Shown: positions 1 through 64,000 of the stretch, in pieces
Position numbering within the stretch: the stretch's first letter is position 1
Layout: the number at the start of each line of letters is the position of its first letter
Assembly: GCF_018080005.1 (NCBI RefSeq)
Contig: NZ_CP073015.1
Location: forward strand, 2,508,501-2,572,500
Length of the DNA: 64,000 nt
Source of the DNA: Flavobacterium sp. CS20
GTDB lineage: Bacteria > Bacteroidota > Bacteroidia > Flavobacteriales > Flavobacteriaceae
Direction: 5' to 3'
The notes under the pieces: model-generated
The model's database searches: none
Told to the model about the DNA's origin: nothing
Seen by the model: only the letters and a program-made list of their open reading frames with translations
Translations under genes and position numbers: made by a program

Positions 1-471
1 GGCACTAACATTTTAAACAAGATTTTCGTTTTATTTATGCTATTAGCTCTCATTTCTTGTGGCGACAAAAAACGTTTAGCTCAAAACAGTAAAGCCCGAC
101 AAATCAGCACTTATGCTCAAAGTTTTTTAGGCACTTCATATCGTTATGGTGGCACTAACTCATCAGGTATGGACTGTTCAGGTTTAGTTTATCGTGTGTT
201 TTACAGACATGGTATTGTATTACCCAGAACATCAAAAGCCATGTCTAAACTTGGTAACAAAACAAAGCTCAAAAAAGCTAAAGTTGGCGATTTAGTGTTT
301 TTTAAAACACCTGGAAAAGGACGCGGGATTAATCATGTTGGTCTGGTTGTTAGTGCTAATGGTCGTGATATCAGTTTCATTCACTCAACTACAAGTCAAG
401 GTGTTGTTGTAACAAACTTAAATCAAAAATACTGGAAAAAAAGTTTTAAGTTTGTGAAGCGGATTTTATGA
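1..471 (+). CDS. NlpC/P60 cysteine peptidase, lipoprotein, 5' end outside window
   Basis: Cell-wall peptidase of the NlpC/P60 (C40) family, expected to cut peptide bonds in peptidoglycan stems. The reading frame is open from base 1, and a hydrophobic stretch ending in a lipobox (LISC, Cys at 58-60) suggests a lipid-anchored precursor. The true start is therefore probably just upstream of the window; the first internal ATG is at 37. Counting from that ATG, the catalytic Cys is residue 47 (MDCSGLV), the His is residue 100 (NHVGLV) and a third polar residue is His116, so the triad looks complete. About 144 residues covers a single catalytic domain without SH3 domains. It ends 8 bases before comEC and is likely cotranscribed with it. 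Confidence 0.85.
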   Translation, partial: GTNILNKIFVLFMLLALISCGDKKRLAQNSKARQISTYAQSFLGTSYRYGGTNSSGMDCSGLVYRVFYRHGIVLPRTSKAMSKLGNKTKLKKAKVGDLVFFKTPGKGRGINHVGLVVSANGRDISFIHSTTSQGVVVTNLNQKYWKKSFKFVKRIL

Positions 472-479
472 TTTAAATT

Positions 480-2498
480 ATGCACTTTCTCAATTTCACC
501 TTAATTAAACTGTGTTTGGGTTTTATCGGTGGAATTTACTTGGGATTTTTTATTGATTTACAATTCAAAGTACTAGTAACACTTGTATTAAGCTTGGTTG
601 CTTTATTGGTTATTTTTAGATGGATTTGGAATCAAAAATCACTTTTTTTATGGTCGAGTGTTGTGCTTTTTGCTGTTTTAGGAAGTCTGTCAACCCATAT
701 CCATTTACCAAAAAATCAACCCCATCATCTTATTCATTTAGATTTTAAAAGCCAAGAATACTTTGGGATTGAAGCTGATGTTAGTGAAGTTTTAAGAGAA
801 AATGCTTACAACCAAAAATATATTTTAGATCATTTAAAGATTGACCACCAACTTTATCAAGGCAAAATATTACTCAATGTTTCAAAGGATTCTGTAACCG
901 AAGAGTTGAAACCTGGTGATAAGGTTATAATGTCAACTTCATTACATCCGTTTTATAAAGCCAAAAACCCTCAAACATTTGATTATGCTTCATTTATGCA
1001 AAATCGGGACGTGTTTGCGGTGGTTTATGAAGATAAATTTGAAGTCGTTCCACAAACTCATTTTAGTATAAATGCTTACGCAGGGCAATGGCGAATGAAA
1101 ATGGTTTCTGCTCTACAAAAATCAGGATTTGACAACGAACATTTAGAGCTCATTCAAGCTTTGATTTTAGGTCAAAAACAATCGATAAATCGAGAGGTTT
1201 ATGCCGAGTTTGCAGAAGTCGGTGTTGTACATATTTTGGCGGTTTCGGGATTGCATGTAGGTATTGTTTTTCTTATTCTTAATTTTATATTTTCACCCTT
1301 GTTAAGTCTCAAATACGGGAGGCAGTTTAAGGTTTTGTTTACAATTCTTTCACTTTGGATTTTTGCGGCTATAGCGGGATTTTCACCTTCGGTAATGCGT
1401 GCAGTAACAATGTTTTCTTTTTTGGCTTTTGGTCAATTGTTTAGACGAAAAACCAACAGCATTAATATGTTATGCTTGTCGGCTGTGGCTCTTTTAATTT
1501 ACAGACCACAATTGCTATTTGAAGTTGGTTTTCAGTTGTCTTATTCGGCGGTGTTTGCTATTGTGATGTTGTATCCTGTATTTTCAAAACTCTATCAGCC
1601 ACGATATAAAATCCCCAAAATATTTTGGGATACGGCTTATGTGAGTTTAGCTGCACAAATTGGGGTGTTGCCGTTTCAACTGTTTTATTTTCATCAGTTT
1701 CCAGGTTTGTTTTTATTAGGAAATCTTGTCATTATACCATTTTTAGGAATTTTAATTGGTGGTGGTTTAATCTGTATTGTTTTGGCTTTGGTTGGAGGTT
1801 TAATTTCGCCTTTGGTTGAGGTTTATGCTTATTTATTAGATTTATTAGTGGCTTATGTCAACTGGCTTGGTCAATTCAAGGATTTTATATTTCAGGACAT
1901 TTTCTTTACTAGAAATATGTTTTTAGCCATTTTACTTATGGTTCTGAGCTTTATGTTTATGATGCGAGAATTTAAAAAATCTTATATCACTGTGTTTTTG
2001 CTTTCGCTTTTAGCTTTTATAGTGGTTAGTATTTCAGAGATTTCTGAAGTTGATAAACATTCAGAATTAATTGTTTTTCATCAAAATAGACAAAGTCTTA
2101 TTGGCATCAAGCAAGGTCGGCAACTTGAGATTTATTCAGATAAAACTGAGGGGTTTTCAGACTCTTATTTGTTGAGTAATTATCAATTGATACATCGCAT
2201 TGATAGTACTGAATTTAGACCTTTGAAAAATAGTTTTAAACTCAATAAAAATAGTTTAACCGTAATAGATAGCTCAGGGGTTTATTTAAAAGAATCTAAA
2301 TCTGAAATTATTGTGTTATGCCAGTCGCCTGATATACATTTAGGGAAGCTAATTGAAACTTTACATCCTAAACATATTATTGCGGATGGTAATAATTATA
2401 GAAGTTATGTAGAACGTTGGCAACAAACGGCAAAAAAATACAATGTTCCGTTTCATTGGACATATAAAGCTGGTTATTTGAGCTTTAGTTTGCCTTAA
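480..2498 (+). CDS. comEC: ComEC/Rec2-type DNA uptake channel
   Basis: Inner-membrane channel that carries single-stranded DNA into the cytoplasm during natural transformation. The 672 residues show an N-terminal membrane pair with a soluble OB-like segment (DUF4131, about 1-190). A multi-helix competence domain follows (about 215-500) with the characteristic VHILAVSGLHVG stretch near residue 257. The final 150 residues resemble a much reduced metallo-beta-lactamase-like region without the usual HxHxDH metal motif, so nuclease activity there is doubtful. The ATG at 480 follows the previous stop by 8 bases. A dprA gene, the partner that receives the incoming strand, lies at 43494-44597 on the other strand, so two transformation genes are present in the window. 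Confidence 0.88.
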   Translation: MHFLNFTLIKLCLGFIGGIYLGFFIDLQFKVLVTLVLSLVALLVIFRWIWNQKSLFLWSSVVLFAVLGSLSTHIHLPKNQPHHLIHLDFKSQEYFGIEADVSEVLRENAYNQKYILDHLKIDHQLYQGKILLNVSKDSVTEELKPGDKVIMSTSLHPFYKAKNPQTFDYASFMQNRDVFAVVYEDKFEVVPQTHFSINAYAGQWRMKMVSALQKSGFDNEHLELIQALILGQKQSINREVYAEFAEVGVVHILAVSGLHVGIVFLILNFIFSPLLSLKYGRQFKVLFTILSLWIFAAIAGFSPSVMRAVTMFSFLAFGQLFRRKTNSINMLCLSAVALLIYRPQLLFEVGFQLSYSAVFAIVMLYPVFSKLYQPRYKIPKIFWDTAYVSLAAQIGVLPFQLFYFHQFPGLFLLGNLVIIPFLGILIGGGLICIVLALVGGLISPLVEVYAYLLDLLVAYVNWLGQFKDFIFQDIFFTRNMFLAILLMVLSFMFMMREFKKSYITVFLLSLLAFIVVSISEISEVDKHSELIVFHQNRQSLIGIKQGRQLEIYSDKTEGFSDSYLLSNYQLIHRIDSTEFRPLKNSFKLNKNSLTVIDSSGVYLKESKSEIIVLCQSPDIHLGKLIETLHPKHIIADGNNYRSYVERWQQTAKKYNVPFHWTYKAGYLSFSLP

Positions 2499-2557
2499 TA
2501 TTTTAGGTTGATAAAATTATAGAATATTTGGTTTTTTATAATTTGGTGAATATTTTG

Positions 2558-3385
2558 TCATGCGTTTAATGCCTGTATAAGCTTAATACATTCAACGGCT
2601 TCTTTTACGTCGTGAGTGCGTAAAATATTGGCTCCTTTGTATAACGCAATAGCGTGCAGTGCTGTAGAGCCGTTTAAGGCATGCATGGGTTGTGTTTTCA
2701 AAGTTTTGTAAATCATAGATTTTCTTGATAAGCCACAAAGTAGGGGCAAGTCAAAACTTTTAAATAATTCAAAATGGTTGAGTAACTCAAAGTTATGTTG
2801 GATGCTTTTGGAAAATCCAAAACCTGGATCAATAATGATATCATTAATCCCTTTTTGATAAGCTATAGATAGTCGTTCAGAAAAATAAGTTTTAATTTCA
2901 ACAAGTAAGTTGTCGTATTGGGCTAAAGTTTTCATATTCTGAGGATTCCCTTTCATATGCATCATAACATAAGGTGCTTGGTGCTTTGCAACAACTTGGA
3001 GCATATTAGTATCTAATTGACCCGCAGAGATATCGTTAATGATACTTGCACCAATTTGAAGTGTCAAATCTGCCACTTCACTTCTAAACGTATCAATTGA
3101 CAATAAGATCTCGTTTTTAAATTCTTTAACCAAGAGCTCAACAACTGGGATAAGCCTTTTTTTTTCATCTTCTACATCAATATGTGTTGCACCTGGTCTT
3201 GAGCTATACGAACCTAAATCTATAAAGGTAGCACCTTCAGTGAGCATTTTTTCTGCTTGTTTCAATATTGCATTTTGGGTTTGGTATTTACCACCATCGT
3301 AAAAAGAGTCAGGTGTTAAATTAAGAATACCCATAACCTTGGGACAATCAAAATCTATCAGTTGTCCCTTACAATTTATTGTCAT
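2558..3385 (-). CDS. folP: Dihydropteroate synthase
   Basis: Condenses 6-hydroxymethyl-dihydropterin pyrophosphate with p-aminobenzoate to dihydropteroate in folate synthesis; it is the sulfonamide target. The 275-residue TIM barrel carries the pterin-binding signature GILNLTPDSFYDGG (about 19-32), a phosphate-binding loop variant SYSSRPG (the common form is GGQSTRPG), the IDPGFGF strand-loop and the LCGLSRKS motif near the C-terminus. The length is normal for the family. It lies downstream of the acyl-CoA dehydrogenase gene on the same strand with a 13-base gap, so the two are probably cotranscribed although their pathways are unrelated. Confidence 0.95.
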   Translation of the reverse strand: MTINCKGQLIDFDCPKVMGILNLTPDSFYDGGKYQTQNAILKQAEKMLTEGATFIDLGSYSSRPGATHIDVEDEKKRLIPVVELLVKEFKNEILLSIDTFRSEVADLTLQIGASIINDISAGQLDTNMLQVVAKHQAPYVMMHMKGNPQNMKTLAQYDNLLVEIKTYFSERLSIAYQKGINDIIIDPGFGFSKSIQHNFELLNHFELFKSFDLPLLCGLSRKSMIYKTLKTQPMHALNGSTALHAIALYKGANILRTHDVKEAVECIKLIQALNA

Positions 3386-3398
3386 AACTGCATTAAAA

Positions 3399-4541
3399 CT
3401 AGTCGTTTAAAATAGATCGTGAGATTACAATTTTTTGAATTTCTGAGGTGCCTTCATAAATTTGGGTAATTTTGGCATCTCTCATCATGCGTTCTACATG
3501 ATATTCCTTAACATAACCGTTTCCTCCGTGTATTTGAACGGCTTCAGTTGACACATCCATAGCGACTTGTGAGGCATAGAGTTTTGCCATAGCACCTGAT
3601 AAATCGTAGTTTTGACCTTGGTCTTTATCCCAGGCGGCTTTCATAACGAGGTGTCGAGCGACCTCAATTTGAGTGTGCATATCGGCTAATTTAAAGGCAA
3701 TAGCTTGGTGATTTTTAATCTCTGTACCAAAGGCTTTTCTGGTTTTTGAATATTCTTTAGCCAACTCGTATGCTCCTGATGCAATGCCCAAGGCTTGTGC
3801 GACAATACCAATACGACCGCCAGAAAGGGTTTTCATAGCAAATTTGAATCCAAATCCGTCTTCGGCTATTCTGTTTTCTTTTGGAATCTTAACATCGTTA
3901 AAATTTAAAGAATGAGTGTCGCTACCGCGGATACCCATTTTGTCTTCTTTTGGGCTAACTTCAAAACCATCCCATCCTTTTTCAACAATAAATGCATTGA
4001 TGCCACGGTGTTTTTTCTCTCTATTGGTTTGGGCAATAACAAGGTAATAATCTGCATTGCCTCCGTTGGTTATCCAGTTTTTTGTGCCATTTAAAAGATA
4101 GTAATCGCCTTTATCTATGGCTGTTGTTTTTTGAGAAGTGGCATCGCTACCTGCTTCAGGCTCACTTAAGCAAAATGCACCAAGTGCTTCTCCAGTAGTG
4201 AGTTTTGTTAGATATTTTTCTTTTTGGGCTTGACTGCCATAAGCATCTATTCCCCAACAGACCAATGAATTATTAACTGAAACAACAACTGATGCAGAAG
4301 CGTCTATTTTTGATAATTCTTCCATGGCTAATACGTAAGATATCGTATCCATTCCGCCACCGCCAAATTCTGGAGAAGTCATCATACCTAAAAACCCAAG
4401 CTCGCCGAGTTTTTTGATTTGTTCTTTTGGAAACTCTTGTTTGTTATCTCTTTCTATAACGCCAGGAAGTAATTCTGATTTAGCAAAATCTTTAGCGACT
4501 TGACGAATCATTTCGTGTTCTTCGGTTAATTTGAAATCCAT
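3399..4541 (-). CDS. Acyl-CoA dehydrogenase (short-chain/butyryl type)
   Basis: FAD enzyme that forms the trans-2 double bond in acyl-CoA during beta-oxidation or branched-chain amino-acid breakdown. At 380 residues it is full length for the soluble family: helical N-terminal domain (1-120), FAD-binding beta domain with LSEPEAGSDA (about 125-235) and helical C-terminal domain. The C-terminal stretch VQIHGGNGY followed by YEGTSEIQ holds the expected catalytic Glu of the short/medium-chain group. The ATG at 4539-4541 is the only plausible start. Substrate chain length cannot be fixed from sequence alone. About 200 non-coding bases separate it from the divergent phosphatase gene and should hold both promoters. 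Confidence 0.93.
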   Translation of the reverse strand: MDFKLTEEHEMIRQVAKDFAKSELLPGVIERDNKQEFPKEQIKKLGELGFLGMMTSPEFGGGGMDTISYVLAMEELSKIDASASVVVSVNNSLVCWGIDAYGSQAQKEKYLTKLTTGEALGAFCLSEPEAGSDATSQKTTAIDKGDYYLLNGTKNWITNGGNADYYLVIAQTNREKKHRGINAFIVEKGWDGFEVSPKEDKMGIRGSDTHSLNFNDVKIPKENRIAEDGFGFKFAMKTLSGGRIGIVAQALGIASGAYELAKEYSKTRKAFGTEIKNHQAIAFKLADMHTQIEVARHLVMKAAWDKDQGQNYDLSGAMAKLYASQVAMDVSTEAVQIHGGNGYVKEYHVERMMRDAKITQIYEGTSEIQKIVISRSILND

Positions 4542-4743
4542 AAATTTAGTTTTGTAAAATCATCAAAAAATAGGCACAAATATAACTTTTCTTTAAATCT
4601 TTGACAATTTATTATTGCTTTTTTGAGTCTTGGCTTATTGCTTTTTAAAATTGTTTATCTCTTCTTTATGTTTTGTTGACTTATGCTTAAAACACTTAGA
4701 AGTTAATTGAATTATTTTTGATGATTAATTAATCTTTTTAATC

Positions 4744-6962
<2,219 letters not shown>

Positions 6963-7280
6963 GTTTTTTGTTTTTGAGCAAATTTAGCAGAGCTTGGCAC
7001 ATCAACAAGTTCTAAACTCAGGTTTAGTTAATGTTTAACACATTCATATAAAATCAATCATATGAATTTCGCAGATTCAATTATTTGTAACTCTAATATC
7101 TCTAAACTATTTGCCAATTTCCTTGTGAATAGGGGTTTAAAAGTATAGCTATTTCTTTGCTAATGCCTTCTGTGATGAGTGTGCTAAAGATATTTCAGAG
7201 TATTTTTTGAGAGATGTGAGATGACTTTTATATAACAGGCTTTTTTAAAACCATCGTTTATGTACTGCATTTTTTTAAAA
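6963..7280. other. Non-coding stretch upstream of the trans-sulfuration gene
   Basis: About 320 bases with no supported gene. It contains the 5' region of the interrupted PLP enzyme gene and AT-rich sequence leading to the MITE-like repeat. I looked for a SAM-responsive riboswitch here and could not support one. Confidence 0.5.
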
Positions 7281-7468
7281 TAACGTGAGTTCGATTTATT
7301 GTAAGCTGTAAATCAGATGATTATATGTTTTTGTTAGCAAATTTTGTCATTGGTAACGAAGAATGAGGAGAAATCTCATCCTACTGAGATGTCTCGTCGC
7401 TCATGCTTCGCTCTATCGACATGACAAATGATTAAATATCTGTATTTTATTATATCGAACTCACGTTA
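7281..7468. repeat. MITE-like element, copy A
   Basis: A 188-bp non-coding element with perfect 15-bp terminal inverted repeats (TAACGTGAGTTCGAT at the left, its complement ending at 7468). Inside is a hairpin-rich core with opposed ATCTCATC and GAGATGTCTC arms and the segment TCGCTCATGCTTCGCTCTAT. A second copy in opposite orientation lies at 58345-58538 and a partial one near 38965-38980. There is no coding capacity, so movement would need a transposase in trans. The flanks are AT-rich and a target duplication cannot be decided by eye. Confidence 0.8.
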
Positions 7469-7503
7469 AAATAATAAAAGATCTATAAACTTTTGCCATA
7501 TCG

Positions 7504-8217
7504 CTACTTTTGCTTTCGGTTTTTTCTAAAACGAATATTCAGCATTTCTATAATCAATGAAAAGAATACGGCAAAATAGATATAGCCTTTAGGCACATGA
7601 TAATGCAGTGATTCAACAAAAAGCATAAAGCCTATCAAAATCAGAAATGAAAGAGCTAAAATCTGAATAGTTGGATATTTGTTGACAAAATTGCTGACTT
7701 TTTTGGCGAAAATCATCATAATGATAATGGATATAATCACGGCGATAATCATCAAAATAATTTCTTCGGTTAGCCCGACAGCAGTGAGGATAGAATCAAA
7801 AGAAAACACTATATCTAAACCTACAATTTGTATAATGGCATTGCTAAATGAACTGACTTTTTTGACTGTAGTTTCTTTTTCGTCTCCTTCTATTTTGTGA
7901 TGAATTTCAAAAATACTTTTTATAATCAAAAATATACCACCAATTGCCAATATGATATCTCGCCAACTCAAATCAAACTCGTAAATGCTTAAAACAGGTT
8001 CTGTTAAACCAATTATCCAAGTAATGCTAAACAATAAAGCAATACGCATGAGCAAGGCTAAAGTCAAGCCGACATATATGCTTTTTTGCTGTTGGTTTTT
8101 TGGTAATTTTCCTGAAACAATAGAGATAAAAATGATGTTATCAATCCCTAAAACGATTTCCATAAAAATTAAGGTAAGTAAGGATATCCAAATTTCGGGG
8201 TGAAGAAAAATTTCCAT
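7504..8217 (-). CDS. TerC family integral membrane protein
   Basis: Multi-helix membrane protein of the TerC/YkoY family, linked in other bacteria to tellurite resistance and to metal (Mn2+) loading or export around secreted enzymes. The segment MEIVLGIDNIIFISIVSG carries the conserved acidic GIDN motif of helix 1, and a second acidic motif, GLDIVFSFDSI, falls in the middle, as expected for the internal repeat. About seven hydrophobic segments are visible in 237 residues. I chose the ATG at 8215-8217 (MEIFLHPEIW) because family members start there; an upstream in-frame start would add 23 poorly conserved residues. It is the last apparently intact core gene before the accessory region. Confidence 0.85.
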   Translation of the reverse strand: MEIFLHPEIWISLLTLIFMEIVLGIDNIIFISIVSGKLPKNQQQKSIYVGLTLALLMRIALLFSITWIIGLTEPVLSIYEFDLSWRDIILAIGGIFLIIKSIFEIHHKIEGDEKETTVKKVSSFSNAIIQIVGLDIVFSFDSILTAVGLTEEIILMIIAVIISIIIMMIFAKKVSNFVNKYPTIQILALSFLILIGFMLFVESLHYHVPKGYIYFAVFFSLIIEMLNIRFRKNRKQK

Positions 8218-8357
8218 AAGATTCTTTAGTGTATTATACTGATATAGGTTGACTCTTTTTTGGTTATTGATTAGATTATCGATCAAAAGTTATTTCCAAT
8301 TTTTTTTCTGGCTTTTGAATGACCCAAAAAAAATTAGAATAACTTTTTACTTTGTGC

Positions 8358-8720
8358 TCATATTTTAATTTCCTGTAAATTTAAGTTATTTTTTCTATAC
8401 GATTTGTATTTGATGTTCGGATTTAAATGAACCTCTGCTGGTTTTCTAAAGTCTAGACTAAAATGCGTTCTTAGGTTATTTAAATATATACAGCTTGATG
8501 AGTCATATCTCTAGCTATTTCAGTGTTTTTGATGGTTTGCTTTAAACCATATTCATATTTAAGAGTTCTGTTAATTCTTTCAGCTACAGCATTTTCATAA
8601 GGGTCGTATTGTTCGGTCATGCTCATTGTAATACCATTGTTTTCAGCAAAGTTTGTGTATTTAGGATTACAATACTGGAAGCCTCTATCGGAATGATGAA
8701 TGAGTTCTTGGTTAGGGTAC
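8358..8720 (-). pseudogene. Remnant of an IS3-family transposase (C-terminal integrase core)
   Basis: Translating the minus strand gives the 3' part of an rve-type integrase domain: a start matching HHSDRGFQYCNP (conserved Asp region), then MTEQYDPYENAVAERINRTL, which includes the catalytic Glu context, and a C-terminal KPAEVHLNP segment. The frame breaks by one base after QAVYI (near 8486), where a stop appears and the next residues, NNLRTHFSLD, continue in another frame. Everything 5' of the HHSD motif is missing. This is a dead fragment of an IS3/IS150-type element marking the left side of the accessory region. Confidence 0.85.
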
Positions 8721-8846
8721 TTTTATTGTTTTTTTTATTTCGTCTATTTTCCAACATAGAATATCGCTTTTACTACTTATCAATCATTTCCACTTCAATT
8801 TTTGTAACCACACAAACCACTTGGAATATTATATTCCCTTAATTCA

Positions 8847-9014
8847 TTAATGCTTATGAATATTCCCTTTTAGCACAAAATAGTATAATAGGAACGCGGT
8901 TATTACCACAAAGATTATTGCAAGAATCCCATTGAACTTATCTTTTTTTGTGATTTTGTTATTCGATGATTTACTAACTCTCTTATTTGTTTTTTTTCTC
9001 TGTTTTTGATACAT
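8847..9014 (-). CDS. 55-residue basic single-pass membrane protein
   Basis: A short gene directly downstream of the CPC-type metal ATPase, starting 9 bases after its stop, so the two should be translated from one message. The first 28 residues are strongly basic (MYQKQRKKTNKR). One hydrophobic helix follows at about residues 29-48 (GILAIIFVVITAFLLYYFVL) and a short tail ends in HKH. By the positive-inside rule the basic N-terminus would be cytoplasmic and the histidine-containing tail periplasmic. I recognise no family. Position and topology suggest a small accessory or regulatory subunit of the ATPase, but this is inference. Confidence 0.55.
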   Translation of the reverse strand: MYQKQRKKTNKRVSKSSNNKITKKDKFNGILAIIFVVITAFLLYYFVLKGNIHKH

Positions 9015-9023
9015 TACTTTTGG

Positions 9024-10985
9024 TTATTTCCATTTCATCTTCTGCAATCGCACAGCATTTAAAATCGCCAACAATGCCACTCCAACATCTGCAAAAACAG
9101 CCTCCCACATCGTTGCCAGACCACCTGCGCCCAAAACCAATACGACTGCTTTCACACCAAAAGCTAAACCTATATTTTGCCAAACGATACGACGTGTTGA
9201 ACGACCAATTTTAATAGCTTTTGCAATTTTGCTCGGTTGGTCTGTCTGAATGATTACATCCGCCGTTTCTATTGCCGCATCGTCGCCCAAACCGCCCATT
9301 GCTATCCCAACATCGCTCGTCGCCAATACTGGCGCATCATTGATGCCATCGCCTATAAAGGCAACTTTGTTGTCGGTTTCAGCTATCAGTTTTTCCACTT
9401 CGGCTAATTTGTCTTCTGGCAACAATCCGCCTTTTGCCCAATCCACACCCATTTCTTTTGCCACTTGTTGGGTTATGGGATCCTTGTCGCCAGAAAGCAT
9501 TATGATTTTGGAAATTCCAGATTCTCTAATTTGCTTGATGGCTTCGTGGGCATCTTCTTTCAATTCGTCTGCAATGATGACATAGCCAGCGAATTTACCA
9601 TCAATGGAAACCATCACGATAGATTCTACAATGTTATCAGTTTCAGATGGAACTTCGATATTGTTTGAAATCATCAATGGTTTATTCCCAATCAATACGG
9701 TTTTGCCGTTTACTGTTCCTTTTAATCCTTTTCCTGCAACTTCGGTTACTGTGGATGCCTGAAAATCTTCGCCATCAGCTTTATATTCCATAATAGCTTT
9801 TGCAATGGGATGGGTGGATTGTTCTTCCATCGCCATCAGGTATTTCATAAATTCAGGTTCTTTCCAATCAATGGCTTTTATTTCCTTTATCTTGAAAACA
9901 CCTTTTGTCATGGTTCCTGTTTTATCCATTACAATGGTGTTTACCTTTGTCATTTCATCTAAAAATGATGCACCTTTAAATAGAATACCATTTTTTGAAG
10001 TCGCTCCCAATCCACCAAAATAGCCCAACGGAATTGAGATAACCAAAGCACACGGACAGGAAATAACCAAGAAAATCAAGGCTCTATACAACCAATCGCT
10101 AAAGACATAATCGTCCACAAAAATGTAGGGTATAAACGTCAATCCAATCGCAAGAAAGACAACGATTGGTGTATAGATTCTTGCGAACTTTCTAATGAAC
10201 AATTCGGTTTTTGATTTCCGTGCGGTGGCGTTTTGCACCATATCGAGAATACGTGCAATGGAACTATCCTTAAATTCTTTGGTCGTTTCAATTTCAATAA
10301 CGCCATCCAGATTGATGCTTCCTGCAAATACTTTTTCTCCTTTTGCAATGGTGTCAGGTTTGCTTTCGCCTGTTAGAGCTGCTGTATTGAATGAGCCTTT
10401 TTCGGACAATAAAACACCATCCAAAGGGATTTTTTCGCCCACACGGACTTGAACTTTTTCACCAATAGCAACGATTTCGGGATTTACAGAAACATAATTG
10501 TTGTTCCTATAGACCAAGGCTTCATTAGGTCGTACATCCAGTAATGCCTTGATGCTTCCCTTGGCTTTTTTAACCGCGGCACTTTGGAACAATTCGCCTA
10601 CCGCATAAAACAACATTACTGCCACACCTTCGGGATATTCGCCAATGGCGAATGCACCTATGGTTGCGATGGACATCAATAAAAACTCGGTAAAAAAATC
10701 GCCATTTTTGATGCTGTTCCAACCTTCCATTATCACAGGAAAACCTACTGGAAGATATGCGACTGCATACCAAACAATACGTACCCAACCTGTGAAATAA
10801 GGGAACGCATCAAAATAGTCTATGGCAATACCCATAATCAGCATCGCAAAACTGAAAATTGCTGGTACATAAATTTTAAATTTCCCTATACTTTCCGGAC
10901 TGCTATGGTTGTGGCTATCATTGCGCTTGTGATTATCGGATGAAGTTTTATTTAAATCTCTTAAATTCAATTTCTTTTTTTTCAT
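9024..10985 (-). CDS. P1B-type heavy-metal ATPase with CPC motif (Zn/Cd/Pb export type)
   Basis: ATP-driven exporter of soft divalent cations across the inner membrane. The 653 residues have a short His-rich N-terminus (SDNHKRNDSHNHSS) in place of a CxxC metal-binding domain. Paired helices follow, then the actuator loop with ALTGES, the transmembrane metal site SCPCALVISIP (CPC), the phosphorylation site DKTGTMTKG, the HP signature STHPIAKAI and the hinge GDGINDAP. All core residues are present and the frame is intact. The CPC motif with no HMA domain matches ZntA/CadA-like P1B-2 proteins better than copper pumps, though metal choice is inferred. A small membrane protein gene follows 9 bases later. 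Confidence 0.92.
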   Translation of the reverse strand: MKKKKLNLRDLNKTSSDNHKRNDSHNHSSPESIGKFKIYVPAIFSFAMLIMGIAIDYFDAFPYFTGWVRIVWYAVAYLPVGFPVIMEGWNSIKNGDFFTEFLLMSIATIGAFAIGEYPEGVAVMLFYAVGELFQSAAVKKAKGSIKALLDVRPNEALVYRNNNYVSVNPEIVAIGEKVQVRVGEKIPLDGVLLSEKGSFNTAALTGESKPDTIAKGEKVFAGSINLDGVIEIETTKEFKDSSIARILDMVQNATARKSKTELFIRKFARIYTPIVVFLAIGLTFIPYIFVDDYVFSDWLYRALIFLVISCPCALVISIPLGYFGGLGATSKNGILFKGASFLDEMTKVNTIVMDKTGTMTKGVFKIKEIKAIDWKEPEFMKYLMAMEEQSTHPIAKAIMEYKADGEDFQASTVTEVAGKGLKGTVNGKTVLIGNKPLMISNNIEVPSETDNIVESIVMVSIDGKFAGYVIIADELKEDAHEAIKQIRESGISKIIMLSGDKDPITQQVAKEMGVDWAKGGLLPEDKLAEVEKLIAETDNKVAFIGDGINDAPVLATSDVGIAMGGLGDDAAIETADVIIQTDQPSKIAKAIKIGRSTRRIVWQNIGLAFGVKAVVLVLGAGGLATMWEAVFADVGVALLAILNAVRLQKMKWK

Positions 10986-11017
10986 AATTTCGATTATAAT
11001 TTCATTTAAATTTGTAG

Positions 11018-11560
11018 TTATTCCAATCTCAATACCAATTGCGCAAACTGCACCTCTATGGTTTCATCGATTCCCTCTATTAAGGAATCCAAACCAGTAT
11101 TTGGAACCAAAACCTGCCCTCTGGCACTTATCAAACAAGAAGTGGTTGTTCCTTGGTCAAAATGGTTAAGAGTCGTTTTAAAGACTGATTTATAGGTTTT
11201 GTCTTTGTACGTAACCGTTACCAACCAATTAAAATTAATTGGGTCGTGCCGTTTTGATAAAAAATCCTGTGATGGAATAGTGCCAGTAAACCGAAGTATT
11301 AAAGGGTCTTCCCGCTGTTCTAAAAGGGCATTGATTTTAGGACTATCTGTTGATAAAGTCTTAAGGTCGAGTACACCATTGACCACTTTGGAATCATAAT
11401 CAAGATATAGTGCCAATTTATGGCTTTCTGCCTTGATGGGTTTATCATCAACCAAAGTCATCATCATAATATGCCCTTCTTCAGTTGTATAAATTTTTTG
11501 GGCGTTTACTTTATAATAACTAACCAACAAGATTATTAAAATACAATGTTTAAAATTCAT
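11018..11560 (-). CDS. Secreted protein of unknown function in the metal region
   Basis: The product has a signal peptide (MNFKHCILIILLVSYYKVNAQK, cleavage near residue 20) and about 160 mature residues, mainly predicted beta-strands. I chose the ATG at 11558-11560 because it gives a clean signal peptide; an in-frame ATG three codons earlier is possible. The spacing of hydrophobic strands, with a GVLDLKTL segment and an ISARGQVLVPNTGLD segment, loosely recalls the YceI-like lipocalin fold, but I would not assign it. It sits just upstream of the CPC-type ATPase gene with a 32-base gap and is probably in the same transcript, which suggests a periplasmic role linked to metal handling. Confidence 0.6.
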   Translation of the reverse strand: MNFKHCILIILLVSYYKVNAQKIYTTEEGHIMMMTLVDDKPIKAESHKLALYLDYDSKVVNGVLDLKTLSTDSPKINALLEQREDPLILRFTGTIPSQDFLSKRHDPINFNWLVTVTYKDKTYKSVFKTTLNHFDQGTTTSCLISARGQVLVPNTGLDSLIEGIDETIEVQFAQLVLRLE

Positions 11561-11731
11561 AATATCCATTTTTAATTGTATAATTAAAAAAAAGCGACTT
11601 CTACTTGTGCTTTTAATGCTATTAATCATTTTGCTTTAAGAAGCATCATAAAAGTCGCCTGCTATTAATTAAGTTTTCACTTAATTTATTTTAAATAAAA
11701 AATTTCACTCTTTCACACAACTATTTACCCC

Positions 11732-11998
11732 CTACTTATTATCTATATCCTTTTCTCTTTTACCGAAATAATACATCAGCGCAACAGTGGCACCTAATAA
11801 TCCGAAAAGAATATTCTCAAAAATTTGATTCCCATTGATATTCAAAATTTCAATGAAATTATTTATTAAATATTGCCACCAATTAATTTCATAATTCTGT
11901 CTGATAAACGTGAAAATTGTTATCCCAAAAGGTTGAAGGATAAAAACACCTATGGCAAACCCAATTAAAATGGTAATAAGAATGCTTTTTTTATTCAT
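11732..11998 (-). CDS. Small membrane protein, two predicted helices
   Basis: An 88-residue protein with hydrophobic segments at about residues 5-33 and 62-80 separated by a polar, aromatic loop (NYEINWWQYL), ending in a charged tail (GKREKDIDNK). No family is recognised. It begins 10 bases after the stop of the SpoIIAA-like gene and so is likely translated from the same message. Its place in the metal-resistance cluster is the only clue to its role. Confidence 0.55.
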   Translation of the reverse strand: MNKKSILITILIGFAIGVFILQPFGITIFTFIRQNYEINWWQYLINNFIEILNINGNQIFENILFGLLGATVALMYYFGKREKDIDNK

Positions 11999-12008
11999 CG
12001 TCTGTCTT

Positions 12009-12386
12009 TTACGGAAGTATGCTTACTGGCTGGCTCTCAATCCAATTTTTGGCATCGTCCTTTTGGTCTATATTGAAATACTTAATTTCGGCGTTCGTAA
12101 AAGGCTTCATAAATTGGGTTATCCATTCCTGCCATTTTTTATCTCCTACCATTGCTATTTTTTCATAGTCCGTGGCGTGGGCTGTGTCCATTTTTAGGTC
12201 TTCCCATAAACCAGGTAAATCCCAACCCGTAAAGTTGACCATCTCAAAATACCACCGGACTTTCATTCCTTTGTCCAGTATGGCGTGGATAAGTGGATGG
12301 ATTTTTTCTATATCTTCTTTTCTCAATTTGCCCGAAGCTTTTGTTGCAACAATTTTTTTTTCTTTTAACTCTATTATCTGTAACAT
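12009..12386 (-). CDS. SpoIIAA-like (STAS-type) protein, intact copy
   Basis: Cytoplasmic protein of the SpoIIAA-like family (the DUF3478 type), a small alpha/beta fold related to STAS domains and often found near transporters. The 125 residues contain the pattern GKLRKEDIEKIHPLIHAIL (about 19-37), WYFEMVNFTGWD (about 45-56) and LPGLWEDLKMDTAH. A second, broken copy lies at 16995-17354 beside the other metal ATPase; the two share the same DIEKIHPLIH and GLWEDLKVDTAH-type segments and are clear paralogues. Biochemical function is not established. The repeated pairing with a metal ATPase or permease argues for a job in metal stress rather than sporulation. Confidence 0.8.
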   Translation of the reverse strand: MLQIIELKEKKIVATKASGKLRKEDIEKIHPLIHAILDKGMKVRWYFEMVNFTGWDLPGLWEDLKMDTAHATDYEKIAMVGDKKWQEWITQFMKPFTNAEIKYFNIDQKDDAKNWIESQPVSILP

Positions 12387-12409
12387 TTTATATAATTTTT
12401 AATTAATTA

Positions 12410-12586
12410 TTATCCTTCTAAATCGTAAAACCATTCTTCTGCCCTTATGATGCCTTGGGTTAAAGCTTCTTTGGCTGAAATATCTTTTTTTTCAATTAGT
12501 TCTTTAGCTATGGACAGAGCTTTTTCTCGGACTATAGGATTTAAGGTATCTAGGTCGGTTTTAAAATCTTCAAACATCCAGTCCAT
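12410..12586 (-). CDS. 58-residue acidic protein of unknown function
   Basis: A short gene between the broken amino-acid permease and the SpoIIAA-like gene, 9 bases after the permease stop and 23 bases before the next start. The product begins MDWMFEDFKTDLDTLNP, continues as a predicted amphipathic helix (REKALSIAKELIEKKD) and ends EEWFYDLEG. It is strongly acidic with no membrane segment. A run of coding sequence free of stops, the tight spacing on both sides and the helical pattern support translation. I do not recognise a named family. It may be an adaptor or inhibitor coded with the cluster. Confidence 0.55.
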   Translation of the reverse strand: MDWMFEDFKTDLDTLNPIVREKALSIAKELIEKKDISAKEALTQGIIRAEEWFYDLEG

Positions 12587-12595
12587 AGCTTCATT

Positions 12596-13913
12596 TTAAT
12601 GGTTAAAAAGTTCCTTTTCTTTTTCAGGGTCTATTTCATCTTTTGACTTTTTGTCCAAAAAATAATCAAGCACAATTCCCACGATAACAGCACCTACGAA
12701 CGCTGCATAAACCTGCCAATTAAATTGGATTATCAATGATAGACTTATAAGTATCGCCAAAATGGGTAAAATCGGCACTCGTCCTATAGCCAAAGGAACT
12801 TTAAATGGTCGTTCTTGCTCTGGTGCTTTAAACCGAAGCACGATAAGTGCGACATTTACGGCAACAAAAACAAGTAAAGCGCCTAAAGAAGACATACCCG
12901 CTACAATCTTAATATCGCCCAACAATAAAAATCCCGCAACTCTGCCATAACTACAATGGTAGTAACCCACGGTACTTTCTGTGCATTGGTTTTGGTCATA
13001 AACTTTGGAAGTTCTCCCACACTGGCCATTCCAAAAAGCAACCTACTTATGGATATGATACCACTAAAAGCGACATTAGCCGTAGCAAAAAGTGCAGCGA
13101 TAGCCAATACCACGAGGCAACCAATTGTTGAGATTGGAAGTCGCAAGAGAAAGTGGCAGATCCACGTTTGCCAAGGCGGAAGGGTCTGCAATATTCAAAA
13201 CCGTAAAAGCAATAAATAAATAAATTATGGTAGTTATTACCATTGTCAATAAAAAGGCTCGAGGAATTGTTTTCCCTGGGTTTTTAACTTCCGAACCCAA
13301 AGCTGCCATATGTTCAAAACCAGTATAGATAAAGAACAGTGTGGCTGTGGTAGCCAAAGTTCCAGAAATCGATTCAACTTTAAAAAATTCTGCTTTGGGT
13401 GGACCAGTTTCCAAAAGTCCGAATACTATCAATAATAACAATCCCAAAAGTTGAATGCTGACCATAATAATATTTGCTGTCGACGATTTTGTGATGCCTG
13501 TAATACTAATTAATGACAACACCAATAAAATGCCATAACTTATTAGAAGAGAGGGCATATTAAAAAACGTATTGAAATACCCCGAAAAGGCAAGTAACAC
13601 GGCTGCAATGGTGGCCGAACTATGAAACGCAATCGTCCAACCCGTGAGAAAAGACGGAATATCAATTTTTGGAAATGCCTTGCGTACAAAAATAAATTCC
13701 GCACCTGCATTGGGATAGGTAGAGGACAACTCTGCATAGGACATTGCAGATACACTGGACGCAATGGTCGCAAAAATGAAACTCAACCAAAGGTCTGTGC
13801 CCGCTTGTCCAGTCTGCTGCTCCGATTACTGTATAGATTCCTGCACCAACAATTGTCCCAACGCCATAAAAAGTGAGTCGAAGTGTTCCCAATGATTTTT
13901 TTAATTCTGCCAT
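12596..13913 (-). pseudogene. APC-superfamily amino-acid permease with three frame disruptions
   Basis: The translated pieces together form a full amino-acid/polyamine/organocation permease of about 440 residues. The N-terminus has the helix-1 signature GVGTIVGAGIYTVIG, and later pieces show GFEHMAALGSEVKNPGKTIPRA and ISRLLFGMASVGELP. The frame changes near 13811-13814 (one extra base), near 13140 (one extra base) and near 12950 (net change equal to one missing base). Three separate indels make sequencing error less likely than real decay, although each alone could be an error. The C-terminal tail is charged (DKKSKDEIDPEKEKE). A transporter of this kind beside Fur and metal ATPase genes could have handled a metal-binding amino acid, but this is speculation. 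Confidence 0.85.
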
Positions 13914-13992
13914 ATTTTTTAGTTAAAGAGGGTGGAAGAAACCTGAACTGGACCATTGGGCGCAAGGGTTCAAGGTTCAAATACTCCAGCTG

Positions 13993-14427
13993 TTATTTTT
14001 TCCTGCATTTTTCACATATTCCTTTCAAAACCAAGTTCACATCGTTCACTTCATAATCTTCTGGCAGGCTTTCTTCCGATATTTTATTTGGTAAACAGAT
14101 TGTTTTTCTGCATTCGGTACAATGAAAGTGCATATGTAAATCTGTACCGTATTTATTTCTGGCATTTTTATCAGAAATCGCATATTTTGACACCCCGACA
14201 CCATCATTTATCTGATGAATCAACCCTTTATTCTCAAAAATCTTTAGGTTGCGATAAAAGGTCGTTCTGTTTGCTGTTTTATTGGTTTCGCTCTTTTGAA
14301 CAAAGGCCTTTTTCAAATCGGAAAAGGACACAGCACTTTGTTTCCTTTTCAGGAACTTGTATATCTTCTTCCTCATTTGAGTAGGTCGAATACCGTGATA
14401 TGATAATATTTTTTCCGTTTTGGTCAT
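13993..14427 (-). CDS. Fur-family metal-responsive repressor 1
   Basis: DNA-binding repressor of the ferric-uptake-regulator family. The winged helix is at about residues 10-75 (GIRPTQMRKKIYKFL, then NRTTFYRNLKIFENKGLIHQI). The C-terminal dimerisation and sensing part has HMHFHC (98-103), CTEC (103-106) and CEKC (138-141), so the structural zinc site and the His-rich sensory site are both present. It differs from classical Fur by its short length (144) and by NRTT in place of the usual TVYR context. It lies downstream of the SPC-type ATPase gene and upstream of the broken permease. Three paralogues occur within 4.3 kb. Sensed metal unknown; Zn (Zur-like) or Fe/Co are possible. Confidence 0.88.
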   Translation of the reverse strand: MTKTEKILSYHGIRPTQMRKKIYKFLKRKQSAVSFSDLKKAFVQKSETNKTANRTTFYRNLKIFENKGLIHQINDGVGVSKYAISDKNARNKYGTDLHMHFHCTECRKTICLPNKISEESLPEDYEVNDVNLVLKGICEKCRKK

Positions 14428-14464
14428 TTTAACCTTGATTCAAAAGCAACCCTTTTTATTAAAT

Positions 14465-16990
14465 TTATTTTTTATAGGCTAAAAGTCTTAACGCATTAAA
14501 AACCACCAGTAACGTTGAGCCTTCGTGGATGACCACTGCAATACCGATATTGGCCCAACCCATAATGGTCGATGGGATAAGCAATGCCACAATACCGAGG
14601 CTGACCCAAAGGTTTTGCTTGATAATGGTCTTTGCCTTCCTGCTCAAACCTATGGCAAAGGGCAGGGTTTCCAGTTTATCGGCCATTAGGGCAATGTCAG
14701 CTGTTTCCAATGCCACATCACTGCCCGCGACACCCATTGCGATTCCTACGGTGCTGTTTGCCATTGCAGGGGCATCGTTCACACCGTCGCCTACCATTGC
14801 GACTTTGGATTCCTGTTCTTTTAATTTTTTAATGGCATCAACTTTTTCCTCCGGCAACAGGCTTCCCCAGGCATCGGTCAACCCAATTTCTTTAGCAACG
14901 GCATCGGCAACCTTTTGATTATCCCCGGTTAGCATTATCATCCGTTTGATGCCGATTTCCTTTAATTTTTTAAGTGTTTCCTTGGCTACTTCCCGTGGGG
15001 TATCCATCAGGGCGATGATACCTATATATTCTTTGTTCCTTCTTATGAGCATTGTGGTATTTCCACCACCTTCAAGTTCTTTTACTTTATTAGATATATC
15101 TTCGGATGGTTTTGCTTCATCGAGGTCTTCGTACAAGTCAAGGTTTCCAATATAGATTTTATCCTTGCCCAAAGAAGCTTTGATACCTTTTCCGAGAACC
15201 GCTTCCAAATCGGTTGCATTGGGTACTGAAGTGCCTTCCAGACGCTCTTTCCCATCCCTTACAACGGCTTTGGCTAAAGGGTGGTCGCTCAAGTTTTCAA
15301 CAGCAACAGCTATCTTTAACAGTTCATTTTCTTCAATATCCCCTAATGGTACTACTTCGGTAAGTTTGGGCTTGCCTTCGGTAAGCGTACCTGTTTTGTC
15401 AAATGCAAGGGCGGTCAATTCGCCCAAGTCTTCCAGAGGTCGCCCACCTTTAATAAGTACCCCGCCACGAGTCGCTCTTGCGACACCGCTCAATATGGCA
15501 CTTGGTGTTGAAATGGCCAGTGCACAGGGACTTCTTGCGACCAATACCGCCATCGCCCTATAAAAGCTGGCACTAAATGGCTCGTCGATGACCAAAAAAG
15601 CCAACAGTAGAAGACCTACCAATACAAGTACAGAAGGCACAAAATATTTTTCGAATTTATCGGTTAGCAATTGCGTTGGCGACTTTTGGGTCTGTGCCTC
15701 GTTAACGAGTTTGACCAGTCGGGACAGCGTAGAGTCTTTGGCTTCTTTGATTACCTTAATTTCCAAAGTATTATTACCATTGATAGTTCCGGCAAAAACG
15801 CGGTTTTCGTCCTTGATATCATCGTCTGCTGAATAGTCCCTGCTGGTATCTTCCACGGGAATTTTGTCCACAGGTATACTTTCCCCGGTAATAGGTGCCT
15901 GGTTTACACTGCTTTTTCCATTGACCACGACGCCATCTGCGGATATTTTACTGTTGGGCTTGACCACAATGATGTCGCCTATACTTAATTTTTCAATCCC
16001 GACTTCTTCTGTCTTGCCATCTTTTTTCAGCAAGGCTGTTTTTGGTGCCAAATCTGCCAGTCTTGCGATAGATTTTCGGGCTTTCTCCATAGCATAATGT
16101 TCAAGAGCGTGTCCCAAACTAAACAGGAACAATAACAATGCACCTTCTGCCCATTCTCCCAGAATGGTCGCACCAATGGTCGCAACAAGCATTAAGAAGT
16201 CAATTTCAAAACCGCCTTTGGCGACAGTCTGTACTGCTTCCTTGGCCGTAAAGAAACCACCGAAAAAGTAAGCACCAATGTATAAAGTAAGACTGACCCA
16301 ATCTGGGATGGATTCTACATAGGAAAGGCTGAAACCTATCCCGAGAAGTGCCCCACAGATAATGGAAAAAATAAGCTCCGTATTTTTACCGAAAATACCA
16401 CCGTGGGCGTGCTCTTCTCCTTCCTCGTGGGTCTCGCCCTCTTTGTGCTCGTGCCCCTCTGTGGAAGTTTGTTCTTTAGTATCTTCCTTCTTTGAACGCT
16501 CCTGTTTTTTGGATGCTTTGGTGTAATCATTTTCGTTTGAAGAACTCCGCTGAATCTGAAGGTATTCTTTTTCAATTTGTTTACTTATTTCATCAAAATT
16601 CGTTTGCTTTTTATCAAATTCAAGTCGTACCATTCCAGAGCCTGAAACGGAAACTTCCAAAACTCCATTGATTGCCAAAAGGCTTTTCTCGATGGAACGA
16701 GCGTGCCTTGTATGTCTAATCCCCTCAACCTCTAAAAGAAGATGACCATATTTTTCTGTAATTTCTGCCCCGGCATTTTCCGCCAAAGATTGAATTCGGT
16801 CAATAGAGATAATGTCCGGATCATAATGAAAGCACAGTTGCGGCACCGTATCTTCCTGATCATCTACTATATGTACTTTTTCAAGACCCTCTTTGGACTC
16901 TAATTCAGCAATGAGCCTTTGCACACAAGTGTCTTTTTCATTTGGCACCTGAGGTAGCAATACCGGAATTTTTAGTTGTAGCTTTTTCAT
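14465..16990 (-). CDS. P1B-type metal ATPase with SPC motif (P1B-4-like), His-rich N-terminus
   Basis: ATP-driven metal exporter of 841 residues. The first 150 residues form two ferredoxin-like folds without CxxC. A His/Glu-rich linker follows (about 175-205, GHEHKEGETHEEGEEHAHGG), then helices, the actuator loop with PITGES, the membrane metal motif ARSPCALAISTP (SPC rather than CPC), DKTGTLTEG, SDHPLAKAV and GDGVNDAP. SPC is typical of P1B-4 pumps for Co2+, Fe2+ or Zn2+, some of which are controlled by Fur/PerR-type repressors, matching the Fur genes on both sides. The frame is intact despite broken neighbours. The sequence is visibly richer in G+C than core genes of the window, consistent with acquisition from elsewhere. 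Confidence 0.92.
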   Translation of the reverse strand: MKKLQLKIPVLLPQVPNEKDTCVQRLIAELESKEGLEKVHIVDDQEDTVPQLCFHYDPDIISIDRIQSLAENAGAEITEKYGHLLLEVEGIRHTRHARSIEKSLLAINGVLEVSVSGSGMVRLEFDKKQTNFDEISKQIEKEYLQIQRSSSNENDYTKASKKQERSKKEDTKEQTSTEGHEHKEGETHEEGEEHAHGGIFGKNTELIFSIICGALLGIGFSLSYVESIPDWVSLTLYIGAYFFGGFFTAKEAVQTVAKGGFEIDFLMLVATIGATILGEWAEGALLLFLFSLGHALEHYAMEKARKSIARLADLAPKTALLKKDGKTEEVGIEKLSIGDIIVVKPNSKISADGVVVNGKSSVNQAPITGESIPVDKIPVEDTSRDYSADDDIKDENRVFAGTINGNNTLEIKVIKEAKDSTLSRLVKLVNEAQTQKSPTQLLTDKFEKYFVPSVLVLVGLLLLAFLVIDEPFSASFYRAMAVLVARSPCALAISTPSAILSGVARATRGGVLIKGGRPLEDLGELTALAFDKTGTLTEGKPKLTEVVPLGDIEENELLKIAVAVENLSDHPLAKAVVRDGKERLEGTSVPNATDLEAVLGKGIKASLGKDKIYIGNLDLYEDLDEAKPSEDISNKVKELEGGGNTTMLIRRNKEYIGIIALMDTPREVAKETLKKLKEIGIKRMIMLTGDNQKVADAVAKEIGLTDAWGSLLPEEKVDAIKKLKEQESKVAMVGDGVNDAPAMANSTVGIAMGVAGSDVALETADIALMADKLETLPFAIGLSRKAKTIIKQNLWVSLGIVALLIPSTIMGWANIGIAVVIHEGSTLLVVFNALRLLAYKK

Positions 16991-16994
16991 ATCC

Positions 16995-17354
16995 CTATTG
17001 GTTTAATATCCATCTTTTAGCTTCTTCCTTTTCGGTAAAGTCGAAATATTTAACTTCCGAGCTTGTAAAAAAATCAGTGGCTTTAGCGACCCATTCCTGC
17101 CATTCTTTTTACTCCACAAAGGCTATCTTTCCATAATCTGAAATATGGGCGGTATCAACTTTTAAATCTTCCCATAAGCCTTTGAGATCGTAGCCCTTAA
17201 AGTTAACTAGTTCAAAAAAGAAATTCACCTTATTTCCATTTTTGACAATATTATGTATCAAAGGATGGATTTTCTCTATATCCTCTTTAGTAATCTTACC
17301 GCTTATTGAAGCGGATATCAAATTGCTTTTTTCGACATTTTTGATTCGTATCAT
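16995..17354 (-). pseudogene. Second SpoIIAA-like gene, broken by an in-frame TAA
   Basis: Paralogue of the protein at 12009-12386. The first 81 residues (with DIEKIHPLIHNIV and GLWEDLKVDTAH) end at a TAA at 17109-17111 after KIAFVE. The same frame continues KEWQEWVAKATDFF and then SSEVKYFDFTEKEEAKRW to a natural stop at 16995-16997. Aligned with the intact copy (VGDKKWQEW), the stop replaces one codon, so a single event explains the break. The start overlaps the stop of the upstream Fur gene (ATGA, 17351-17354), showing translational coupling. The truncated form loses the last two structural elements. A sequencing error at this base is the main alternative. Confidence 0.85.
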
Positions 17355-17815
17355 TGTTTTAAGTTTTTATGAGCAGATTGGTCTATGTTATATTTTAGCT
17401 TCTTTGCTTTTTGGCATTTTACACATGCCCCCTTCAAAACTAAATTTACTTCGGTTATTTCGTATTTGTCAGGTAAATTTTCCTGTGGAACTTTATTGGG
17501 CAAACAGAAGGTTTCTTTGCAATTCATACAGTGAAGGTGTAAGTGTAGATCCAGCGAATTCTTATCAGAATATGCATATTTTGCGGTAGCCGTACCGTCA
17601 TCAATTTGATGTATAATCCCTTTCTTTTGAAATAATTTTATACTCCGATAAATTGTTGTTCTATCTCGTGTATGTTTACTTTTTTTAACGAAAGCCGTTT
17701 CTATTTCCCTTAATGTTACAGCATAAAACTTTCTTTTGAGATATTTATAAATAAATAATCTCATTTTGGTAGGTCTAATCCCGTTGTTTCTAAGTGTTTC
17801 TTCGGCTTTGGTCAT
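17351..17815 (-). CDS. Fur-family metal-responsive repressor 2
   Basis: Second of three Fur paralogues (154 residues). The N-terminal winged helix contains GIRPTKMRLFIYKYLKR and DRTTIYRSIKLFQKKGIIHQI. The C-terminal half has LHLHLHC, CMNC and CVKC, the usual metal-binding pattern. It ends in a lysine-rich tail of about 18 residues (KAKKLKYNIDQSAHKNLKQ) absent from the other two copies. The gene begins 9 bases after the third Fur gene and its TGA overlaps the start of the broken SpoIIAA-like gene, so the order Fur3-Fur2-SpoIIAA-ATPase reads as one operon that would place a metal pump under tandem repressors. Confidence 0.87.
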   Translation of the reverse strand: MTKAEETLRNNGIRPTKMRLFIYKYLKRKFYAVTLREIETAFVKKSKHTRDRTTIYRSIKLFQKKGIIHQIDDGTATAKYAYSDKNSLDLHLHLHCMNCKETFCLPNKVPQENLPDKYEITEVNLVLKGACVKCQKAKKLKYNIDQSAHKNLKQ

Positions 17816-17824
17816 CTCATAAAA

Positions 17825-18241
17825 TTAAACGCCACTACATTTCTCACATATTCCCTTTACTACCAGATTGATATCCTCTGCCACATAGCCTTCGGGCAGG
17901 TTTATCTGAGGGATTTTGTGCTCTGTAAGGCACACGGTTTCCCCGCAACTATTGCAATGAAAATGTAAGTGAAGGTCGTTGCCAACCTCGCATTCACAAT
18001 TGTCTTCGCACAGGGCATATTTAATGATGCCGGTGCCATCCTCAATTTGATGCACGATTCCTTTTTCTTCAAATGTCTTCATAGTACGGAAAAGCGTACT
18101 CCTTTCCGAGCTTTCGAAATCCTTTCCAAGGTCGCCTAAGCTAACTGCCACATTCAGTTGTGCCAGCCGTCTATAGGTCATCAGGCGCATTGCCGTAGGG
18201 CGGATGCCTTTGCTTTCCAACTTTTTTACTATTTTTTCCAT
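17825..18241 (-). CDS. Fur-family metal-responsive repressor 3
   Basis: Third Fur paralogue (138 residues), first gene of the tightly packed set Fur3-Fur2-SpoIIAA-ATPase. The DNA-binding part reads GIRPTAMRLMTYRRLAQLN and then ERSTLFRTMKTFEEKGIVHQIEDG. Cysteine-rich sequences follow: CEDNCECE (about 87-94, an extra Cys cluster the other two lack), LHLHFHCNSC and ICEKC. The extra cysteines could form another metal site or a redox switch. It lies 15 bases downstream of the PII-like gene, so that gene may be in the same transcript. Autoregulation by the encoded repressors is likely but no operator was identified. Confidence 0.87.
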   Translation of the reverse strand: MEKIVKKLESKGIRPTAMRLMTYRRLAQLNVAVSLGDLGKDFESSERSTLFRTMKTFEEKGIVHQIEDGTGIIKYALCEDNCECEVGNDLHLHFHCNSCGETVCLTEHKIPQINLPEGYVAEDINLVVKGICEKCSGV

Positions 18242-18256
18242 TTGCTATAAAAGTAT

Positions 18257-18595
18257 TTAGGGGTCGTAACGCTTTATGGATTCCCCGGTTTTTATCTGGA
18301 AGGCATCTTCAATATCGGAAAGATAAATTATTCCGTCACCGGGTTCAGTTGTTTTTGCATTCTCAAGGATAATATCTATTGCTGATTGTGCTTCTTCGTT
18401 TTGACATACCAGTTCTAACTTTACAACCGGACTGTCTGTTACACGGAAATCTAAAGAAGGTGATGCGCCTTTTGCTTTAAAAGCCCCCGTTCCTTCTCCC
18501 TGGGAAAGGGTCATACTTTTAAATCCGCTTTCACTAAGAGCTTCAATTACATTTTGAACTCGTTTCGGTTTTATAAATGCTTTTATTTCTTTCAT
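18257..18595 (-). CDS. PII-family signalling protein of the metal-efflux type
   Basis: Small trimeric alpha/beta signalling protein of the GlnB/GlnK superfamily (112 residues). The start MKEIKAFIKPKRVQNVIEAL and the C-terminal KTTEPGDGIIYLSDIEDAFQIKTGE match the PII B-loop and C-loop consensus. The T-loop segment (about residues 33-53) is short and has no Tyr at the usual modification site. It therefore is probably not uridylylated and probably does not control glutamine synthetase in the classical way. It sits between the efflux adaptor gene and the Fur genes. PII-like proteins of this kind occur beside CusA/CzcA-type systems in Bacteroidota; what they bind is not settled. Confidence 0.85.
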   Translation of the reverse strand: MKEIKAFIKPKRVQNVIEALSESGFKSMTLSQGEGTGAFKAKGASPSLDFRVTDSPVVKLELVCQNEEAQSAIDIILENAKTTEPGDGIIYLSDIEDAFQIKTGESIKRYDP

Positions 18596-18691
18596 TGCTG
18601 TAATATTAATTTTAGTATTAAGGATGAACCCTCTGGAATTTTAATTAAGATAAACATTTAACAGAGAGTCCATCCATCTAATTTTTTTAAT

Positions 18692-19941
18692 TTAATGACC
18701 ATGGGAAGTCTGGCTTTTCTGCATTTCAGAAACCAGATAATAGGCATTATTATAGGCAACCAACGTACCTTCAGGCAGAGGCTCCAGCAGTTTAATTTCA
18801 ACCCAACCATCTTCATTTATTCCCGTTCTAACCTGCACTGGTTTCAATTCCCATTCGGTTTCACCATCTTCCTGGTGTTTTTGGGTAGTAAAGATGTAGG
18901 GATTTCCTTCTTCTTCAATTATTGCTTCTTCCGGTAAGGCAGGAACAGCTTCTTCACCGATCCTGATTTTTCCGTTTATATACATCCCCGGAATTAGAAA
19001 ATCTTCTTTATTATCGATTTCTGCATGCACATGTACCGCTTTGGGGTTTTGTTCAAATTGTTTCCCCACTGAATAAATTTCCCCGGTTAAATTACTGCCT
19101 GGAACCGATTCCGGTGTAAACGCAATCTTTTGGCCTTCTTTCACCTTATAAATATCTTTTTCAAAAACCATTAGATCGGCATGAACATGTTCATTATCAA
19201 CTACCATAAACATACTGGTCTGAGGGTCTACATATTGTCCTACCTGTACCAGCATTTTTCAATATAACCTCCAATTGGGCTTACTACCGGAATATATTCA
19301 TATAATTCACCGTCTCTAACCTGGGAAGCATTTAGGTTTAACTGGCGCAATTGCGATTCGTACCCCCGCACTTCACCTTGTACAGACTGGTAATCTGATT
19401 GGGTTTGTTGAAAAGATTTTCCAGATCCTACCTCTGCTTCATATAAACGTTTCTGTCTTTCAAATTCCTTTTCCAAAAATTGCATCCTACTATATGCATT
19501 AATATAATCAGACTGCATTCTGGTTAAATTTGGGTGAGAAAGATAAGCCAACACCTGACCTTTATTTACCTTATCCCCCTCAATAACCTTTATAGAAGTT
19601 ATATTACCGCCTAAAATTGCCGTAACGGTAGCTTCATATTGTGGCGGCACTTCTAACTGGTCATTGGCTTCCACAATACCCGACAAAGCTTTTTTAGGCA
19701 AGGTATCTACTTTAATCCCCAGACTATTGAATTTCATTTCTGAAAGATGTACCGAACGCATCCCACCTTCTTCTTCACCGTGTTCTTCATCTCCTTCCTC
19801 ACCGTGATTTTCACCTTCTTCGGTATTAGTAGTTGCAGTTTCACTGGAAGCATCTTCCCCTGCCGCAGGATTTTCTTTACATCCAAAGAATATGCTGAGC
19901 GTTAAGGCAAGCATTAGAATATTTATTGATCTTGTATTCAT
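18692..19941 (-). pseudogene. RND efflux periplasmic adaptor (CusB/CzcB type), one-base frameshift
   Basis: Membrane-fusion protein that links the RND pump to the outer-membrane channel. The N-terminus is a lipoprotein signal (lipobox FFGC), followed by a His/Glu-rich metal-binding-like stretch (about 40-60, ENHGEEGDEEHGEEEGG), a barrel-sandwich lipoyl half (GGNITSIKVIEGDKVNKGQV) and a coiled-coil hairpin. After PIGGYIEK the frame breaks: the message has five A where six would give IEKMLVQVGQYVDPQ (plus-strand T run at 19255-19259). The second half (about 187 residues) completes the beta-barrel and membrane-proximal domains. One missing A in a homopolymer is a common sequencing artefact, so the gene may be intact in life. 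The joined product would be about 416 residues. Confidence 0.85.
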
Positions 19942-19970
19942 ATCGATTTTCTTATTTTAATTTTTAATTT

Positions 19971-22900
19971 TTAATTTGAATTCTTAAGGTAATATTCCAG
20001 TTGGTAGCGGCTGTCGAGATAATCGTTAAAAGCACTCCAGGCATTTACCTCGATTCTAATGGCATCTCTTATATTTTGGAGAAATGTCACATAATCGATA
20101 GCGCCTTCCTTAAAGGTAAGCACTGATCCACCTTGTTGCTCTTTGGCCAGCGGAAGTGCTTCATCCCTATAATAATTCCATGAGTTTCTCCATTTGATGT
20201 AGTCTTCACGCATATTTTTATAGGCGGTTTCCAGTTCGATTTTATCCTGATAAAAGTTTTGCTCTGCAATCTGTCTATTTACTTGTGCTTCCTGTATGTA
20301 TAATTCCATTTAAAAAACAGCGGAATTTGAATTCCTATTTGATATTGGAAGAAACCCGATTGCCCGGCTATTTCCTGCCTACCGTACTGACCCTGAAATT
20401 TGGGCAAAAATTCAGATTTTCGTTCTCTGGTAACCGCTTTGGCAACATCTATCCTTTGTTCCGAAACCTGCAGCAACGGATGATTTTCAAGCGACTCTAC
20501 CAGAAAGTTTAAAGGTTCGTCTAAAGTTTCAACAGGCAAATCTGGTACATCATAGATTGTGTCACTAACGAACCATAGGTTTAAACGCTGTATTGATTTC
20601 AGGTAATCTCGGTACGATTGTTCCAGCTGTATTTTAACCTCATTCCCCTGATTTGAAGTAGCAAGATACTCCAGTTTAGAGGTAGCTTCTGTTTCATACC
20701 TGATTCGTTTTGCTCTTTCAATGTCTTCAAAAATTGAATCCATTTTCTTATATACCCGATACCTCTTTTTACTTGTATAAACTGAAGCCCAGGCCCTGCT
20801 TACTTCACGTTCCACTTCTAAGGTATTTAGTTCTAAAGCATTTTCAGCAAGGGCTACCCTTTCTTTCTGTAATTTCAAACGGGGAGCTATTCCAAAAACA
20901 TCTATGCCTTGTTGTTGAACACCAATTTGGGTATAGATCCCATCAGAGCCATTTCCTACCTCTTCTTTTCCTGTAAAGATTTGGGTATTCCCAAAATCAT
21001 AGGCGGTTTTACGCAATACTTCCTCACTTTCAATTTCAAGTTGGGCGACTTTTAATTGTGGAAAGTTTTGGATTGCCATTTCTTTAGCCTCTTCCAAACT
21101 AATAGTTTGTAAAGAATCCTGTATTGGATTTTCCGATGACATTTCATCAGATTGTGCATTTACGGAAAAGGTTCCGCCTAACATCAAGCCAATTATCAAA
21201 ATTGTGGCTAAAGATCGTGAATTGGAAGAACCAAGCTTGTTCTGTTCCTTTTTCTCTCGTCTCTTCTCTACAAATGTATAAAGGACAGGAAGAACAACCA
21301 GCGTAAGTAAGGTAGCTGTAAGCATGCCACCAATAACAACCGTAGCAAGGGGTCGTTATATTTCAGCTCCTGCTGACGATGAAAAAGCCATCGGCAGAAA
21401 TCCAAAAATATCTGTTGTTGCTGTTAACATAATGGGACGTATTCGTTCTTTGGTTCCTGTAAAAATTCTATCTTTTATCTTGGTTACCCCTTCTTCTTTT
21501 AAGGAATTAAACCTGTTAATAAGCACCAGCCCGTTTAAAACGGCAACCCCAAACAATACAATGAAGCCTACACCAGCTGAAATACTAAACGGCATATCTC
21601 TTAACCAAAGAGCAAATATTCCTCCAATAGCCGCCAGTGGAATGGCTATATAGATCATAATTGATTGGGAAAAAGATTGGAGTGCAAAGTACAGAAGCAC
21701 GAATATCAGAAATAGAGCGATGGGCACTACTATTTGTAAACGCCCTTTTGCTCTTTGAAGGTTTTCAAACTCCCCACCATAAGTAATGTAATATCCTGGA
21801 GGTAAATCTAACTCTTCATCCAATTTTTGCTGGATGTCATTTACCACAGATTCCACATCCCTCCCGCGGGCATTAACTCCCACATAGGTTCTTCTAAAGG
21901 TGTTATCCCTGGAAATTTGCATAGGGCCCGGGATATAACTAATATCAGCTACTTCCTTAATCGGAACCTGGGTTCCATCCGGCAGATCTATATAGAGGGT
22001 ACGTAAATCATCAATGCTTTGGCGGTGCGCCTCATCAAAACGTATTACCATATCAAACCGCTTTTCCCCTTCAAAGATCACTCCGGCCGTTCCTCCGGCA
22101 AAAGTCGCACTTATATAATCGTTAATCTTTTCAATGTCCAATCCATATTGCGCAATTTTTTTACGATTAAACCGCACCGTCATTTGTGGAAGACCAGATG
22201 TTCGTTCAGGGTTCACATCTCCTACGCCCGGTATAGTCTGTATTATTTCAGCCATTTTATCAGCTTTTTCAGCAAGAAGGTCTAAATCTTCGCCATATAA
22301 TTTTACCGCAACATCTTCCCTGACCCCGGTAAGCAGTTCATTAAAACGAAGCTCTACAGGCTGGCTAAAAACCAGGTTGACTCCCGTAAGTTCTTCATTA
22401 AGTTTCTCTTTGATCTTTTCTATCAATTCCTCTTTAGAACTTGCCGAAGTCCAATTATCCATATCCTTCTCTAATACAATAAACATATCGGCAATATCCA
22501 TAGGCATTGGATCAGTAGGGATATCGGCAACCCCAATCCTCGCTACGGCGGTTTCTACTTCCGGGAAATTCTCAAGAAGGATATCTTCTATTTTTGTGGA
22601 AACATCGATTGTTTCACTCAACCCACTTCCAGGTCTTATTAAAGCCTGCATGGCGATATCCCCTTCATCAAGTTGAGGGACAAATTCCCCTCCCATTCTG
22701 GAAAAGATAAAACCGGCTACTATAAGTAAGACAACCGCAGACCCCAATACTATAAACTTCAATCTTAAAGCTCCTTTTAATAAAGGCATGTATCCTTTTT
22801 GAATCCCTCCAATAATTTTATCACTAACTTTTTCCAGCCAGCGTTCAAACTTTCCAAACCAGTTCTTTTTATTCTGAATTGGTTTCATAAATAAAGCAGA

Positions 22901-24400
22901 CATCATAGGGACATAGGTAAGGCATAAGAAAATAGCACCTATCATAGCAAAACCAAAAGTAAATGCCATTGGCCGAAACATTTTCCCTTCTACCCCCGTA
23001 AGAAAAAGAATGGGCGCAAATACGATAAGAATGATAATTTGTCCAAAAAGAGTAGAACCCATCATCGTACTTCCGGCATCATAGGCTACTTCATCCATTT
23101 TAGCCTTATTAAATTTTGTTTTGCCGGAACGCATCCGTTTTTGTATTTCATATACCGTACCCTCAATGATGATCACAGCACCGTCTATAATAATTCCAAA
23201 GTCAATAGCTCCCAAACTCATTAGATTGTACCAGACATTAAATTGCTTCATTAATATAAAAGCAAAAAGAAGTGATAAAGGAATGGTCGTAGCGGTTATA
23301 AGTCCACCTCTTAAGCTACCTAATAGTATCACCAGGGCAAAAATCACGATTAAAGCACCTTCCAGAAGATTCTGGGTCACAGTACTCGTAGTTCTTTCAA
23401 TTAAAACACTTCTGTCAAGGAAGGGTTCTATTGATAAACCTTCAGGCAAAGATTGTTCTACCGTCTCCATACGATCCTGAACATTTGCAATTACTTTATT
23501 AGGATTTGCACCTTTCAACATGAGCACCATACCGCCAACAGCTTCACGGCCATCCTGGGTAAAAGCACCATAGCGTACCTGGCTACCAAACTGGACCTCT
23601 TCAGCTGCATCTCCAATTGTTACAGGCACTCCATTTTCATTCTTGATAACAATAGATTTTATATCATCTAGTGACCTGATTAAACCCTCACCACGGATAA
23701 AATTGACCATATTATTTTTTTCTATATATGCACCGCCCGTATTCACATTATTTTTTTGCAGGGCATCGAAGACTTGGGAAATAGAAACGTTTAACGCATT
23801 CAGTTTTTCGGGATTAATGGCAATTTCATATTGTTTTATAGAGCCCCCAAATGAATTTACCTCTACTACACCTTCGACGAGGGTCATTTGACGCTTTACG
23901 ATCCAATCCTGGATGGTACGCAATTCCGTAGGGGAATAAACAGTGTCATACTCTTTTTGTGGCTTTATCGTATATTGATAAATCTACTTCAAGCTTTGTA
24001 GTAATGGGTCCATAGCGGGACTTCCAAATTTTTCAGGTATTTGGTCCCTGACTTCGTTTAGTTTTTCCTGAACCAGTTGACGGGGTTTGTAAATGCCCAT
24101 ATCGTCCTCAAAAACAATTGTAACCACGGAAAGACCAAATCGGGAAACAGATCGTATTTCCGTAACCCCAGGTAAATTACCCATCGAAAGTTCAACGGGA
24201 TAGGTTACAAACTGTTCAATATCTTCAGTGGCAAGATTTGGTGACTGGGTGATCACCTGAACCTGATTGTTAGTAATATCTGGTACCGATCCCAGGTTTA
24301 CGGTGGACATGGACCAAATACCCATTCCTATAAGCGCTAAGGTAAGTAGCCCAATAATAAATTTATTATTAATGGAAAATGAAATGATTTTGTTAATCAT
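19971..24400 (-). pseudogene. CusA/CzcA heavy-metal RND transporter fused to a TolC-like domain, broken three times
   Basis: Joining all pieces gives about 1476 residues. The first ~1040 are an HME-RND pump with the proton-relay helix DFGIIIDGAVIIIEG, and the rest is a TolC-type outer-membrane channel domain starting after EKRREKKEQNK. This fusion is common in Bacteroidota. The lesions are: TAG at 23984-23986 where homologues have Glu (sequence resumes IYQYTIKPQKEYDT in frame); TAA at 21356-21358 where Gln is expected (resumes RPLATVVIGG in frame); and one base missing in the A run near 20309-20311. The two stops are substitutions, the third a homopolymer loss. If real, the pump is dead. The acidic relay residues favour divalent Zn/Co/Cd transport, although the neighbouring gene content does not exclude Cu/Ag. 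Confidence 0.88.
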
Positions 24401-24411
24401 AGAAAATGTAT

Positions 24412-24521
24412 TAATTCAGTTTAAAACTTACGTTACGAATAAGTGCAACGCATTTATATAGCAATGCCTATCTTGAGAAGCATCACGTTAGGATATAGCT
24501 ATCCTTAAAAAAACTGAATTA
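24412..24521. repeat. Inverted repeat between the efflux pump and its upstream gene
   Basis: Eleven-base arms TAATTCAGTTT (24412-24422) and AAACTGAATTA (24511-24521) are exact complements about 88 bases apart. Between them lies a small hairpin, AGGATA-TAGC-TATCCT (24490-24505). The second arm overlaps the stop codon of the upstream gene. It could form a structured leader for the pump message or be the trace of an inserted element. Confidence 0.45.
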
Positions 24522-24914
24522 TACTTTAGGGGGTTGGAAAAGCGATTCCAGATATCTGGAAGTGAAGTTTACTTTATGTAAGTTAAACTGTTTTTTATCT
24601 TCAAACTTTAGTCGATTGGTTAAAGCCGAATTGTTGTTCGCAATCATTAACACTAAAGGGTGACAACATTGATTATGGGAATGAACTGGTGTATTCTCCT
24701 TATCTGGGTTATTATGATGCCCTTCATTTTTTGCATCATTGTCAATGTAATCTTCGACTACGTATTCAAGGAAAGAGTCTCCATAAACTTTATGGTCTTG
24801 ATAATGGGTAATAATACTTGAAATTTCTTTAATTGGTCCACAAAAGTCCATATCTATGCTAATTCCCTGAAAAAAGAATAAAATTGACATTGATATGGAA
24901 AACAATATTTTCAT
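24519..24914 (-). CDS. Small His/Cys-containing exported protein upstream of the RND genes
   Basis: A 131-residue protein starting at the ATG at 24912-24914 (MKILFSISMSILFFFQG). The N-terminal hydrophobic segment looks like a signal peptide or membrane anchor. The mature part carries a metal-ligand-rich region with HHNNPDKENTPVHSHNQCCHP (about 87-107): six His and two Cys. Small proteins like this precede CusA-type efflux genes in other Bacteroidota, but I know of no assigned function. The ligands suggest periplasmic metal binding or sensing. It is the first gene of the efflux transcript; a palindromic operator candidate lies just upstream at 24944-24958. Confidence 0.65.
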   Translation of the reverse strand: MKILFSISMSILFFFQGISIDMDFCGPIKEISSIITHYQDHKVYGDSFLEYVVEDYIDNDAKNEGHHNNPDKENTPVHSHNQCCHPLVLMIANNNSALTNRLKFEDKKQFNLHKVNFTSRYLESLFQPPKV

Positions 24915-24923
24915 AAAGTTTGA

Positions 24924-24958
24924 CAAAGATACAAATTAATCGATGCACAGGTTGTGCA
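24924..24958 (-). promoter_or_regulatory. Candidate promoter/operator of the metal efflux operon
   Basis: The plus strand shows TGCACA-GGT-TGTGCA (24944-24958), a perfect 6-bp dyad with 3-base spacing. Ten bases further toward the gene, the minus strand reads TATCTTTG (24924-24931), which fits the flavobacterial -7 box TAnnTTTG. The dyad would cover the upstream part of the promoter, a classic repressor or activator position. The box is only about 9 bases from the ATG, which would make a nearly leaderless message, so the promoter call is weaker than the dyad. Confidence 0.45.
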
Positions 24959-24987
24959 AAAACTACGGTTGTTCTTCATTAACTAAT

Positions 24988-25236
24988 TTAGTTGACCTTA
25001 AATATAGATTTTGCCTCTCTATAAATCCGTTCAAAATTGAGCTTTAATTCATCGGTTGTAAAATGTTGATGAGGATATGGTATTTCCCTTTTAATCACTT
25101 GTAGTTTAAATTGAACTCTTTTATCCTTGCCATCAGCAAAAGTTATAAACTCGCCTTGTTTCAAACGAAAGAAAACATCTGCCCTGCGTTTGGAAACTTC
25201 TTTTTCCTGTTTTCGTCGCTGGGACACCCAAATCAA
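24988..25236 (-). pseudogene. 3' fragment of an unknown gene cut by the IS1634-like element
   Basis: An open frame whose 5' end runs into the end of the insertion sequence: its first codons are IS-derived (IWV) and the host part begins SQRRKQEKEVSKRR. About 78 residues remain, with RADVFFRLKQGEFITFADGK and a C-terminal NFERIYREAKSIFKVN, predicted mixed alpha/beta and basic. I do not recognise the family. A conjugation or mobilisation protein C-terminus is possible from the general look, but I cannot support it. The fragment marks the pre-insertion content of the island's right end. Confidence 0.5.
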
Positions 25237-26776
25237 AAATCGAATAGATTTGCAATTTTTTTCTGCTCTTCACTTTTGATGTGAGTTAGATAAGTTATCT
25301 CTTTTGTTATTGGATGTTTTATTTTTACCGCATAAATTGTTTTTGCTATGTTGATAGCCTTCTCAGGACTTAATGAAGATTTCTTTTCATTGAGTTGCCT
25401 TTCTAGTTCCTTGTGTATTTTATATCTTGCAAAAGCTATGCAAATGTGAGCTTCAATCCTACGCTGAACTCTATGATAGATTGGTATTATTTTCAAGTCT
25501 GTCTTAGCTATTCTGAAAGCCTTTTCAATCTTCCATAAATGACTATAATTCTCTAAAATTTCATTTTTATTCAATTTAGCATTAGTTATATAGCCTTTTA
25601 GACCATCCCATTTTGCATCTGTTTCAAATTTTGTTTTGTCTATTGAAACTTTTAGCTCTCCATCAAGTTTTAGATATTTATTGTAACCTCTGTTATTGAT
25701 ACTTGACTTGGTTAGTTTTCCTGATCTAATTTTCTTTTCCAGTCTCTTTAATCCCTTTTCTCTATTGTGCTTATCTTTCTTGGCTCTTGAATCGGAATAG
25801 CTTATGATAAGTCTCAAATTACCTTTTTCTACAACTGCACTCTCTCCATTTTTAAGTTTTAAAGCTAATATTTTTTCTTTTATAAAGGACTTCTCATTTT
25901 TAATTCTAGCTCCAAGAATAAATTCATAACTTTTGCTTTGAAGTTCTTCTATGTTTTTAGAAGAAAGTAGCCCAGAGTCAGCGATGATGACTAATTGATC
26001 TAATCCGTATTTTTTCTTAAAACTATCAATGACTGGTAGCATGGTGTGTCCTTCAAATTTATTGCCTTCAAAAATATCGTAAGCCAATGGGTAACCATCT
26101 TTGCTAACTAATAACCCTAGCATAATTTGCGGATTTTGATGTTTGCCTTCTTTAGAGAAGCCTGTTTTGCGTAATTCATCTTCGTTATCAATTTCAAAAT
26201 AAATAGTGGTAACATCATAGAATACTACATTTATTGTTCCATCTAGTATTTTCAAGGTATGATTATAACTAATTTCTTGTATTTGGGATTTGTGTTGTTT
26301 ATGAAGCTTATCCATGTATCGGTAAACAACTTGAACATCAATAGCTTTATGTTGGTACTTAAAAAGATAATCTGATGTCTTAAGCTTACTAGAAGGGTAG
26401 CAAAGTCTAGCAAGAACCAATTGCTTAAATAAATCATGATTAATTTGATTGAACCCAATCTGATTAAAAAGCTTTCCTAAAAGCAGTTCCGGATATAAAC
26501 AGATATTTCTTCAAGTCCTTGAAGAACAAGTTCTGTGTGCTGTCTATAATCGTTAAAATCTAATTCTTGTGCTCCCGTATAATTTTTTATCCATTGTTTA
26601 CCTTGTTCATATAGATGGTCAACTTCAATTTTAGTAGCACTGCTGCCAATGGTCTTTAATAAGCGATACTTGCCACTACTTTTGTCAATGACTTGGACGC
26701 TAATTACACCGCTTTTATTTTTCTTTTTGCGAACAAACACAGTGCAAATTTACTAAAAAGACACCCTGGGACACCC
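25220..26776 (-). mobile_element. IS1634-like insertion sequence, degenerate
   Basis: About 1.56 kb containing a single disrupted transposase gene. Both edges carry TGGGACACCCA (25220-25230 and 26766-26776), itself a near-palindrome, so the ends could act as short imperfect inverted repeats. Reading inward, ATTTGCA appears at a similar distance from each end. One edge cuts the unknown gene at 24988-25236. Exact boundaries and target duplication could not be fixed by eye. Confidence 0.6.
25233..26740 (-). pseudogene. IS1634-family (IS4-type DDE) transposase with one frameshift
   Basis: The larger piece (25233-26420) shows a DDE transposase: DVTTIYFEIDNEDELRKTGFSKEG, with the first catalytic Asp region, LVIIADSGLLSSKNIEEL, with the second, and IEKAFRIAKTDLKIIPIYHR, with the YREK-like Glu region. 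The smaller N-terminal piece (26477-26740, MFVRKKKNKSGVISVQVIDK) is the usual start of IS1634 proteins. They are joined by an uninterrupted segment YPELLLGKLFNQIGFNQ in a second frame, so one base was lost near 26490-26498. The joined length of about 500 residues is normal. The product is inactive unless the frame is restored by slippage or the shift is an error. Confidence 0.85.
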
Positions 26777-26894
26777 AAAATGAAGTCAAAAATATCGTAA
26801 CCAATACGCTTTGAGCAAGTTATGAAATTTAAGATTTTAAATTGTCGAAAACAGGAAAAAGTAAAAATGTTGTACCTATGTTGTACCCAGTCCA

Positions 26895-26926
26895 TAAAAA
26901 AAGGGTCTCAATTTCTTGAAACCCTT
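26895..26926 (-). terminator. Rho-independent terminator after the tRNA remnant
   Basis: On the minus strand AAGGGTTTC-AAGAAATT-GAGACCCTT forms a stem followed by seven T. It lies just beyond the 3' end of the tRNA-fMet remnant, as expected for a former tRNA transcription unit. Confidence 0.75.
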
Positions 26927-26937
26927 GTCTTTGCTAG

Positions 26938-26995
26938 TAACGGGGACTGGACTCGAACCAGCGTCCGCCTCAGGCGGATATGAGCCCGACAAGCT
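26938..26995 (-). pseudogene. Remnant of an initiator tRNA-Met gene (3' half)
   Basis: The minus strand reads AGCTTGTCGGGCTCATA, then a palindromic insert TCCGCCTGAGGCGGA, then CGCTGGTTCGAG and CCAGTCCCCG. This is the anticodon arm through acceptor end of tRNA-fMet, with the 3' side of the anticodon stem replaced by the palindrome. The acceptor 5' strand and D arm are absent: the sequence abuts the stop codon of the GIY-YIG gene. It still has a good terminator behind it. Confidence 0.8.
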
Positions 26996-27245
26996 AATAA
27001 TCATGAATATTGTTTTTCATCCATTTGCGTCCTTTTCCGCTTTTTAAAAACTTTTCTCGTGACATAGCTTCATTTTTGGAATTATAAAATTCTACATGAA
27101 TTACAACCCAAGGTCTATATCTTATCGTATAGCCTTTCTTTCCTAACGCATTATGAGATTTAAATCTCGAAATCAGGTTAGAGGTGTAACCAACATAATG
27201 CTTAGGATATGACAAAGATTTTAATACATAAACGGCGTATTCCAT
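26994..27245 (-). CDS. Single-domain GIY-YIG nuclease (UPF0213-like)
   Basis: 83 residues covering just a GIY-YIG endonuclease domain. The motifs are VYVLKS and HYVGYT (GIY and YIG equivalents, about 5-21), the catalytic Arg in SRFKSHN (about 26-32), and the Glu in NEAMSREKFLKSGKGRKW (about 57-74). All catalytic positions look intact. The gene sits precisely between the terminator of the intact tRNA-fMet gene and a broken tRNA-fMet copy, its stop codon touching the tRNA sequence. Family members in Flavobacteria often lie beside tRNA or rRNA genes. Function is unproven; a structure-specific or homing-like nuclease is plausible. No promoter of its own was seen, so readthrough from the tRNA may supply expression. 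Confidence 0.85.
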   Translation of the reverse strand: MEYAVYVLKSLSYPKHYVGYTSNLISRFKSHNALGKKGYTIRYRPWVVIHVEFYNSKNEAMSREKFLKSGKGRKWMKNNIHDY

Positions 27246-27258
27246 AATGAACCTAAAT

Positions 27259-27287
27259 CAAAAAAAGCTTCACATTTCTGTGAAGCT
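27259..27287 (-). terminator. Rho-independent terminator of tRNA-fMet
   Basis: Minus strand AGCTTCACA-GAAA-TGTGAAGCT, a perfect 9-bp stem with a GAAA tetraloop, followed by T7. It starts 8 bases after the tRNA 3' end and ends 14 bases before the GIY-YIG start. Confidence 0.9.
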
Positions 27288-27294
27288 GATTTAG

Positions 27295-27366
<72 letters not shown>

Positions 27367-28253
27367 ATATATTTTTAAAACTTTTTAGTAGCTTTTTCCA
27401 ATCTCATCTCGAACCAGCGTCCGCCTCAGGCGGATATGAGCCCGACGAGCGGACTTTATGCTGAGCTTGTCGAAGTATGCTACTCTACCCCGCGATATAT
27501 TTTTAAAACTTTTTAGCTTTTTCCAATCTCATCTCGAACCAGCGTCCGCCTCAGGCGGATATGAGCCCGACGAGCGAACTTTATGCTGAGCTTGTCGAAG
27601 TATCTTGCTCTACCCCGCGATATATTTTTAAAACTTTTTAGTACTTTTTCCAATCTCATCTCGAACCAGCGTCCGCCTCAGGCGGATATGAGCCCGACGA
27701 GCGGACTTTATGCTGAGCTTGTCGAAGTATGCTACTCTACCCCGCGATATATTTTTAAAACTTTTTAGTACTTTTTCCAATCTCATCTCGAACCAGCGTC
27801 CGCCTCAGGCGGATATGAGCCCGACGAGCGAACTTTATGCTGAGCTTGTCGAAGTATCTTGCTCTACCCCGCGATATATTTTTAAAACTTTTTAGTACTT
27901 TTTCCAATCTCATCTCGAACCAGCGTCCGCCTTAGGCGGATATGAGCCCGACGAGCGGACTTTATGCTGAGCTTGTCGAAGTATCTGCTCTACCCCGCGA
28001 TATATTTTTAAAACTTTTTAGTACTTTTTCCAATCTCATCTCGAACCAGCGTCCGCCTCAGGCGGATATGAGCCCGACGAGCGGACTTTATGCTGAGCTT
28101 GTCGAAGTATCTTGCTCTACCCCGCGATATATTTTTAAAACTTTTTAGTACTTTTTCCAATCTCATCTCGAACCAGCGTCCGCCTCAGGCGGATATGAGC
28201 CCGACGAGCGAACTTTATGCTGAGCTTGTCGAAGTATGCTACTCTACCCCGCG
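27367..28253 (-). repeat. Tandem array of seven degenerate tRNA-fMet-derived units with palindromic insertions
   Basis: Seven units of about 127 bp lie head to tail, directly upstream of the intact tRNA gene. Each keeps the tRNA 5' part (CGCGGGGTAGAG), the D-arm 3' side and anticodon 5' side (GCTCGTCGGGCTCATA) and the T-arm start (CGCTGGTTCGAG). Each also has an insert of about 28 bases in the D loop (containing CTTCGACAAGCTCAGCATAA) and the palindrome TCCGCCTGAGGCGGA in place of the anticodon 3' strand. The acceptor 3' strand is lost, replaced by AT-rich spacer. Units differ at a few fixed places (GGAC or GAAC; GTAGC, GCAAG or GCAG), giving a partly alternating A/B pattern. Open frames here are spurious. 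Confidence 0.92.
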
Positions 28254-28323
28254 ATATATTTTTCTAATTACGGACTGCAAATATAAGAATACTTTTCGTT
28301 TTGAACAAAATAATATAAAAGTA

Positions 28324-28653
28324 TTACAACTTAGATTTCAAAGCTTCTAATTCAGATTTGATATGCTTTAATTTTCTGATTAAATCATAGTTGCCTAATG
28401 AATTGCCTTTGTGTGTTTTAAGATGTTGCTTTGCCCCATCTAAAGTAAAGCCACGCTCTTTGACCAAATGATAAATCAATTCAAAATATTTAATATCCTT
28501 TGGGGTGAATTTCCTATTGCCTTTAGCATTTTTCTTGGGCTTGATGACATCAAATTCTTTTTCCCAAAATCGAATCAAAGACGTATTGACACCAAAGGCT
28601 TTGGCAACTTCACCTATATTGTAATACAGTTTTTGTGGTAGGTCAACTTTCAT
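28324..28653 (-). CDS. MerR-family transcriptional regulator
   Basis: Short regulator of 109 residues. The winged helix-turn-helix is at about 9-75 (YYNIGEVAKAFGVNTSLIRFWEKEF, then RKFTPKDIKYFELIYHLVKERGFTLDGAKQHL). A short helical tail (LIRKLKHIKSELEALKSKL) would form the dimer coiled coil. There is no C-terminal effector or metal-binding domain, so the signal is unknown. Its start codon overlaps the stop of the upstream M23 peptidase gene (TAATG), so it is translationally coupled to a cell-envelope enzyme. This gene pair occurs together in many Bacteroidota as far as I recall. Confidence 0.9.
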   Translation of the reverse strand: MKVDLPQKLYYNIGEVAKAFGVNTSLIRFWEKEFDVIKPKKNAKGNRKFTPKDIKYFELIYHLVKERGFTLDGAKQHLKTHKGNSLGNYDLIRKLKHIKSELEALKSKL

Positions 28654-29630
28654 TAATCTAAAGATTGATTTTCTAATGCAGAATTATTCATCATAGCTTC
28701 ATAATCTTCAGCTGATAAATCGTTGTAATAAAAATAAATAGGGTTAACATGATGACCATTTTTCAACACTTCATAATGTAAATGCGGAGCAGTAGAAGAC
28801 CCTGTATCACCAACATATCCTATAATTTCACCACGTTTAACCCGTTGGACTCTATGTACAATAATTTTACTCATATGCCCGTATAGCGTTTCATAATTAA
28901 ACCCATGGTCTAAAATTAAGTGTTTACCATAACCTCTTCTTGATATTTTAATCTCTTTTACTCTTGCATTTCCTGTTGCAAAAATTGGCGTGCCTTCTGG
29001 TGCTGAAAAATCCATTCCCGTATGCATTTTTCTGATTTTATAAATCGGGTGCATTCTCATCCCATAACCAGAAGCTAAACGGTTCAAATCTTCATTTTTA
29101 ACAGGTTGAATAGCTGGTATTGAAGCTAAGAGTTCTTCTTTGTTTAATGCATATTCAACAATTTCATCTAAAGATTTTGACTGAACCACAACTCGCTTTT
29201 TAAGTTGGTCTAAACGCTTTTTAGTTTTAATAATAATTTCTGAATTCTTATACCGCTCAAGATCTTTATATCGATTTACTCCACCAAAACCCGATTTTCG
29301 TTGTTCTTCAGAAATTGGATCGGCTTCAAAATATACCCGATAAATTTTATTGTCTCGTTCTTCTATATTTTCTAAAACACTTGTAATTTCCTCCATTTCT
29401 CTATTCATCATTTCATATTGAAATTTCATTTGTTCAAGCTCATGCTTATAAGCTTTCTCTTTTGGGGTTTCTATTCCAGGAATATTCAGATATACAATCA
29501 ACAATAATATACTGGACACTAAAGTCCCAAGAACAAACAAAAGCGTCAGTCCAAAGGTTTTACCTTTTTTACGTTCTATCTTACGGTATGAAAGTGTTTC
29601 CGTATCGTAATAATATTTTACCTTTCGCAT
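28653..29630 (-). CDS. M23-family (LytM-type) metallopeptidase, membrane anchored
   Basis: Zn endopeptidase or inactive activator acting on peptidoglycan cross-bridges. The 325 residues have a basic cytoplasmic N-terminus, one membrane helix (about 27-48), a coiled coil (about 55-100), a linker with a helical region to about 180 and the LytM domain (about 190-300). Metal ligands are visible in MHTGMDFSAPEGTP (His and Asp) and in APHLHYEV (HxH), with a further His in LYGHMSK, so it should be catalytic. The architecture matches murein hydrolases that act in the periplasm during growth or division. It is divergent from alaS, and the intergenic region is short. Confidence 0.92.
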   Translation of the reverse strand: MRKVKYYYDTETLSYRKIERKKGKTFGLTLLFVLGTLVSSILLLIVYLNIPGIETPKEKAYKHELEQMKFQYEMMNREMEEITSVLENIEERDNKIYRVYFEADPISEEQRKSGFGGVNRYKDLERYKNSEIIIKTKKRLDQLKKRVVVQSKSLDEIVEYALNKEELLASIPAIQPVKNEDLNRLASGYGMRMHPIYKIRKMHTGMDFSAPEGTPIFATGNARVKEIKISRRGYGKHLILDHGFNYETLYGHMSKIIVHRVQRVKRGEIIGYVGDTGSSTAPHLHYEVLKNGHHVNPIYFYYNDLSAEDYEAMMNNSALENQSLD

Positions 29631-29644
29631 TCTTAAATTTATAT

Positions 29645-29652
29645 TACTTTTG
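29645..29652 (+). promoter_or_regulatory. Probable -7 box for alaS
   Basis: TACTTTTG fits the Bacteroidota consensus TAnnTTTG and lies 68 bases before the alaS start. No good -33 TTG is seen at the standard spacing, so the call is tentative. Confidence 0.4.
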
Positions 29653-29720
29653 CGTAACCGCTATTAAACATTGCAAATATAATAAAATTCAATACTTATT
29701 CGGGTTAAGCCATATTGCCT

Positions 29721-32327
29721 ATGAATTCAAAAGAAATCAAAGCCAAGTTTTTCGACTTTTTTAAACATAAAAATCACAATTTTGTGGCTTCTGCACCAAT
29801 CGTTCTTAAAGACGATCCGACTTTGATGTTCACCAACGCTGGAATGAATCAGTTTAAGTCTATTTTTTTAGGAACTGAAAACATTGAGTATTCCAGAGTT
29901 TATAACACTCAAAAATGCTTGAGAGTTTCAGGTAAGCACAACGACCTTGAAGAAGTTGGCAAAGACCATTATCACCACACTATGTTTGAGATGTTGGGCA
30001 ATTGGAGCTTTGGCGATTACTTTAAAAAAGAAGCCATTGAATGGGCTTGGGAGCTTTTGACTAAAGTCTATAAAATTGATGCCGAAAACTTATACGTTAC
30101 TGTTTTTGAAGGTTACCAAAAAGACGGATTAGAAAAAGATCAAGAGGCTTTTGATATATGGAAAACCATTGTTAGTGACAATCAAATTGTTCTCGGTAAT
30201 AAAAAAGACAATTTCTGGGAAATGGGCGAACAAGGACCGTGTGGACCCTCGTCTGAAATTCATATCGACTTAAGGTCAGAAGCCGATAAAAAAGCGATTC
30301 CTGCTAAAAGCTTAATCAATAAAGACCATCCTGAAGTCATTGAAATTTGGAATCTTGTCTTTATCCAGTTCAACAGAAAAGCCAACGGTTCTTTAGAAAA
30401 TTTACCTCAACGACACGTCGATACAGGTATGGGGTTTGAACGTTTATGTCGTGTGCTTCAAAATAAAACATCTAACTACGACACTGATATTTTTCAGCCT
30501 ATTATTAAAATTATAGAAAAAATATCTAATCACAATTACGGCACAAATAAAGAGACAGACATTGCCATAAGAGTCATTGCTGACCATATCCGAGCCGTGA
30601 CATTTTGTATTGCCGACGGACAATTGCCCTCAAGCAATGGTGCAGGTTATGTAGTCAGACGTATTCTCAGGCGAGCCGTGCGTTATGCTTACACATTTTT
30701 AAACATAAGTAAACCGTTTATGTTTGAATTGGTTGAAGTTTTAAATCAACAACTCGGAAAAGACTATCCAGAATTAACCAAGCAAAAAACACTTTGCCAA
30801 CGCGTCATTAAAGAAGAAGAGCAAAGCTTCCTCAACACTTTATCTCAAGGTTTAAAACGCCTTGAAGATATCATTAAAGAAAGTCAATCTAAAATCATTT
30901 CAGGTCAAAAAGCCTTTGAACTGTTTGATACATATGGTTTTCCTATCGATTTAACAGCTTTGATTTTAAATGAAAAAGGTTTTGATTACGACGAAAACGA
31001 ATTCAAATCGGCTTTAGAGCGACAAAAAAAACGCTCTCAATCGGCTTCTGAAAGTCAAACGGATGATTGGACGGTTGTTGAAAATAATAAAGGAAATGAA
31101 TTTGTAGGTTATGATAACTTAAAAACTACTTCAAAAATTTTAAAATACCGCAGTTTTAAAACCAAAAAAGAAGGTCAACGTTTTCAAATTGTGTTGGATC
31201 AAACACCTTTTTATCCTGAAGGTGGTGGACAAGTTGGCGATCGCGGACAATTTATGTTTGACAATGAAAATATCGACGTTTTAGATACCAAAAAAGAACA
31301 CGGTGATATCATTCATATCACAAAAAAATTACCCTCAAATTTAAAACAGAGCTTTACCGCCAAGGTCAATGCTGAAAAACGCTTTCTTTCAGCTTGTAAT
31401 CATTCTGCAACGCATTTGTTACATCACGCTTTAAGAGAAATTTTAGGCCATCACGTCGAGCAAAAAGGCTCATTAGTCAATGACAAATATTTGCGTTTTG
31501 ATTTCTCTCATTTCGAAAAACTGAGCCCTGATGAGCTTTCCTCAATTGAGCAAAAAGTCAACAATCAGATTTCGGAACACATCGCTTTAGAAGAAAATCG
31601 CAATGCTGATTTTGAACAAGCTAAAGCCCAAGGAGCAATGGCTTTGTTTGGCGAAAAATACGGCGACAAAGTTCGCACTATAAAATTTGGAAATTCTATT
31701 GAACTCTGCGGAGGCACACACGTTGCAAATACAGCTGAAATATGGTATTTCAAAATCACGAGTCAATCTTCTGTAGCTTCTGGTGTAAGACGGGTTGAGG
31801 CTATTACCAACAAAGCGACCAAACAGTATTTAGAAGAAAAAGATACTGAAATTCAAAAAATATTAGATTTACTCGGGTCAAATCAACAACCCGTTCAGCA
31901 AATTGAAAAGCTACTTCAAGACATAGAAAATCTTAAAAATGAAAATCAAACATTACTCCAAGACAAGGCCAAAACCATAAAATCTGAATTAAAGAGTTCT
32001 GCTGAAACGATTAATGATGTTAATTTCATCGCTAAGCAAGTCGATTTAGATGCCAAGGCTATAAAAGATGTTGCCTTTCAACTCGCTGGCGAAATGGATA
32101 ATCTGTTTTTAGTTTTAGGTTCTAATCAAAATGGAAAAGCTATTTTAGGTTGTTATATTTCTAAAAATTTAGTTGAACAAAACAATTACAATGCTGGACA
32201 AATTATTCGTGAACTCGGCAAATATATTCAAGGTGGTGGCGGTGGTCAAGCCTTTTATGCAACTGCAGGTGGCAAAAATCCTGACGGCATACCAAAAGCA
32301 TTAGAAGAAGTCAAATCTTATCTATAA
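29721..32327 (+). CDS. alaS: Alanyl-tRNA synthetase
   Basis: Charges tRNA-Ala with alanine and hydrolyses mischarged Ser/Gly-tRNA. The 868 residues cover the class II catalytic domain (about 1-250, with FFDFFKHKNH, DDPTLMFTNAGMNQFK and GPCGPSSEIH), the tRNA-recognition helices, the editing domain with HSATHLLHHAL (HxxxH zinc site) and CGGTHV, and the C-Ala domain with a glycine-rich GGGGGQ. The length is normal and the frame intact. I use the ATG at 29721 (MNSKEIKAKF); a TTG two codons upstream is an alternative but ATG fits the family start. The next gene begins 2 bases after the stop. Confidence 0.97.
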   Translation: MNSKEIKAKFFDFFKHKNHNFVASAPIVLKDDPTLMFTNAGMNQFKSIFLGTENIEYSRVYNTQKCLRVSGKHNDLEEVGKDHYHHTMFEMLGNWSFGDYFKKEAIEWAWELLTKVYKIDAENLYVTVFEGYQKDGLEKDQEAFDIWKTIVSDNQIVLGNKKDNFWEMGEQGPCGPSSEIHIDLRSEADKKAIPAKSLINKDHPEVIEIWNLVFIQFNRKANGSLENLPQRHVDTGMGFERLCRVLQNKTSNYDTDIFQPIIKIIEKISNHNYGTNKETDIAIRVIADHIRAVTFCIADGQLPSSNGAGYVVRRILRRAVRYAYTFLNISKPFMFELVEVLNQQLGKDYPELTKQKTLCQRVIKEEEQSFLNTLSQGLKRLEDIIKESQSKIISGQKAFELFDTYGFPIDLTALILNEKGFDYDENEFKSALERQKKRSQSASESQTDDWTVVENNKGNEFVGYDNLKTTSKILKYRSFKTKKEGQRFQIVLDQTPFYPEGGGQVGDRGQFMFDNENIDVLDTKKEHGDIIHITKKLPSNLKQSFTAKVNAEKRFLSACNHSATHLLHHALREILGHHVEQKGSLVNDKYLRFDFSHFEKLSPDELSSIEQKVNNQISEHIALEENRNADFEQAKAQGAMALFGEKYGDKVRTIKFGNSIELCGGTHVANTAEIWYFKITSQSSVASGVRRVEAITNKATKQYLEEKDTEIQKILDLLGSNQQPVQQIEKLLQDIENLKNENQTLLQDKAKTIKSELKSSAETINDVNFIAKQVDLDAKAIKDVAFQLAGEMDNLFLVLGSNQNGKAILGCYISKNLVEQNNYNAGQIIRELGKYIQGGGGGQAFYATAGGKNPDGIPKALEEVKSYL

Positions 32328-32329
32328 GT

Positions 32330-32854
32330 ATGGGTTTAAAAATTTTGTTGTTAAGCGACACACATTCCTACATGGATGAAAAAATTCTGAAATACGTCAA
32401 AGAAGCCGATGAAGTCTGGCACGCTGGTGATATTGGCGATCTTAAAGTCACTGATGCGATAGAAAAAGACACCAAACTCCGAGCCGTTTATGGCAATATA
32501 GATAGCCACGAAATTCGATCGTGTTTTCCTTTACATCAACAATTTAAAATTGACGATTTAAAAATTTGGATCACACATATTGGTGGTTATCCAAAACACT
32601 ACAACCCACGAATCAAACCTCAATTAGAAGCCAATCCACCTGATGTATTTATTTGCGGACATTCACATATCCTTAAAGTGATGCAAGACAAAAAACTCAA
32701 ACTTTTGCATCTCAATCCAGGTGCAGTGGGCAAACACGGCTTTCATCAAAAAAGAACAATGTTGCGTTTTCAAATCAATCATTCTAAAATCGAAAACTTA
32801 GAAGTGGTTGATTTTGGCAACAGGGGCATTATCTCACAAAAGAACAACCAATGA
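32330..32854 (+). CDS. YfcE-type metallophosphoesterase
   Basis: Calcineurin-like phosphodiesterase of the YfcE/MJ0936 family (174 residues). Metal-binding motifs run in order: LLLSDTHSY (D-x-H) near residue 6, WHAGDIGD near 35, YGNIDSHE near 51, THIGG near 83 and CGHSHI near 108. It is likely a Mn2+-dependent enzyme acting on phosphodiesters; the cellular substrate is not known for this family. It sits 2 bases after alaS and its stop overlaps the start of the PPK2 gene (ATGA), so alaS, this gene and ppk2 form one translationally linked unit. Confidence 0.9.
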   Translation: MGLKILLLSDTHSYMDEKILKYVKEADEVWHAGDIGDLKVTDAIEKDTKLRAVYGNIDSHEIRSCFPLHQQFKIDDLKIWITHIGGYPKHYNPRIKPQLEANPPDVFICGHSHILKVMQDKKLKLLHLNPGAVGKHGFHQKRTMLRFQINHSKIENLEVVDFGNRGIISQKNNQ

Positions 32855-33723
32855 AAAACATTGACATCAAAGACTTTAGCATTCAACCAGAAATTAAGTT
32901 GTCAGAACTTCCAACGCGTATAGATTTAGAAGCTAAAACATCAAAAATCGAAAAAAAACTTCAAAAAACGCGAAGAAATTTGAGCGAAATGCAAAACAAA
33001 CTTTACGCTCATAGCAAATACAGCGTTTTGATTTGTATTCAAGGAATGGACACCTCTGGAAAAGATAGTTTAATCCGAGAAGTCTTTAAGGATTTTAATG
33101 TTAGAGGTGTGAATTGCTACAGTTTTAAAAAACCGACACTTTTAGAGCTTCAGCAAGATTTTTTGTGGCGACACTACAAGCGACTTCCTGCACGTGGTAA
33201 ATATGCCGTTTTTAATCGTTCTCATTATGAAAATGTCTTGATTTCAAGAGTTCATCCTAAAATTGTGCTTAATGAAAATTTGCCACACATCAATCAAGTT
33301 GAAGATCTTAATGAAGAATTTTGGAATAAAAGGCTAAGACAAATCAATCAGTTTGAACAAATCATTGCCGAAAACGGCACCATCATTTTTAAATTTTTCC
33401 TGAACATTTCAAAAGACGAGCAAAAAAATAGATTGCTCAGACGACTCAATAAACCACACAAAAATTGGAAATTCGCCCCAGAAGATATCGAAGAAAGGCA
33501 GTTATGGCTAAAATATATTTCAGCCTACGAAAAAGCTATCAACTCCACTTCAAAATCATATGCACCTTGGTATAACATCCCTAGCAACGATAAACCCACA
33601 GCGAGATATATCGTTGCTAAAATTTTAGAAGAACGAATGTCAACTTACACTGATATTCAATATCCAACATCTGACCTTGAGCAAAACATCAAATTCTATA
33701 AAGACAAACTCAAGGCAGAATAG
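32851..33723 (+). CDS. Polyphosphate kinase 2 family protein
   Basis: Transfers phosphate between polyphosphate and a nucleotide. The P-loop is CIQGMDTSGKDSLIREV (about 57-73) and the Walker B-like segment is VFNRSHYENVL (about 123-133), where many homologues have FDRSWYNR. A lid region with RRLNKPHKNWKF follows. The 290-residue length fits single-domain PPK2 (class I or III; NDP versus NMP preference cannot be read here). Its neighbour AlaS makes AMP and PPi, and two pyrophosphatases lie at 53.7-56.5 kb, so the window holds several phosphate-economy genes, though not in one operon. Start overlaps the preceding stop. Confidence 0.9.
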   Translation: MKNIDIKDFSIQPEIKLSELPTRIDLEAKTSKIEKKLQKTRRNLSEMQNKLYAHSKYSVLICIQGMDTSGKDSLIREVFKDFNVRGVNCYSFKKPTLLELQQDFLWRHYKRLPARGKYAVFNRSHYENVLISRVHPKIVLNENLPHINQVEDLNEEFWNKRLRQINQFEQIIAENGTIIFKFFLNISKDEQKNRLLRRLNKPHKNWKFAPEDIEERQLWLKYISAYEKAINSTSKSYAPWYNIPSNDKPTARYIVAKILEERMSTYTDIQYPTSDLEQNIKFYKDKLKAE

Positions 33724-33791
33724 CCTGATGTTTCCAATATTTGTTTTGATACAACTTTCTAAAAATTTATCTTACTTCACAAACTATTTGT

Positions 33792-33819
33792 TTGACCCAA
33801 ATAAATTCGCTTAACTTTG
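33792..33819 (+). promoter_or_regulatory. Flavobacterial-type promoter
   Basis: TTG (33792-33794), a 17-base spacer, then TAACTTTG (33812-33819), an excellent match to TTG-N17-TAnnTTTG. It lies just before the small membrane protein gene starting at 33831. It also argues against an upstream TTG start for that gene, because that TTG is the -33 element. Confidence 0.75.
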
Positions 33820-33830
33820 TAATAAAAAAC

Positions 33831-34070
33831 ATGCCTAATATCAATGCATCAAAACAGAGTTTTAATACACTAATCATTCTCATTGGTGCAGGTTTATTGT
33901 TATATGATTTTATCGCAAAACCCAACGAAATATATTTTAAAATCGCAGGATTAGTTATTTTAATGTTTGGACTGTATAAATCAACTCAACAATGGACCAG
34001 CGACAACAAAACTGATGACAACGAAAACTCAACTGAAGAAGACGACAAGCCTAAGAATGATGAAGCCTGA
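33831..34070 (+). CDS. Small membrane protein with acidic tail
   Basis: 79 residues from the ATG at 33831 (MPNINASKQSF). Two hydrophobic segments (about 14-31 and 38-50, ILIGAGLLLYDFI and IAGLVILMFGLYKS) are followed by an acidic, low-complexity C-terminus (DNENSTEEDDKPKNDEA). No family is recognised. It is the first gene after a strong promoter, and its end overlaps the start of the Smr-domain gene, so the two are translationally coupled. A role in anchoring or regulating that protein is possible but unproven. Confidence 0.7.
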   Translation: MPNINASKQSFNTLIILIGAGLLLYDFIAKPNEIYFKIAGLVILMFGLYKSTQQWTSDNKTDDNENSTEEDDKPKNDEA

Positions 34071-34590
34071 TTTTGAAATAGGAGATACTGTTGAAACTAT
34101 AGATGATAATATCAAAGGCGTTGTGATTTCAATTGAAAATCAATTAGTTAAAATTTTATCTGAAGACGATTTTGAACTGACTTTCCAAGCCCACGAACTC
34201 ATTAAAATTACCGAAAAAGGTTTAAGCATTAAAACTGACGACCTTAAAAAGGTACTCCAACAAGAACTTCACACCAATAGAAAAATACCAATTAAAAAAG
34301 AAAAGCATACAAACAAAATAGAAATCGATTTGCACATTCACGAATTGATTGACGATGCCAGACATTTGTCTAATTTTGAAATTTTAAACATTCAGCTTAA
34401 CAAAGCCAAGCAACAACTCGAATGGGCTATGGATAAACGCATTAAATATGTTGTTTTTATTCACGGTGTTGGTCAAGGCGTATTAAAAGCCGAATTACAA
34501 ACTTTGTTTAGACGCTATGAAAACTTAGAATTTTATGATGCCGACTACCAAACTTACGGCGTTGGTGCTACAGAAGTATGTATTTATTGA
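34057..34590 (+). CDS. Smr/MutS2 C-terminal-type domain protein
   Basis: About 177 residues from the ATG at 34057 (MMKPDFEIGDTV). The N-terminal 60 residues form a small beta-barrel-like region (IGDTVETIDDNIKGVVISIEN) typical of Bacteroidota DUF2027-type proteins. The C-terminal Smr domain (about 95-177) has IEIDLHIHEL, VVFIHGVGQGVLKAEL and a final YGVGATEVCIY. The DLH and HGxGxG motifs are those of Smr nucleases, which nick DNA or cleave RNA on stalled ribosomes. It overlaps the preceding gene by 14 bases and ends overlapping the convergent lipoprotein gene at 34584. Confidence 0.85.
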   Translation: MMKPDFEIGDTVETIDDNIKGVVISIENQLVKILSEDDFELTFQAHELIKITEKGLSIKTDDLKKVLQQELHTNRKIPIKKEKHTNKIEIDLHIHELIDDARHLSNFEILNIQLNKAKQQLEWAMDKRIKYVVFIHGVGQGVLKAELQTLFRRYENLEFYDADYQTYGVGATEVCIY

Positions 34591-35609
34591 CATATATTAC
34601 TGACCTCATCTTCACTAACAACGGAATCATTAAAAGGTAAATCTTGTGAAGCAGAAGTTTGAAATCTTCCCATAATAAAATTGGTAAAACTCAAACTCTC
34701 ACTTGTATTTAGATTTTCAAATGTGATATCCGTAAAAACAACTTGGGTAAAAAAACTGCGAGTTATTCTGTTGCGTTTTACCACATTAACTTCAAAACTA
34801 TCAGTGATATTGGGGTTAAGATAATTGGCTAAACCATCAGCATTTAAGTCGTTATCAGGATTAAGAGCTGGATTTTCAGGATCTTCACAAGCATTCAAAT
34901 CTTCATTTTTTGTAAGTACGCCGTCGCCATCATCATCGTTGTCTAAGTAGTTTGGAACGCCATCATTATCAGTATCTACATAAACCACATCGCCGTTTTC
35001 ATCGGTTATCACATTGCCATTATCATCAAGGGCTTCAAGTTCTTCGCTTGCAGTTAATACATTATCATTGTCATCATCAGTATCTATAAAATTTGGGATG
35101 CCATCGCCATCAGAATCATCGTTAAATAAATTGCCGTCACCATTAATGTCTTCAAGTTCTGCAGGAATACCATCATTATCATCTTGATTAGAAATTCTTA
35201 TTTCTAATACAGCCATTCCGCCCGTCGTACTCACAAATTCTTCATTAACTTGTGGTGAGCTTGGTGGGATTTCCTGACAGAAATAATCAGCCCCATTAGT
35301 TCCTGAGCTCAATTTTCTATAAACCACCTTATTGTCAGAACTGATTGGAATTTCAAGAGTTTCAGTTGTTTCAAGTCCTGTAAACGTCCCATCAAAATCT
35401 GCATTTGGAAATCGAAATGAAATGGCTTCATTGGTCTCTGGGTCGATAAAATATAAAACATTAATATTATTTTGTTGACAAAGAGATAGATTAGTGTTTT
35501 CGTCAAAATTAAATGAACTCACAATCACATTGCCATCATCACAAGAGATTAAAAAATTTATGGCAACAATAATTATTAAAAAATGATATTTGAATTTACT
35601 GAATTTCAA
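34584..35609 (-). CDS. Lipoprotein with thrombospondin-type-3 calcium-binding repeats
   Basis: 341 residues starting with a signal and lipobox (INFLISCDD, Cys about 23). The middle (about 145-245) is a run of Asp/Asn-rich repeats such as DSDGDGIPNFIDTDDDNDN, DTDNDGVPNYLDNDDDGDG and DPDNDLNADGLANYL, the calcium-binding pattern of thrombospondin type 3 repeats. These are common on Bacteroidota surface lipoproteins and often link adhesive or secreted modules. The C-terminal part is predicted beta-rich with no recognised catalytic motif. It probably sits on the outer membrane. It stands alone between convergent and divergent neighbours; function unknown. Confidence 0.8.
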   Translation of the reverse strand: MKFSKFKYHFLIIIVAINFLISCDDGNVIVSSFNFDENTNLSLCQQNNINVLYFIDPETNEAISFRFPNADFDGTFTGLETTETLEIPISSDNKVVYRKLSSGTNGADYFCQEIPPSSPQVNEEFVSTTGGMAVLEIRISNQDDNDGIPAELEDINGDGNLFNDDSDGDGIPNFIDTDDDNDNVLTASEELEALDDNGNVITDENGDVVYVDTDNDGVPNYLDNDDDGDGVLTKNEDLNACEDPENPALNPDNDLNADGLANYLNPNITDSFEVNVVKRNRITRSFFTQVVFTDITFENLNTSESLSFTNFIMGRFQTSASQDLPFNDSVVSEDEVSNICQ

Positions 35610-35753
35610 TTGTTTTATTTTTTTTACAAACTTAAAGTTTTTTAGTTATCTCTGCTTTAGGTTTTAGGTTTTTAAAACATTTAAAATTATATATAATTTT
35701 TCGCATAAGAATTAGCAATTTATGAATTAAAACGATTTTAGTTTTAAAATCCT

Positions 35754-35761
35754 TAATTTTG
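35754..35761 (+). promoter_or_regulatory. Probable -7 box for the cysteine desulfurase gene
   Basis: TAATTTTG matches TAnnTTTG and is 31 bases before the ATG at 35793. The upstream region is AT-rich with no clear TTG at standard spacing. Confidence 0.45.
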
Positions 35762-35792
35762 CAAGTATTAATTCAATTTAGAAGCCATAAAT

Positions 35793-36956
35793 ATGAAAAA
35801 CATATATTTTGATAGTGCGACAACGTCTCAAATGCGTGATGAAGTCATTGAAGCTATGAGTCAAAGTATGCAAGAATGTTACGGCAATCCTTCATCAACT
35901 CACGCCTTTGGTCGTAAAGCCAAGTCAAAAATTGAAGCTTGCCGAAAAGATATTGCTAAAACTTTAAGGGTTACGCCTGGCGAAATTATATTTACATCTG
36001 GTGGCACCGAAGCCGACAATATGGTATTGAAATGTGCTGTTTTTGACCTTGACGTCCAACGCATCATCACTTCCAGAATTGAACATCACGCTGTGCTTAA
36101 CACTGCTCAATTTTTAGAAGCTCAAGCCAATATTAAAGTTGAATATGTCAATTTAGACCAAAACGGACAAGTCGATTTAAATCATCTCGAAAAGCTTTTG
36201 GCTGACGATTCACACAAAACTTTAGTGAGTTTGATGCACATCAATAATGAAATTGGTAATAAATTAGATTTAAAAACTGTATCAGATTTGTGCCAAAATC
36301 ACGATGCACTTTTGCATTCTGACACTGTTCAATCTATTGGTCATTTTGAAATTGATTTAGAAGATTGTCCTTTAGATTTTCTGGCTGTTAGCGCTCACAA
36401 ATTTCACGGGCTAAAAGGTGTAGGTTTTGCCTATATCAACAAGAAACACAGGCTGGCATCATTAATTCAAGGTGGCGAGCAAGAACGCGGTCATCGTGCT
36501 GGTACTGAAAATGTGTCAGGCATTATTGGGTTGCACAAAGCTTTTAATCTTGCTTATGAAAATTTAAAAACTGAAAGTGCTTATATAAAAGAACTTAAAC
36601 GTTACTTTATCCAAAAGTTAGAAGTGCATATTGATGGAATTATGTTTAATGGCTTGTGCAAAGATTTAGACCAAAGCACTTATACAGTTATCAACTTCAG
36701 CCTGCCAATTTCAGAAGCTAAAGCTGGCATGTTATTGTTTCAACTCGACTTAAAAGGCATAGCTTGCTCACAAGGCAGTGCTTGCCAAAGCGGAAGCCAA
36801 CAAGGTTCTTTTGTTCTTAATGAAATTTACGGTGCTGAAAAAGCCAAAACACCTTCACTTCGATTTTCGCTGTCACACTACAACACTAAAGAAGAAATAG
36901 ATTATGCAGTTGAGGTGCTTTCTGAGTTTGTGAAAACGGATAAAGTGGAGTTGTAG
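35793..36956 (+). CDS. Cysteine desulfurase (IscS/NifS type)
   Basis: PLP enzyme that takes sulfur from cysteine for Fe-S clusters and tRNA thiolation. The 387 residues show YFDSATTSQM at the start, TSGGTEADNMVLK, HHAVLNT, the PLP lysine in VSAHKFHGLKGVGF, and the substrate-binding loop GGEQERGHRAGTENVSG. The catalytic Cys lies in the loop GIACSQGSACQSGSQQGS (about 327-344). The loop is of the longer IscS-like form. The length is normal. It is followed by a truncated biotin synthase gene, whose full-length form would need Fe-S clusters and sulfur, so the adjacency was probably functional. Confidence 0.93.
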   Translation: MKNIYFDSATTSQMRDEVIEAMSQSMQECYGNPSSTHAFGRKAKSKIEACRKDIAKTLRVTPGEIIFTSGGTEADNMVLKCAVFDLDVQRIITSRIEHHAVLNTAQFLEAQANIKVEYVNLDQNGQVDLNHLEKLLADDSHKTLVSLMHINNEIGNKLDLKTVSDLCQNHDALLHSDTVQSIGHFEIDLEDCPLDFLAVSAHKFHGLKGVGFAYINKKHRLASLIQGGEQERGHRAGTENVSGIIGLHKAFNLAYENLKTESAYIKELKRYFIQKLEVHIDGIMFNGLCKDLDQSTYTVINFSLPISEAKAGMLLFQLDLKGIACSQGSACQSGSQQGSFVLNEIYGAEKAKTPSLRFSLSHYNTKEEIDYAVEVLSEFVKTDKVEL

Positions 36957-37047
36957 AAAGCTCACTTAATTGATATTTCTTCAAATGTTAGGTTTGAGCC
37001 TTGTTTTTCGTAAATTTGATTTTTATTTTTTTTAAATTTAACTTAAT

Positions 37048-37299
37048 ATGATTAAGCATAACTGGACGCGTTCAGAAATTCTTGACATCTATCACAAACC
37101 TTTAATGGAGTTGATGCACCAAGTGGCGAGTATTCACCATAAACATCACAATCCCAATACGATTCGAGTTTCAACATTATTGTCTATCAAAACAGGTGGT
37201 TGCCCAGAAGATTGTGGGTATTGTCATCAAGTAGCTCACAAAATTGAACGTAACGAAGAAGCTAAAAAACACATCAAAAAGCTATTGTCTAATTTTTAA
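37048..37299 (+). pseudogene. bioB: Biotin synthase with a large in-frame internal deletion
   Basis: The first 58 residues match the BioB start (HNWTRSEILDIYHKPLMELMHQVASIHHKHH, then LSIKTGGCPEDCGYC) including the radical-SAM CxxxCxxC motif. Directly after this the sequence jumps to a basic C-terminal tail (AHKIERNEEAKKHIKK) and stops at residue 83; BioB is normally 330-380 residues. The tail resembles the C-terminus of flavobacterial BioB from memory, so the simplest reading is an in-frame loss of about 280 codons. The TIM barrel, the [2Fe-2S] ligands and the substrate sites are gone, so it cannot make biotin. The start ATG and frame are clean. Confidence 0.8.
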
Positions 37300-37307
37300 A
37301 TTTGAAA

Positions 37308-38180
37308 ATGATTCAAAAACTCAATACTCAACTTGTTGAACGGGTTAAAAACATATCAGCACAAGATTTTATTCAACACTACGTCAAGCCACAAAAACCT
37401 GTAGTGATTGAAAACTTAATTGAAGATTGGCCAGCAAAAGAATTATGGTCACTTGATTATTTTAAGGTCATAGCGGGAGATTTAGAAGTGCCACTTTATG
37501 ATTCAAGACCTGTTACATCAGAGTTCAAGTATAATGAGCCACAGGCTAAAATGAAGATGTCTGAATATATTGATTTACTACAAAGTCAACCCACAGATTT
37601 ACGTTTGTTTTTATTTAACCTTATCAAAGAACGACCAAAATTACAAGAGCATATCAAAATGCCTGATGTAGGATTAAAATTGTTTAAAGATTTACCTTTC
37701 CTCTTTATAGGTGGGCAAAACTCAAAAGTGTTTATGCATTACGATATTGATTTAGCCAATATTTTACATATTCATTTAAAAGGAGAAAAACAATGTCTAA
37801 TTTTTCCACCATCAGAAACCAAATATCTTTATAAAGTTCCAAATTCATTAGTGACCAACGACGACATAGATTTTACTAATCCTGATTTTGAAACCTATCC
37901 TGCTTTGGCTTATGCAAAAGGCTACACCACAAACTTATCCTCAGGCGAAACGCTATATATGCCCGAAGGTTATTGGCATCATATGCATTATATAACTCCT
38001 GGATTCTCTATAAGTCTTAGAGCCTTAGCACGCAAACCTAAACATCTTGGTAAAGCTGTTTACAATATTATTGTTATGCGGAGTATAGAAAACTTGATGC
38101 GAAAATGGAAAGGTGATAAGTGGCTTAAAGCTAAACAAAAAGCTTCTATCATAAATACGCACAAATCTTTGAATTTGTAA
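37308..38180 (+). CDS. Cupin-like (JmjC-type) Fe(II)/2-oxoglutarate oxygenase candidate
   Basis: 290 residues from the ATG at 37308 (MIQKLNTQLVERV). A cupin_8/JmjC-like double-stranded beta-helix is indicated by FMHYDIDLANILHIHLKGEK (HxD metal ligands, about 144-163), then MPEGYWHHMHYITPG with the third His. An N-terminal helix with KPVVIENLIEDWPA is typical for this family. Such proteins hydroxylate residues in proteins or tRNA in known cases, but no substrate can be named here. The gene begins 8 bases after the BioB remnant and runs 4 bases before pdeM, so it is in the middle of a compact same-strand set. Confidence 0.82.
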   Translation: MIQKLNTQLVERVKNISAQDFIQHYVKPQKPVVIENLIEDWPAKELWSLDYFKVIAGDLEVPLYDSRPVTSEFKYNEPQAKMKMSEYIDLLQSQPTDLRLFLFNLIKERPKLQEHIKMPDVGLKLFKDLPFLFIGGQNSKVFMHYDIDLANILHIHLKGEKQCLIFPPSETKYLYKVPNSLVTNDDIDFTNPDFETYPALAYAKGYTTNLSSGETLYMPEGYWHHMHYITPGFSISLRALARKPKHLGKAVYNIIVMRSIENLMRKWKGDKWLKAKQKASIINTHKSLNL

Positions 38181-38184
38181 AACT

Positions 38185-38814
38185 TTGGAGTTACAATTAT
38201 TACAAAATAATTTTATATTACATCAATACGGTTCTCTGTTTTGGAAAGAGCAAAATATGCTAATTGTAGCCGACTTACATCTCGGCAAAATTGAGGGTTT
38301 CAGAAAACATGCTAATGCTATACCAAATTTATCCAATGCAGTAGATTATATTCATTTAGAGCAAAATATCACCCAATTTTTACCTCAAAAAGTTGTTTTT
38401 ATAGGCGATTTATTCCATTCCACACTCAACAAATCTTGGTCTATTTTTCAAGCTTGGGTACAACACCAACCTGTTGAATTTGTATTAATTTCTGGAAATA
38501 AAGATTTTAACCCTGTTACGCATTTTCAAGATTTAGGTTTTCAAATTGCACAACAGCTTGATATTTCTGACTTTCGCTTAACTCACAAGCCTGAAGATAC
38601 AGACGAATTGTTCAACATTTGTGGATACATTCATCCTGGTTATAAATTGCGTAGCAAAACCAAACAACAACTCAACCTTCCATGCTTTTATCAAAAGTCA
38701 AATCAGCTTATTCTGCCAGCTTACGGTAGCATTTCGGGCAATAGCAATATCACACCCAAAAACGACGAGCACATTTACGTATTATCAGACCAAAGTGTTG
38801 AACAAGTTGTTTAG
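38185..38814 (+). CDS. pdeM: PdeM-type metallophosphoesterase (ligase-associated DNA repair)
   Basis: Calcineurin-like nuclease/phosphoesterase of the family tied to bacterial DNA-ligase-linked repair. The 209 residues carry LIVADLHLGK (about 26-35), FIGDLFHS (about 72-79), LISGNKDFN (about 100-108) and ICGYIHPGY (about 144-152), the metal ligands in order. The preceding gene stops at 38180 and no ATG precedes the conserved N-terminus, so translation probably starts at the TTG at 38185. In other genomes its partners are an ATP-dependent ligase, a helicase and a nuclease; none of them is next to it here. Confidence 0.8.
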   Translation: MELQLLQNNFILHQYGSLFWKEQNMLIVADLHLGKIEGFRKHANAIPNLSNAVDYIHLEQNITQFLPQKVVFIGDLFHSTLNKSWSIFQAWVQHQPVEFVLISGNKDFNPVTHFQDLGFQIAQQLDISDFRLTHKPEDTDELFNICGYIHPGYKLRSKTKQQLNLPCFYQKSNQLILPAYGSISGNSNITPKNDEHIYVLSDQSVEQVV

Positions 38815-39040
38815 AAAAAATTTATGTTTCTAAAAAAAACGAATTGACAACAGTTTTGTTTTCATTATAAAGCATAGTTTCGATACGCCCAACAAATTTT
38901 GGGTTTCTGCGTTTTACTTCGAAAAATCACTCAATTTGACGGTTTTATTTAATTGAGTGATTTAAATCGAACTCACGTTAATTAATCTAATTTTTCTGAT
39001 TTTCAAACTCTTCAAATTCGCTTTTGTTTTGTTCTCTTGG
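38815..39040. repeat. Spacer with a hairpin and a partial MITE end
   Basis: Between two convergent genes. It holds the inverted pair AAATCACTCAATT / AATTGAGTGATTT (about 38925-38964) and, directly after it, AATCGAACTCACGTTA (38965-38980), which is the right terminal repeat of the MITE at 7281-7468. No left terminal repeat was found, so this is a decayed or recombined copy. Confidence 0.65.
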
Positions 39041-41296
39041 CTAAGAATTGTTTGACACATCAATATCAGCGGTTTCTAAATTAGGGTCTAACTGGATATT
39101 GGTGATTTTCTTTTGACTACCGATGGTTTTTGAGATTTGATTGTCGTTTTTTCTCCACACTTGAACAGGGTATTTTTTCAATTCTTTACTGCCATCTTCA
39201 TAGGTGTATTCAACGATGACTGGCATGACCAAACCGCCAGGTTTATTGAATGTGATCTCATAAAAATATTTAGGCAATTCTTTAAGATTACGGCGTTCTT
39301 CGGCAGTAAAATTATCCATCAAGAAAGTTTTGAGATTTTGAGAATTTTTTAAGTTATCTTCAGAAGATGCAGATGCTTTAGCTTCTTCAGAATCGGCTGG
39401 GACAACATAGACTAAACCTTTGAGTTTAGGATTGTTTTCTGGTTCAGTAATACCAAATTGTGCAAAGTATTCTTTACCTTCTTTGGTGATTTTATCGGTA
39501 AGTTTATAGGTTTTTACGTCTTTAATACCAATATCAACATAATCTGTAGTATAAAACCAACCTCTCCAAAACCAGTCTAAATCAATCGCTGAGGCGTCTT
39601 CCATAGTTCTAAAAAAGTCTTCAGGTGTTGGGTGTTTAAACATCCAACGTTGGGCATATGTTTTGAATGCATAGTCAAATTTTTCAGGTCCCATAACGGT
39701 TTCTCTTAATATATTGAGAGCTGTTGCAGGTTTGCCATAAGCGTTGTTTCCTAACTGATACACTTGTTCTGGATTGGACATGATAGGGGTCATAAAATCT
39801 TGAGAGCCTTTCATATAATCAACAATTTTGAATGGGAAACCACGTCTTGATGGATAGACATTATTGTCATTTAAAAGCTCAGGATAGTCTTTTCCCATTT
39901 GTTGCTCGGTTAAAAATTCGACAAAAGAATTGATCCCTTCGTCCATCCAACCCCATTGACGCTCATCGCTATTGACTATCATTGGAAAGAAATTATGACC
40001 TACTTCATGAATGATTACGCCAAGCATTCTATACCGGGTTTCATCGCTATAAGATCCATCTTCATTTGGTCTTCCAAAATTAAAACATATCATTGGGTAT
40101 TCCATACCTATACTTTTACCGTGTACCGAAACCGCCTTATGATAAGGGTAATCAAAAGTATGTTTGCTGTAAGTTTTTAAGGTTTCGGCAACAGCTTTGG
40201 TTGACCACTCTTCCCACAATGGATTGCCTTCTTTGGGATAAACTGAAACTGCCATAGCGGTTTTGCTACCAACTTTGACATTCATCATATCGAGAATATA
40301 TTTACGTGAAGAAGTGAAAGCAAAATCTCTGACATTTTCAGCTTTATAAGTCCATGTTTTGGTGTTTTTCGTTTTAGTTTTTTCGTTTTCTCGGGCTTCT
40401 TCTTCAGTAACAATGACGACGGGTTTATCAAAAGATTTCAAGGCTTTTTCGTAGCGTTGCATCATTTGTTTAGAATATACTTTTTTGCGATTTTGAAGTT
40501 TGCCAGTGGCTTCAACAATATGGTCTGCGGGAACCGTGATATTGACTTCGTAATTGCCAAAAGGCAAAGCAAACTCGCCAGAACCCCAAAATTGGTAATT
40601 TTGCCAACCTTCTACGTCGTTGTAAACTGCCATTCTCGGAAAAAATTGAGCAATAATAAACATGGCATTATCCTCTTCTTCAAAATTTTCATAACCTGAA
40701 CGGCCACCATCTTTTAATCTGTTATTGATTTTATAATTCCATTTGATATCAAAGGTAAAACTTTCGCCAGGTGCTAAGTTTTCACTCATTTCAACCCTCA
40801 TCATGGTTTGGTTAATGCTATAAGGCAAAGGCTTGCCATCTTTAGAAACGTTTTCAATATTAAAACCGCCATCAAATGGTTCGTCCATATATTCTGAAAC
40901 AATTGAGCTTGGTCTTAAAACAGGGTTGAACCCACTGCCATTTTTATCTTTAGCCGGACTGTCTTTTTTTCTGATATTTTGGTCGAGTTGAACCCAGAGA
41001 TATTCCAAATCATCGGGTGAATTGTTGGTGTAGGTAATGGTTTCTTCTCCAAATATTTCTTTGGTATTTTCATCAAGCCTGATGTCCATTTTATAATCGG
41101 CTGTGTTTTGATAATACGCTGGACCAGGTGCACCAGAAGCTGTTCGGTATTGGTTTGGCGTTGAAAATTCTTGGTAAAGTTGTCTGAATTTGTTTTGGTT
41201 GGTGTGACCTTCTTCTTTTTGGGGTTGTTCTTGTGCATAAAAATTAAAACTCACGAGAAGTCCTAATAGCAAAAGCAAATTGCGTTTTATCATCAT
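39041..41296 (-). CDS. M1-family metallopeptidase, exported (long form)
   Basis: Zinc aminopeptidase-like enzyme of 751 residues with an N-terminal signal peptide (MMIKRNLLLLLGLLVSFNFYAQ). The N-terminal beta domain (about 50-270) is followed by the gluzincin catalytic domain with IIHEVGHNF and, 18 residues on, the third ligand in WMDEGINSF. A long C-terminal extension contains the repeated pattern typical of Bacteroidota secreted M1 enzymes. The HEVGH motif with a downstream Glu indicates a working zinc site. Four genes (DUF6702, two CarboxypepD_reg proteins and this) lie on the same strand with short gaps. A second M1 gene is at 49248. Confidence 0.92.
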   Translation of the reverse strand: MMIKRNLLLLLGLLVSFNFYAQEQPQKEEGHTNQNKFRQLYQEFSTPNQYRTASGAPGPAYYQNTADYKMDIRLDENTKEIFGEETITYTNNSPDDLEYLWVQLDQNIRKKDSPAKDKNGSGFNPVLRPSSIVSEYMDEPFDGGFNIENVSKDGKPLPYSINQTMMRVEMSENLAPGESFTFDIKWNYKINNRLKDGGRSGYENFEEEDNAMFIIAQFFPRMAVYNDVEGWQNYQFWGSGEFALPFGNYEVNITVPADHIVEATGKLQNRKKVYSKQMMQRYEKALKSFDKPVVIVTEEEARENEKTKTKNTKTWTYKAENVRDFAFTSSRKYILDMMNVKVGSKTAMAVSVYPKEGNPLWEEWSTKAVAETLKTYSKHTFDYPYHKAVSVHGKSIGMEYPMICFNFGRPNEDGSYSDETRYRMLGVIIHEVGHNFFPMIVNSDERQWGWMDEGINSFVEFLTEQQMGKDYPELLNDNNVYPSRRGFPFKIVDYMKGSQDFMTPIMSNPEQVYQLGNNAYGKPATALNILRETVMGPEKFDYAFKTYAQRWMFKHPTPEDFFRTMEDASAIDLDWFWRGWFYTTDYVDIGIKDVKTYKLTDKITKEGKEYFAQFGITEPENNPKLKGLVYVVPADSEEAKASASSEDNLKNSQNLKTFLMDNFTAEERRNLKELPKYFYEITFNKPGGLVMPVIVEYTYEDGSKELKKYPVQVWRKNDNQISKTIGSQKKITNIQLDPNLETADIDVSNNS

Positions 41297-41351
41297 ATTA
41301 ATTGTATTTTAATGGCTAAAATTAAACATATATTTAACCTAAATTTAGTTT

Positions 41352-41852
41352 CTAATTAAATTTTAACACCGCTTCAGAATCAAAGCGTGTTAATAGGACG
41401 CTTTTTTTTTGTTGAAGTTTAAAGCAATGCACAATATTTTTTTGATCTTCAAAGACATCGGTAAGTAAAAGATTTTGAACTTTGATGTTTTTAAAATTTT
41501 GAATGTTAGTGATTTTTAAATATATATTGATACGGTCTTCGTCAAATTTGTAACCGAGATATGAAATTGTTTGTACTTGATTATCTGTTGTGATACTAAG
41601 TTTTTTATCAAAATACATTTTGATGAAAGTTTCTACATTTTTAGATTGTTCTGAGGGTTTAAGCACGATGTCTTTTCCATATCGAGCTTTCAAAACCTTT
41701 TCAAAATCGTTGTAAAATAAACGAGAGATAATTTCAAGTCGTTCTTTATCTGGGTTGAATTTAATTTCAGTTAAACCCACATAATATTTATGATTTAATG
41801 CAGTAAAAAATTGAGTAAAAACAATGAGACTTAGTGTGATGTATTTAATCAT
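41352..41852 (-). CDS. DUF6702-type exported protein
   Basis: 166 residues with a short hydrophobic N-terminus (MIKYITLSLIVFTQFFTALNHK). The rest matches the pattern of the DUF6702 family: HKYYVGLTEIKFNPDKERLEIISRLFYNDFEKVL near the start and a C-terminal beta region ending LKFN. No enzyme motif is seen. In Flavobacteria, genes of this kind lie next to M1 peptidase and CarboxypepD_reg genes, as here. The start overlaps the end of the upstream gene by 8 bases. Function unknown, probably periplasmic. Confidence 0.75.
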   Translation of the reverse strand: MIKYITLSLIVFTQFFTALNHKYYVGLTEIKFNPDKERLEIISRLFYNDFEKVLKARYGKDIVLKPSEQSKNVETFIKMYFDKKLSITTDNQVQTISYLGYKFDEDRINIYLKITNIQNFKNIKVQNLLLTDVFEDQKNIVHCFKLQQKKSVLLTRFDSEAVLKFN

Positions 41853-42624
41853 TTATCTTTTGAGTTTTATCCTTTTCGCTTTCTTTAAGTTTGATATAAT
41901 CTTGAGCTAATTTTGGCAGTAATTCAGTCAGCAAAAGTTTATCTTTTTGTTGAGTTAATTTAATGACTTCCGGATGATTTTCGATACAATAATATGTAAA
42001 ATCTTCTATAAGATTGCTCGGAATGTTAAGGTCTTCATGATAAAACCGCTCAGGAAAAAGTTGATGAAGTCTTTCTTTGCGATTATCGGTGCGTTCGTAA
42101 ACAATAAGTTTTTTATACATTTTAATGTTACCATTCATCAGATTTATTAAATATCCTATAAGAGAACCTGAAACTCCAGCCAAACGCCTTTCTTCTCTTG
42201 TATAATATTCAATATAAGCAGGAAACCCCAGTTGTGTTTGACTAAAATCGTAGGTTTCAATGCTTTCAGCGTCTTTGGCTAAATCGCCTGTTAAGCCTAA
42301 AGAATACAGATTAACATCTTGAAGTTCATTGACTTTAAGGCTTAAAGGAATTTCAATTTCATCTTCAAAAAATTCAGGTTTGACTAAAAATTTAACTTCG
42401 CTGTATTGAATAGATGAAATCAGTATGCTATCACCGACTTTAGCTGGAATTTCAAAACGACCATCTTCTTGACTGATTGTGGCTTTGTATTGATTTAAGT
42501 TGATGATATTTATAAAAGAATTGTCGAGATTTTTTCCTGTAAATTGACCTTTAATTGTTTTGTTTTGAGCGAAACTCAAATTGAAATAAAACATCATCAA
42601 TATGAATCCTAAAAACGCTTTCAT
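41845..42624 (-). CDS. CarboxypepD_reg-like domain exported protein 1
   Basis: 259 residues beginning with a signal peptide (MKAFLGFILMMFYFNLSFAQ) and then a carboxypeptidase-regulatory-like beta-sandwich (about 22-110, KTIKGQFTGKNLDNSFINI), followed by a helical C-terminal half with no catalytic motif. Such domains are common at the N-terminus of TonB-dependent receptors; here there is no barrel, so the protein is soluble or loosely attached in the periplasm. It is paralogous to the next gene upstream and shares its layout. Stop and start overlap the neighbours by a few bases, so the cluster is cotranscribed. Confidence 0.78.
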   Translation of the reverse strand: MKAFLGFILMMFYFNLSFAQNKTIKGQFTGKNLDNSFINIINLNQYKATISQEDGRFEIPAKVGDSILISSIQYSEVKFLVKPEFFEDEIEIPLSLKVNELQDVNLYSLGLTGDLAKDAESIETYDFSQTQLGFPAYIEYYTREERRLAGVSGSLIGYLINLMNGNIKMYKKLIVYERTDNRKERLHQLFPERFYHEDLNIPSNLIEDFTYYCIENHPEVIKLTQQKDKLLLTELLPKLAQDYIKLKESEKDKTQKIND

Positions 42625-43415
42625 TAATCCATTTTTACTGATGATTTATTGAATTCTTTAGATTTATCTAATAGAAATTGTATCAAATCCATTTCGTTTC
42701 CTTTTTTAAGCAATTCGGGAGTTAGACCATGATCATCTGCATAAAAAATAAAGGCGTTAATTTGGTCTTCTTCAATATCAAAATATTCTTTAAAAAACGC
42801 ATTATCATACATTTTTCTCACTTCAACATCGACATTTTCTACCCTAACATTTTCCTTTTTTTTGGGTCTCTTTTTAATATATCGCTTGAAAATTTGCACA
42901 AAATCCATCCCGTAATCCAAATATTCATCATCTATGGCTACATTTTGTGCTCTTATCTGACTATCTGTGGTAATATCTGCATCATAACCGCTTACCAATT
43001 CTTTTTGGTCGATGCTTAAATCAACTTCATCGGTATTGATTTTTTTGACATCAACATTTAAGTTGCCACTTAATAGATTTGAAGAAACAGTAACTTCATT
43101 GAGTTGATTGACGTTTTCTCTGATTTGAATGACGATATCTTTTTCATCCATAATTTCTTTGGTAATTTCAATTTCAAAATCTTGAAACTGAACAGATGAA
43201 ATTAAAATACGGTCTTTTCTTTTCACTTTGATTAAAAAATCGCCATAGGCATTAGATGTTGTCCCTTCTTTGGTATTGATATTGTAAACATTGATGTCTT
43301 TAGCTTCCGCATCGGCAGGAACGTTAATTTTACCTTTAAGAATTTGACGTTCAGGAACTTGAGAATAAGATAGGTTGATATGAAAAATAAAAAGTAAAAG
43401 TAGTAAATATCTCAT
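42624..43415 (-). CDS. CarboxypepD_reg-like domain exported protein 2
   Basis: 263 residues, signal peptide at the start (MRYLLLLLFIFHINLSYSQ), then a CarboxypepD_reg-like domain (about 22-115, with GTTSNAYGDFLIKVKRKDRIL and VNQLNEVTVSS) and a helical tail rich in charge (KRYIKKRPKKKENVRVENVDVEVRK). It resembles its downstream neighbour in order of elements, so the two are probably old duplicates. No binding residues could be identified. First gene of the four-gene minus-strand set that ends with the M1 peptidase; a promoter should lie in the 78-base gap after dprA. Confidence 0.78.
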   Translation of the reverse strand: MRYLLLLLFIFHINLSYSQVPERQILKGKINVPADAEAKDINVYNINTKEGTTSNAYGDFLIKVKRKDRILISSVQFQDFEIEITKEIMDEKDIVIQIRENVNQLNEVTVSSNLLSGNLNVDVKKINTDEVDLSIDQKELVSGYDADITTDSQIRAQNVAIDDEYLDYGMDFVQIFKRYIKKRPKKKENVRVENVDVEVRKMYDNAFFKEYFDIEEDQINAFIFYADDHGLTPELLKKGNEMDLIQFLLDKSKEFNKSSVKMD

Positions 43416-43493
43416 AGTGGTAATTTTACTTTAAAAATAAGCATTTAAATGTTAAGCCTATAAAAATAGGTCTTAAAAATTAGTGAATAAAAT

Positions 43494-44597
43494 TTAAATC
43501 AACTCAAATTGTTTTCCCGGTAAAGGTCTTACTAAGCCTTTCAATTCAAGATTCAGAAGAATGGTAGATAATTTTGATGTTGGAATTTGGCAAGACAACG
43601 CTAAAGGGTCAATTTCGGTTTTTTGAAGGGATTTTAAGCTTTCAACAACAATTTTTTCTTCTTCATTCAAATCTACAAAAAGTTGGGTTTGATGAGCTGG
43701 TTTTGGTTTTTGGTCAACATCCCAATTGAGTATATAAGCCAAATCTGCAAGACAGGTCAGCATCATAGCTTGTTGTTTTTTGATGAGGTTGTTGCACCCA
43801 ATACTCATTTTGTCACTGTATCTACCTGGCAATGCAAAAACTTCGCGATTATAGCCATTTGCCATTTCGGCAGTAACCAACGAACCGCCTTTTGCAAGAC
43901 TTTCTATAACGATTGTGGCTTCGCTCAGTCCAGCAATAATACGGTTGCGTTTTAAAAAATTATTGCGGTCAAACTTATCATCACTACAAAAATCTGTAAA
44001 AAACCCACCGTGTTTCATGATATCATGGACGTATTTTTGATGTGCTTTGGGGTAAACTTGATTCATTCCATGACCAAAACAACCAATGGTTTGTAAGTTG
44101 TGATGTAGTGCGACTTTTTGAGCGGTTATATCGGTGCCATAAGCAAAACCAGAAACAATAACAGGGTCAAACACCGCCAAATCAGAAATCAATTGTTCTG
44201 TAAATTGTATGCCGTGTGAAGTGATATTTCTTGTGCCAACAATACTGATGATTCGTTTGTTTTGCAAATCGATGTTGCCTTTTTGAAATAAGACGAGTGG
44301 ACCGTCTATACAGTGTTTTAAATTTATGGGATAAGTTTTGTCTTTAAAATATAGAAAATCAATATCGTTGTCTTCAATAAATTTTAATTCGTTTTCAGCA
44401 CCATCTAAATCTAAGTCTTTTTTTATGGTTTGTATTCTTTTAGTGCCAAGTCCGTTTATTTTTTGAAGGTTTTGCGACTTTTCTTTAAAAATGGCTTCAG
44501 CCGAACCTAGAATTTCTATTAATTTTTTGGCTGTTGTATCACCGATATACGATAATCTGTGAAGTGCTAAAAGGTATATTTTTTCTTGATGAGACAT
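43494..44597 (-). CDS. dprA: DNA processing protein DprA (transformation)
   Basis: Loads RecA on incoming single-stranded DNA during natural transformation. The 367 residues show an N-terminal SAM/HhH region (LLALHRLSYIGDTTAKKLIEILG), the Rossmann-like core with IVGTRNITSHG, VSGFAYGTDITAQKVALHH and FLKRNRIIAGLS, and a C-terminal winged helix (VVESLKSLQKTEIDPLALSC). This is the common Bacteroidota form. With comEC in the same window, competence genes are present, though apart. The length is normal and the frame intact. Confidence 0.93.
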   Translation of the reverse strand: MSHQEKIYLLALHRLSYIGDTTAKKLIEILGSAEAIFKEKSQNLQKINGLGTKRIQTIKKDLDLDGAENELKFIEDNDIDFLYFKDKTYPINLKHCIDGPLVLFQKGNIDLQNKRIISIVGTRNITSHGIQFTEQLISDLAVFDPVIVSGFAYGTDITAQKVALHHNLQTIGCFGHGMNQVYPKAHQKYVHDIMKHGGFFTDFCSDDKFDRNNFLKRNRIIAGLSEATIVIESLAKGGSLVTAEMANGYNREVFALPGRYSDKMSIGCNNLIKKQQAMMLTCLADLAYILNWDVDQKPKPAHQTQLFVDLNEEEKIVVESLKSLQKTEIDPLALSCQIPTSKLSTILLNLELKGLVRPLPGKQFELI

Positions 44598-44618
44598 ATT
44601 GAAAATTCTTTCTTAAAT

Positions 44619-46513
44619 TTATTCTTCAACACTTTCTTTAGAAATTTGGTCTTCTTTTTTAGCAGAATTTTCTTGGGTAATTTTTTTAGATTTTACCGAT
44701 TCAATCTCTTTACCCATATACACTAACTTAGAGTTATTATCAATCTCAACTTCATCACTGCTTGAAGGAATAATTTCTAAAACATCATCTTTGGTTTTAA
44801 TAAAAATCGGGATTACATCAGGATCAGCTTTGGTCATTTCAATCAAACCATTATAATGTTCTTGTGAATTAATATCGGTTTCGTGAATTTTTGGGTAACG
44901 TCTTGAAAGGTTAACCAATTTGATATAATCGTCTGTTTGTGAAAACAAACCATCTTTTGGGTTGTTTTCTGGGTCGTTCATTTCTTCTGGCGATATAACT
45001 CTAAATGTGCCATTTTCACCAAATTCTTTTTGAAATTTTCTATAGCTTTTTTGTTGATAGAAGAGTTGCCAGTCAGTGCCATAAGATAACCCATATCGCT
45101 TAATTCAAGGTTGTCTTGAAGGTCATCTGAAAAAATATCTGCTTCAAAGGCTTCCAACCCCATTTTTTTGGCTTCATCTATATTGTTTTGGTTGTTATCA
45201 ACTACTACTACATGACGGTTATTTTCTTTAAGATATTTAGCTATGATACGCGAAAAAGAAGATGATCCTATAATTAAAATACCACTTGAATTTTTAAGAA
45301 AAACACCAACCAATTTTGCGAAAGGTCTTGCTGTTGTGGCGTTTAATAGTACAGTTCCCAAGACAATTAAGAAGACTAATGGGGTGATATATTCGGCACC
45401 TTCTACACCTTTGTTGACCAATTTTATCCCAAAAAGCGAGGCTATACCTGCAGCAACTATACCGCGTGGACCAACCCAACTGATAAATATTTTTTCGTTT
45501 AGCTTTAAATTTGAATCAATGCTACTCAGAAAAACACCCAACGGTCTGATTACGAACACGATAGTTATAAATAAATATAGCGATTTATGATTGTAAACTA
45601 ATAATAAATCTTCGTAGTTGATGTTAGCCGCTAACAATATAAAAAGAATGCTTATGAGTAAAACACTTAAGGATTCTTTAAAATATAATAAATCTTTTAG
45701 ATTAGGTAGATTAATATTTCCCATAATTACACCCATAACAACTACGGCGAGTAGTCCGCTTTCTTGTGCAAAAATATCTGCTAAAACAAAAACGCCTAAA
45801 ACAGTAGCTAAGGTAACCACATTGAGCAAATAATGCGGTATAATTTTTTTCTTAATCAAATAAGATAGACCATGAGCAAAGGTGAATCCAAAGCTAAATC
45901 CAAATAAAACCACTTTGCCAAAACCTATTAAGGCTTTTGATGAATATTCGGCACCAGCACCAGCATTGATAAACTCAAAAACCAAGACGGCAAACAAAGC
46001 TCCAATAGGATCAATAAGAATGCCTTCCCATTTTAAAATGGTCGCGACGTCTCTTTTTAGCGGAATATTTCTGAGAATAGGAGTAATAACCGTTGGTCCT
46101 GTAACAATAATCAAAGCAGAAAACAACAAAGAAATTTTCCAAGACAAACCAAAGATAAAATGGGCGGCAACACCAGCACCTACAAAGGTAATAATCACAG
46201 CAACGCTAATTAACTTAACAATGACATTGCTCACATTTAAAATCTCACCGCGTTTCAGCGTTAATCCACCTTCAAATAAAATGATGCCAATGGCTAAAGA
46301 CACAAAATAATATAAACTTTCACCAGGAAAAAGCCCTTTTTCTCCATTCCAAACAGGTTCAATAAATTTTGAACCATCTTCAGTATATAAAGTAGCTAAA
46401 GGACCAACCGCTAAACCAATTAATATTAAAGGTAAAATGGCTGGAATCTTAAAACGCCAAGCCACCCATTGTGCTATTATTCCAAATATTATGATTGATG
46501 CTAATTCTAACAT
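44619..46513 (-). pseudogene. Cation/proton antiporter (CPA-type) with TrkA-N domain, one-base frameshift
   Basis: The upstream part (44978-46513, from the ATG at 46513) has 12-13 hydrophobic segments, the antiporter core FSALIIVTGPTVITPILRN and a cytosolic TrkA-N/RCK domain (ILIIGSSSFSRIIAKYL). It is cut off shortly before its end by the frame. The rest (44619-44981, MNDPENNPKDGLFSQTDD) is a TrkA-C-like regulatory tail in another frame, joined by readable sequence (FGENGTFRVISPEE). The plus strand has T5 at 45027-45031 where six would keep the frame, so one A of the coding strand is missing. The full product would be about 630 residues. Homopolymer error is a real possibility. Exchanged ion (Na+ or K+) not decidable. 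Confidence 0.82.
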
Positions 46514-46608
46514 AGATTTTATTATGTGGTTAAAAATAGCATAATTCAATGACAAACAAAATAAGTTAAGAGAGATTTATTATCTTGCAAGTCCTTTAAA
46601 ATTTAAGT

Positions 46609-47466
46609 ATGAAATTATATTCTATAGAAACAGGAAATTTTAAATTAGACGGTGGTGCTATGTTTGGTGTCGTACCAAAAACGCTTTGGTCAAAAACCAA
46701 TCCTGCCGATAATAATAATATGATTGATATTGCCGCGACGAGTTTACTTATTGAAGATGGCGACAAGCTCATTATTATCGATACCGGATTAGGCAATAAA
46801 CAAAGCGAAAAGTTTTTTAGCTACTATCATCGTTGGGGTGATGACAACATAGATAAATCCCTAAAACAATACGGATTTCATCGTGATGACATTACTGATG
46901 TTTTTATGACGCATCTACATTTTGACCATTGCGGAGGAAGTATTCAGTGGAATAAAGACCGAACCGGTTATGAACCCGCTTTTAAAAATGCTAAATTTTG
47001 GACCAATCAAGAACATTGGGATTGGGCAACAAACCCCAACGATAGAGAGAAAGCTTCTTTTTTAAAAGAAAATTTGTTGCCTATGCAGGAGTCAGGTCAG
47101 CTTTGTTTTTTAGAGCGTCAACATCAAAGAGAATTTTATAAGGAATTGAATTTTGAAGTTTTGTTTGTTGACGGACACACCGACAAACAAATGATTCCTA
47201 TAATCAAGCATCAAAACAAAACCTTAGTATTTGCGACCGATTTATTACCAACAGCAGGTCACGTGCCTTTGCCTTATGTTATGGGATATGATACAAGACC
47301 CTTGTTGACTTTAAAAGAAAAAAAAGTTTTTTTAAACGAAGTTGCTGATGAAAATTATTATCTATTTTTAGAACACGATGCACACAATGAAATTATTAAT
47401 CTTAAACATACCGAAAAAGGTGTGAGACATGATCAATCCTTAACTTTTAACGAATTATTTAATTAA
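46609..47466 (+). CDS. MBL-fold metallo-hydrolase
   Basis: 285 residues of the metallo-beta-lactamase fold. The two-metal site is visible: THLHFDHCGG (about 103-112), a downstream ligand region VDGHTDKQ (about 185-192), and LFLEHDAHNE for the last His. Similar proteins are lactonases or glyoxalase-II-like enzymes, but the substrate cannot be named. The frame is open from ATG 46609 and the length is normal for the family. The preceding region contains TATCTTG-like sequence that may be a promoter. The next gene starts 10 bases after its stop. Confidence 0.9.
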   Translation: MKLYSIETGNFKLDGGAMFGVVPKTLWSKTNPADNNNMIDIAATSLLIEDGDKLIIIDTGLGNKQSEKFFSYYHRWGDDNIDKSLKQYGFHRDDITDVFMTHLHFDHCGGSIQWNKDRTGYEPAFKNAKFWTNQEHWDWATNPNDREKASFLKENLLPMQESGQLCFLERQHQREFYKELNFEVLFVDGHTDKQMIPIIKHQNKTLVFATDLLPTAGHVPLPYVMGYDTRPLLTLKEKKVFLNEVADENYYLFLEHDAHNEIINLKHTEKGVRHDQSLTFNELFN

Positions 47467-47476
47467 AAATTAAACC

Positions 47477-49165
47477 ATGACACTTAAACACATTACCTCA
47501 GTATCAAGTTTAGCTATTAGCACTTTGCTATTAATAAGCTGTGGGTCAACAGGCCCTAAAATTGTTTCAACCCCAATTGAAAATATAGATACACAACCAC
47601 GGAAAACCACAGAGCTAACTGAAGACCAAAAGAAATCTTGGGCACATTTAGACTTGGTCAATGATACTATCCCTGGCATGAGTGTTGAAAAAGCCTACAT
47701 CGAATTGATCAAAAATTACGAAGGAAAAAATGTGATTGTAGCTGTTCTTGATAGCGGGATAGATATAGAGCACGAAGATTTAAGCCCAGTAATTTGGACA
47801 AATAAAGACGAAGTGGCAGGCAATAATGTAGATGATGACAAAAACGGTTATGTAGATGACATTCACGGTTGGAATTTTCTCGGTGATGTTGTCGGTGAAA
47901 ATCTAGAAATGACCAGAATTATTAAAGCACATCGAGACCAATTTGAAGGCAAAACGGCTGACCAAATCCCAGCTGCTCAAAAAGATGAGTTTGAACTCTA
48001 CAAAAAAGCAAAAGCCGAATATGAAAAAGAAGTCCAACAGGCACAAGCCAATGTTGCTCGTTATCAAGGTCTTTTGCAACAACTCAATGCGTCTAATGCT
48101 ACTGTAAGTAAAGCCTTAGGTAAAGAAAAATTTACCAAAGAAGAGGTTGCTGCGATGAAAGCCGAAACCGAAAGTCTTCAGCAAAGCAAGCAATTTATGC
48201 TCTTTGTTTTGAATAATGTTGGCGATGATGTAGAAGAAGCCAAAAAGCAAATTCAAGGTGGAGTAGATTATTTTAAAGGTAGAATGGACACTCACTTCAA
48301 TTTAGACAAAGACTTTAGAGCAGAAAAACTTGGCGATAACCCAGATGATATGTCCACCAAATATTATGGTAATAACCAAGTAATGGGACCAGATCCTAAA
48401 AAAGAAGATGTTCTTCACGGCACACACGTTGCAGGAATTATAGGTGCGGTCAGAAACAATGGTCTTGGAATGAAAGGCGTTGCTGAAAAAGTAAGCATTA
48501 TGCCAATCAGAGCTGTCCCCGATGGTGATGAATATGACAAAGATATTGCTCTAGGTATTCGTTATGCGGTTGATAATGGTGCAAAAATTATCAATACCAG
48601 TTTTGGAAAGTATTATTCTACACATCCTGATTGGGTCGTTGATGCTATAAAATACGCTGCTGACAATGATGTATTGATTGTTAATCTTGCGGGCAATGAA
48701 GGTTTAGATTTAGATAAAAATCGCGTTTATCCGAATGATGAATGGCCTGGACAATCTCAAGAAATAGCCAATAACTTTGTCAATGTTGGTGCAATGACTT
48801 CTGAATATGGCTCAAATATGATTGCAAGTTTTTCTAATTACGGTCAAGGTAGCGTTGATGTATTTGCACCAGGTGCAGAAATTTATGCCACAGTGCCAAA
48901 CAATGAGTATAAATTTTTATCTGGAACATCAATGGCATCACCTAATGTTGCTGGTGTTGCAGCAGTTATCCGCTCTTTATTTCCAAAATTGACTGCTACG
49001 CAAGTTAAATCGGTGATTTTAGATAGTGGTTTATCTCCAAATACAGAAGTGATTTTAAGCGGTGATTCAAGTAAAGTTAAACCTTTTGCTGAAATTTCTG
49101 AAACAGGTAATATGGTTAACCTTTACAACGCTATCATTTTAGCTAGCAAAATGAATAAGTCTTAA
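47477..49165 (+). CDS. S8-family serine protease lipoprotein with a long insertion
   Basis: 562 residues. The N-terminus is a lipoprotein signal (lipobox LLISC, Cys about 22). The catalytic triad is complete: Asp92 (AVLDSG), His314 (HGTHVAG), Ser485 (SGTSMASPN). About 220 residues lie between Asp and His, instead of the usual 30-40. Part of this insertion (about 145-260) is charged and helical, predicted as a coiled coil, with a segment EKEVQQAQANVARYQGLL. The insert could be a regulatory or binding domain. It lies 10 bases after the MBL gene and is followed by a strong terminator at 49194. The enzyme is expected in the periplasm or on the surface. Confidence 0.9.
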   Translation: MTLKHITSVSSLAISTLLLISCGSTGPKIVSTPIENIDTQPRKTTELTEDQKKSWAHLDLVNDTIPGMSVEKAYIELIKNYEGKNVIVAVLDSGIDIEHEDLSPVIWTNKDEVAGNNVDDDKNGYVDDIHGWNFLGDVVGENLEMTRIIKAHRDQFEGKTADQIPAAQKDEFELYKKAKAEYEKEVQQAQANVARYQGLLQQLNASNATVSKALGKEKFTKEEVAAMKAETESLQQSKQFMLFVLNNVGDDVEEAKKQIQGGVDYFKGRMDTHFNLDKDFRAEKLGDNPDDMSTKYYGNNQVMGPDPKKEDVLHGTHVAGIIGAVRNNGLGMKGVAEKVSIMPIRAVPDGDEYDKDIALGIRYAVDNGAKIINTSFGKYYSTHPDWVVDAIKYAADNDVLIVNLAGNEGLDLDKNRVYPNDEWPGQSQEIANNFVNVGAMTSEYGSNMIASFSNYGQGSVDVFAPGAEIYATVPNNEYKFLSGTSMASPNVAGVAAVIRSLFPKLTATQVKSVILDSGLSPNTEVILSGDSSKVKPFAEISETGNMVNLYNAIILASKMNKS

Positions 49166-49193
49166 ATTTAAAACTAAGATGATAAAATTTTCT

Positions 49194-49225
49194 AAACCCT
49201 GATACTTAAATATTAGGGTTTTTTA
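49194..49225 (+). terminator. Rho-independent terminator after the S8 protease gene
   Basis: AAACCCT at 49194-49200, an AT-rich loop of about 13 bases, AGGGTTT at 49214-49220, and further T. It lies about 30 bases after the stop and before the M1 peptidase start. Confidence 0.75.
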
Positions 49226-49247
49226 ATATTTAACAAAAATTATTTCA

Positions 49248-51062
49248 ATGAAAAATTTAATATTAATATCATTTTTAGCAACGATAAATATAACCTTAGC
49301 CCAAAATACCAATTCGTATTGGCAACAACATGTTGATTATACTATGGAAATTGATATGGATGTCAAAACACATCAATATCAAGGCAAGCAAGAATTGATT
49401 TATACTAACAACTCTCCGGATACGCTTCAAAAGGTGTTTTATCACTTGTATTTCAACGCCTTTCAACCTGGAAGTGAAATGGATGTGCGGTCAAGAACTA
49501 TCAAAGATCCAGACAAAAGAGTAGGCGATAGAATTTCTAAATTAAAGGATGATGAAATCGGTTATATCAATGTCAATAGTTTAAAACAAAACGGTAAACC
49601 ATTAGATTACAAAGTTGAAGGCACAATATTAGAAGTTCAACTTGACCAGCCTATTTTACCAGGTCAAAGCACAACATTTAATATGCAATTTGACGCTCAA
49701 GTTCCGTTGCAAATCAGACGATCAGGTCGCGACAACAAAGAAGGCATTGCCTATTCTATGACGCAATGGTATCCAAAAATAGCAGAATATGATTTTGAAG
49801 GTTGGCATGCCGATCCCTATATAGCAAGAGAGTTTCACGGCGTTTGGGGCAATTTTGATGTAAAAATAACTATCGATAAAAACTATATTCTCGGCGGTTC
49901 AGGATATCTTCAAAACCCCAACAAAATCGGTTATGGTTATGAAGACAAAGGTGTAAAAGTAAAACACAAAGGCAAAACCCTTACTTGGCATTTTGTGGCA
50001 CCAAAAGTTCACGATTTTACATGGGTAGCAGACACTGACTACATTCATGATAAATTGACGACTTCTGATGGTACGGTTCTTCATTTTTTGTATCAAGATG
50101 ATGATGAAATCAAAAACAATTGGAAAAAATTTCAACCCAAAGCGGAAGAATTATTTACCTATTATAACGAAAATATCGGCCCATATCCATATGACCAGTA
50201 TTCTATTATACAAGGAGGTGACGGCGGTATGGAATATGCCATGTGTACATTAATTCTTGGTGAGCGGTCTTTTGAAAGTTTAGTTGGTGTTACAGCACAT
50301 GAGATGGCACATTCATGGTTTCAACACGTATTGGCAACAAACAGATCTCAAAATGAATGGATGGATGAAGGTTTTACGACCTATATTTCAACTTTAGCTG
50401 AAAACGAGATTATGAACCAAGGAAAAGACCATCCATTTGCTGGTGCATATCAAGGTTATTTTCAATTGGCAAATTCTGGAATTGAGCAACCACAAACAAC
50501 TCATGCCGATCGCTATGCCTTCAATGTCGCTTACGGACTTTCGGCTTATTCCAAAGGTGCAGTGTTTTTAAATCAACTTGGGTATATCATAGGAGAAAAA
50601 AATCTTAAACAAACCCTCAAAAGATATTATGACGAGTGGAAATTTAAACATCCAACACCAAATGATTTTATTAGAATAGCCGAAAAAGTATCTGGTGCAG
50701 AATTAAGTTGGTATTTGCATGATTGGACGATGACAACTAACACCGTTGATTATGCCATAAAAAATATTGAAGTTGCAGACAACGCAACCATTGTTACTAT
50801 AGAGCGAATTGGGTTGACACCAATGCCTATTGAAGTTGAAGTCACTTACGACACGGGTGAAACCGAAATGTATTACATTCCTTTGCGTATAATGCGTTGG
50901 GAAAAACCTAACTTTAAAAATACCGCCGATGATTGGGCATGGGCTTACCCAACTTACAATTTAGAAATTCCAATTGGACAATATGCCATAAAATCCATAG
51001 AAATTGATCCCAGTCAAAAAATGGCAGATGTTAATAGAGATAATAATGTTATAGAAAAATAG
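49248..51062 (+). CDS. M1-family metallopeptidase, exported (short form)
   Basis: 604 residues with a signal peptide (MKNLILISFLATINITLAQN). The catalytic zinc site is VTAHEMAHSWFQH followed by the Glu in EWMDEGFTTYIS. The substrate-binding motif GGDGGMEYAMCT precedes it, in the role of the GxMEN motif of M1 enzymes. A beta-domain N-terminal half and a shorter C-terminal part complete the enzyme. It differs clearly from the 751-residue M1 enzyme at 39041. Expected to trim peptides in the periplasm or outside the cell, feeding the peptide transporters at the right end of the window. Confidence 0.92.
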   Translation: MKNLILISFLATINITLAQNTNSYWQQHVDYTMEIDMDVKTHQYQGKQELIYTNNSPDTLQKVFYHLYFNAFQPGSEMDVRSRTIKDPDKRVGDRISKLKDDEIGYINVNSLKQNGKPLDYKVEGTILEVQLDQPILPGQSTTFNMQFDAQVPLQIRRSGRDNKEGIAYSMTQWYPKIAEYDFEGWHADPYIAREFHGVWGNFDVKITIDKNYILGGSGYLQNPNKIGYGYEDKGVKVKHKGKTLTWHFVAPKVHDFTWVADTDYIHDKLTTSDGTVLHFLYQDDDEIKNNWKKFQPKAEELFTYYNENIGPYPYDQYSIIQGGDGGMEYAMCTLILGERSFESLVGVTAHEMAHSWFQHVLATNRSQNEWMDEGFTTYISTLAENEIMNQGKDHPFAGAYQGYFQLANSGIEQPQTTHADRYAFNVAYGLSAYSKGAVFLNQLGYIIGEKNLKQTLKRYYDEWKFKHPTPNDFIRIAEKVSGAELSWYLHDWTMTTNTVDYAIKNIEVADNATIVTIERIGLTPMPIEVEVTYDTGETEMYYIPLRIMRWEKPNFKNTADDWAWAYPTYNLEIPIGQYAIKSIEIDPSQKMADVNRDNNVIEK

Positions 51063-51098
51063 TTATATTTGAAAACATAACCTTAAAACCATTTAATC

Positions 51099-51677
51099 AT
51101 GAAACGTAATTTAATTATTGCTGGTACTTTATCATTATCATTGTTGTCATCAAGTTGTTTGGGCTCATTCAATGCTTTTAACAATCTAAAAGATTGGAAT
51201 ATGCAAGTCTCAAATTCAAAATTTGTTAATAATGCAATTTTTTGGGGCTTAAATATTGTGCCTGTTTATGGGCTTTTCTTTTTAGGAGATGCCTTGATTT
51301 TTAATGTCTTAGAATTTTGGACAGGTAGTAATCCTATAGCTATGGCTGAAGGTGAAACTGAAACCCAAATCGCCAATGTGGACGGACAAAAAGTTAAAAT
51401 GACGGCTCAAAAAAATCAATTTAAAATTGAAGTTTTAGAAGGCGAGAAGCAAGGTAAGATTGTTGAAATGGTTTATACCCCAGAAAACAAAACTTGGAAT
51501 GCCAAAGACGGCAATAAACTGATTAAATTAGCGAGTTTTAAAGACGGTTTCTATATGGTTTATACTCCAGGTGGCGACCAAATTAAACTTGATGCCAATG
51601 CATCTCAGAGTCATAACAACCTGATTTTGAATCAAAAATTAGATACTTATCAAAAAAGCCTTTGGGCAAAACAATAA
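51099..51677 (+). CDS. DUF3332-type lipoprotein
   Basis: 192 residues. The lipobox LSSSC (about residue 20) suggests lipid attachment. The central hydrophobic pair AIFWGLNIVPVYGLFFLGDALIFNVLEFWTG (about 50-80) and the following VNGTETQ-like region match the DUF3332 pattern. The C-terminal half is beta-rich (GQKVKMTAQKNQFKIEVLEGEKQGK). Function unknown; family members occur in Bacteroidota and proteobacteria. The gene begins 36 bases after the M1 peptidase stop and is followed by a strong terminator at 51700-51736, so it is the last gene of the transcript. Confidence 0.75.
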   Translation: MKRNLIIAGTLSLSLLSSSCLGSFNAFNNLKDWNMQVSNSKFVNNAIFWGLNIVPVYGLFFLGDALIFNVLEFWTGSNPIAMAEGETETQIANVDGQKVKMTAQKNQFKIEVLEGEKQGKIVEMVYTPENKTWNAKDGNKLIKLASFKDGFYMVYTPGGDQIKLDANASQSHNNLILNQKLDTYQKSLWAKQ

Positions 51678-51699
51678 TTGTTTTAATCGTGTAATTTCT

Positions 51700-51736
51700 A
51701 AAACGGCTTGGTTGATCAATCAAGCCGTTTTTTTTA
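51700..51736 (+). terminator. Strong bidirectional-looking terminator
   Basis: AAACGGCTTG at 51701-51710, a short loop and CAAGCCGTTT at 51721-51730, followed by a further T run. The minus-strand regulator fragment ends inside this stem (its TGA is at 51720-51722), so the end of that gene is read from terminator sequence. Confidence 0.85.
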
Positions 51737-52109
51737 TCAATTTTATTTTCAGCCTTTTTTGTTCTTTAATGGCAGTTTGTATCAACTCTAAATTAAACTG
51801 GATTTCATCAGTAAGGATTTGGTTGTAGAAATTGGTGTGGTAAATTTCCGTGGTTTCTATTGCAATCCTTTCAGATTTAAATGGAGTTGCAATATGGATA
51901 TAAAAATATTTTTGACCCGCTTTAAAAAAATGCGTTAGCCTTTCTTTATCCTCCAGCATAGACTGAATAGCACTCAAGTCTCTGTTGAGTTGTCGCCTGG
52001 AAACCTCCAAATCCTGATTTTCTAAACGCTTTAGAATATCACTAATCCCAAGAGGCTCAGCCCTAAGCCAAGTTTGAATGTCGTGTAATCTTTTTAAATA
52101 TTTACTCAT
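51720..52109 (-). pseudogene. Truncated HTH/WYL-type regulator
   Basis: 129 residues from the ATG at 52107-52109 (MSKYLKRLHDIQTWLR). The N-terminal part is the winged helix of WYL-domain regulators (LGISDILKRLENQDLEVSRRQLNRDLSAIQSML); the text then enters the linker (IQTAIKEQKRLKIKL) and stops, while full proteins run to about 330 residues with a WYL ligand domain. The last codons are read from the terminator of the gene on the other strand, so the 3' part was probably deleted. WYL regulators often control mobile and defence genes. The first 16 codons are repeated in the direct repeat at 52962-53060. Confidence 0.75.
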
Positions 52110-52159
52110 GTTAGGACGTTTAGTGTCTTGTTGCGGCAAATTAAATAAAATGTATTGAT
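52061..52159. repeat. 99-bp direct repeat, left copy
   Basis: 99 bases from CCCTAAGCCAAG to ATGTATTGAT that recur at 52962-53060, 901 bases away, with five differences in 99 positions (GTT/AAC and GC/AA). It spans the promoter and first codons of the truncated regulator, and flanks the glycosylase-like gene on one side. Confidence 0.9.
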
Positions 52160-52201
52160 TTTGATGTTAAGTTTGTAATCAAAATTCAAAAATAATTGAT
52201 A

Positions 52202-52884
52202 ATGGTACGTAATTTTAAAGAGCATCCTTGGATTCAGAAATATCCAATTACTAAAAACCATAAACATTTAATTATTAGTACACACCCGCCAATGCCATAT
52301 AGAGGATGTATGCCATTTTTTTATGGTAATATGAACCAATTTTGGGATATATTAGAAAAAACATATGCTCAATCTTTGTTTTTTGAAAATGGTGTGCCAA
52401 ATATTAATCGCATACAGAGTTGGCTTAACAAAAAGCAGATTGGCATTACAGATATGTTACAATATACAGTTACTGATAATAAGTTTAGTACAGACCAAGA
52501 TATTGTGATTAAAGACTTCAACCAACAATATAATCAATCTTTAAAGGATTGGCTGGAGCAAGGAAATATTGAAACAATTTTTTTTACCAGTTTTTCTGAG
52601 GGTAAAAGTGCTTATGCATTATTTAAAAAGTGGTATAAATTAAACTATAATTTGAGCATTAGAAAAGGTAGAGATATTATTCAAAATGGAAATAAAGAAT
52701 ATATTAAAATTAATGGTAAAAAGATTAGAACTGTAATGTTATACTCAACTTCTCCTCTCTTAGAAGAGGGATACCAAATTCTAAACCATACAAAGAATGG
52801 ATTAACTTAAAACAGAACAAAGGTAAATCAATTGATGAATTTAGAATAAATTGGTATACTAAATATTTTAAAAATATAGTTTGA
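52202..52884 (+). pseudogene. Uracil-DNA-glycosylase-superfamily-like gene with a frameshift
   Basis: The product has the patterns of the UDG fold: STHPPMPYRGCMPFFYGNMNQFWDIL (about 28-53, like the G-x-P...Y...NxFW motif 1 region) and a C-terminal LYSTSP motif. It stops early at 52810 in the first frame. With one A restored near 52768 (TTAGAAGAGGG), the reading becomes SPLLRRGIPNSKPYKEWINL and continues to a stop at 52884, giving about 226 residues, a better family length. I take the ATG at 52202; a TTG two codons upstream also exists. The family includes glycosylases for U, hypoxanthine or mismatches; activity is not assignable. The gene lies between 99-bp direct repeats and has no core neighbours. 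Confidence 0.65.
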
Positions 52885-52893
52885 GATTTAAGT

Positions 52894-53010
52894 TCAAAAA
52901 TTAAAACTCCATTCATATTCAACTTGTTTGTTTTTAAAGTGTTTATAACTATATGATTCAACCCTAAGCCAAGTTTGAATGTCGTGTAATCTTTTTAAAT
53001 ATTTACTCAT
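52894..53010 (-). pseudogene. Short fragment starting with the same 16 codons as the truncated regulator
   Basis: 38 codons: MSKYLKRLHDIQTWLR followed by an unrelated tail (VESYSYKHFKNKQVEYEWSF). The first part lies in the right 99-bp repeat and is identical to the start of the regulator at 52109. The tail diverges at the repeat end, so the second copy is cut. Possibly a broken regulator copy; probably not expressed as a functional protein. Confidence 0.5.
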
Positions 53011-53060
53011 AACAGGACGTTTAGTGTCTTGTTAAGGCAAATTAAATAAAATGTATTGAT
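52962..53060. repeat. 99-bp direct repeat, right copy
   Basis: Partner of 52061-52159, 94 of 99 bases identical. Together they frame 802 bp containing the glycosylase-like gene, as expected for a duplication, a replicative insertion or a recombination-derived integration. Confidence 0.9.
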
Positions 53061-53177
53061 ATGGGTTGTAGTTTTACAACAAATTAAAGTAGTGTTAGTA
53101 CTGTTTTAATTGCCCTTTGAGATGTTGAAGTAGGTAAGTAATTAAAAGACTCTAGCACCGCTTTTACTAGTCCTAGC

Positions 53178-53213
53178 AACTGCAGTTCAAATTTATTTGG
53201 GCTGCAGTTTTTT
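53178..53213 (+). terminator. Hairpin with T run, possible terminator or end of a small RNA
   Basis: AACTGCAG at 53178-53185 and CTGCAGTT at 53202-53209 pair perfectly, the inner CAAA/TTTG extends the stem, and a T run follows. There is no gene immediately upstream on this strand except the glycosylase-like one about 290 bases earlier. A short inverted repeat GTTGTA-GTTT-TACAAC occurs at 53065-53080, so a small transcript of about 130 nt ending here is possible. Confidence 0.5.
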
Positions 53214-53244
53214 ATATTCACACTAAAGCCTTTCAATACAAAAT

Positions 53245-53628
53245 CATTAGTGCATTCGTGGCAAAAAAAAGAAAGCCATTAATGCGTTCGTGGTATAATA
53301 AAAAGAGTCATTAGTGCATTCGTGGCAAAACATCAAATACAATTATGTTCATAAAACATTAGTGCATTCGTGGCAAAAAAAGAAAGCCATTAATGCGTTC
53401 GTGGTATAATAAAAAGAGTCATTAGTGCATTCGTGGCAAAACATCAAATACAATTATGTTCATAAAACATTAGTGCATTCGTGGCAAAAAAAAGAAAGCC
53501 ATTAATGCGTTCGTGGTATAATAAAAAGAGTCATTAGTGCATTCGTGGCAAAACATCAAATACAATTATGTTCATAAAACATTAGTGCATTCGTGGTATA
53601 ATAAAAAGAGTCATTAGTGCATTCGTGG
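53245..53628. repeat. Tandem array of 11 copies of a 17-bp core
   Basis: Core CATTAGTGCATTCGTGG occurs 11 times (starts near 53245, 53277, and so on to 53612), three of them as the variant CATTAATGCGTTCGTGG. The cores are separated by three recurring linkers of about 14, 15 and 31 bases, arranged as a three-core super-unit of about 112 bp repeated three times plus two final cores. The linkers themselves repeat, so this is not a CRISPR array. No coding frame and no adjacent cas-like gene. Confidence 0.88.
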
Positions 53629-53678
53629 CTTCTAAAAAATTAAAAAACAACCTCTTTCAATTATATCAACGAGTTTAT

Positions 53679-53686
53679 TAACTTTG
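53679..53686 (+). promoter_or_regulatory. Probable -7 box for the soluble pyrophosphatase
   Basis: TAACTTTG fits TAnnTTTG and lies 25 bases before the ATG at 53712. Confidence 0.5.
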
Positions 53687-53711
53687 CAATCTTTTTAAAA
53701 ACCTATACAAA

Positions 53712-54209
53712 ATGACATTTGATGTTCTTATAGAAATTCCCAAAGGCAGTCGTAATAAATACGAATACGACTTCAAACTCAAAAAAATCCGTTACGATCG
53801 CATGATATTTTCTTCGATGATGTATCCAGCCGATTACGGTTTTGTGCCTCAAACTTTAGCTTTAGACGGCGACCCTTTAGATGTTTTGGTTTTGGTTACT
53901 GAACCTACGTTTCCTGGCTGCGTTATGGAAGTTAAACCCATTGGTGTCTTTCACATGACGGACGAAAAAGTACCTGACGAAAAAATTATTTGCGTGCCAG
54001 TGAGCGATCCTATTTCTTCAAAAGTCAACGACCTTAAAGAACTCAATCCGCATCTTATTCAAGAAATAGAACACTTCTTTCAAGTCTATAAAGATTTAGA
54101 AAAAAAGAAAGTTGATGTAGGTGGTTGGGGCGATGTCAATAAAGCCATACAAATTGTAAAACTATGCGAAGAACGTTACTATAAAGATTTAGAAAAAAGA
54201 AAGTTATAA
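53712..54209 (+). CDS. ppa: Inorganic pyrophosphatase (soluble family I)
   Basis: Hydrolyses PPi to two phosphates in the cytoplasm, driving biosynthetic reactions. The 165 residues contain VLIEIPKGSRNKYEYDFKLKKIRYDR, the signature LDGDPLDVLVLV with its three Asp ligands (about 57-68), and ICVPVSDP plus the region GGWGDVNKAI near the C-terminus. The size is slightly below the common 175-180 for the family. It is followed 41 bases later by the membrane-bound pyrophosphatase on the same strand. The soluble enzyme would remove PPi as heat, while the membrane enzyme would conserve the energy. Confidence 0.95.
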   Translation: MTFDVLIEIPKGSRNKYEYDFKLKKIRYDRMIFSSMMYPADYGFVPQTLALDGDPLDVLVLVTEPTFPGCVMEVKPIGVFHMTDEKVPDEKIICVPVSDPISSKVNDLKELNPHLIQEIEHFFQVYKDLEKKKVDVGGWGDVNKAIQIVKLCEERYYKDLEKRKL

Positions 54210-54250
54210 AGATTAAGTATTTTTAGCAAATTTTAAAAAATTAAAACCTT

Positions 54251-56500
54251 ATGGAATCTAACGTGATATACATTCCTATTATCTTAGCCCTAGTCGGGCT
54301 TATTTTTATGCTCATTAAAATGTTTTGGGTCAAAAAACAAAATCCTGGCAGTGATCGTATGCAAGACCTGTCAAAAAGTATCAAAGAAGGTGCTTTGGCT
54401 TTTCTCAATGCCGAATATCGCTTACTTGCAGGTTTTGTAGTTATAGCGGGAATTGCCCTGTATGTCATTTCTTTAAACGTAGAAACAACAAGCTGGATGA
54501 TTGTTCCTGCTTTTATTATTGGAGCTATTTTTTCTGCACTCGCAGGAAATATTGGAATGCGTATTGCAACTGACGCTAACGCCCGAACTGCAGAAGTCGC
54601 CAAAACCAGTTTGCCCAAAGCCTTAAAAGTTTCCTTTTCAGGAGGAACAGTTATGGGACTTGGTGTAGCGGGATTAGCCGTGTTAGGTTTAAGTTTGATT
54701 TTTTCATTTTTCTTAGGTCAATTTATGTCCGAAAGCGGTGATTTTTATACACAAATGACGATTGTATTAGAAACCTTAGCAGGTTTCTCACTTGGAGCAG
54801 AGTCTATCGCTCTATTTGCAAGAGTTGGTGGTGGTATTTATACCAAAGTCGCCGATGTTGGTGCTGATTTAGTCGGTAAAGTTGAAGCAGGTATTCCTGA
54901 AGATGATCCGCGTAACCCAGCGACCATTGCAGATAATGTTGGCGATAACGTCGGTGACGTTGCCGGTATGGGTGCTGACCTTTTTGGAAGTTATGTGGCT
55001 ACAGTTCTTGCGGCTATGGTTCTCGGAAATTATGTGATCAAAGACATGTCTTCTGTCACGCAGTTTACAGATTTGTTTAATAATATGGGCCTGATTTTAT
55101 TGCCCCTCGTTATTGCGGGTGTTGGTGTTTTGGCTTCTATTATAGGAACATTCTTTGTCAGAATTAGCAGTAATGATGCGCGTGAGAAGCAAGTGCAACG
55201 CTCTCTCGATATTGGTAACTGGTTTGCTATCGGATTGACATTAGTTGCCAGTTGGTTCTTGATCCAATGGATGTTGCCAGAGACCATCGATATGAATTTC
55301 TTTGGCGAAGGCTCAAAAGCAATACCATCTCGACATGTGTTTTATGCTTGTATGATTGGTTTAGCCGTTGGTGCTTTAATTTCTTTTGTTACGGCACACT
55401 ACACAAGCTTGGGTAAAAAACCCGTTTTAGATATTGTCAAAAATTCATCAACAGGTCTTGCAACCAATATCATTGCAGGTTTAGCCGTTGGAATGAAATC
55501 TACCTTTTGGTCTGTTTTGCTTTTTGCAGTGACTATTTACGGTTCTTATGCACTTGCAGGATTCTACGGTGTGGCACTTGCCGCTTCAGCTATGATGGAC
55601 ACAACCGCTATGCAACTAGCTATTGATGCTTTCGGTCCTATTGCCGATAATGCTGGTGGGGTTGCCGAAATGAGCGAACTTGATGATATCGTTCGTGAAC
55701 GCACAGATATTTTAGACTCTGTGGGAAATACAACAGTCGCCGTAGGAAAAGGTTTTGCCATTGCATCTCTTGCTTTAACAGCCTTAGCTTTATTTGCGAC
55801 TTATGTCACTTTTACAGGTATTGACGGTATCAATATTTTTAAAGCCGATGTCCTTGCCATGCTGTTTGTCGGTGGAATGGTACCTGTTGTGTTTTCTGCT
55901 CTCGCTATGAAATCGGTTGGTAAAGCTGCTATGGAAATGGTAAAAGAAGTTCGACGTCAATTTAAAGAAATTCCAGGCATTATGGAAGGTAAAGCCAAGC
56001 CAGAATATGCCAAGTGTGTTGATATTTCAACCAAAGCGACCTTAAAAGAAATGGTCTTGCCAGGCTTATTAACCATCATTTCGCCAATCATCATCGGTTT
56101 TCTGTTCGGTGCTGAACCGCTCGGAGGCTATATGGCTGGCGTTTGTGTATCAGGTGTGATGTGGGCTATTTTCCAAAACAATGCTGGTGGTGCTTGGGAC
56201 AATGCTAAAAAATCTTTTGAAGCCGGTGTAGAAATCGACGGAAAAATGACTTACAAAGGTAGCGACGCTCACAAAGCCGCGGTTCTTGGCGATACGGTTG
56301 GGGATCCATTCAAAGATACTTCAGGTACATCAATGAACATCCTCATCAAACTCACTTGCCTCATCGGTTTAGTTATGGCACCACTCTTAAGTGAAACTGA
56401 TCATAAACAAGTGAACACTGTGGGAAGCGATGAACAAACTGATAAAAAAGAAGTCGTTTTAACCAAAGACGAAGTCACAGCCAAAGTCATTCTCAAGTAA
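54251..56500 (+). CDS. hppA: Membrane-bound ion-pumping pyrophosphatase
   Basis: Uses PPi hydrolysis to pump H+ or Na+. The 749 residues have about 16 membrane helices and the catalytic segment DVGADLVGKVEAGIPEDDPRNPATIADNVGDNVGDVAGMGADLF (about 197-240). The K+-dependence site reads GNTTVAVGKGFAI, where K+-dependent enzymes have Ala and then Gly; here the first position is Val. The gating glutamate appears moved: the usual LFESYV is LFGSYV, and GASSIALF is GAESIALF. From memory this matches the Flavobacterium-type proton-pumping subgroup, so H+ transport is likely. The start ATG and length are normal. Confidence 0.94.
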   Translation: MESNVIYIPIILALVGLIFMLIKMFWVKKQNPGSDRMQDLSKSIKEGALAFLNAEYRLLAGFVVIAGIALYVISLNVETTSWMIVPAFIIGAIFSALAGNIGMRIATDANARTAEVAKTSLPKALKVSFSGGTVMGLGVAGLAVLGLSLIFSFFLGQFMSESGDFYTQMTIVLETLAGFSLGAESIALFARVGGGIYTKVADVGADLVGKVEAGIPEDDPRNPATIADNVGDNVGDVAGMGADLFGSYVATVLAAMVLGNYVIKDMSSVTQFTDLFNNMGLILLPLVIAGVGVLASIIGTFFVRISSNDAREKQVQRSLDIGNWFAIGLTLVASWFLIQWMLPETIDMNFFGEGSKAIPSRHVFYACMIGLAVGALISFVTAHYTSLGKKPVLDIVKNSSTGLATNIIAGLAVGMKSTFWSVLLFAVTIYGSYALAGFYGVALAASAMMDTTAMQLAIDAFGPIADNAGGVAEMSELDDIVRERTDILDSVGNTTVAVGKGFAIASLALTALALFATYVTFTGIDGINIFKADVLAMLFVGGMVPVVFSALAMKSVGKAAMEMVKEVRRQFKEIPGIMEGKAKPEYAKCVDISTKATLKEMVLPGLLTIISPIIIGFLFGAEPLGGYMAGVCVSGVMWAIFQNNAGGAWDNAKKSFEAGVEIDGKMTYKGSDAHKAAVLGDTVGDPFKDTSGTSMNILIKLTCLIGLVMAPLLSETDHKQVNTVGSDEQTDKKEVVLTKDEVTAKVILK

Positions 56501-56514
56501 AATATAACTATCAT

Positions 56515-56605
56515 TTGGGGCTTCCGTTGCTCCAAAGTCGCATCGGCGGGCTTTCGGCAGTCGTCCCGCTCAATGCGGGGACTCCAACAATGCCTCAATC
56601 CCTAA
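56515..56605. repeat. GC-rich intergenic element
   Basis: About 90 bases much richer in G+C than their surroundings (GTTGCTCCAAAGTCGCATCG, GGCGGGCTTTCGGCAGTCG, GCTCAATGCGGGGACTCC, CAATCCCTAAGCC). Short GC-rich spacers of this look recur in Flavobacteria between genes, as I recall. It lies in an open frame upstream of the DUF4254 gene, which is not taken as coding. Confidence 0.5.
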
Positions 56606-56691
56606 GCCATATCACAACAACATATTTCAATTTAAAGGTTGAAGAAATACCATTTGCACAGTTAATATTATCTTTGTCAAAAATAATGTTT

Positions 56692-57300
56692 ATGATTTCA
56701 GAAAAAGCCAACTCAATATTCAAAGCAGTAATTCAAAAATATCACATCAAAGACGATGTTGATCAAGATTTTCAAAACCCTTATGATGCGGACAAAGATT
56801 TGTTGTCTCACTTGCTTTATAGAAAATGTTGGATAGATACTGTACAGTGGCATTACGAAGACATCATTCGCGATCCTGAAATCACACCCAAAGACGCTTT
56901 AGTCATCAAAAGAAAAATCGACGCATCAAATCAAGACCGAACCGATACCGTGGAATACATTGATAGCTATTTTCTTGAAAAATACAAATCCGTTAAAGTT
57001 AAAGATAATGCTAAAATCAACACCGAAAGTCCAGCTTGGGGCATTGACCGCTTGTCTATTCTATCTTTAAAAATCTACCACATGCGTGAAGAAGCCGAGC
57101 GTCAAGACGCCAGTATGGATTATCGTCAAAAAAGCCAAGACAAACTCGATGTTTTACTTGAACAACGCCGAGACTTATCTACAGCTATCGACCAATTGCT
57201 CGAAGATATTGCTAACGGAGATAAATACATGAAAGTCTATAAACAGATGAAAATGTATAACGACGATGAGATGAATCCTGTTTTGAGAAACCGCAAATAA
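56692..57300 (+). CDS. DUF4254-domain protein
   Basis: About 202 residues from the ATG at 56692 (MISEKANSIFKAVIQKYH). The frame stays open further upstream, but those codons include the GC-rich repeat, so this start is preferred; a Met two codons earlier (56686) is an alternative. Conserved pattern: YDADKDLLSHLLYRKCWIDTVQWHYEDIIRDPEI (about 30-60), AWGIDRLSILSLKIYHMREEA, and a C-terminal coiled-coil region with LDVLLEQRRDLSTAIDQLL. No catalytic motif. DUF4254 genes commonly sit beside glycosyltransferase genes for surface polysaccharides, as here: the next gene starts right after its stop. Confidence 0.8.
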   Translation: MISEKANSIFKAVIQKYHIKDDVDQDFQNPYDADKDLLSHLLYRKCWIDTVQWHYEDIIRDPEITPKDALVIKRKIDASNQDRTDTVEYIDSYFLEKYKSVKVKDNAKINTESPAWGIDRLSILSLKIYHMREEAERQDASMDYRQKSQDKLDVLLEQRRDLSTAIDQLLEDIANGDKYMKVYKQMKMYNDDEMNPVLRNRK

Positions 57301-58347
57301 ATGTCCAGTCACAGCAAGCATATCCTTACCATCAGACTTTCTGCCATGGGAGATGTTGCAATGACTGTTCCTGTGATTAATACTCTACTCAAAACACATA
57401 AAGATTTAAAACTTACGGTGCTTACCAAACCGCAGTTCAAAGTTTTATTTGATTTTATACCACGTGTCAATGTGGTTTGTGCCGAAGTAAAAACCAAGCA
57501 CAAAGGCTTGAACGGACTTTACAGGTTAAGCCGAGAATTAAAATCGCTCAACTTATCAGAAGTCGCAGATTTACATGATGTTTTACGTTCTAAAATATTA
57601 GACTTATTTTTATTTTTTCAAGGACTTAAAATTAAGAAAATCAACAAAGGACGAGCAGAAAAAAAAGCCTTAGTCAGACCAAAACGAAAAATATATAAAC
57701 CTCTCAAAACCTCAGTAGAACGTTATGCTGATGTTTATAAAAAACTTGGTTACAACATTGATATCAACCATTTAAAGCTTTTAAAACAACAAGATTTAGA
57801 CGCTTCAATAAGAGAAGATTTAAACTTTAATCCATCAAAAAAACAACTCGGTATTGCTCCTTTTGCAGCACATAACGGAAAAGTCTATCCTTCAGATTTG
57901 ATGGAAGAAGTCATTAAAAACTTGGCTCAAAATACATCTTTAAATATTTATTTGTTTGGCGGTGGTAAATTAGAAACATCTCGTTTACAACAATGGGCAA
58001 AACCCTACAACAATGTATATTCTATAGCTGGGCGATACAATTTCAAAACCGAGCTTTGCTTAATTTCCAACCTTGATGCTATGCTCTCAATGGACAGCGG
58101 AAACGCTCACCTTGCCGCTATGTTTGGCGTAAAGGTTTTTACCATTTGGGGTCAAACACATCCTTATGCAGGGTTTGCACCTATAGGTCAAACACAAAAT
58201 GAACAAATACTACCCGACAGAACTCAGTTTCCATTATTACCAACTTCAATTTATGGTAATAAAAAAATCGAGGGCTATCAAAACGTGATGCGAAGTATAG
58301 AACCACAAGAGGTAATTACTAAAGTATCAAAATATTTATTAAGTTAA
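57301..58347 (+). CDS. Glycosyltransferase family 9 (heptosyltransferase-like)
   Basis: Transfers a sugar, probably a heptose-type residue, to lipid A core or another surface glycan at the inner membrane. The 348 residues show LTIRLSAMGDVAMTVPVI at the start (GT9 N-terminal site), a beta-alpha core and LSMDSGNAHLAAMFGVKVFTIWGQTHPYAGFAP (about 264-297), the nucleotide-sugar-binding region with the DSGNAH motif. Length and motifs are normal. The stop codon TAA (58345-58347) is the first three bases of the MITE copy inserted here, so the element supplies the stop, and the original C-terminus may have been slightly different. Confidence 0.88.
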   Translation: MSSHSKHILTIRLSAMGDVAMTVPVINTLLKTHKDLKLTVLTKPQFKVLFDFIPRVNVVCAEVKTKHKGLNGLYRLSRELKSLNLSEVADLHDVLRSKILDLFLFFQGLKIKKINKGRAEKKALVRPKRKIYKPLKTSVERYADVYKKLGYNIDINHLKLLKQQDLDASIREDLNFNPSKKQLGIAPFAAHNGKVYPSDLMEEVIKNLAQNTSLNIYLFGGGKLETSRLQQWAKPYNNVYSIAGRYNFKTELCLISNLDAMLSMDSGNAHLAAMFGVKVFTIWGQTHPYAGFAPIGQTQNEQILPDRTQFPLLPTSIYGNKKIEGYQNVMRSIEPQEVITKVSKYLLS

Positions 58348-58538
58348 CGTAAGTTCGATATAAATTTCAATAAAATACTGATATTTAATCATTTGTCATG
58401 TCGATAGAGCGAAGCATGAGCGATGAGACATCTCAGCAGGATGAGATGTCTCCTCATTCTTCGTTCGAAATGACAAAATTTGCTCATAAAAAGATGTAAT
58501 CATCTGATTTACAGATTTCAATAAATCGAACTCACGTT
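58345..58538. repeat. MITE-like element, copy B (inverted relative to copy A)
   Basis: About 194 bp bounded by TAACGTAAGTTCGAT (left, one mismatch to copy A) and its complement-type end ATCGAACTCACGTTG (right). The inside matches the reverse complement of copy A with moderate divergence, including the GAGATGTCTC hairpin and the GCTTCGCTCTATCGACATGACA-like segment. It sits directly at the stop codon of the glycosyltransferase gene. Confidence 0.85.
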
Positions 58539-58733
58539 GAGTTGGGTTATTTGATTTGAAGTTTATAAATTGATGTAAAACTCTATATATTAGAGATTAA
58601 TACAATATTTGAATGCATAGTGTAGTTAAAAAAAAGAAGAAAGACCAATACCAATGTGTAGCTTGAGTATTTCGCACGTATGGGAGACATTTAAAACAAT
58701 ATTCGGTATTTCATAAGAAACAGTTTGTTGACT
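58539..58733. other. Non-coding spacer
   Basis: About 195 AT-rich bases between the MITE and the convergent thioredoxin-like gene. No gene, clear terminator or repeat was recognised. Confidence 0.5.
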
Positions 58734-59279
58734 TTAATTTGTATCAAATTGCGGTTTAAAATCTTTTTGATAGTCCTGCCAGGCTTTGGCGGTGGTAACA
58801 GATTTATAATCATCAGTCGCTACCATTTTTAAATAAATTTCGAGATCTTCGGCAGATTTGTAACCCATAACAGGTGAAATGACTTCGCCGTTTTCATCAA
58901 AAAACACGATAGTTGGATAAGCCGTAACTTTGAGTGCATCTGCAAAGAAATGCTGATAATTTCGACCTTTTCGACTCGGGTCATAATTGGGGTTGGTATA
59001 TTCAAAGCCCTTGTAATTTACCTTTTCTGTACCTTCTCCATTAAAATTTACTGCGTAAAAATGGTCGTTGACGTATTTTGCCAAATCCTTATTGACAAAA
59101 GTTTTTTTATTCATTTTATGGCAATTTTTACACCATTCGGCATAGACAAACAGCATGATTTTTTTAGGTCTATTTTCTTGTTGCTTTAAAGCTTCATTCA
59201 TGCTCATCCATTCAATTTGTTGAGCGGATAATCCGAAGCTTAGCATCATAAAAATGCTAAAGATTATAGATTTAAACAT
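58734..59279 (-). CDS. Exported thioredoxin-fold protein (CKNC)
   Basis: About 181 residues from the ATG at 59277-59279 (MFKSIIFSIFMMLSFGLSAQ), which gives a signal peptide; an upstream in-frame start would hide it. The thioredoxin-like active site is VYAEWCKNCHKM (about 43-54), a CxxC pair with KN in between, followed by a cis-Pro-type segment in AYPTIVFFDENGEV. The layout is that of thiol-disulfide or thioredoxin_7-like proteins acting in the periplasm. A partner is not evident nearby. Cysteines are otherwise scarce, so a simple reductase or isomerase role is likely. A peptide transporter gene lies upstream on the same strand. Confidence 0.82.
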   Translation of the reverse strand: MFKSIIFSIFMMLSFGLSAQQIEWMSMNEALKQQENRPKKIMLFVYAEWCKNCHKMNKKTFVNKDLAKYVNDHFYAVNFNGEGTEKVNYKGFEYTNPNYDPSRKGRNYQHFFADALKVTAYPTIVFFDENGEVISPVMGYKSAEDLEIYLKMVATDDYKSVTTAKAWQDYQKDFKPQFDTN

Positions 59280-59353
59280 AAAATATTTTAGAGTTATAAC
59301 GTATTTTTTTGCTTTTGATTGTATTATCATTAAAACTCAAATCGTGTGATATT

Positions 59354-61461
59354 TTACTTCACCCCATGCATTAATTTATTGACCACTTTTCCAAGTGACA
59401 TTACTAATAGTCCAGCAAGTGTTGGAACAACAGTGAAAATCAAAAAGAAGGTTGATAGTGAATATTCTTCGGTGATGTTTTCGATTTCACCGCCAAAGAC
59501 TCTGCCAGTTTATTACCAATAGCAATGGCCAAATACCACATTCCAAACATCAAAGCAATCATGCGTGCTGGCACTAATTTACTGACATAAGACAAGCCAA
59601 TTGGAGAAGAGCAAAGCTCGCCTAAGGTGTGAAACAAATAAGCTAAAACCAACCAAACCATACCTACTTTCATGCCTTCTTGAATGCCATATGAACCCCA
59701 AGCTAAAACACCAAAACCAACAGCTATAACAATCAAACCAAGTCCGTATTTCATAGTAGCAGATGGATTGTATTTGCTGTCAAACCATTTGGAGAAAAAT
59801 GACGCAAAAGCAATGATAAAAAACGAGTTCAAAATACTGAACCAAGACACAGGAATTTCAATCTCATTGTCTAAAACTTCTACAACTTCTGCTTGTATCA
59901 CTTTATTATCGGTATTGAGTTGTTTGGCTTTAAGTCTTGTGTCTTTCAGTTTTTCTGGCGTAAGATAACCAAAAGTGGAATTCACATTGTCTTTGGTAAT
60001 CATAGGAATTTCTTGACCAACTTTCAACTCATGGGTTTCTGCGAGACGCACGGTTTTTTCTACAATTTTATCATCAGATTGGACTTGATAATTTTCGGAA
60101 ATTGGAATATATTCATAAATAGGTTTGCCTTCATCATTCAGCTTAGGTTTGCCGTCTTCTACAACTTGTTTTTCAACCGCTTGATAAGAGACTTCATAAG
60201 CATTGGTATTCCAATCTCTATTGAGCATCCATAGCGTTAAACCCCATATTCCGATAAAAGTAATCGCCAAAACAATATTGGAGCCAGGAATTTTAGAAAA
60301 AGAACGTTTTGACAGCATATACAAAACGTAGGTAATAATAATAAGCGGTATAATTGTTAAAGCTGTATTAATGACATTATAAGCAATAGCCGCATCGCCA
60401 CTGAGAGTTCTGTCCACAAAGTCTCTGGCAAAAATAATTAAGGATGAAGCACCTTGTTCAAAAGACATCCAAAAAAACACCGTGAAAAACGCAAAAATGA
60501 TAAAAGCAATCATCCGATCACGAACCACACCTGCGTATCGTAAAATCCTACTGATCACTAAAAATAAAAACAAACCTAAGCCAATCAGCACGACAACATA
60601 TTGTCCTGACCAGCTTGATGTTTCTGCCCAAGCAAACATATCAAAATCAGCTATTTTAGATAAAGGGTCGTTAATGGCATAGCTCAAACCAATAATGGCA
60701 GATAAGGCTATTAAAATTTTATCTAAAGTCGTAAATGGATTGGGTTTAATTTGATCTTTTTCGTCTTGTGATAATTCTTCTTGTTTGACTTCTATTATTT
60801 CTGCATCTCTATTTTTAGGGATGTCGCCTATGTTTCCAAAAAGTGGTTTCGCCAACCAGAATTGAAGCGTTCCTAAAAGCATAAAAACACCAGCCAAGCC
60901 AAAGCCATAAGCCCAACCTAATTTTTCTGCCAAATAGCCACAAAGTAGCATTCCAAAAAATGCTCCAGCGTTTACACCCATATAAAAAATGGTGTAAGCT
61001 CCGTCTTTTTTTTCTGGCAAAAACTTATACATTTCTGAAATGATAGATGTGATGTTAGGTTTAAAAAATCCTGTGCCAGTTATAATCAATCCTAGACCGA
61101 GATAAAGTGAAGTTTCAGTTTCGACAGCCATACTGGCGTGACCTGCCGTCATCAAAATAGAGCCAATCACCACAGCCCAATTGTAGCCCGTAAGTTTATC
61201 AGCAATGATTCCGCCAAGAATTGGTGTGATGTAAAGCAACATAGCATAGGTTCCAAAAAGTGCAGTAGCGTTTTCTGGCACCCATTCCCATCCAGGGTTA
61301 TAACTGATAACAGCCATAGTTAAAAAGTTGACCAAAAGCACACGCATTCCATAAAAAGAAAAGCGTTCCCACATTTCGGTAAAAAATAAAACAAAAAGAC
61401 CTGCGGGATGCCCTAAAACTTTTGAATCAAAAAATTCCGGTCGGTTGGTAGTTGGTGTCAT
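59354..61461 (-). pseudogene. Peptide MFS transporter (POT/PTR2 family), C-terminal frameshift
   Basis: Proton-coupled di-/tripeptide importer. The N-terminal half has WERFSFYGMRVLLVNFL, the ExxER-like region at the start and GNIGDIP. A large loop (about 400-510) precedes helix 9 onward; this insert is typical of long Bacteroidota members. The frame ends at residue 673 after LAESLAVKSKTS, but in another frame the text continues FGGEIENITEEYSLSTFFLIF to a stop at 59354-59356 (about 702 residues). The plus-strand A run at 59495-59497 has three A where four would keep the frame, so one T of the coding strand is missing. Sequencing error is a serious alternative. Confidence 0.85.
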
Positions 61462-61475
61462 AATTCTATTTGGTT

Positions 61476-63356
61476 TTATTTAACTTCATCATCAGTAAGT
61501 TCAAAACCTTCTTGCTCTAAGCCTTCTATTTCTTTATCTTCAGCACCGTGTGTCAGACGCTTGAGCGGTTTTAAAAGCAAGATGACTAAGATTCCAAAAA
61601 TAACACAGAATATGGTTATCCCTGCAAAAGTTCTAAACTCAAGGTCAGTTTGAAATTGGTCAACCACTAATTGACCAACGTATTTGCCATTTTTGTAATC
61701 AAAGTTGAGAAGCACTTTTAAAGGTTGGCTTGAGGTAGCTTTATATTTATTTAAACGGCTGATAAATTCTTCTCGGTATTTAGCTTTTTCAAATTTGAAA
61801 ACATTTGAAATTTTATCATCTTCAAATACAAAATTTCCATTACTGATATAGGCTTGGTCTTCAATGGTAAAAGCTTTGTTTTTAGAAAAAATGTCATCTT
61901 TTTCATTTTTAGTCAAAAGGGGTTTAACTTGTTCAGCAGTAGCAGATAATTCAATTTGTATCGGTTCTGCCTGAGAAGATTCTCCGATAATTCCAGCGAC
62001 CTTATTTCCGAGACCAGTTGCTACAAAATATACACCCATCATCAAAGAGCCGTATTTGATTGGGGATAATTTGGTAATAAAAGACAGAGCCACTAGTGAG
62101 GCAGATAATTCACCAATGGTATGGAGTAAATATGCAAAAAACAACCAATAAATGGCCGAAGAGCCTTCAGCGGCATACTGTTTAGTTGCAAAGACCATAA
62201 ACACAAATCCAAGTCCCATAATAATTACACCAACAGCCATTTTAAAAATGGATGAGGCTTCTTTGCCTTTGTTTTTAATCCACTGCCAAAAAATAGCAAC
62301 AGGTAAACCAAAGATGATAATATATGTGGGGTTCAAAGATTGAAAAAATGCAGCTGGAATTTCCCAACCACCGATGGTTCTATCCGTTTTTTGTTGAGCA
62401 TAAATATTGAGCAATCCGCCAGCTTGTTCAAACGCACCCCAAAAGACAATAACTATCAAAAATGATAGTAAAAGAACGATATATCTGTCCTTTTGTATTT
62501 TGGATTCTAAATCTTGATAAATAGTCATCATAAAACCAACGACCAAAGTTAAAAACAAGAAGAATATAACATAAGCAGAAACTTCGGTTTTCATAAAATT
62601 AAGAGGCACAAATACAGATATTGCGACTAAAATAACAATAGCAATCAGTGTGTTTTTAGTGCTAAACATTTGGCTGAAAATTTGATTAAGCGATACATCG
62701 TGTTCGCTTGCTGTGGCTTTTGTTGGTTTGTTACCGACATGGGTTAAAAACCGCGTTCCGTAAACATAAACCAACTGCCCAAGAATCATACCTATAGCGG
62801 CAAGACCAAAACCGTAATGCCAGCCATATTCAGCGACAACCCAACCGACAACTATACTGGCTATTCTTGCACCAAAATTTATACCGATATAAAATATTGA
62901 AAAGCCTTTATCGCGTCTGGGATCCCCTTCTTTGTATAGACCGCCAACCATAGTTGAAATATTAGGTTTAAGCATTCCTACACCTAATATGATTAACAAT
63001 AAACCTGTATAAAACGCCCAATCTTGTTCAATAGATAATACACCATGACCAGCGACAAGAAGCCAACCACCAATCATTACAGACTTGCGTTGACCTAGAA
63101 TTTTATCAGCGATAATTCCGCCAGGGATAGAAGCCACATATACCAGCATAGTGTACCAACCATAAAGAGCAAGTGCTTTACCTTCATCCCAACCTAAGCC
63201 TGGATTTTCATCACTGACTTTGGCAAGCATGTAAAGCGTAAGAATGGCACGCATACCATAATATGAAAACCGTTCCCAAAGTTCTGTAAAAAACAAAATA
63301 TAAAGCCCTGCTGGATGGCTAAAAAGTTCTTTTTGATGTGCTGGTTTTGTTGTCAT
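61476..63356 (-). CDS. Peptide MFS transporter (POT/PTR2 family), intact
   Basis: 626 residues. The N-terminus has LWERFSYYGMRAILTLYM with the PTR2 signature, and IYIGINFGARIASIVVGWV follows in the first half. A loop region between the domains carries a long charged insert near residues 470-560, after which the last helices end in a charged tail (KEIEGLEQEGFELTDDEVK). It lies 14 bases upstream of the other POT gene on the same strand and is clearly its paralogue; together they form a tandem pair. With exported M1 and S8 peptidases in the window, uptake of released peptides is a sensible role. All helices appear intact. Confidence 0.92.
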   Translation of the reverse strand: MTTKPAHQKELFSHPAGLYILFFTELWERFSYYGMRAILTLYMLAKVSDENPGLGWDEGKALALYGWYTMLVYVASIPGGIIADKILGQRKSVMIGGWLLVAGHGVLSIEQDWAFYTGLLLIILGVGMLKPNISTMVGGLYKEGDPRRDKGFSIFYIGINFGARIASIVVGWVVAEYGWHYGFGLAAIGMILGQLVYVYGTRFLTHVGNKPTKATASEHDVSLNQIFSQMFSTKNTLIAIVILVAISVFVPLNFMKTEVSAYVIFFLFLTLVVGFMMTIYQDLESKIQKDRYIVLLLSFLIVIVFWGAFEQAGGLLNIYAQQKTDRTIGGWEIPAAFFQSLNPTYIIIFGLPVAIFWQWIKNKGKEASSIFKMAVGVIIMGLGFVFMVFATKQYAAEGSSAIYWLFFAYLLHTIGELSASLVALSFITKLSPIKYGSLMMGVYFVATGLGNKVAGIIGESSQAEPIQIELSATAEQVKPLLTKNEKDDIFSKNKAFTIEDQAYISNGNFVFEDDKISNVFKFEKAKYREEFISRLNKYKATSSQPLKVLLNFDYKNGKYVGQLVVDQFQTDLEFRTFAGITIFCVIFGILVILLLKPLKRLTHGAEDKEIEGLEQEGFELTDDEVK

Positions 63357-63358
63357 GT

Positions 63359-63841
63359 TTATTTTTTATTGTTGTTGTTTTTTAATTTTAACTGTTGAAT
63401 ATCTAAAAGATCCTTAGGTCGCGATGATTTAATCTTGCTAGTGATCAAGTCTTCAAAACTTAAAACTTTCCATCTTAATAATTCTTCACCTTTAATATTT
63501 TCTTCTTCGCTTTCAAGATAAGCTTCATCAAATGTTTTATTGATAGAAAACTTTGTGATTAATTCTAAATCTAAATCATAAGGTGAAAATTTTATAGAAA
63601 TATTTTGCATTTTAGCTATCACTTCTTCTGGGAATTGTTCAATTTTATATCCCATTTCATTAAAAACATCTTTTAAATTATCCATATTAGCTTGAGTGAC
63701 GTCTATCCAAAAATCAACATCTGCTGAATGTCTTTGATAGCCGTGAAAGTTTACTGCTCCACCGCCAATCATGATCATCTTTACTCGGTGTTTATTGGCT
63801 AGTTTAATAAATTTTTCAATGTTTTCACCCCATTTCATCAT
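63359..63841 (-). CDS. Nucleotidyltransferase-fold protein (DUF6036/AbiEii-like)
   Basis: 160 residues with two adjacent Met codons at the start; the second (63838) gives MKWGENIEKFIKLANKH. The nucleotidyltransferase pattern is IGGGAVNFHGYQRHSADVDFW (about 26-46: the G-G/S-like helix start then D-x-D), followed by KVLSFEDLITSKIKSSRPKDLLDIQQL, typical of this family. Such proteins occur as toxins or antitoxins with HEPN-type partners and in other small stress modules. A short gene overlaps its start by about 17 bases (63825-64000), so the pair is translationally coupled. No target is known. Confidence 0.8.
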   Translation of the reverse strand: MMKWGENIEKFIKLANKHRVKMIMIGGGAVNFHGYQRHSADVDFWIDVTQANMDNLKDVFNEMGYKIEQFPEEVIAKMQNISIKFSPYDLDLELITKFSINKTFDEAYLESEEENIKGEELLRWKVLSFEDLITSKIKSSRPKDLLDIQQLKLKNNNNKK

Positions 63842-64000
63842 TTTGTATATCCTTATGAATTAAAAGAAAATTGCCTTTATATCGCTCCTCAAAACTCAAT
63901 TGATTCTTTGGTGGAAACAGCTTGTTAATCCGTCTTGATAATTCCAAGAATTTTAAAAAGCGTTCTCCTCCAGAAAGTTTTAAAAAATCTTCCTGCTGTT
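63825..64000 (-). CDS. Partial gene coupled to the nucleotidyltransferase, cut by the window end
   Basis: At least 57 codons on the minus strand, ending at TGA 63825-63827 inside the start of the nucleotidyltransferase gene. The visible residues are SGGERFLKFLELSRRINKLF, then SFEERYKGNFLLIHKDIQND and EMG at the end. The beginning is outside the window. The overlap indicates translational coupling, as in toxin-antitoxin-like pairs. The family is not recognised from this portion. Confidence 0.6.
   Translation of the reverse strand, partial: QQEDFLKLSGGERFLKFLELSRRINKLFPPKNQLSFEERYKGNFLLIHKDIQNDEMG

Follow-up and report, generated by a model that had tools for sequence, protein, structure and literature searches.

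A tandem array of initiator tRNA pieces in Flavobacterium sp. CS20 and a proposed family of GIY-YIG modules associated with tRNA genes

Background

What could have placed seven broken copies of the initiator tRNA gene, each bearing a palindrome, directly upstream of the intact gene and close to a small GIY-YIG nuclease gene? The question is raised by a window of 64,000 nucleotides (the whole stretch of DNA analysed here) of Flavobacterium sp. CS20, in which an earlier interpretation made from the letters alone, hereafter called the sequence-only reading, had noticed the array. That observation is sound and understated. The explanation that we favour, and consider fairly probable, is that the locus belongs to a family of homing-type GIY-YIG modules, each specific for a tRNA gene, that would leave displaced and amplified tRNA pieces behind.

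Structure of the fMet array

Tandem Repeats Finder (TRF) detected a period of 127 bp with 7.2 copies at 27352-28263 of the window. When the sequence is cut at the acceptor 5' strand, exactly seven units of 125-128 bp fill positions 27367-28253 of the minus strand (127, 127, 126, 127, 127, 125 and 128 bp, in order), and the intact tRNA-fMet at 27294-27366 follows directly after unit 7, which confirms the seven-unit array of the sequence-only reading. The copy number is that of the assembly, in which the host genome is a single contig of 3.06 Mb. The features of the locus are as follows.

28277..28285, minus strand: promoter-like TATATTTGC, which we take to be of the TAnnTTTG consensus type, upstream of the array, with a TTG at 28306-28308
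28127..28253, minus strand: pseudo-tRNA unit 1, 127 bp
28000..28126, minus strand: pseudo-tRNA unit 2, 127 bp
27874..27999, minus strand: pseudo-tRNA unit 3, 126 bp, with the palindrome variant TCCGCCTAAGGCGGA
27747..27873, minus strand: pseudo-tRNA unit 4, 127 bp
27620..27746, minus strand: pseudo-tRNA unit 5, 127 bp
27495..27619, minus strand: pseudo-tRNA unit 6, 125 bp
27367..27494, minus strand: pseudo-tRNA unit 7, 128 bp
28179..28193, no strand assigned: anticodon-arm palindrome TCCGCCTGAGGCGGA of unit 1
28052-28066, 27926-27940, 27799-27813, 27672-27686, 27545-27559 and 27420-27434: anticodon-arm palindromes of the other units
27459..27475, minus strand: core of the D-loop insert, CTTCGACAAGCTCAGCA, in unit 7; one per unit, the motif being also found in tRNA-Lys arrays
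27294..27366, minus strand: intact initiator tRNA (CAT), the sole intact copy found in the genome
26994..27245, minus strand: gene of an 83-aa GIY-YIG nuclease (PF01541, 5.7e-16), whose TAG stop overlaps the tRNA-derived stretch
26937..26996, minus strand: displaced 3' part of tRNA-fMet, with the palindrome TCCGCCTGAGGCGGA at 26964-26978 and the 3' acceptor strand kept

Every unit retains the acceptor 5' strand, the D stem and GTCGGGCTCATA and has lost the 3' acceptor strand, which fits the earlier claims that the units derive from tRNA-fMet and cannot be charged. The displaced piece behind the GIY-YIG gene, an eighth fragment that is absent from the sequence-only reading, is the mirror image of the units. 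The D loop of each unit carries an insert, and TCCGCCT(G/A)AGGCGGA, followed by CGCTGGTTCGAG, stands in for ACCCGAAGGT, the 3' side of the anticodon arm. Two palindromic inserts had been claimed, and the one in the anticodon arm was borne out, since TCCGCCTGAGGCGGA alone folds at -8.9 kcal/mol and is a real hairpin; the D-loop insert, however, folds at 0 kcal/mol and is therefore an imperfectly symmetrical, REP-like motif and not a real hairpin. The A and B variants, described earlier as partly alternating, do not follow a clean alternation: across units 1 to 7 the order is TAGC, CAAG, CAG, CAAG, TAGC, CAAG, TAGC at site 1 and T, C, C, T, C, T, C at site 2. Spread of the units by unequal exchange, also proposed there, fits the sequence.

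None of the units was listed against the Rfam tRNA model even at E<=1 (the true gene scores 63.8 bits), and tRNA was the only Rfam family to reach its gathering threshold in the whole window. A self-splicing intron with a homing endonuclease was considered and rejected, as Rfam gave no intron RNA structure around the gene (between 26900 and 28350 no intron model appears at E<=1). When the locus was compared with plasmids, short matches at the tRNA itself were obtained, a comparison that led no further. Elsewhere in the window, three minus-strand reading frames that resemble, by eye, broken transposase pieces lie at 24988-26740, just past the displaced tRNA piece, and another tandem array, of 112-bp units with CATTAGTGCATTCGTGGCAAAA, occupies 53241-53628; similar GCCACGAATGCACTAA words were seen near a tRNA-Arg gene in locus L110.

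The GIY-YIG nuclease and its association with tRNA genes

Residues Y6, Y17, R27, H31 and E64, which we take to be the catalytic positions, are invariant in 24 aligned GIY-YIG sequences. By sequence, the nearest proteins of known structure are UPF0213 and SLX1, the latter a structure-specific endonuclease, and an intron-associated endonuclease ranks a distant eighth; NCBIfam and PADLOC gave no match for the protein. Relatives were found in at least 86 of the 246 genomes of the window's order. Two sets of loci were analysed, set A consisting of 30 loci from the best-scoring GIY-YIG matches and set B of 40 loci hand-picked among the matches listed, mostly from single-contig genomes. A tRNA or tRNA fragment on the same strand was present within 300 bp in 25/30 and 23/40 of them, respectively. 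As two loci are common to both sets, this amounts to 47 tRNA-linked loci among 68 distinct ones, the other 21 not being linked by the test used, and of four named GIY-YIG loci that came from a separate scan, three have a same-strand tRNA or fragment within the same distance.

Two orders of elements recur. In type I, the intact tRNA is followed by a terminator, the GIY-YIG gene and a palindrome-bearing 3' piece; in type II, a 5' piece with a palindrome in its D arm precedes the GIY-YIG gene and the intact tRNA. The isotypes concerned are Met, Arg, Ala, Asp, Asn, Val, Leu and Pro. Some GIY-YIG genes adjoin an intact tRNA without a displaced piece or palindrome (for example L134).

The tree of these proteins comprises 71 sequences, 50 of them labelled, aligned over 80 columns, and 32 of its 68 inner branches are open; L140, L143, L185 and L207 were dropped as too short and L120, L205 and L206 as duplicate loci. 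Isotype labels require 15 changes on this tree (minimum 12), compared with a shuffled mean of 35.2, and none of 200 shuffles was as low; the labels include one wrong one (Gln, type II), since the tRNA-Gln of L128 is in our reading a pseudo-piece. Type I and type II labels need 4 changes vs 10.7 in shuffles. Neither Arg-TCG (3 rows) nor Arg-ACG (2 rows) forms a cluster, and three changes each are required for Val and for Ala. Genome labels, a weak control because most genomes contribute a single row, gave 43 changes (shuffled mean 44.5, 28/200 as low), and family labels were mildly clustered (14 vs 19.4, 1/200 as low). The phylogeny of the GIY-YIG proteins thus largely predicts the adjoining tRNA gene. 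The ARAGORN calls of tRNA-Gln in L128 and of tRNA-SeC in L142 and L204 were read as pseudo-pieces mistaken for genes.

Palindromes at tRNA loci

Non-terminator palindromes, some of those listed being native tRNA arms, lie within 200 bp of 42 of the 50 tRNA-linked GIY-YIG genes (mean of 1.38 per locus vs 0.15 in shuffled sequence). They also flank 9/21 GIY-YIG genes without a detected tRNA (mean of 0.76 vs 0.09). As a background, a palindrome occurs in 3 of 62 stretches of 400 bp of the window, the array included. Set against the tree, TCCGCC-N2..4-GGCGGA is present in 16/19 loci of the Met clade and in 0/51 rows outside this clade and its long-branch neighbour L187, and, by reading, TCCCGCA..TGCGGGA is present in four of five Asn rows and TCCCGA..TCGGGA in four of six Val rows.

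The Met-type palindrome occurs at an identical CATA|TCCGCC..GGCGGA junction from Psychroflexus to several other families. The junction TCATATCCGCC..GGCGGA, searched as TCATATCCGCCN{1,6}GGCGGA, was found in 17 of 395 Bacteroidota genomes, and the reversed pattern in none. Among the 30 junction loci fetched from those 17 genomes, 21 were examined; 20 of these (all except that of G475) are tRNA-Met-like by reading and 12 have a GIY-YIG gene within 50 bp. At four junction loci, in families f1, f22 and f38, the piece lies upstream of an intact tRNA-Met at a distance of 65-77 bp, so upstream Met units are not confined to one genus.

The sequence-only reading had named wide occurrence of the unit as an ordinary intergenic repeat, with no link to tRNA-fMet, as an observation that would count against it, and this was not what the genome showed. 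Twelve TCCGCCN{1,6}GGCGGA sites exist in the 3.06-Mb genome and eight of them are at the fMet locus; the palindromes were accordingly not read as dispersed REPs, the copies being few and undispersed. All 13 occurrences of CTTCGACAAGCTCAGCA in the host genome fall within two tRNA array regions, and 17 of its 21 TCCCGN{3,9}CGGGA sites stand at tRNA arrays, as assigned by reading and with a count inflated by array amplification. The palindrome TCCGCCTTAGGCGGA was also seen at G000:C1:271928-271942 (L009), in what by eye is apparently 23S rRNA sequence.

fMet loci across Psychroflexus

When units were counted from acceptor-strand starts, upstream units were present at 7 of 25 fMet loci of Psychroflexus, the probable genus of the host, at six besides that of the window, with one to four units at each of these six. 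A TAnnTTTGC motif lies upstream of the first unit in all seven, at 18 to 45 bp in six of them and farther in L055, where an extra decayed unit was recognised by eye. At 17 of the 18 loci without units, this motif is 18-46 bp from the tRNA, and at the remaining one it is at 99 bp. The first unit therefore occupies the expected start position of the tRNA. At each of the seven loci a single promoter-like site precedes the units and the tRNA follows them, so that both are probably transcribed as one.

Such an arrangement is what would be expected if the units were a functional RNA, forming a transcribed leader of the sole initiator tRNA and acting as decoys for enzymes that target tRNA or as regulators of fMet-tRNA maturation. 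The sequence-only reading had likewise offered decoys or small RNAs, a role that is unsupported so far. The unit RNA shows little more structure than shuffled versions of it (z -1.12), it gives no Rfam tRNA match, 18 of the 25 fMet loci do without any unit, and several of the arrays beside other tRNAs stand, by eye, downstream of terminator-like sequence. We consider this explanation improbable.

The 3' ends of tRNA genes are classic attachment sites, and integrase-like reading frames, recognised by eye, stand directly 3' of tRNA-fMet in L054, L057-L060 and L063, which belong to several Psychroflexus species. The pieces might accordingly be scars of a tyrosine-integrase element with tRNA attachment sites that inserted repeatedly and left tRNA ends behind. 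Such an element would not be expected to produce 5' pieces upstream or palindromes inside tRNA arms, and the gene in the gap encodes a GIY-YIG protein, not an integrase; we regard this origin as very improbable.

A whole or partial GIY-YIG domain is encoded downstream of fMet in 7 of the 25 Psychroflexus loci, a patchy distribution, two of the loci having less than 80 bp of downstream sequence. In Psychroflexus curvus (G012:C34 6982-9781; L079, L120) eight GIY-YIG genes stand in tandem, one with an in-frame stop, and most of those read are followed by a palindrome-bearing 3' piece of tRNA-fMet and a terminator. L071 (G003) contains, by eye, about five tandem downstream units, each composed of a terminator and a tRNA-fMet 3' part whose T loop carries a palindrome.

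Partial tRNA copies and the proposed module

The host genome has 39 Rfam tRNA matches. Partial self-copies were found within 1.5 kb of 12 of its 38 intact tRNAs, tRNA-??? calls being left out of this count, and reversed queries gave 0/38. A tRNA-Lys array consists of 65-bp downstream units that share a motif with the D-loop insert of the fMet units; tRNA-Leu has 11 and elongator Met eight downstream units, tRNA-Gly has five upstream units detected and more by eye, and tRNAs Asn and Asp also have partial copies. Several arrays beside other tRNAs follow terminator-like sequence (by eye). Arms of the tRNA are often replaced in the pieces by short palindromes.

The pieces are directional, those upstream keeping the 5' part of the tRNA and those downstream the 3' part. 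In two genomes, 23 of 55 upstream BLAST matches cover nucleotides 1-5 and a single one reaches the last five nucleotides, namely nucleotide 73 of 75 in a tRNA-Asn of G188; six Lys matches located between the two tRNA-Lys genes were set aside from this upstream count. Of 67 downstream matches, among which six tRNA-Lys pieces are by our reckoning counted 18 times, 49 cover the last five nucleotides and none covers nucleotides 1-5. A second genome rich in GIY-YIG genes has partial copies at 8/33 tRNAs, and two genomes without a GIY-YIG match have them at 1/35 and 0/20, the comparison being one of four genomes, the last of them only partly sampled.

These pieces could have arisen by passive decay, in which a tRNA gene is duplicated in tandem through replication slippage or unequal exchange, the copies lose their function and common palindromic repeats accumulate in the unselected sequence, the GIY-YIG gene being a bystander. 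The pieces do match the tRNA of their own host and are highly repetitive, the upstream units are patchy (7 of the 25 Psychroflexus fMet loci) and they contain no GIY-YIG gene. However, one palindrome recurs at the same CATA| junction over several families, the GIY-YIG proteins cluster by isotype, and the palindromes of the host genome concentrate at tRNA arrays (the 17 of 21 sites given above, with their inflated count). On balance, passive decay seems rather unlikely to us.

The GIY-YIG module that we prefer would consist of a small SLX1/UPF0213-like GIY-YIG gene and a palindrome, with an intact tRNA on one side and a displaced piece of that tRNA on the other. The two mirror-image architectures around many isotypes, the association of GIY-YIG genes with tRNAs, the clustering by isotype, the palindrome tied to the module and the single shared promoter-like site are shown by the data; we infer the cleavage, the mobility, the order of events and the way in which the palindromes arise. 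The nuclease would cut its cognate tRNA gene, repair would restore one intact tRNA and displace the other half, and such halves, no longer under selection, could then multiply through recombination between repeats. The palindrome may be the site of action, a scar of it or a mark of immunity. In this view, the seven fMet units would be displaced 5' parts that stand at the original tRNA start behind the promoter, in an array without its own nuclease gene, and the fMet array itself is probably a by-product. Observations that speak against the module include the 21 of 68 loci without a linked tRNA, the GIY-YIG genes such as L134 that have neither a displaced piece nor a palindrome, and the palindromes beside 9 of 21 GIY-YIG genes without a detected tRNA. 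The upstream fMet units have no GIY-YIG gene, the Met-type GIY-YIG genes seen being of type I, and an intact tRNA persists beside the nuclease gene. The link to the adjacent GIY-YIG gene that the sequence-only reading suggested holds at the level of association, but the idea of the units as its RNA substrate gives way to a module that would act at the DNA level.

Relation to known systems

The nearest experimental precedent for the module is SegB of phages T4 and T6, whose GIY-YIG gene also stands beside tRNA genes (PMC13096335, available part). According to that part, cutting by SegB of phage T6 and recombination amplify tRNA-Tyr together with segB in tandem, the tRNA-containing segment being multiplied by break and recombination with microhomology between the ends of the tRNA and segB, and palindromes or displaced tRNA halves do not figure in it (PMC13096335). 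Unlike the phage system, as far as the same part describes it, the modules proposed here are chromosomal, cluster by isotype and include arrays without a nuclease gene. Free-standing GIY-YIG homing endonucleases share with the present protein the GIY-YIG domain with its predicted catalytic residues (PF01541, 5.7e-16). They lie at their target, and the tRNA adjacency (47/68) together with the isotype clustering makes the tRNA gene the putative target here.

In Escherichia coli, the repeats downstream of tyrT, with the rtT RNA, are tandem repeats that include the 3' end of the tRNA beside them. Two arrays of the host genome, those of Lys and Leu, fit this pattern, being repeats of the tRNA 3' end located downstream, whereas the fMet units lie upstream, are made of 5' parts and lack the 3' end; to our knowledge, the tyrT repeats have neither a nuclease gene nor palindrome-replaced arms. 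Fungal mitochondrial endonuclease genes displace part of their host gene, and the double-hairpin elements of Allomyces are palindromic hairpins. Endonuclease insertion, a rebuilt gene, a displaced remnant and palindromic hairpins are thus features in common with the present loci as interpreted here, but these elements are mitochondrial and we know of no bacterial family among them that is linked to tRNA isotypes. REP/REPIN sequences with their RAYT transposases likewise couple short palindromes to a gene for a small enzyme (PMC3733652, available part). Unlike these, the palindromes at tRNA loci are few, not widely dispersed in the host genome and located inside tRNA pieces.

In the literature searched, no account was found of a link between GIY-YIG proteins and either tRNA pieces or REPs, and the system behind the fMet array appears to be undescribed there. 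A Moraxella survey was the sole paper found to contain both 'GIY-YIG' and 'repetitive extragenic palindrom', and in its available text the two terms are unrelated; the accessible part of the GIY-YIG superfamily paper PMC1564403 does not mention a link with tRNA pieces, and 'GIY' is absent from the main text of the REP survey PMC12306157. What looked like an oddity of one gene becomes a testable system across several Bacteroidota families. If the proposal is true, homing-type endonucleases would have a new niche in the essential, conserved tRNA genes that cellular chromosomes carry, broken tRNA copies beside tRNA genes would have a cause, and the family might be a source of site-specific GIY-YIG enzymes.

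GIY-YIG genes without tRNA and REP-like repeats

One clade of the tree groups 11 GIY-YIG genes without a tRNA, one of them in the host genome at 809.6 kb (G000:C1:809592-809813, L186). The upstream and downstream flanks of these genes resemble each other in 11/11 cases at E<=1e-2 and in 10/11 at E<=1e-3, as compared with 1 of 121 window positions in the control; the repeats are inverted in two of ten and otherwise direct. Relatives are also found on plasmids recorded for Alphaproteobacteria, Neisseria and Spirosoma, and eight such loci were hand-chosen from 32 records. Seven of these eight show flank similarity (inverted in six), as do 2 of 273 control windows (inverted in none) in three of the same records. 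Six of the eight hand-picked loci have a clear CGTC-tagged hairpin no more than 300 bp away, a figure given without a background count of such hairpins and excluding a seventh locus (L264), whose two weak matches were not counted. The GIY-YIG loci without tRNA and with REP-like flanks comprise, with L186, the loci L191, L193-L195, L197, L213, L215, L217, L219 and L151, and L259-L266.

REPs tagged with CGTC are reported to be without a dedicated enzyme (PMC3733652, available part). The non-tRNA relatives have REP-like flanking repeats, several of them CGTC-tagged as in those REPs, and the tRNA-less GIY-YIG protein is, from these sequences, a candidate for the enzyme of CGTC REPs, which we offer as a lead rather than a survey. 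This side branch would be a concrete candidate for the enzyme that such REPs are reported to lack in the available text of PMC3733652. A broader idea, which we put forward as tentative and somewhat doubtful, is that a widespread class of bacterial palindromic repeats has its enzymes in small SLX1-like GIY-YIG nucleases, which would act on the palindrome as a DNA hairpin or cruciform. One branch would act at REP-like repeats, including CGTC-tagged ones, and others would have specialised on tRNA genes by isotype, inserting palindromes into arms, displacing halves and building arrays.

In Azospirillum lipoferum 4B, plasmid AZO_p3 (L268, 24507-24800), a GIY-YIG gene is located between sufB and sufC, with CGTC-type repeats on both sides, and looks inserted into the operon.
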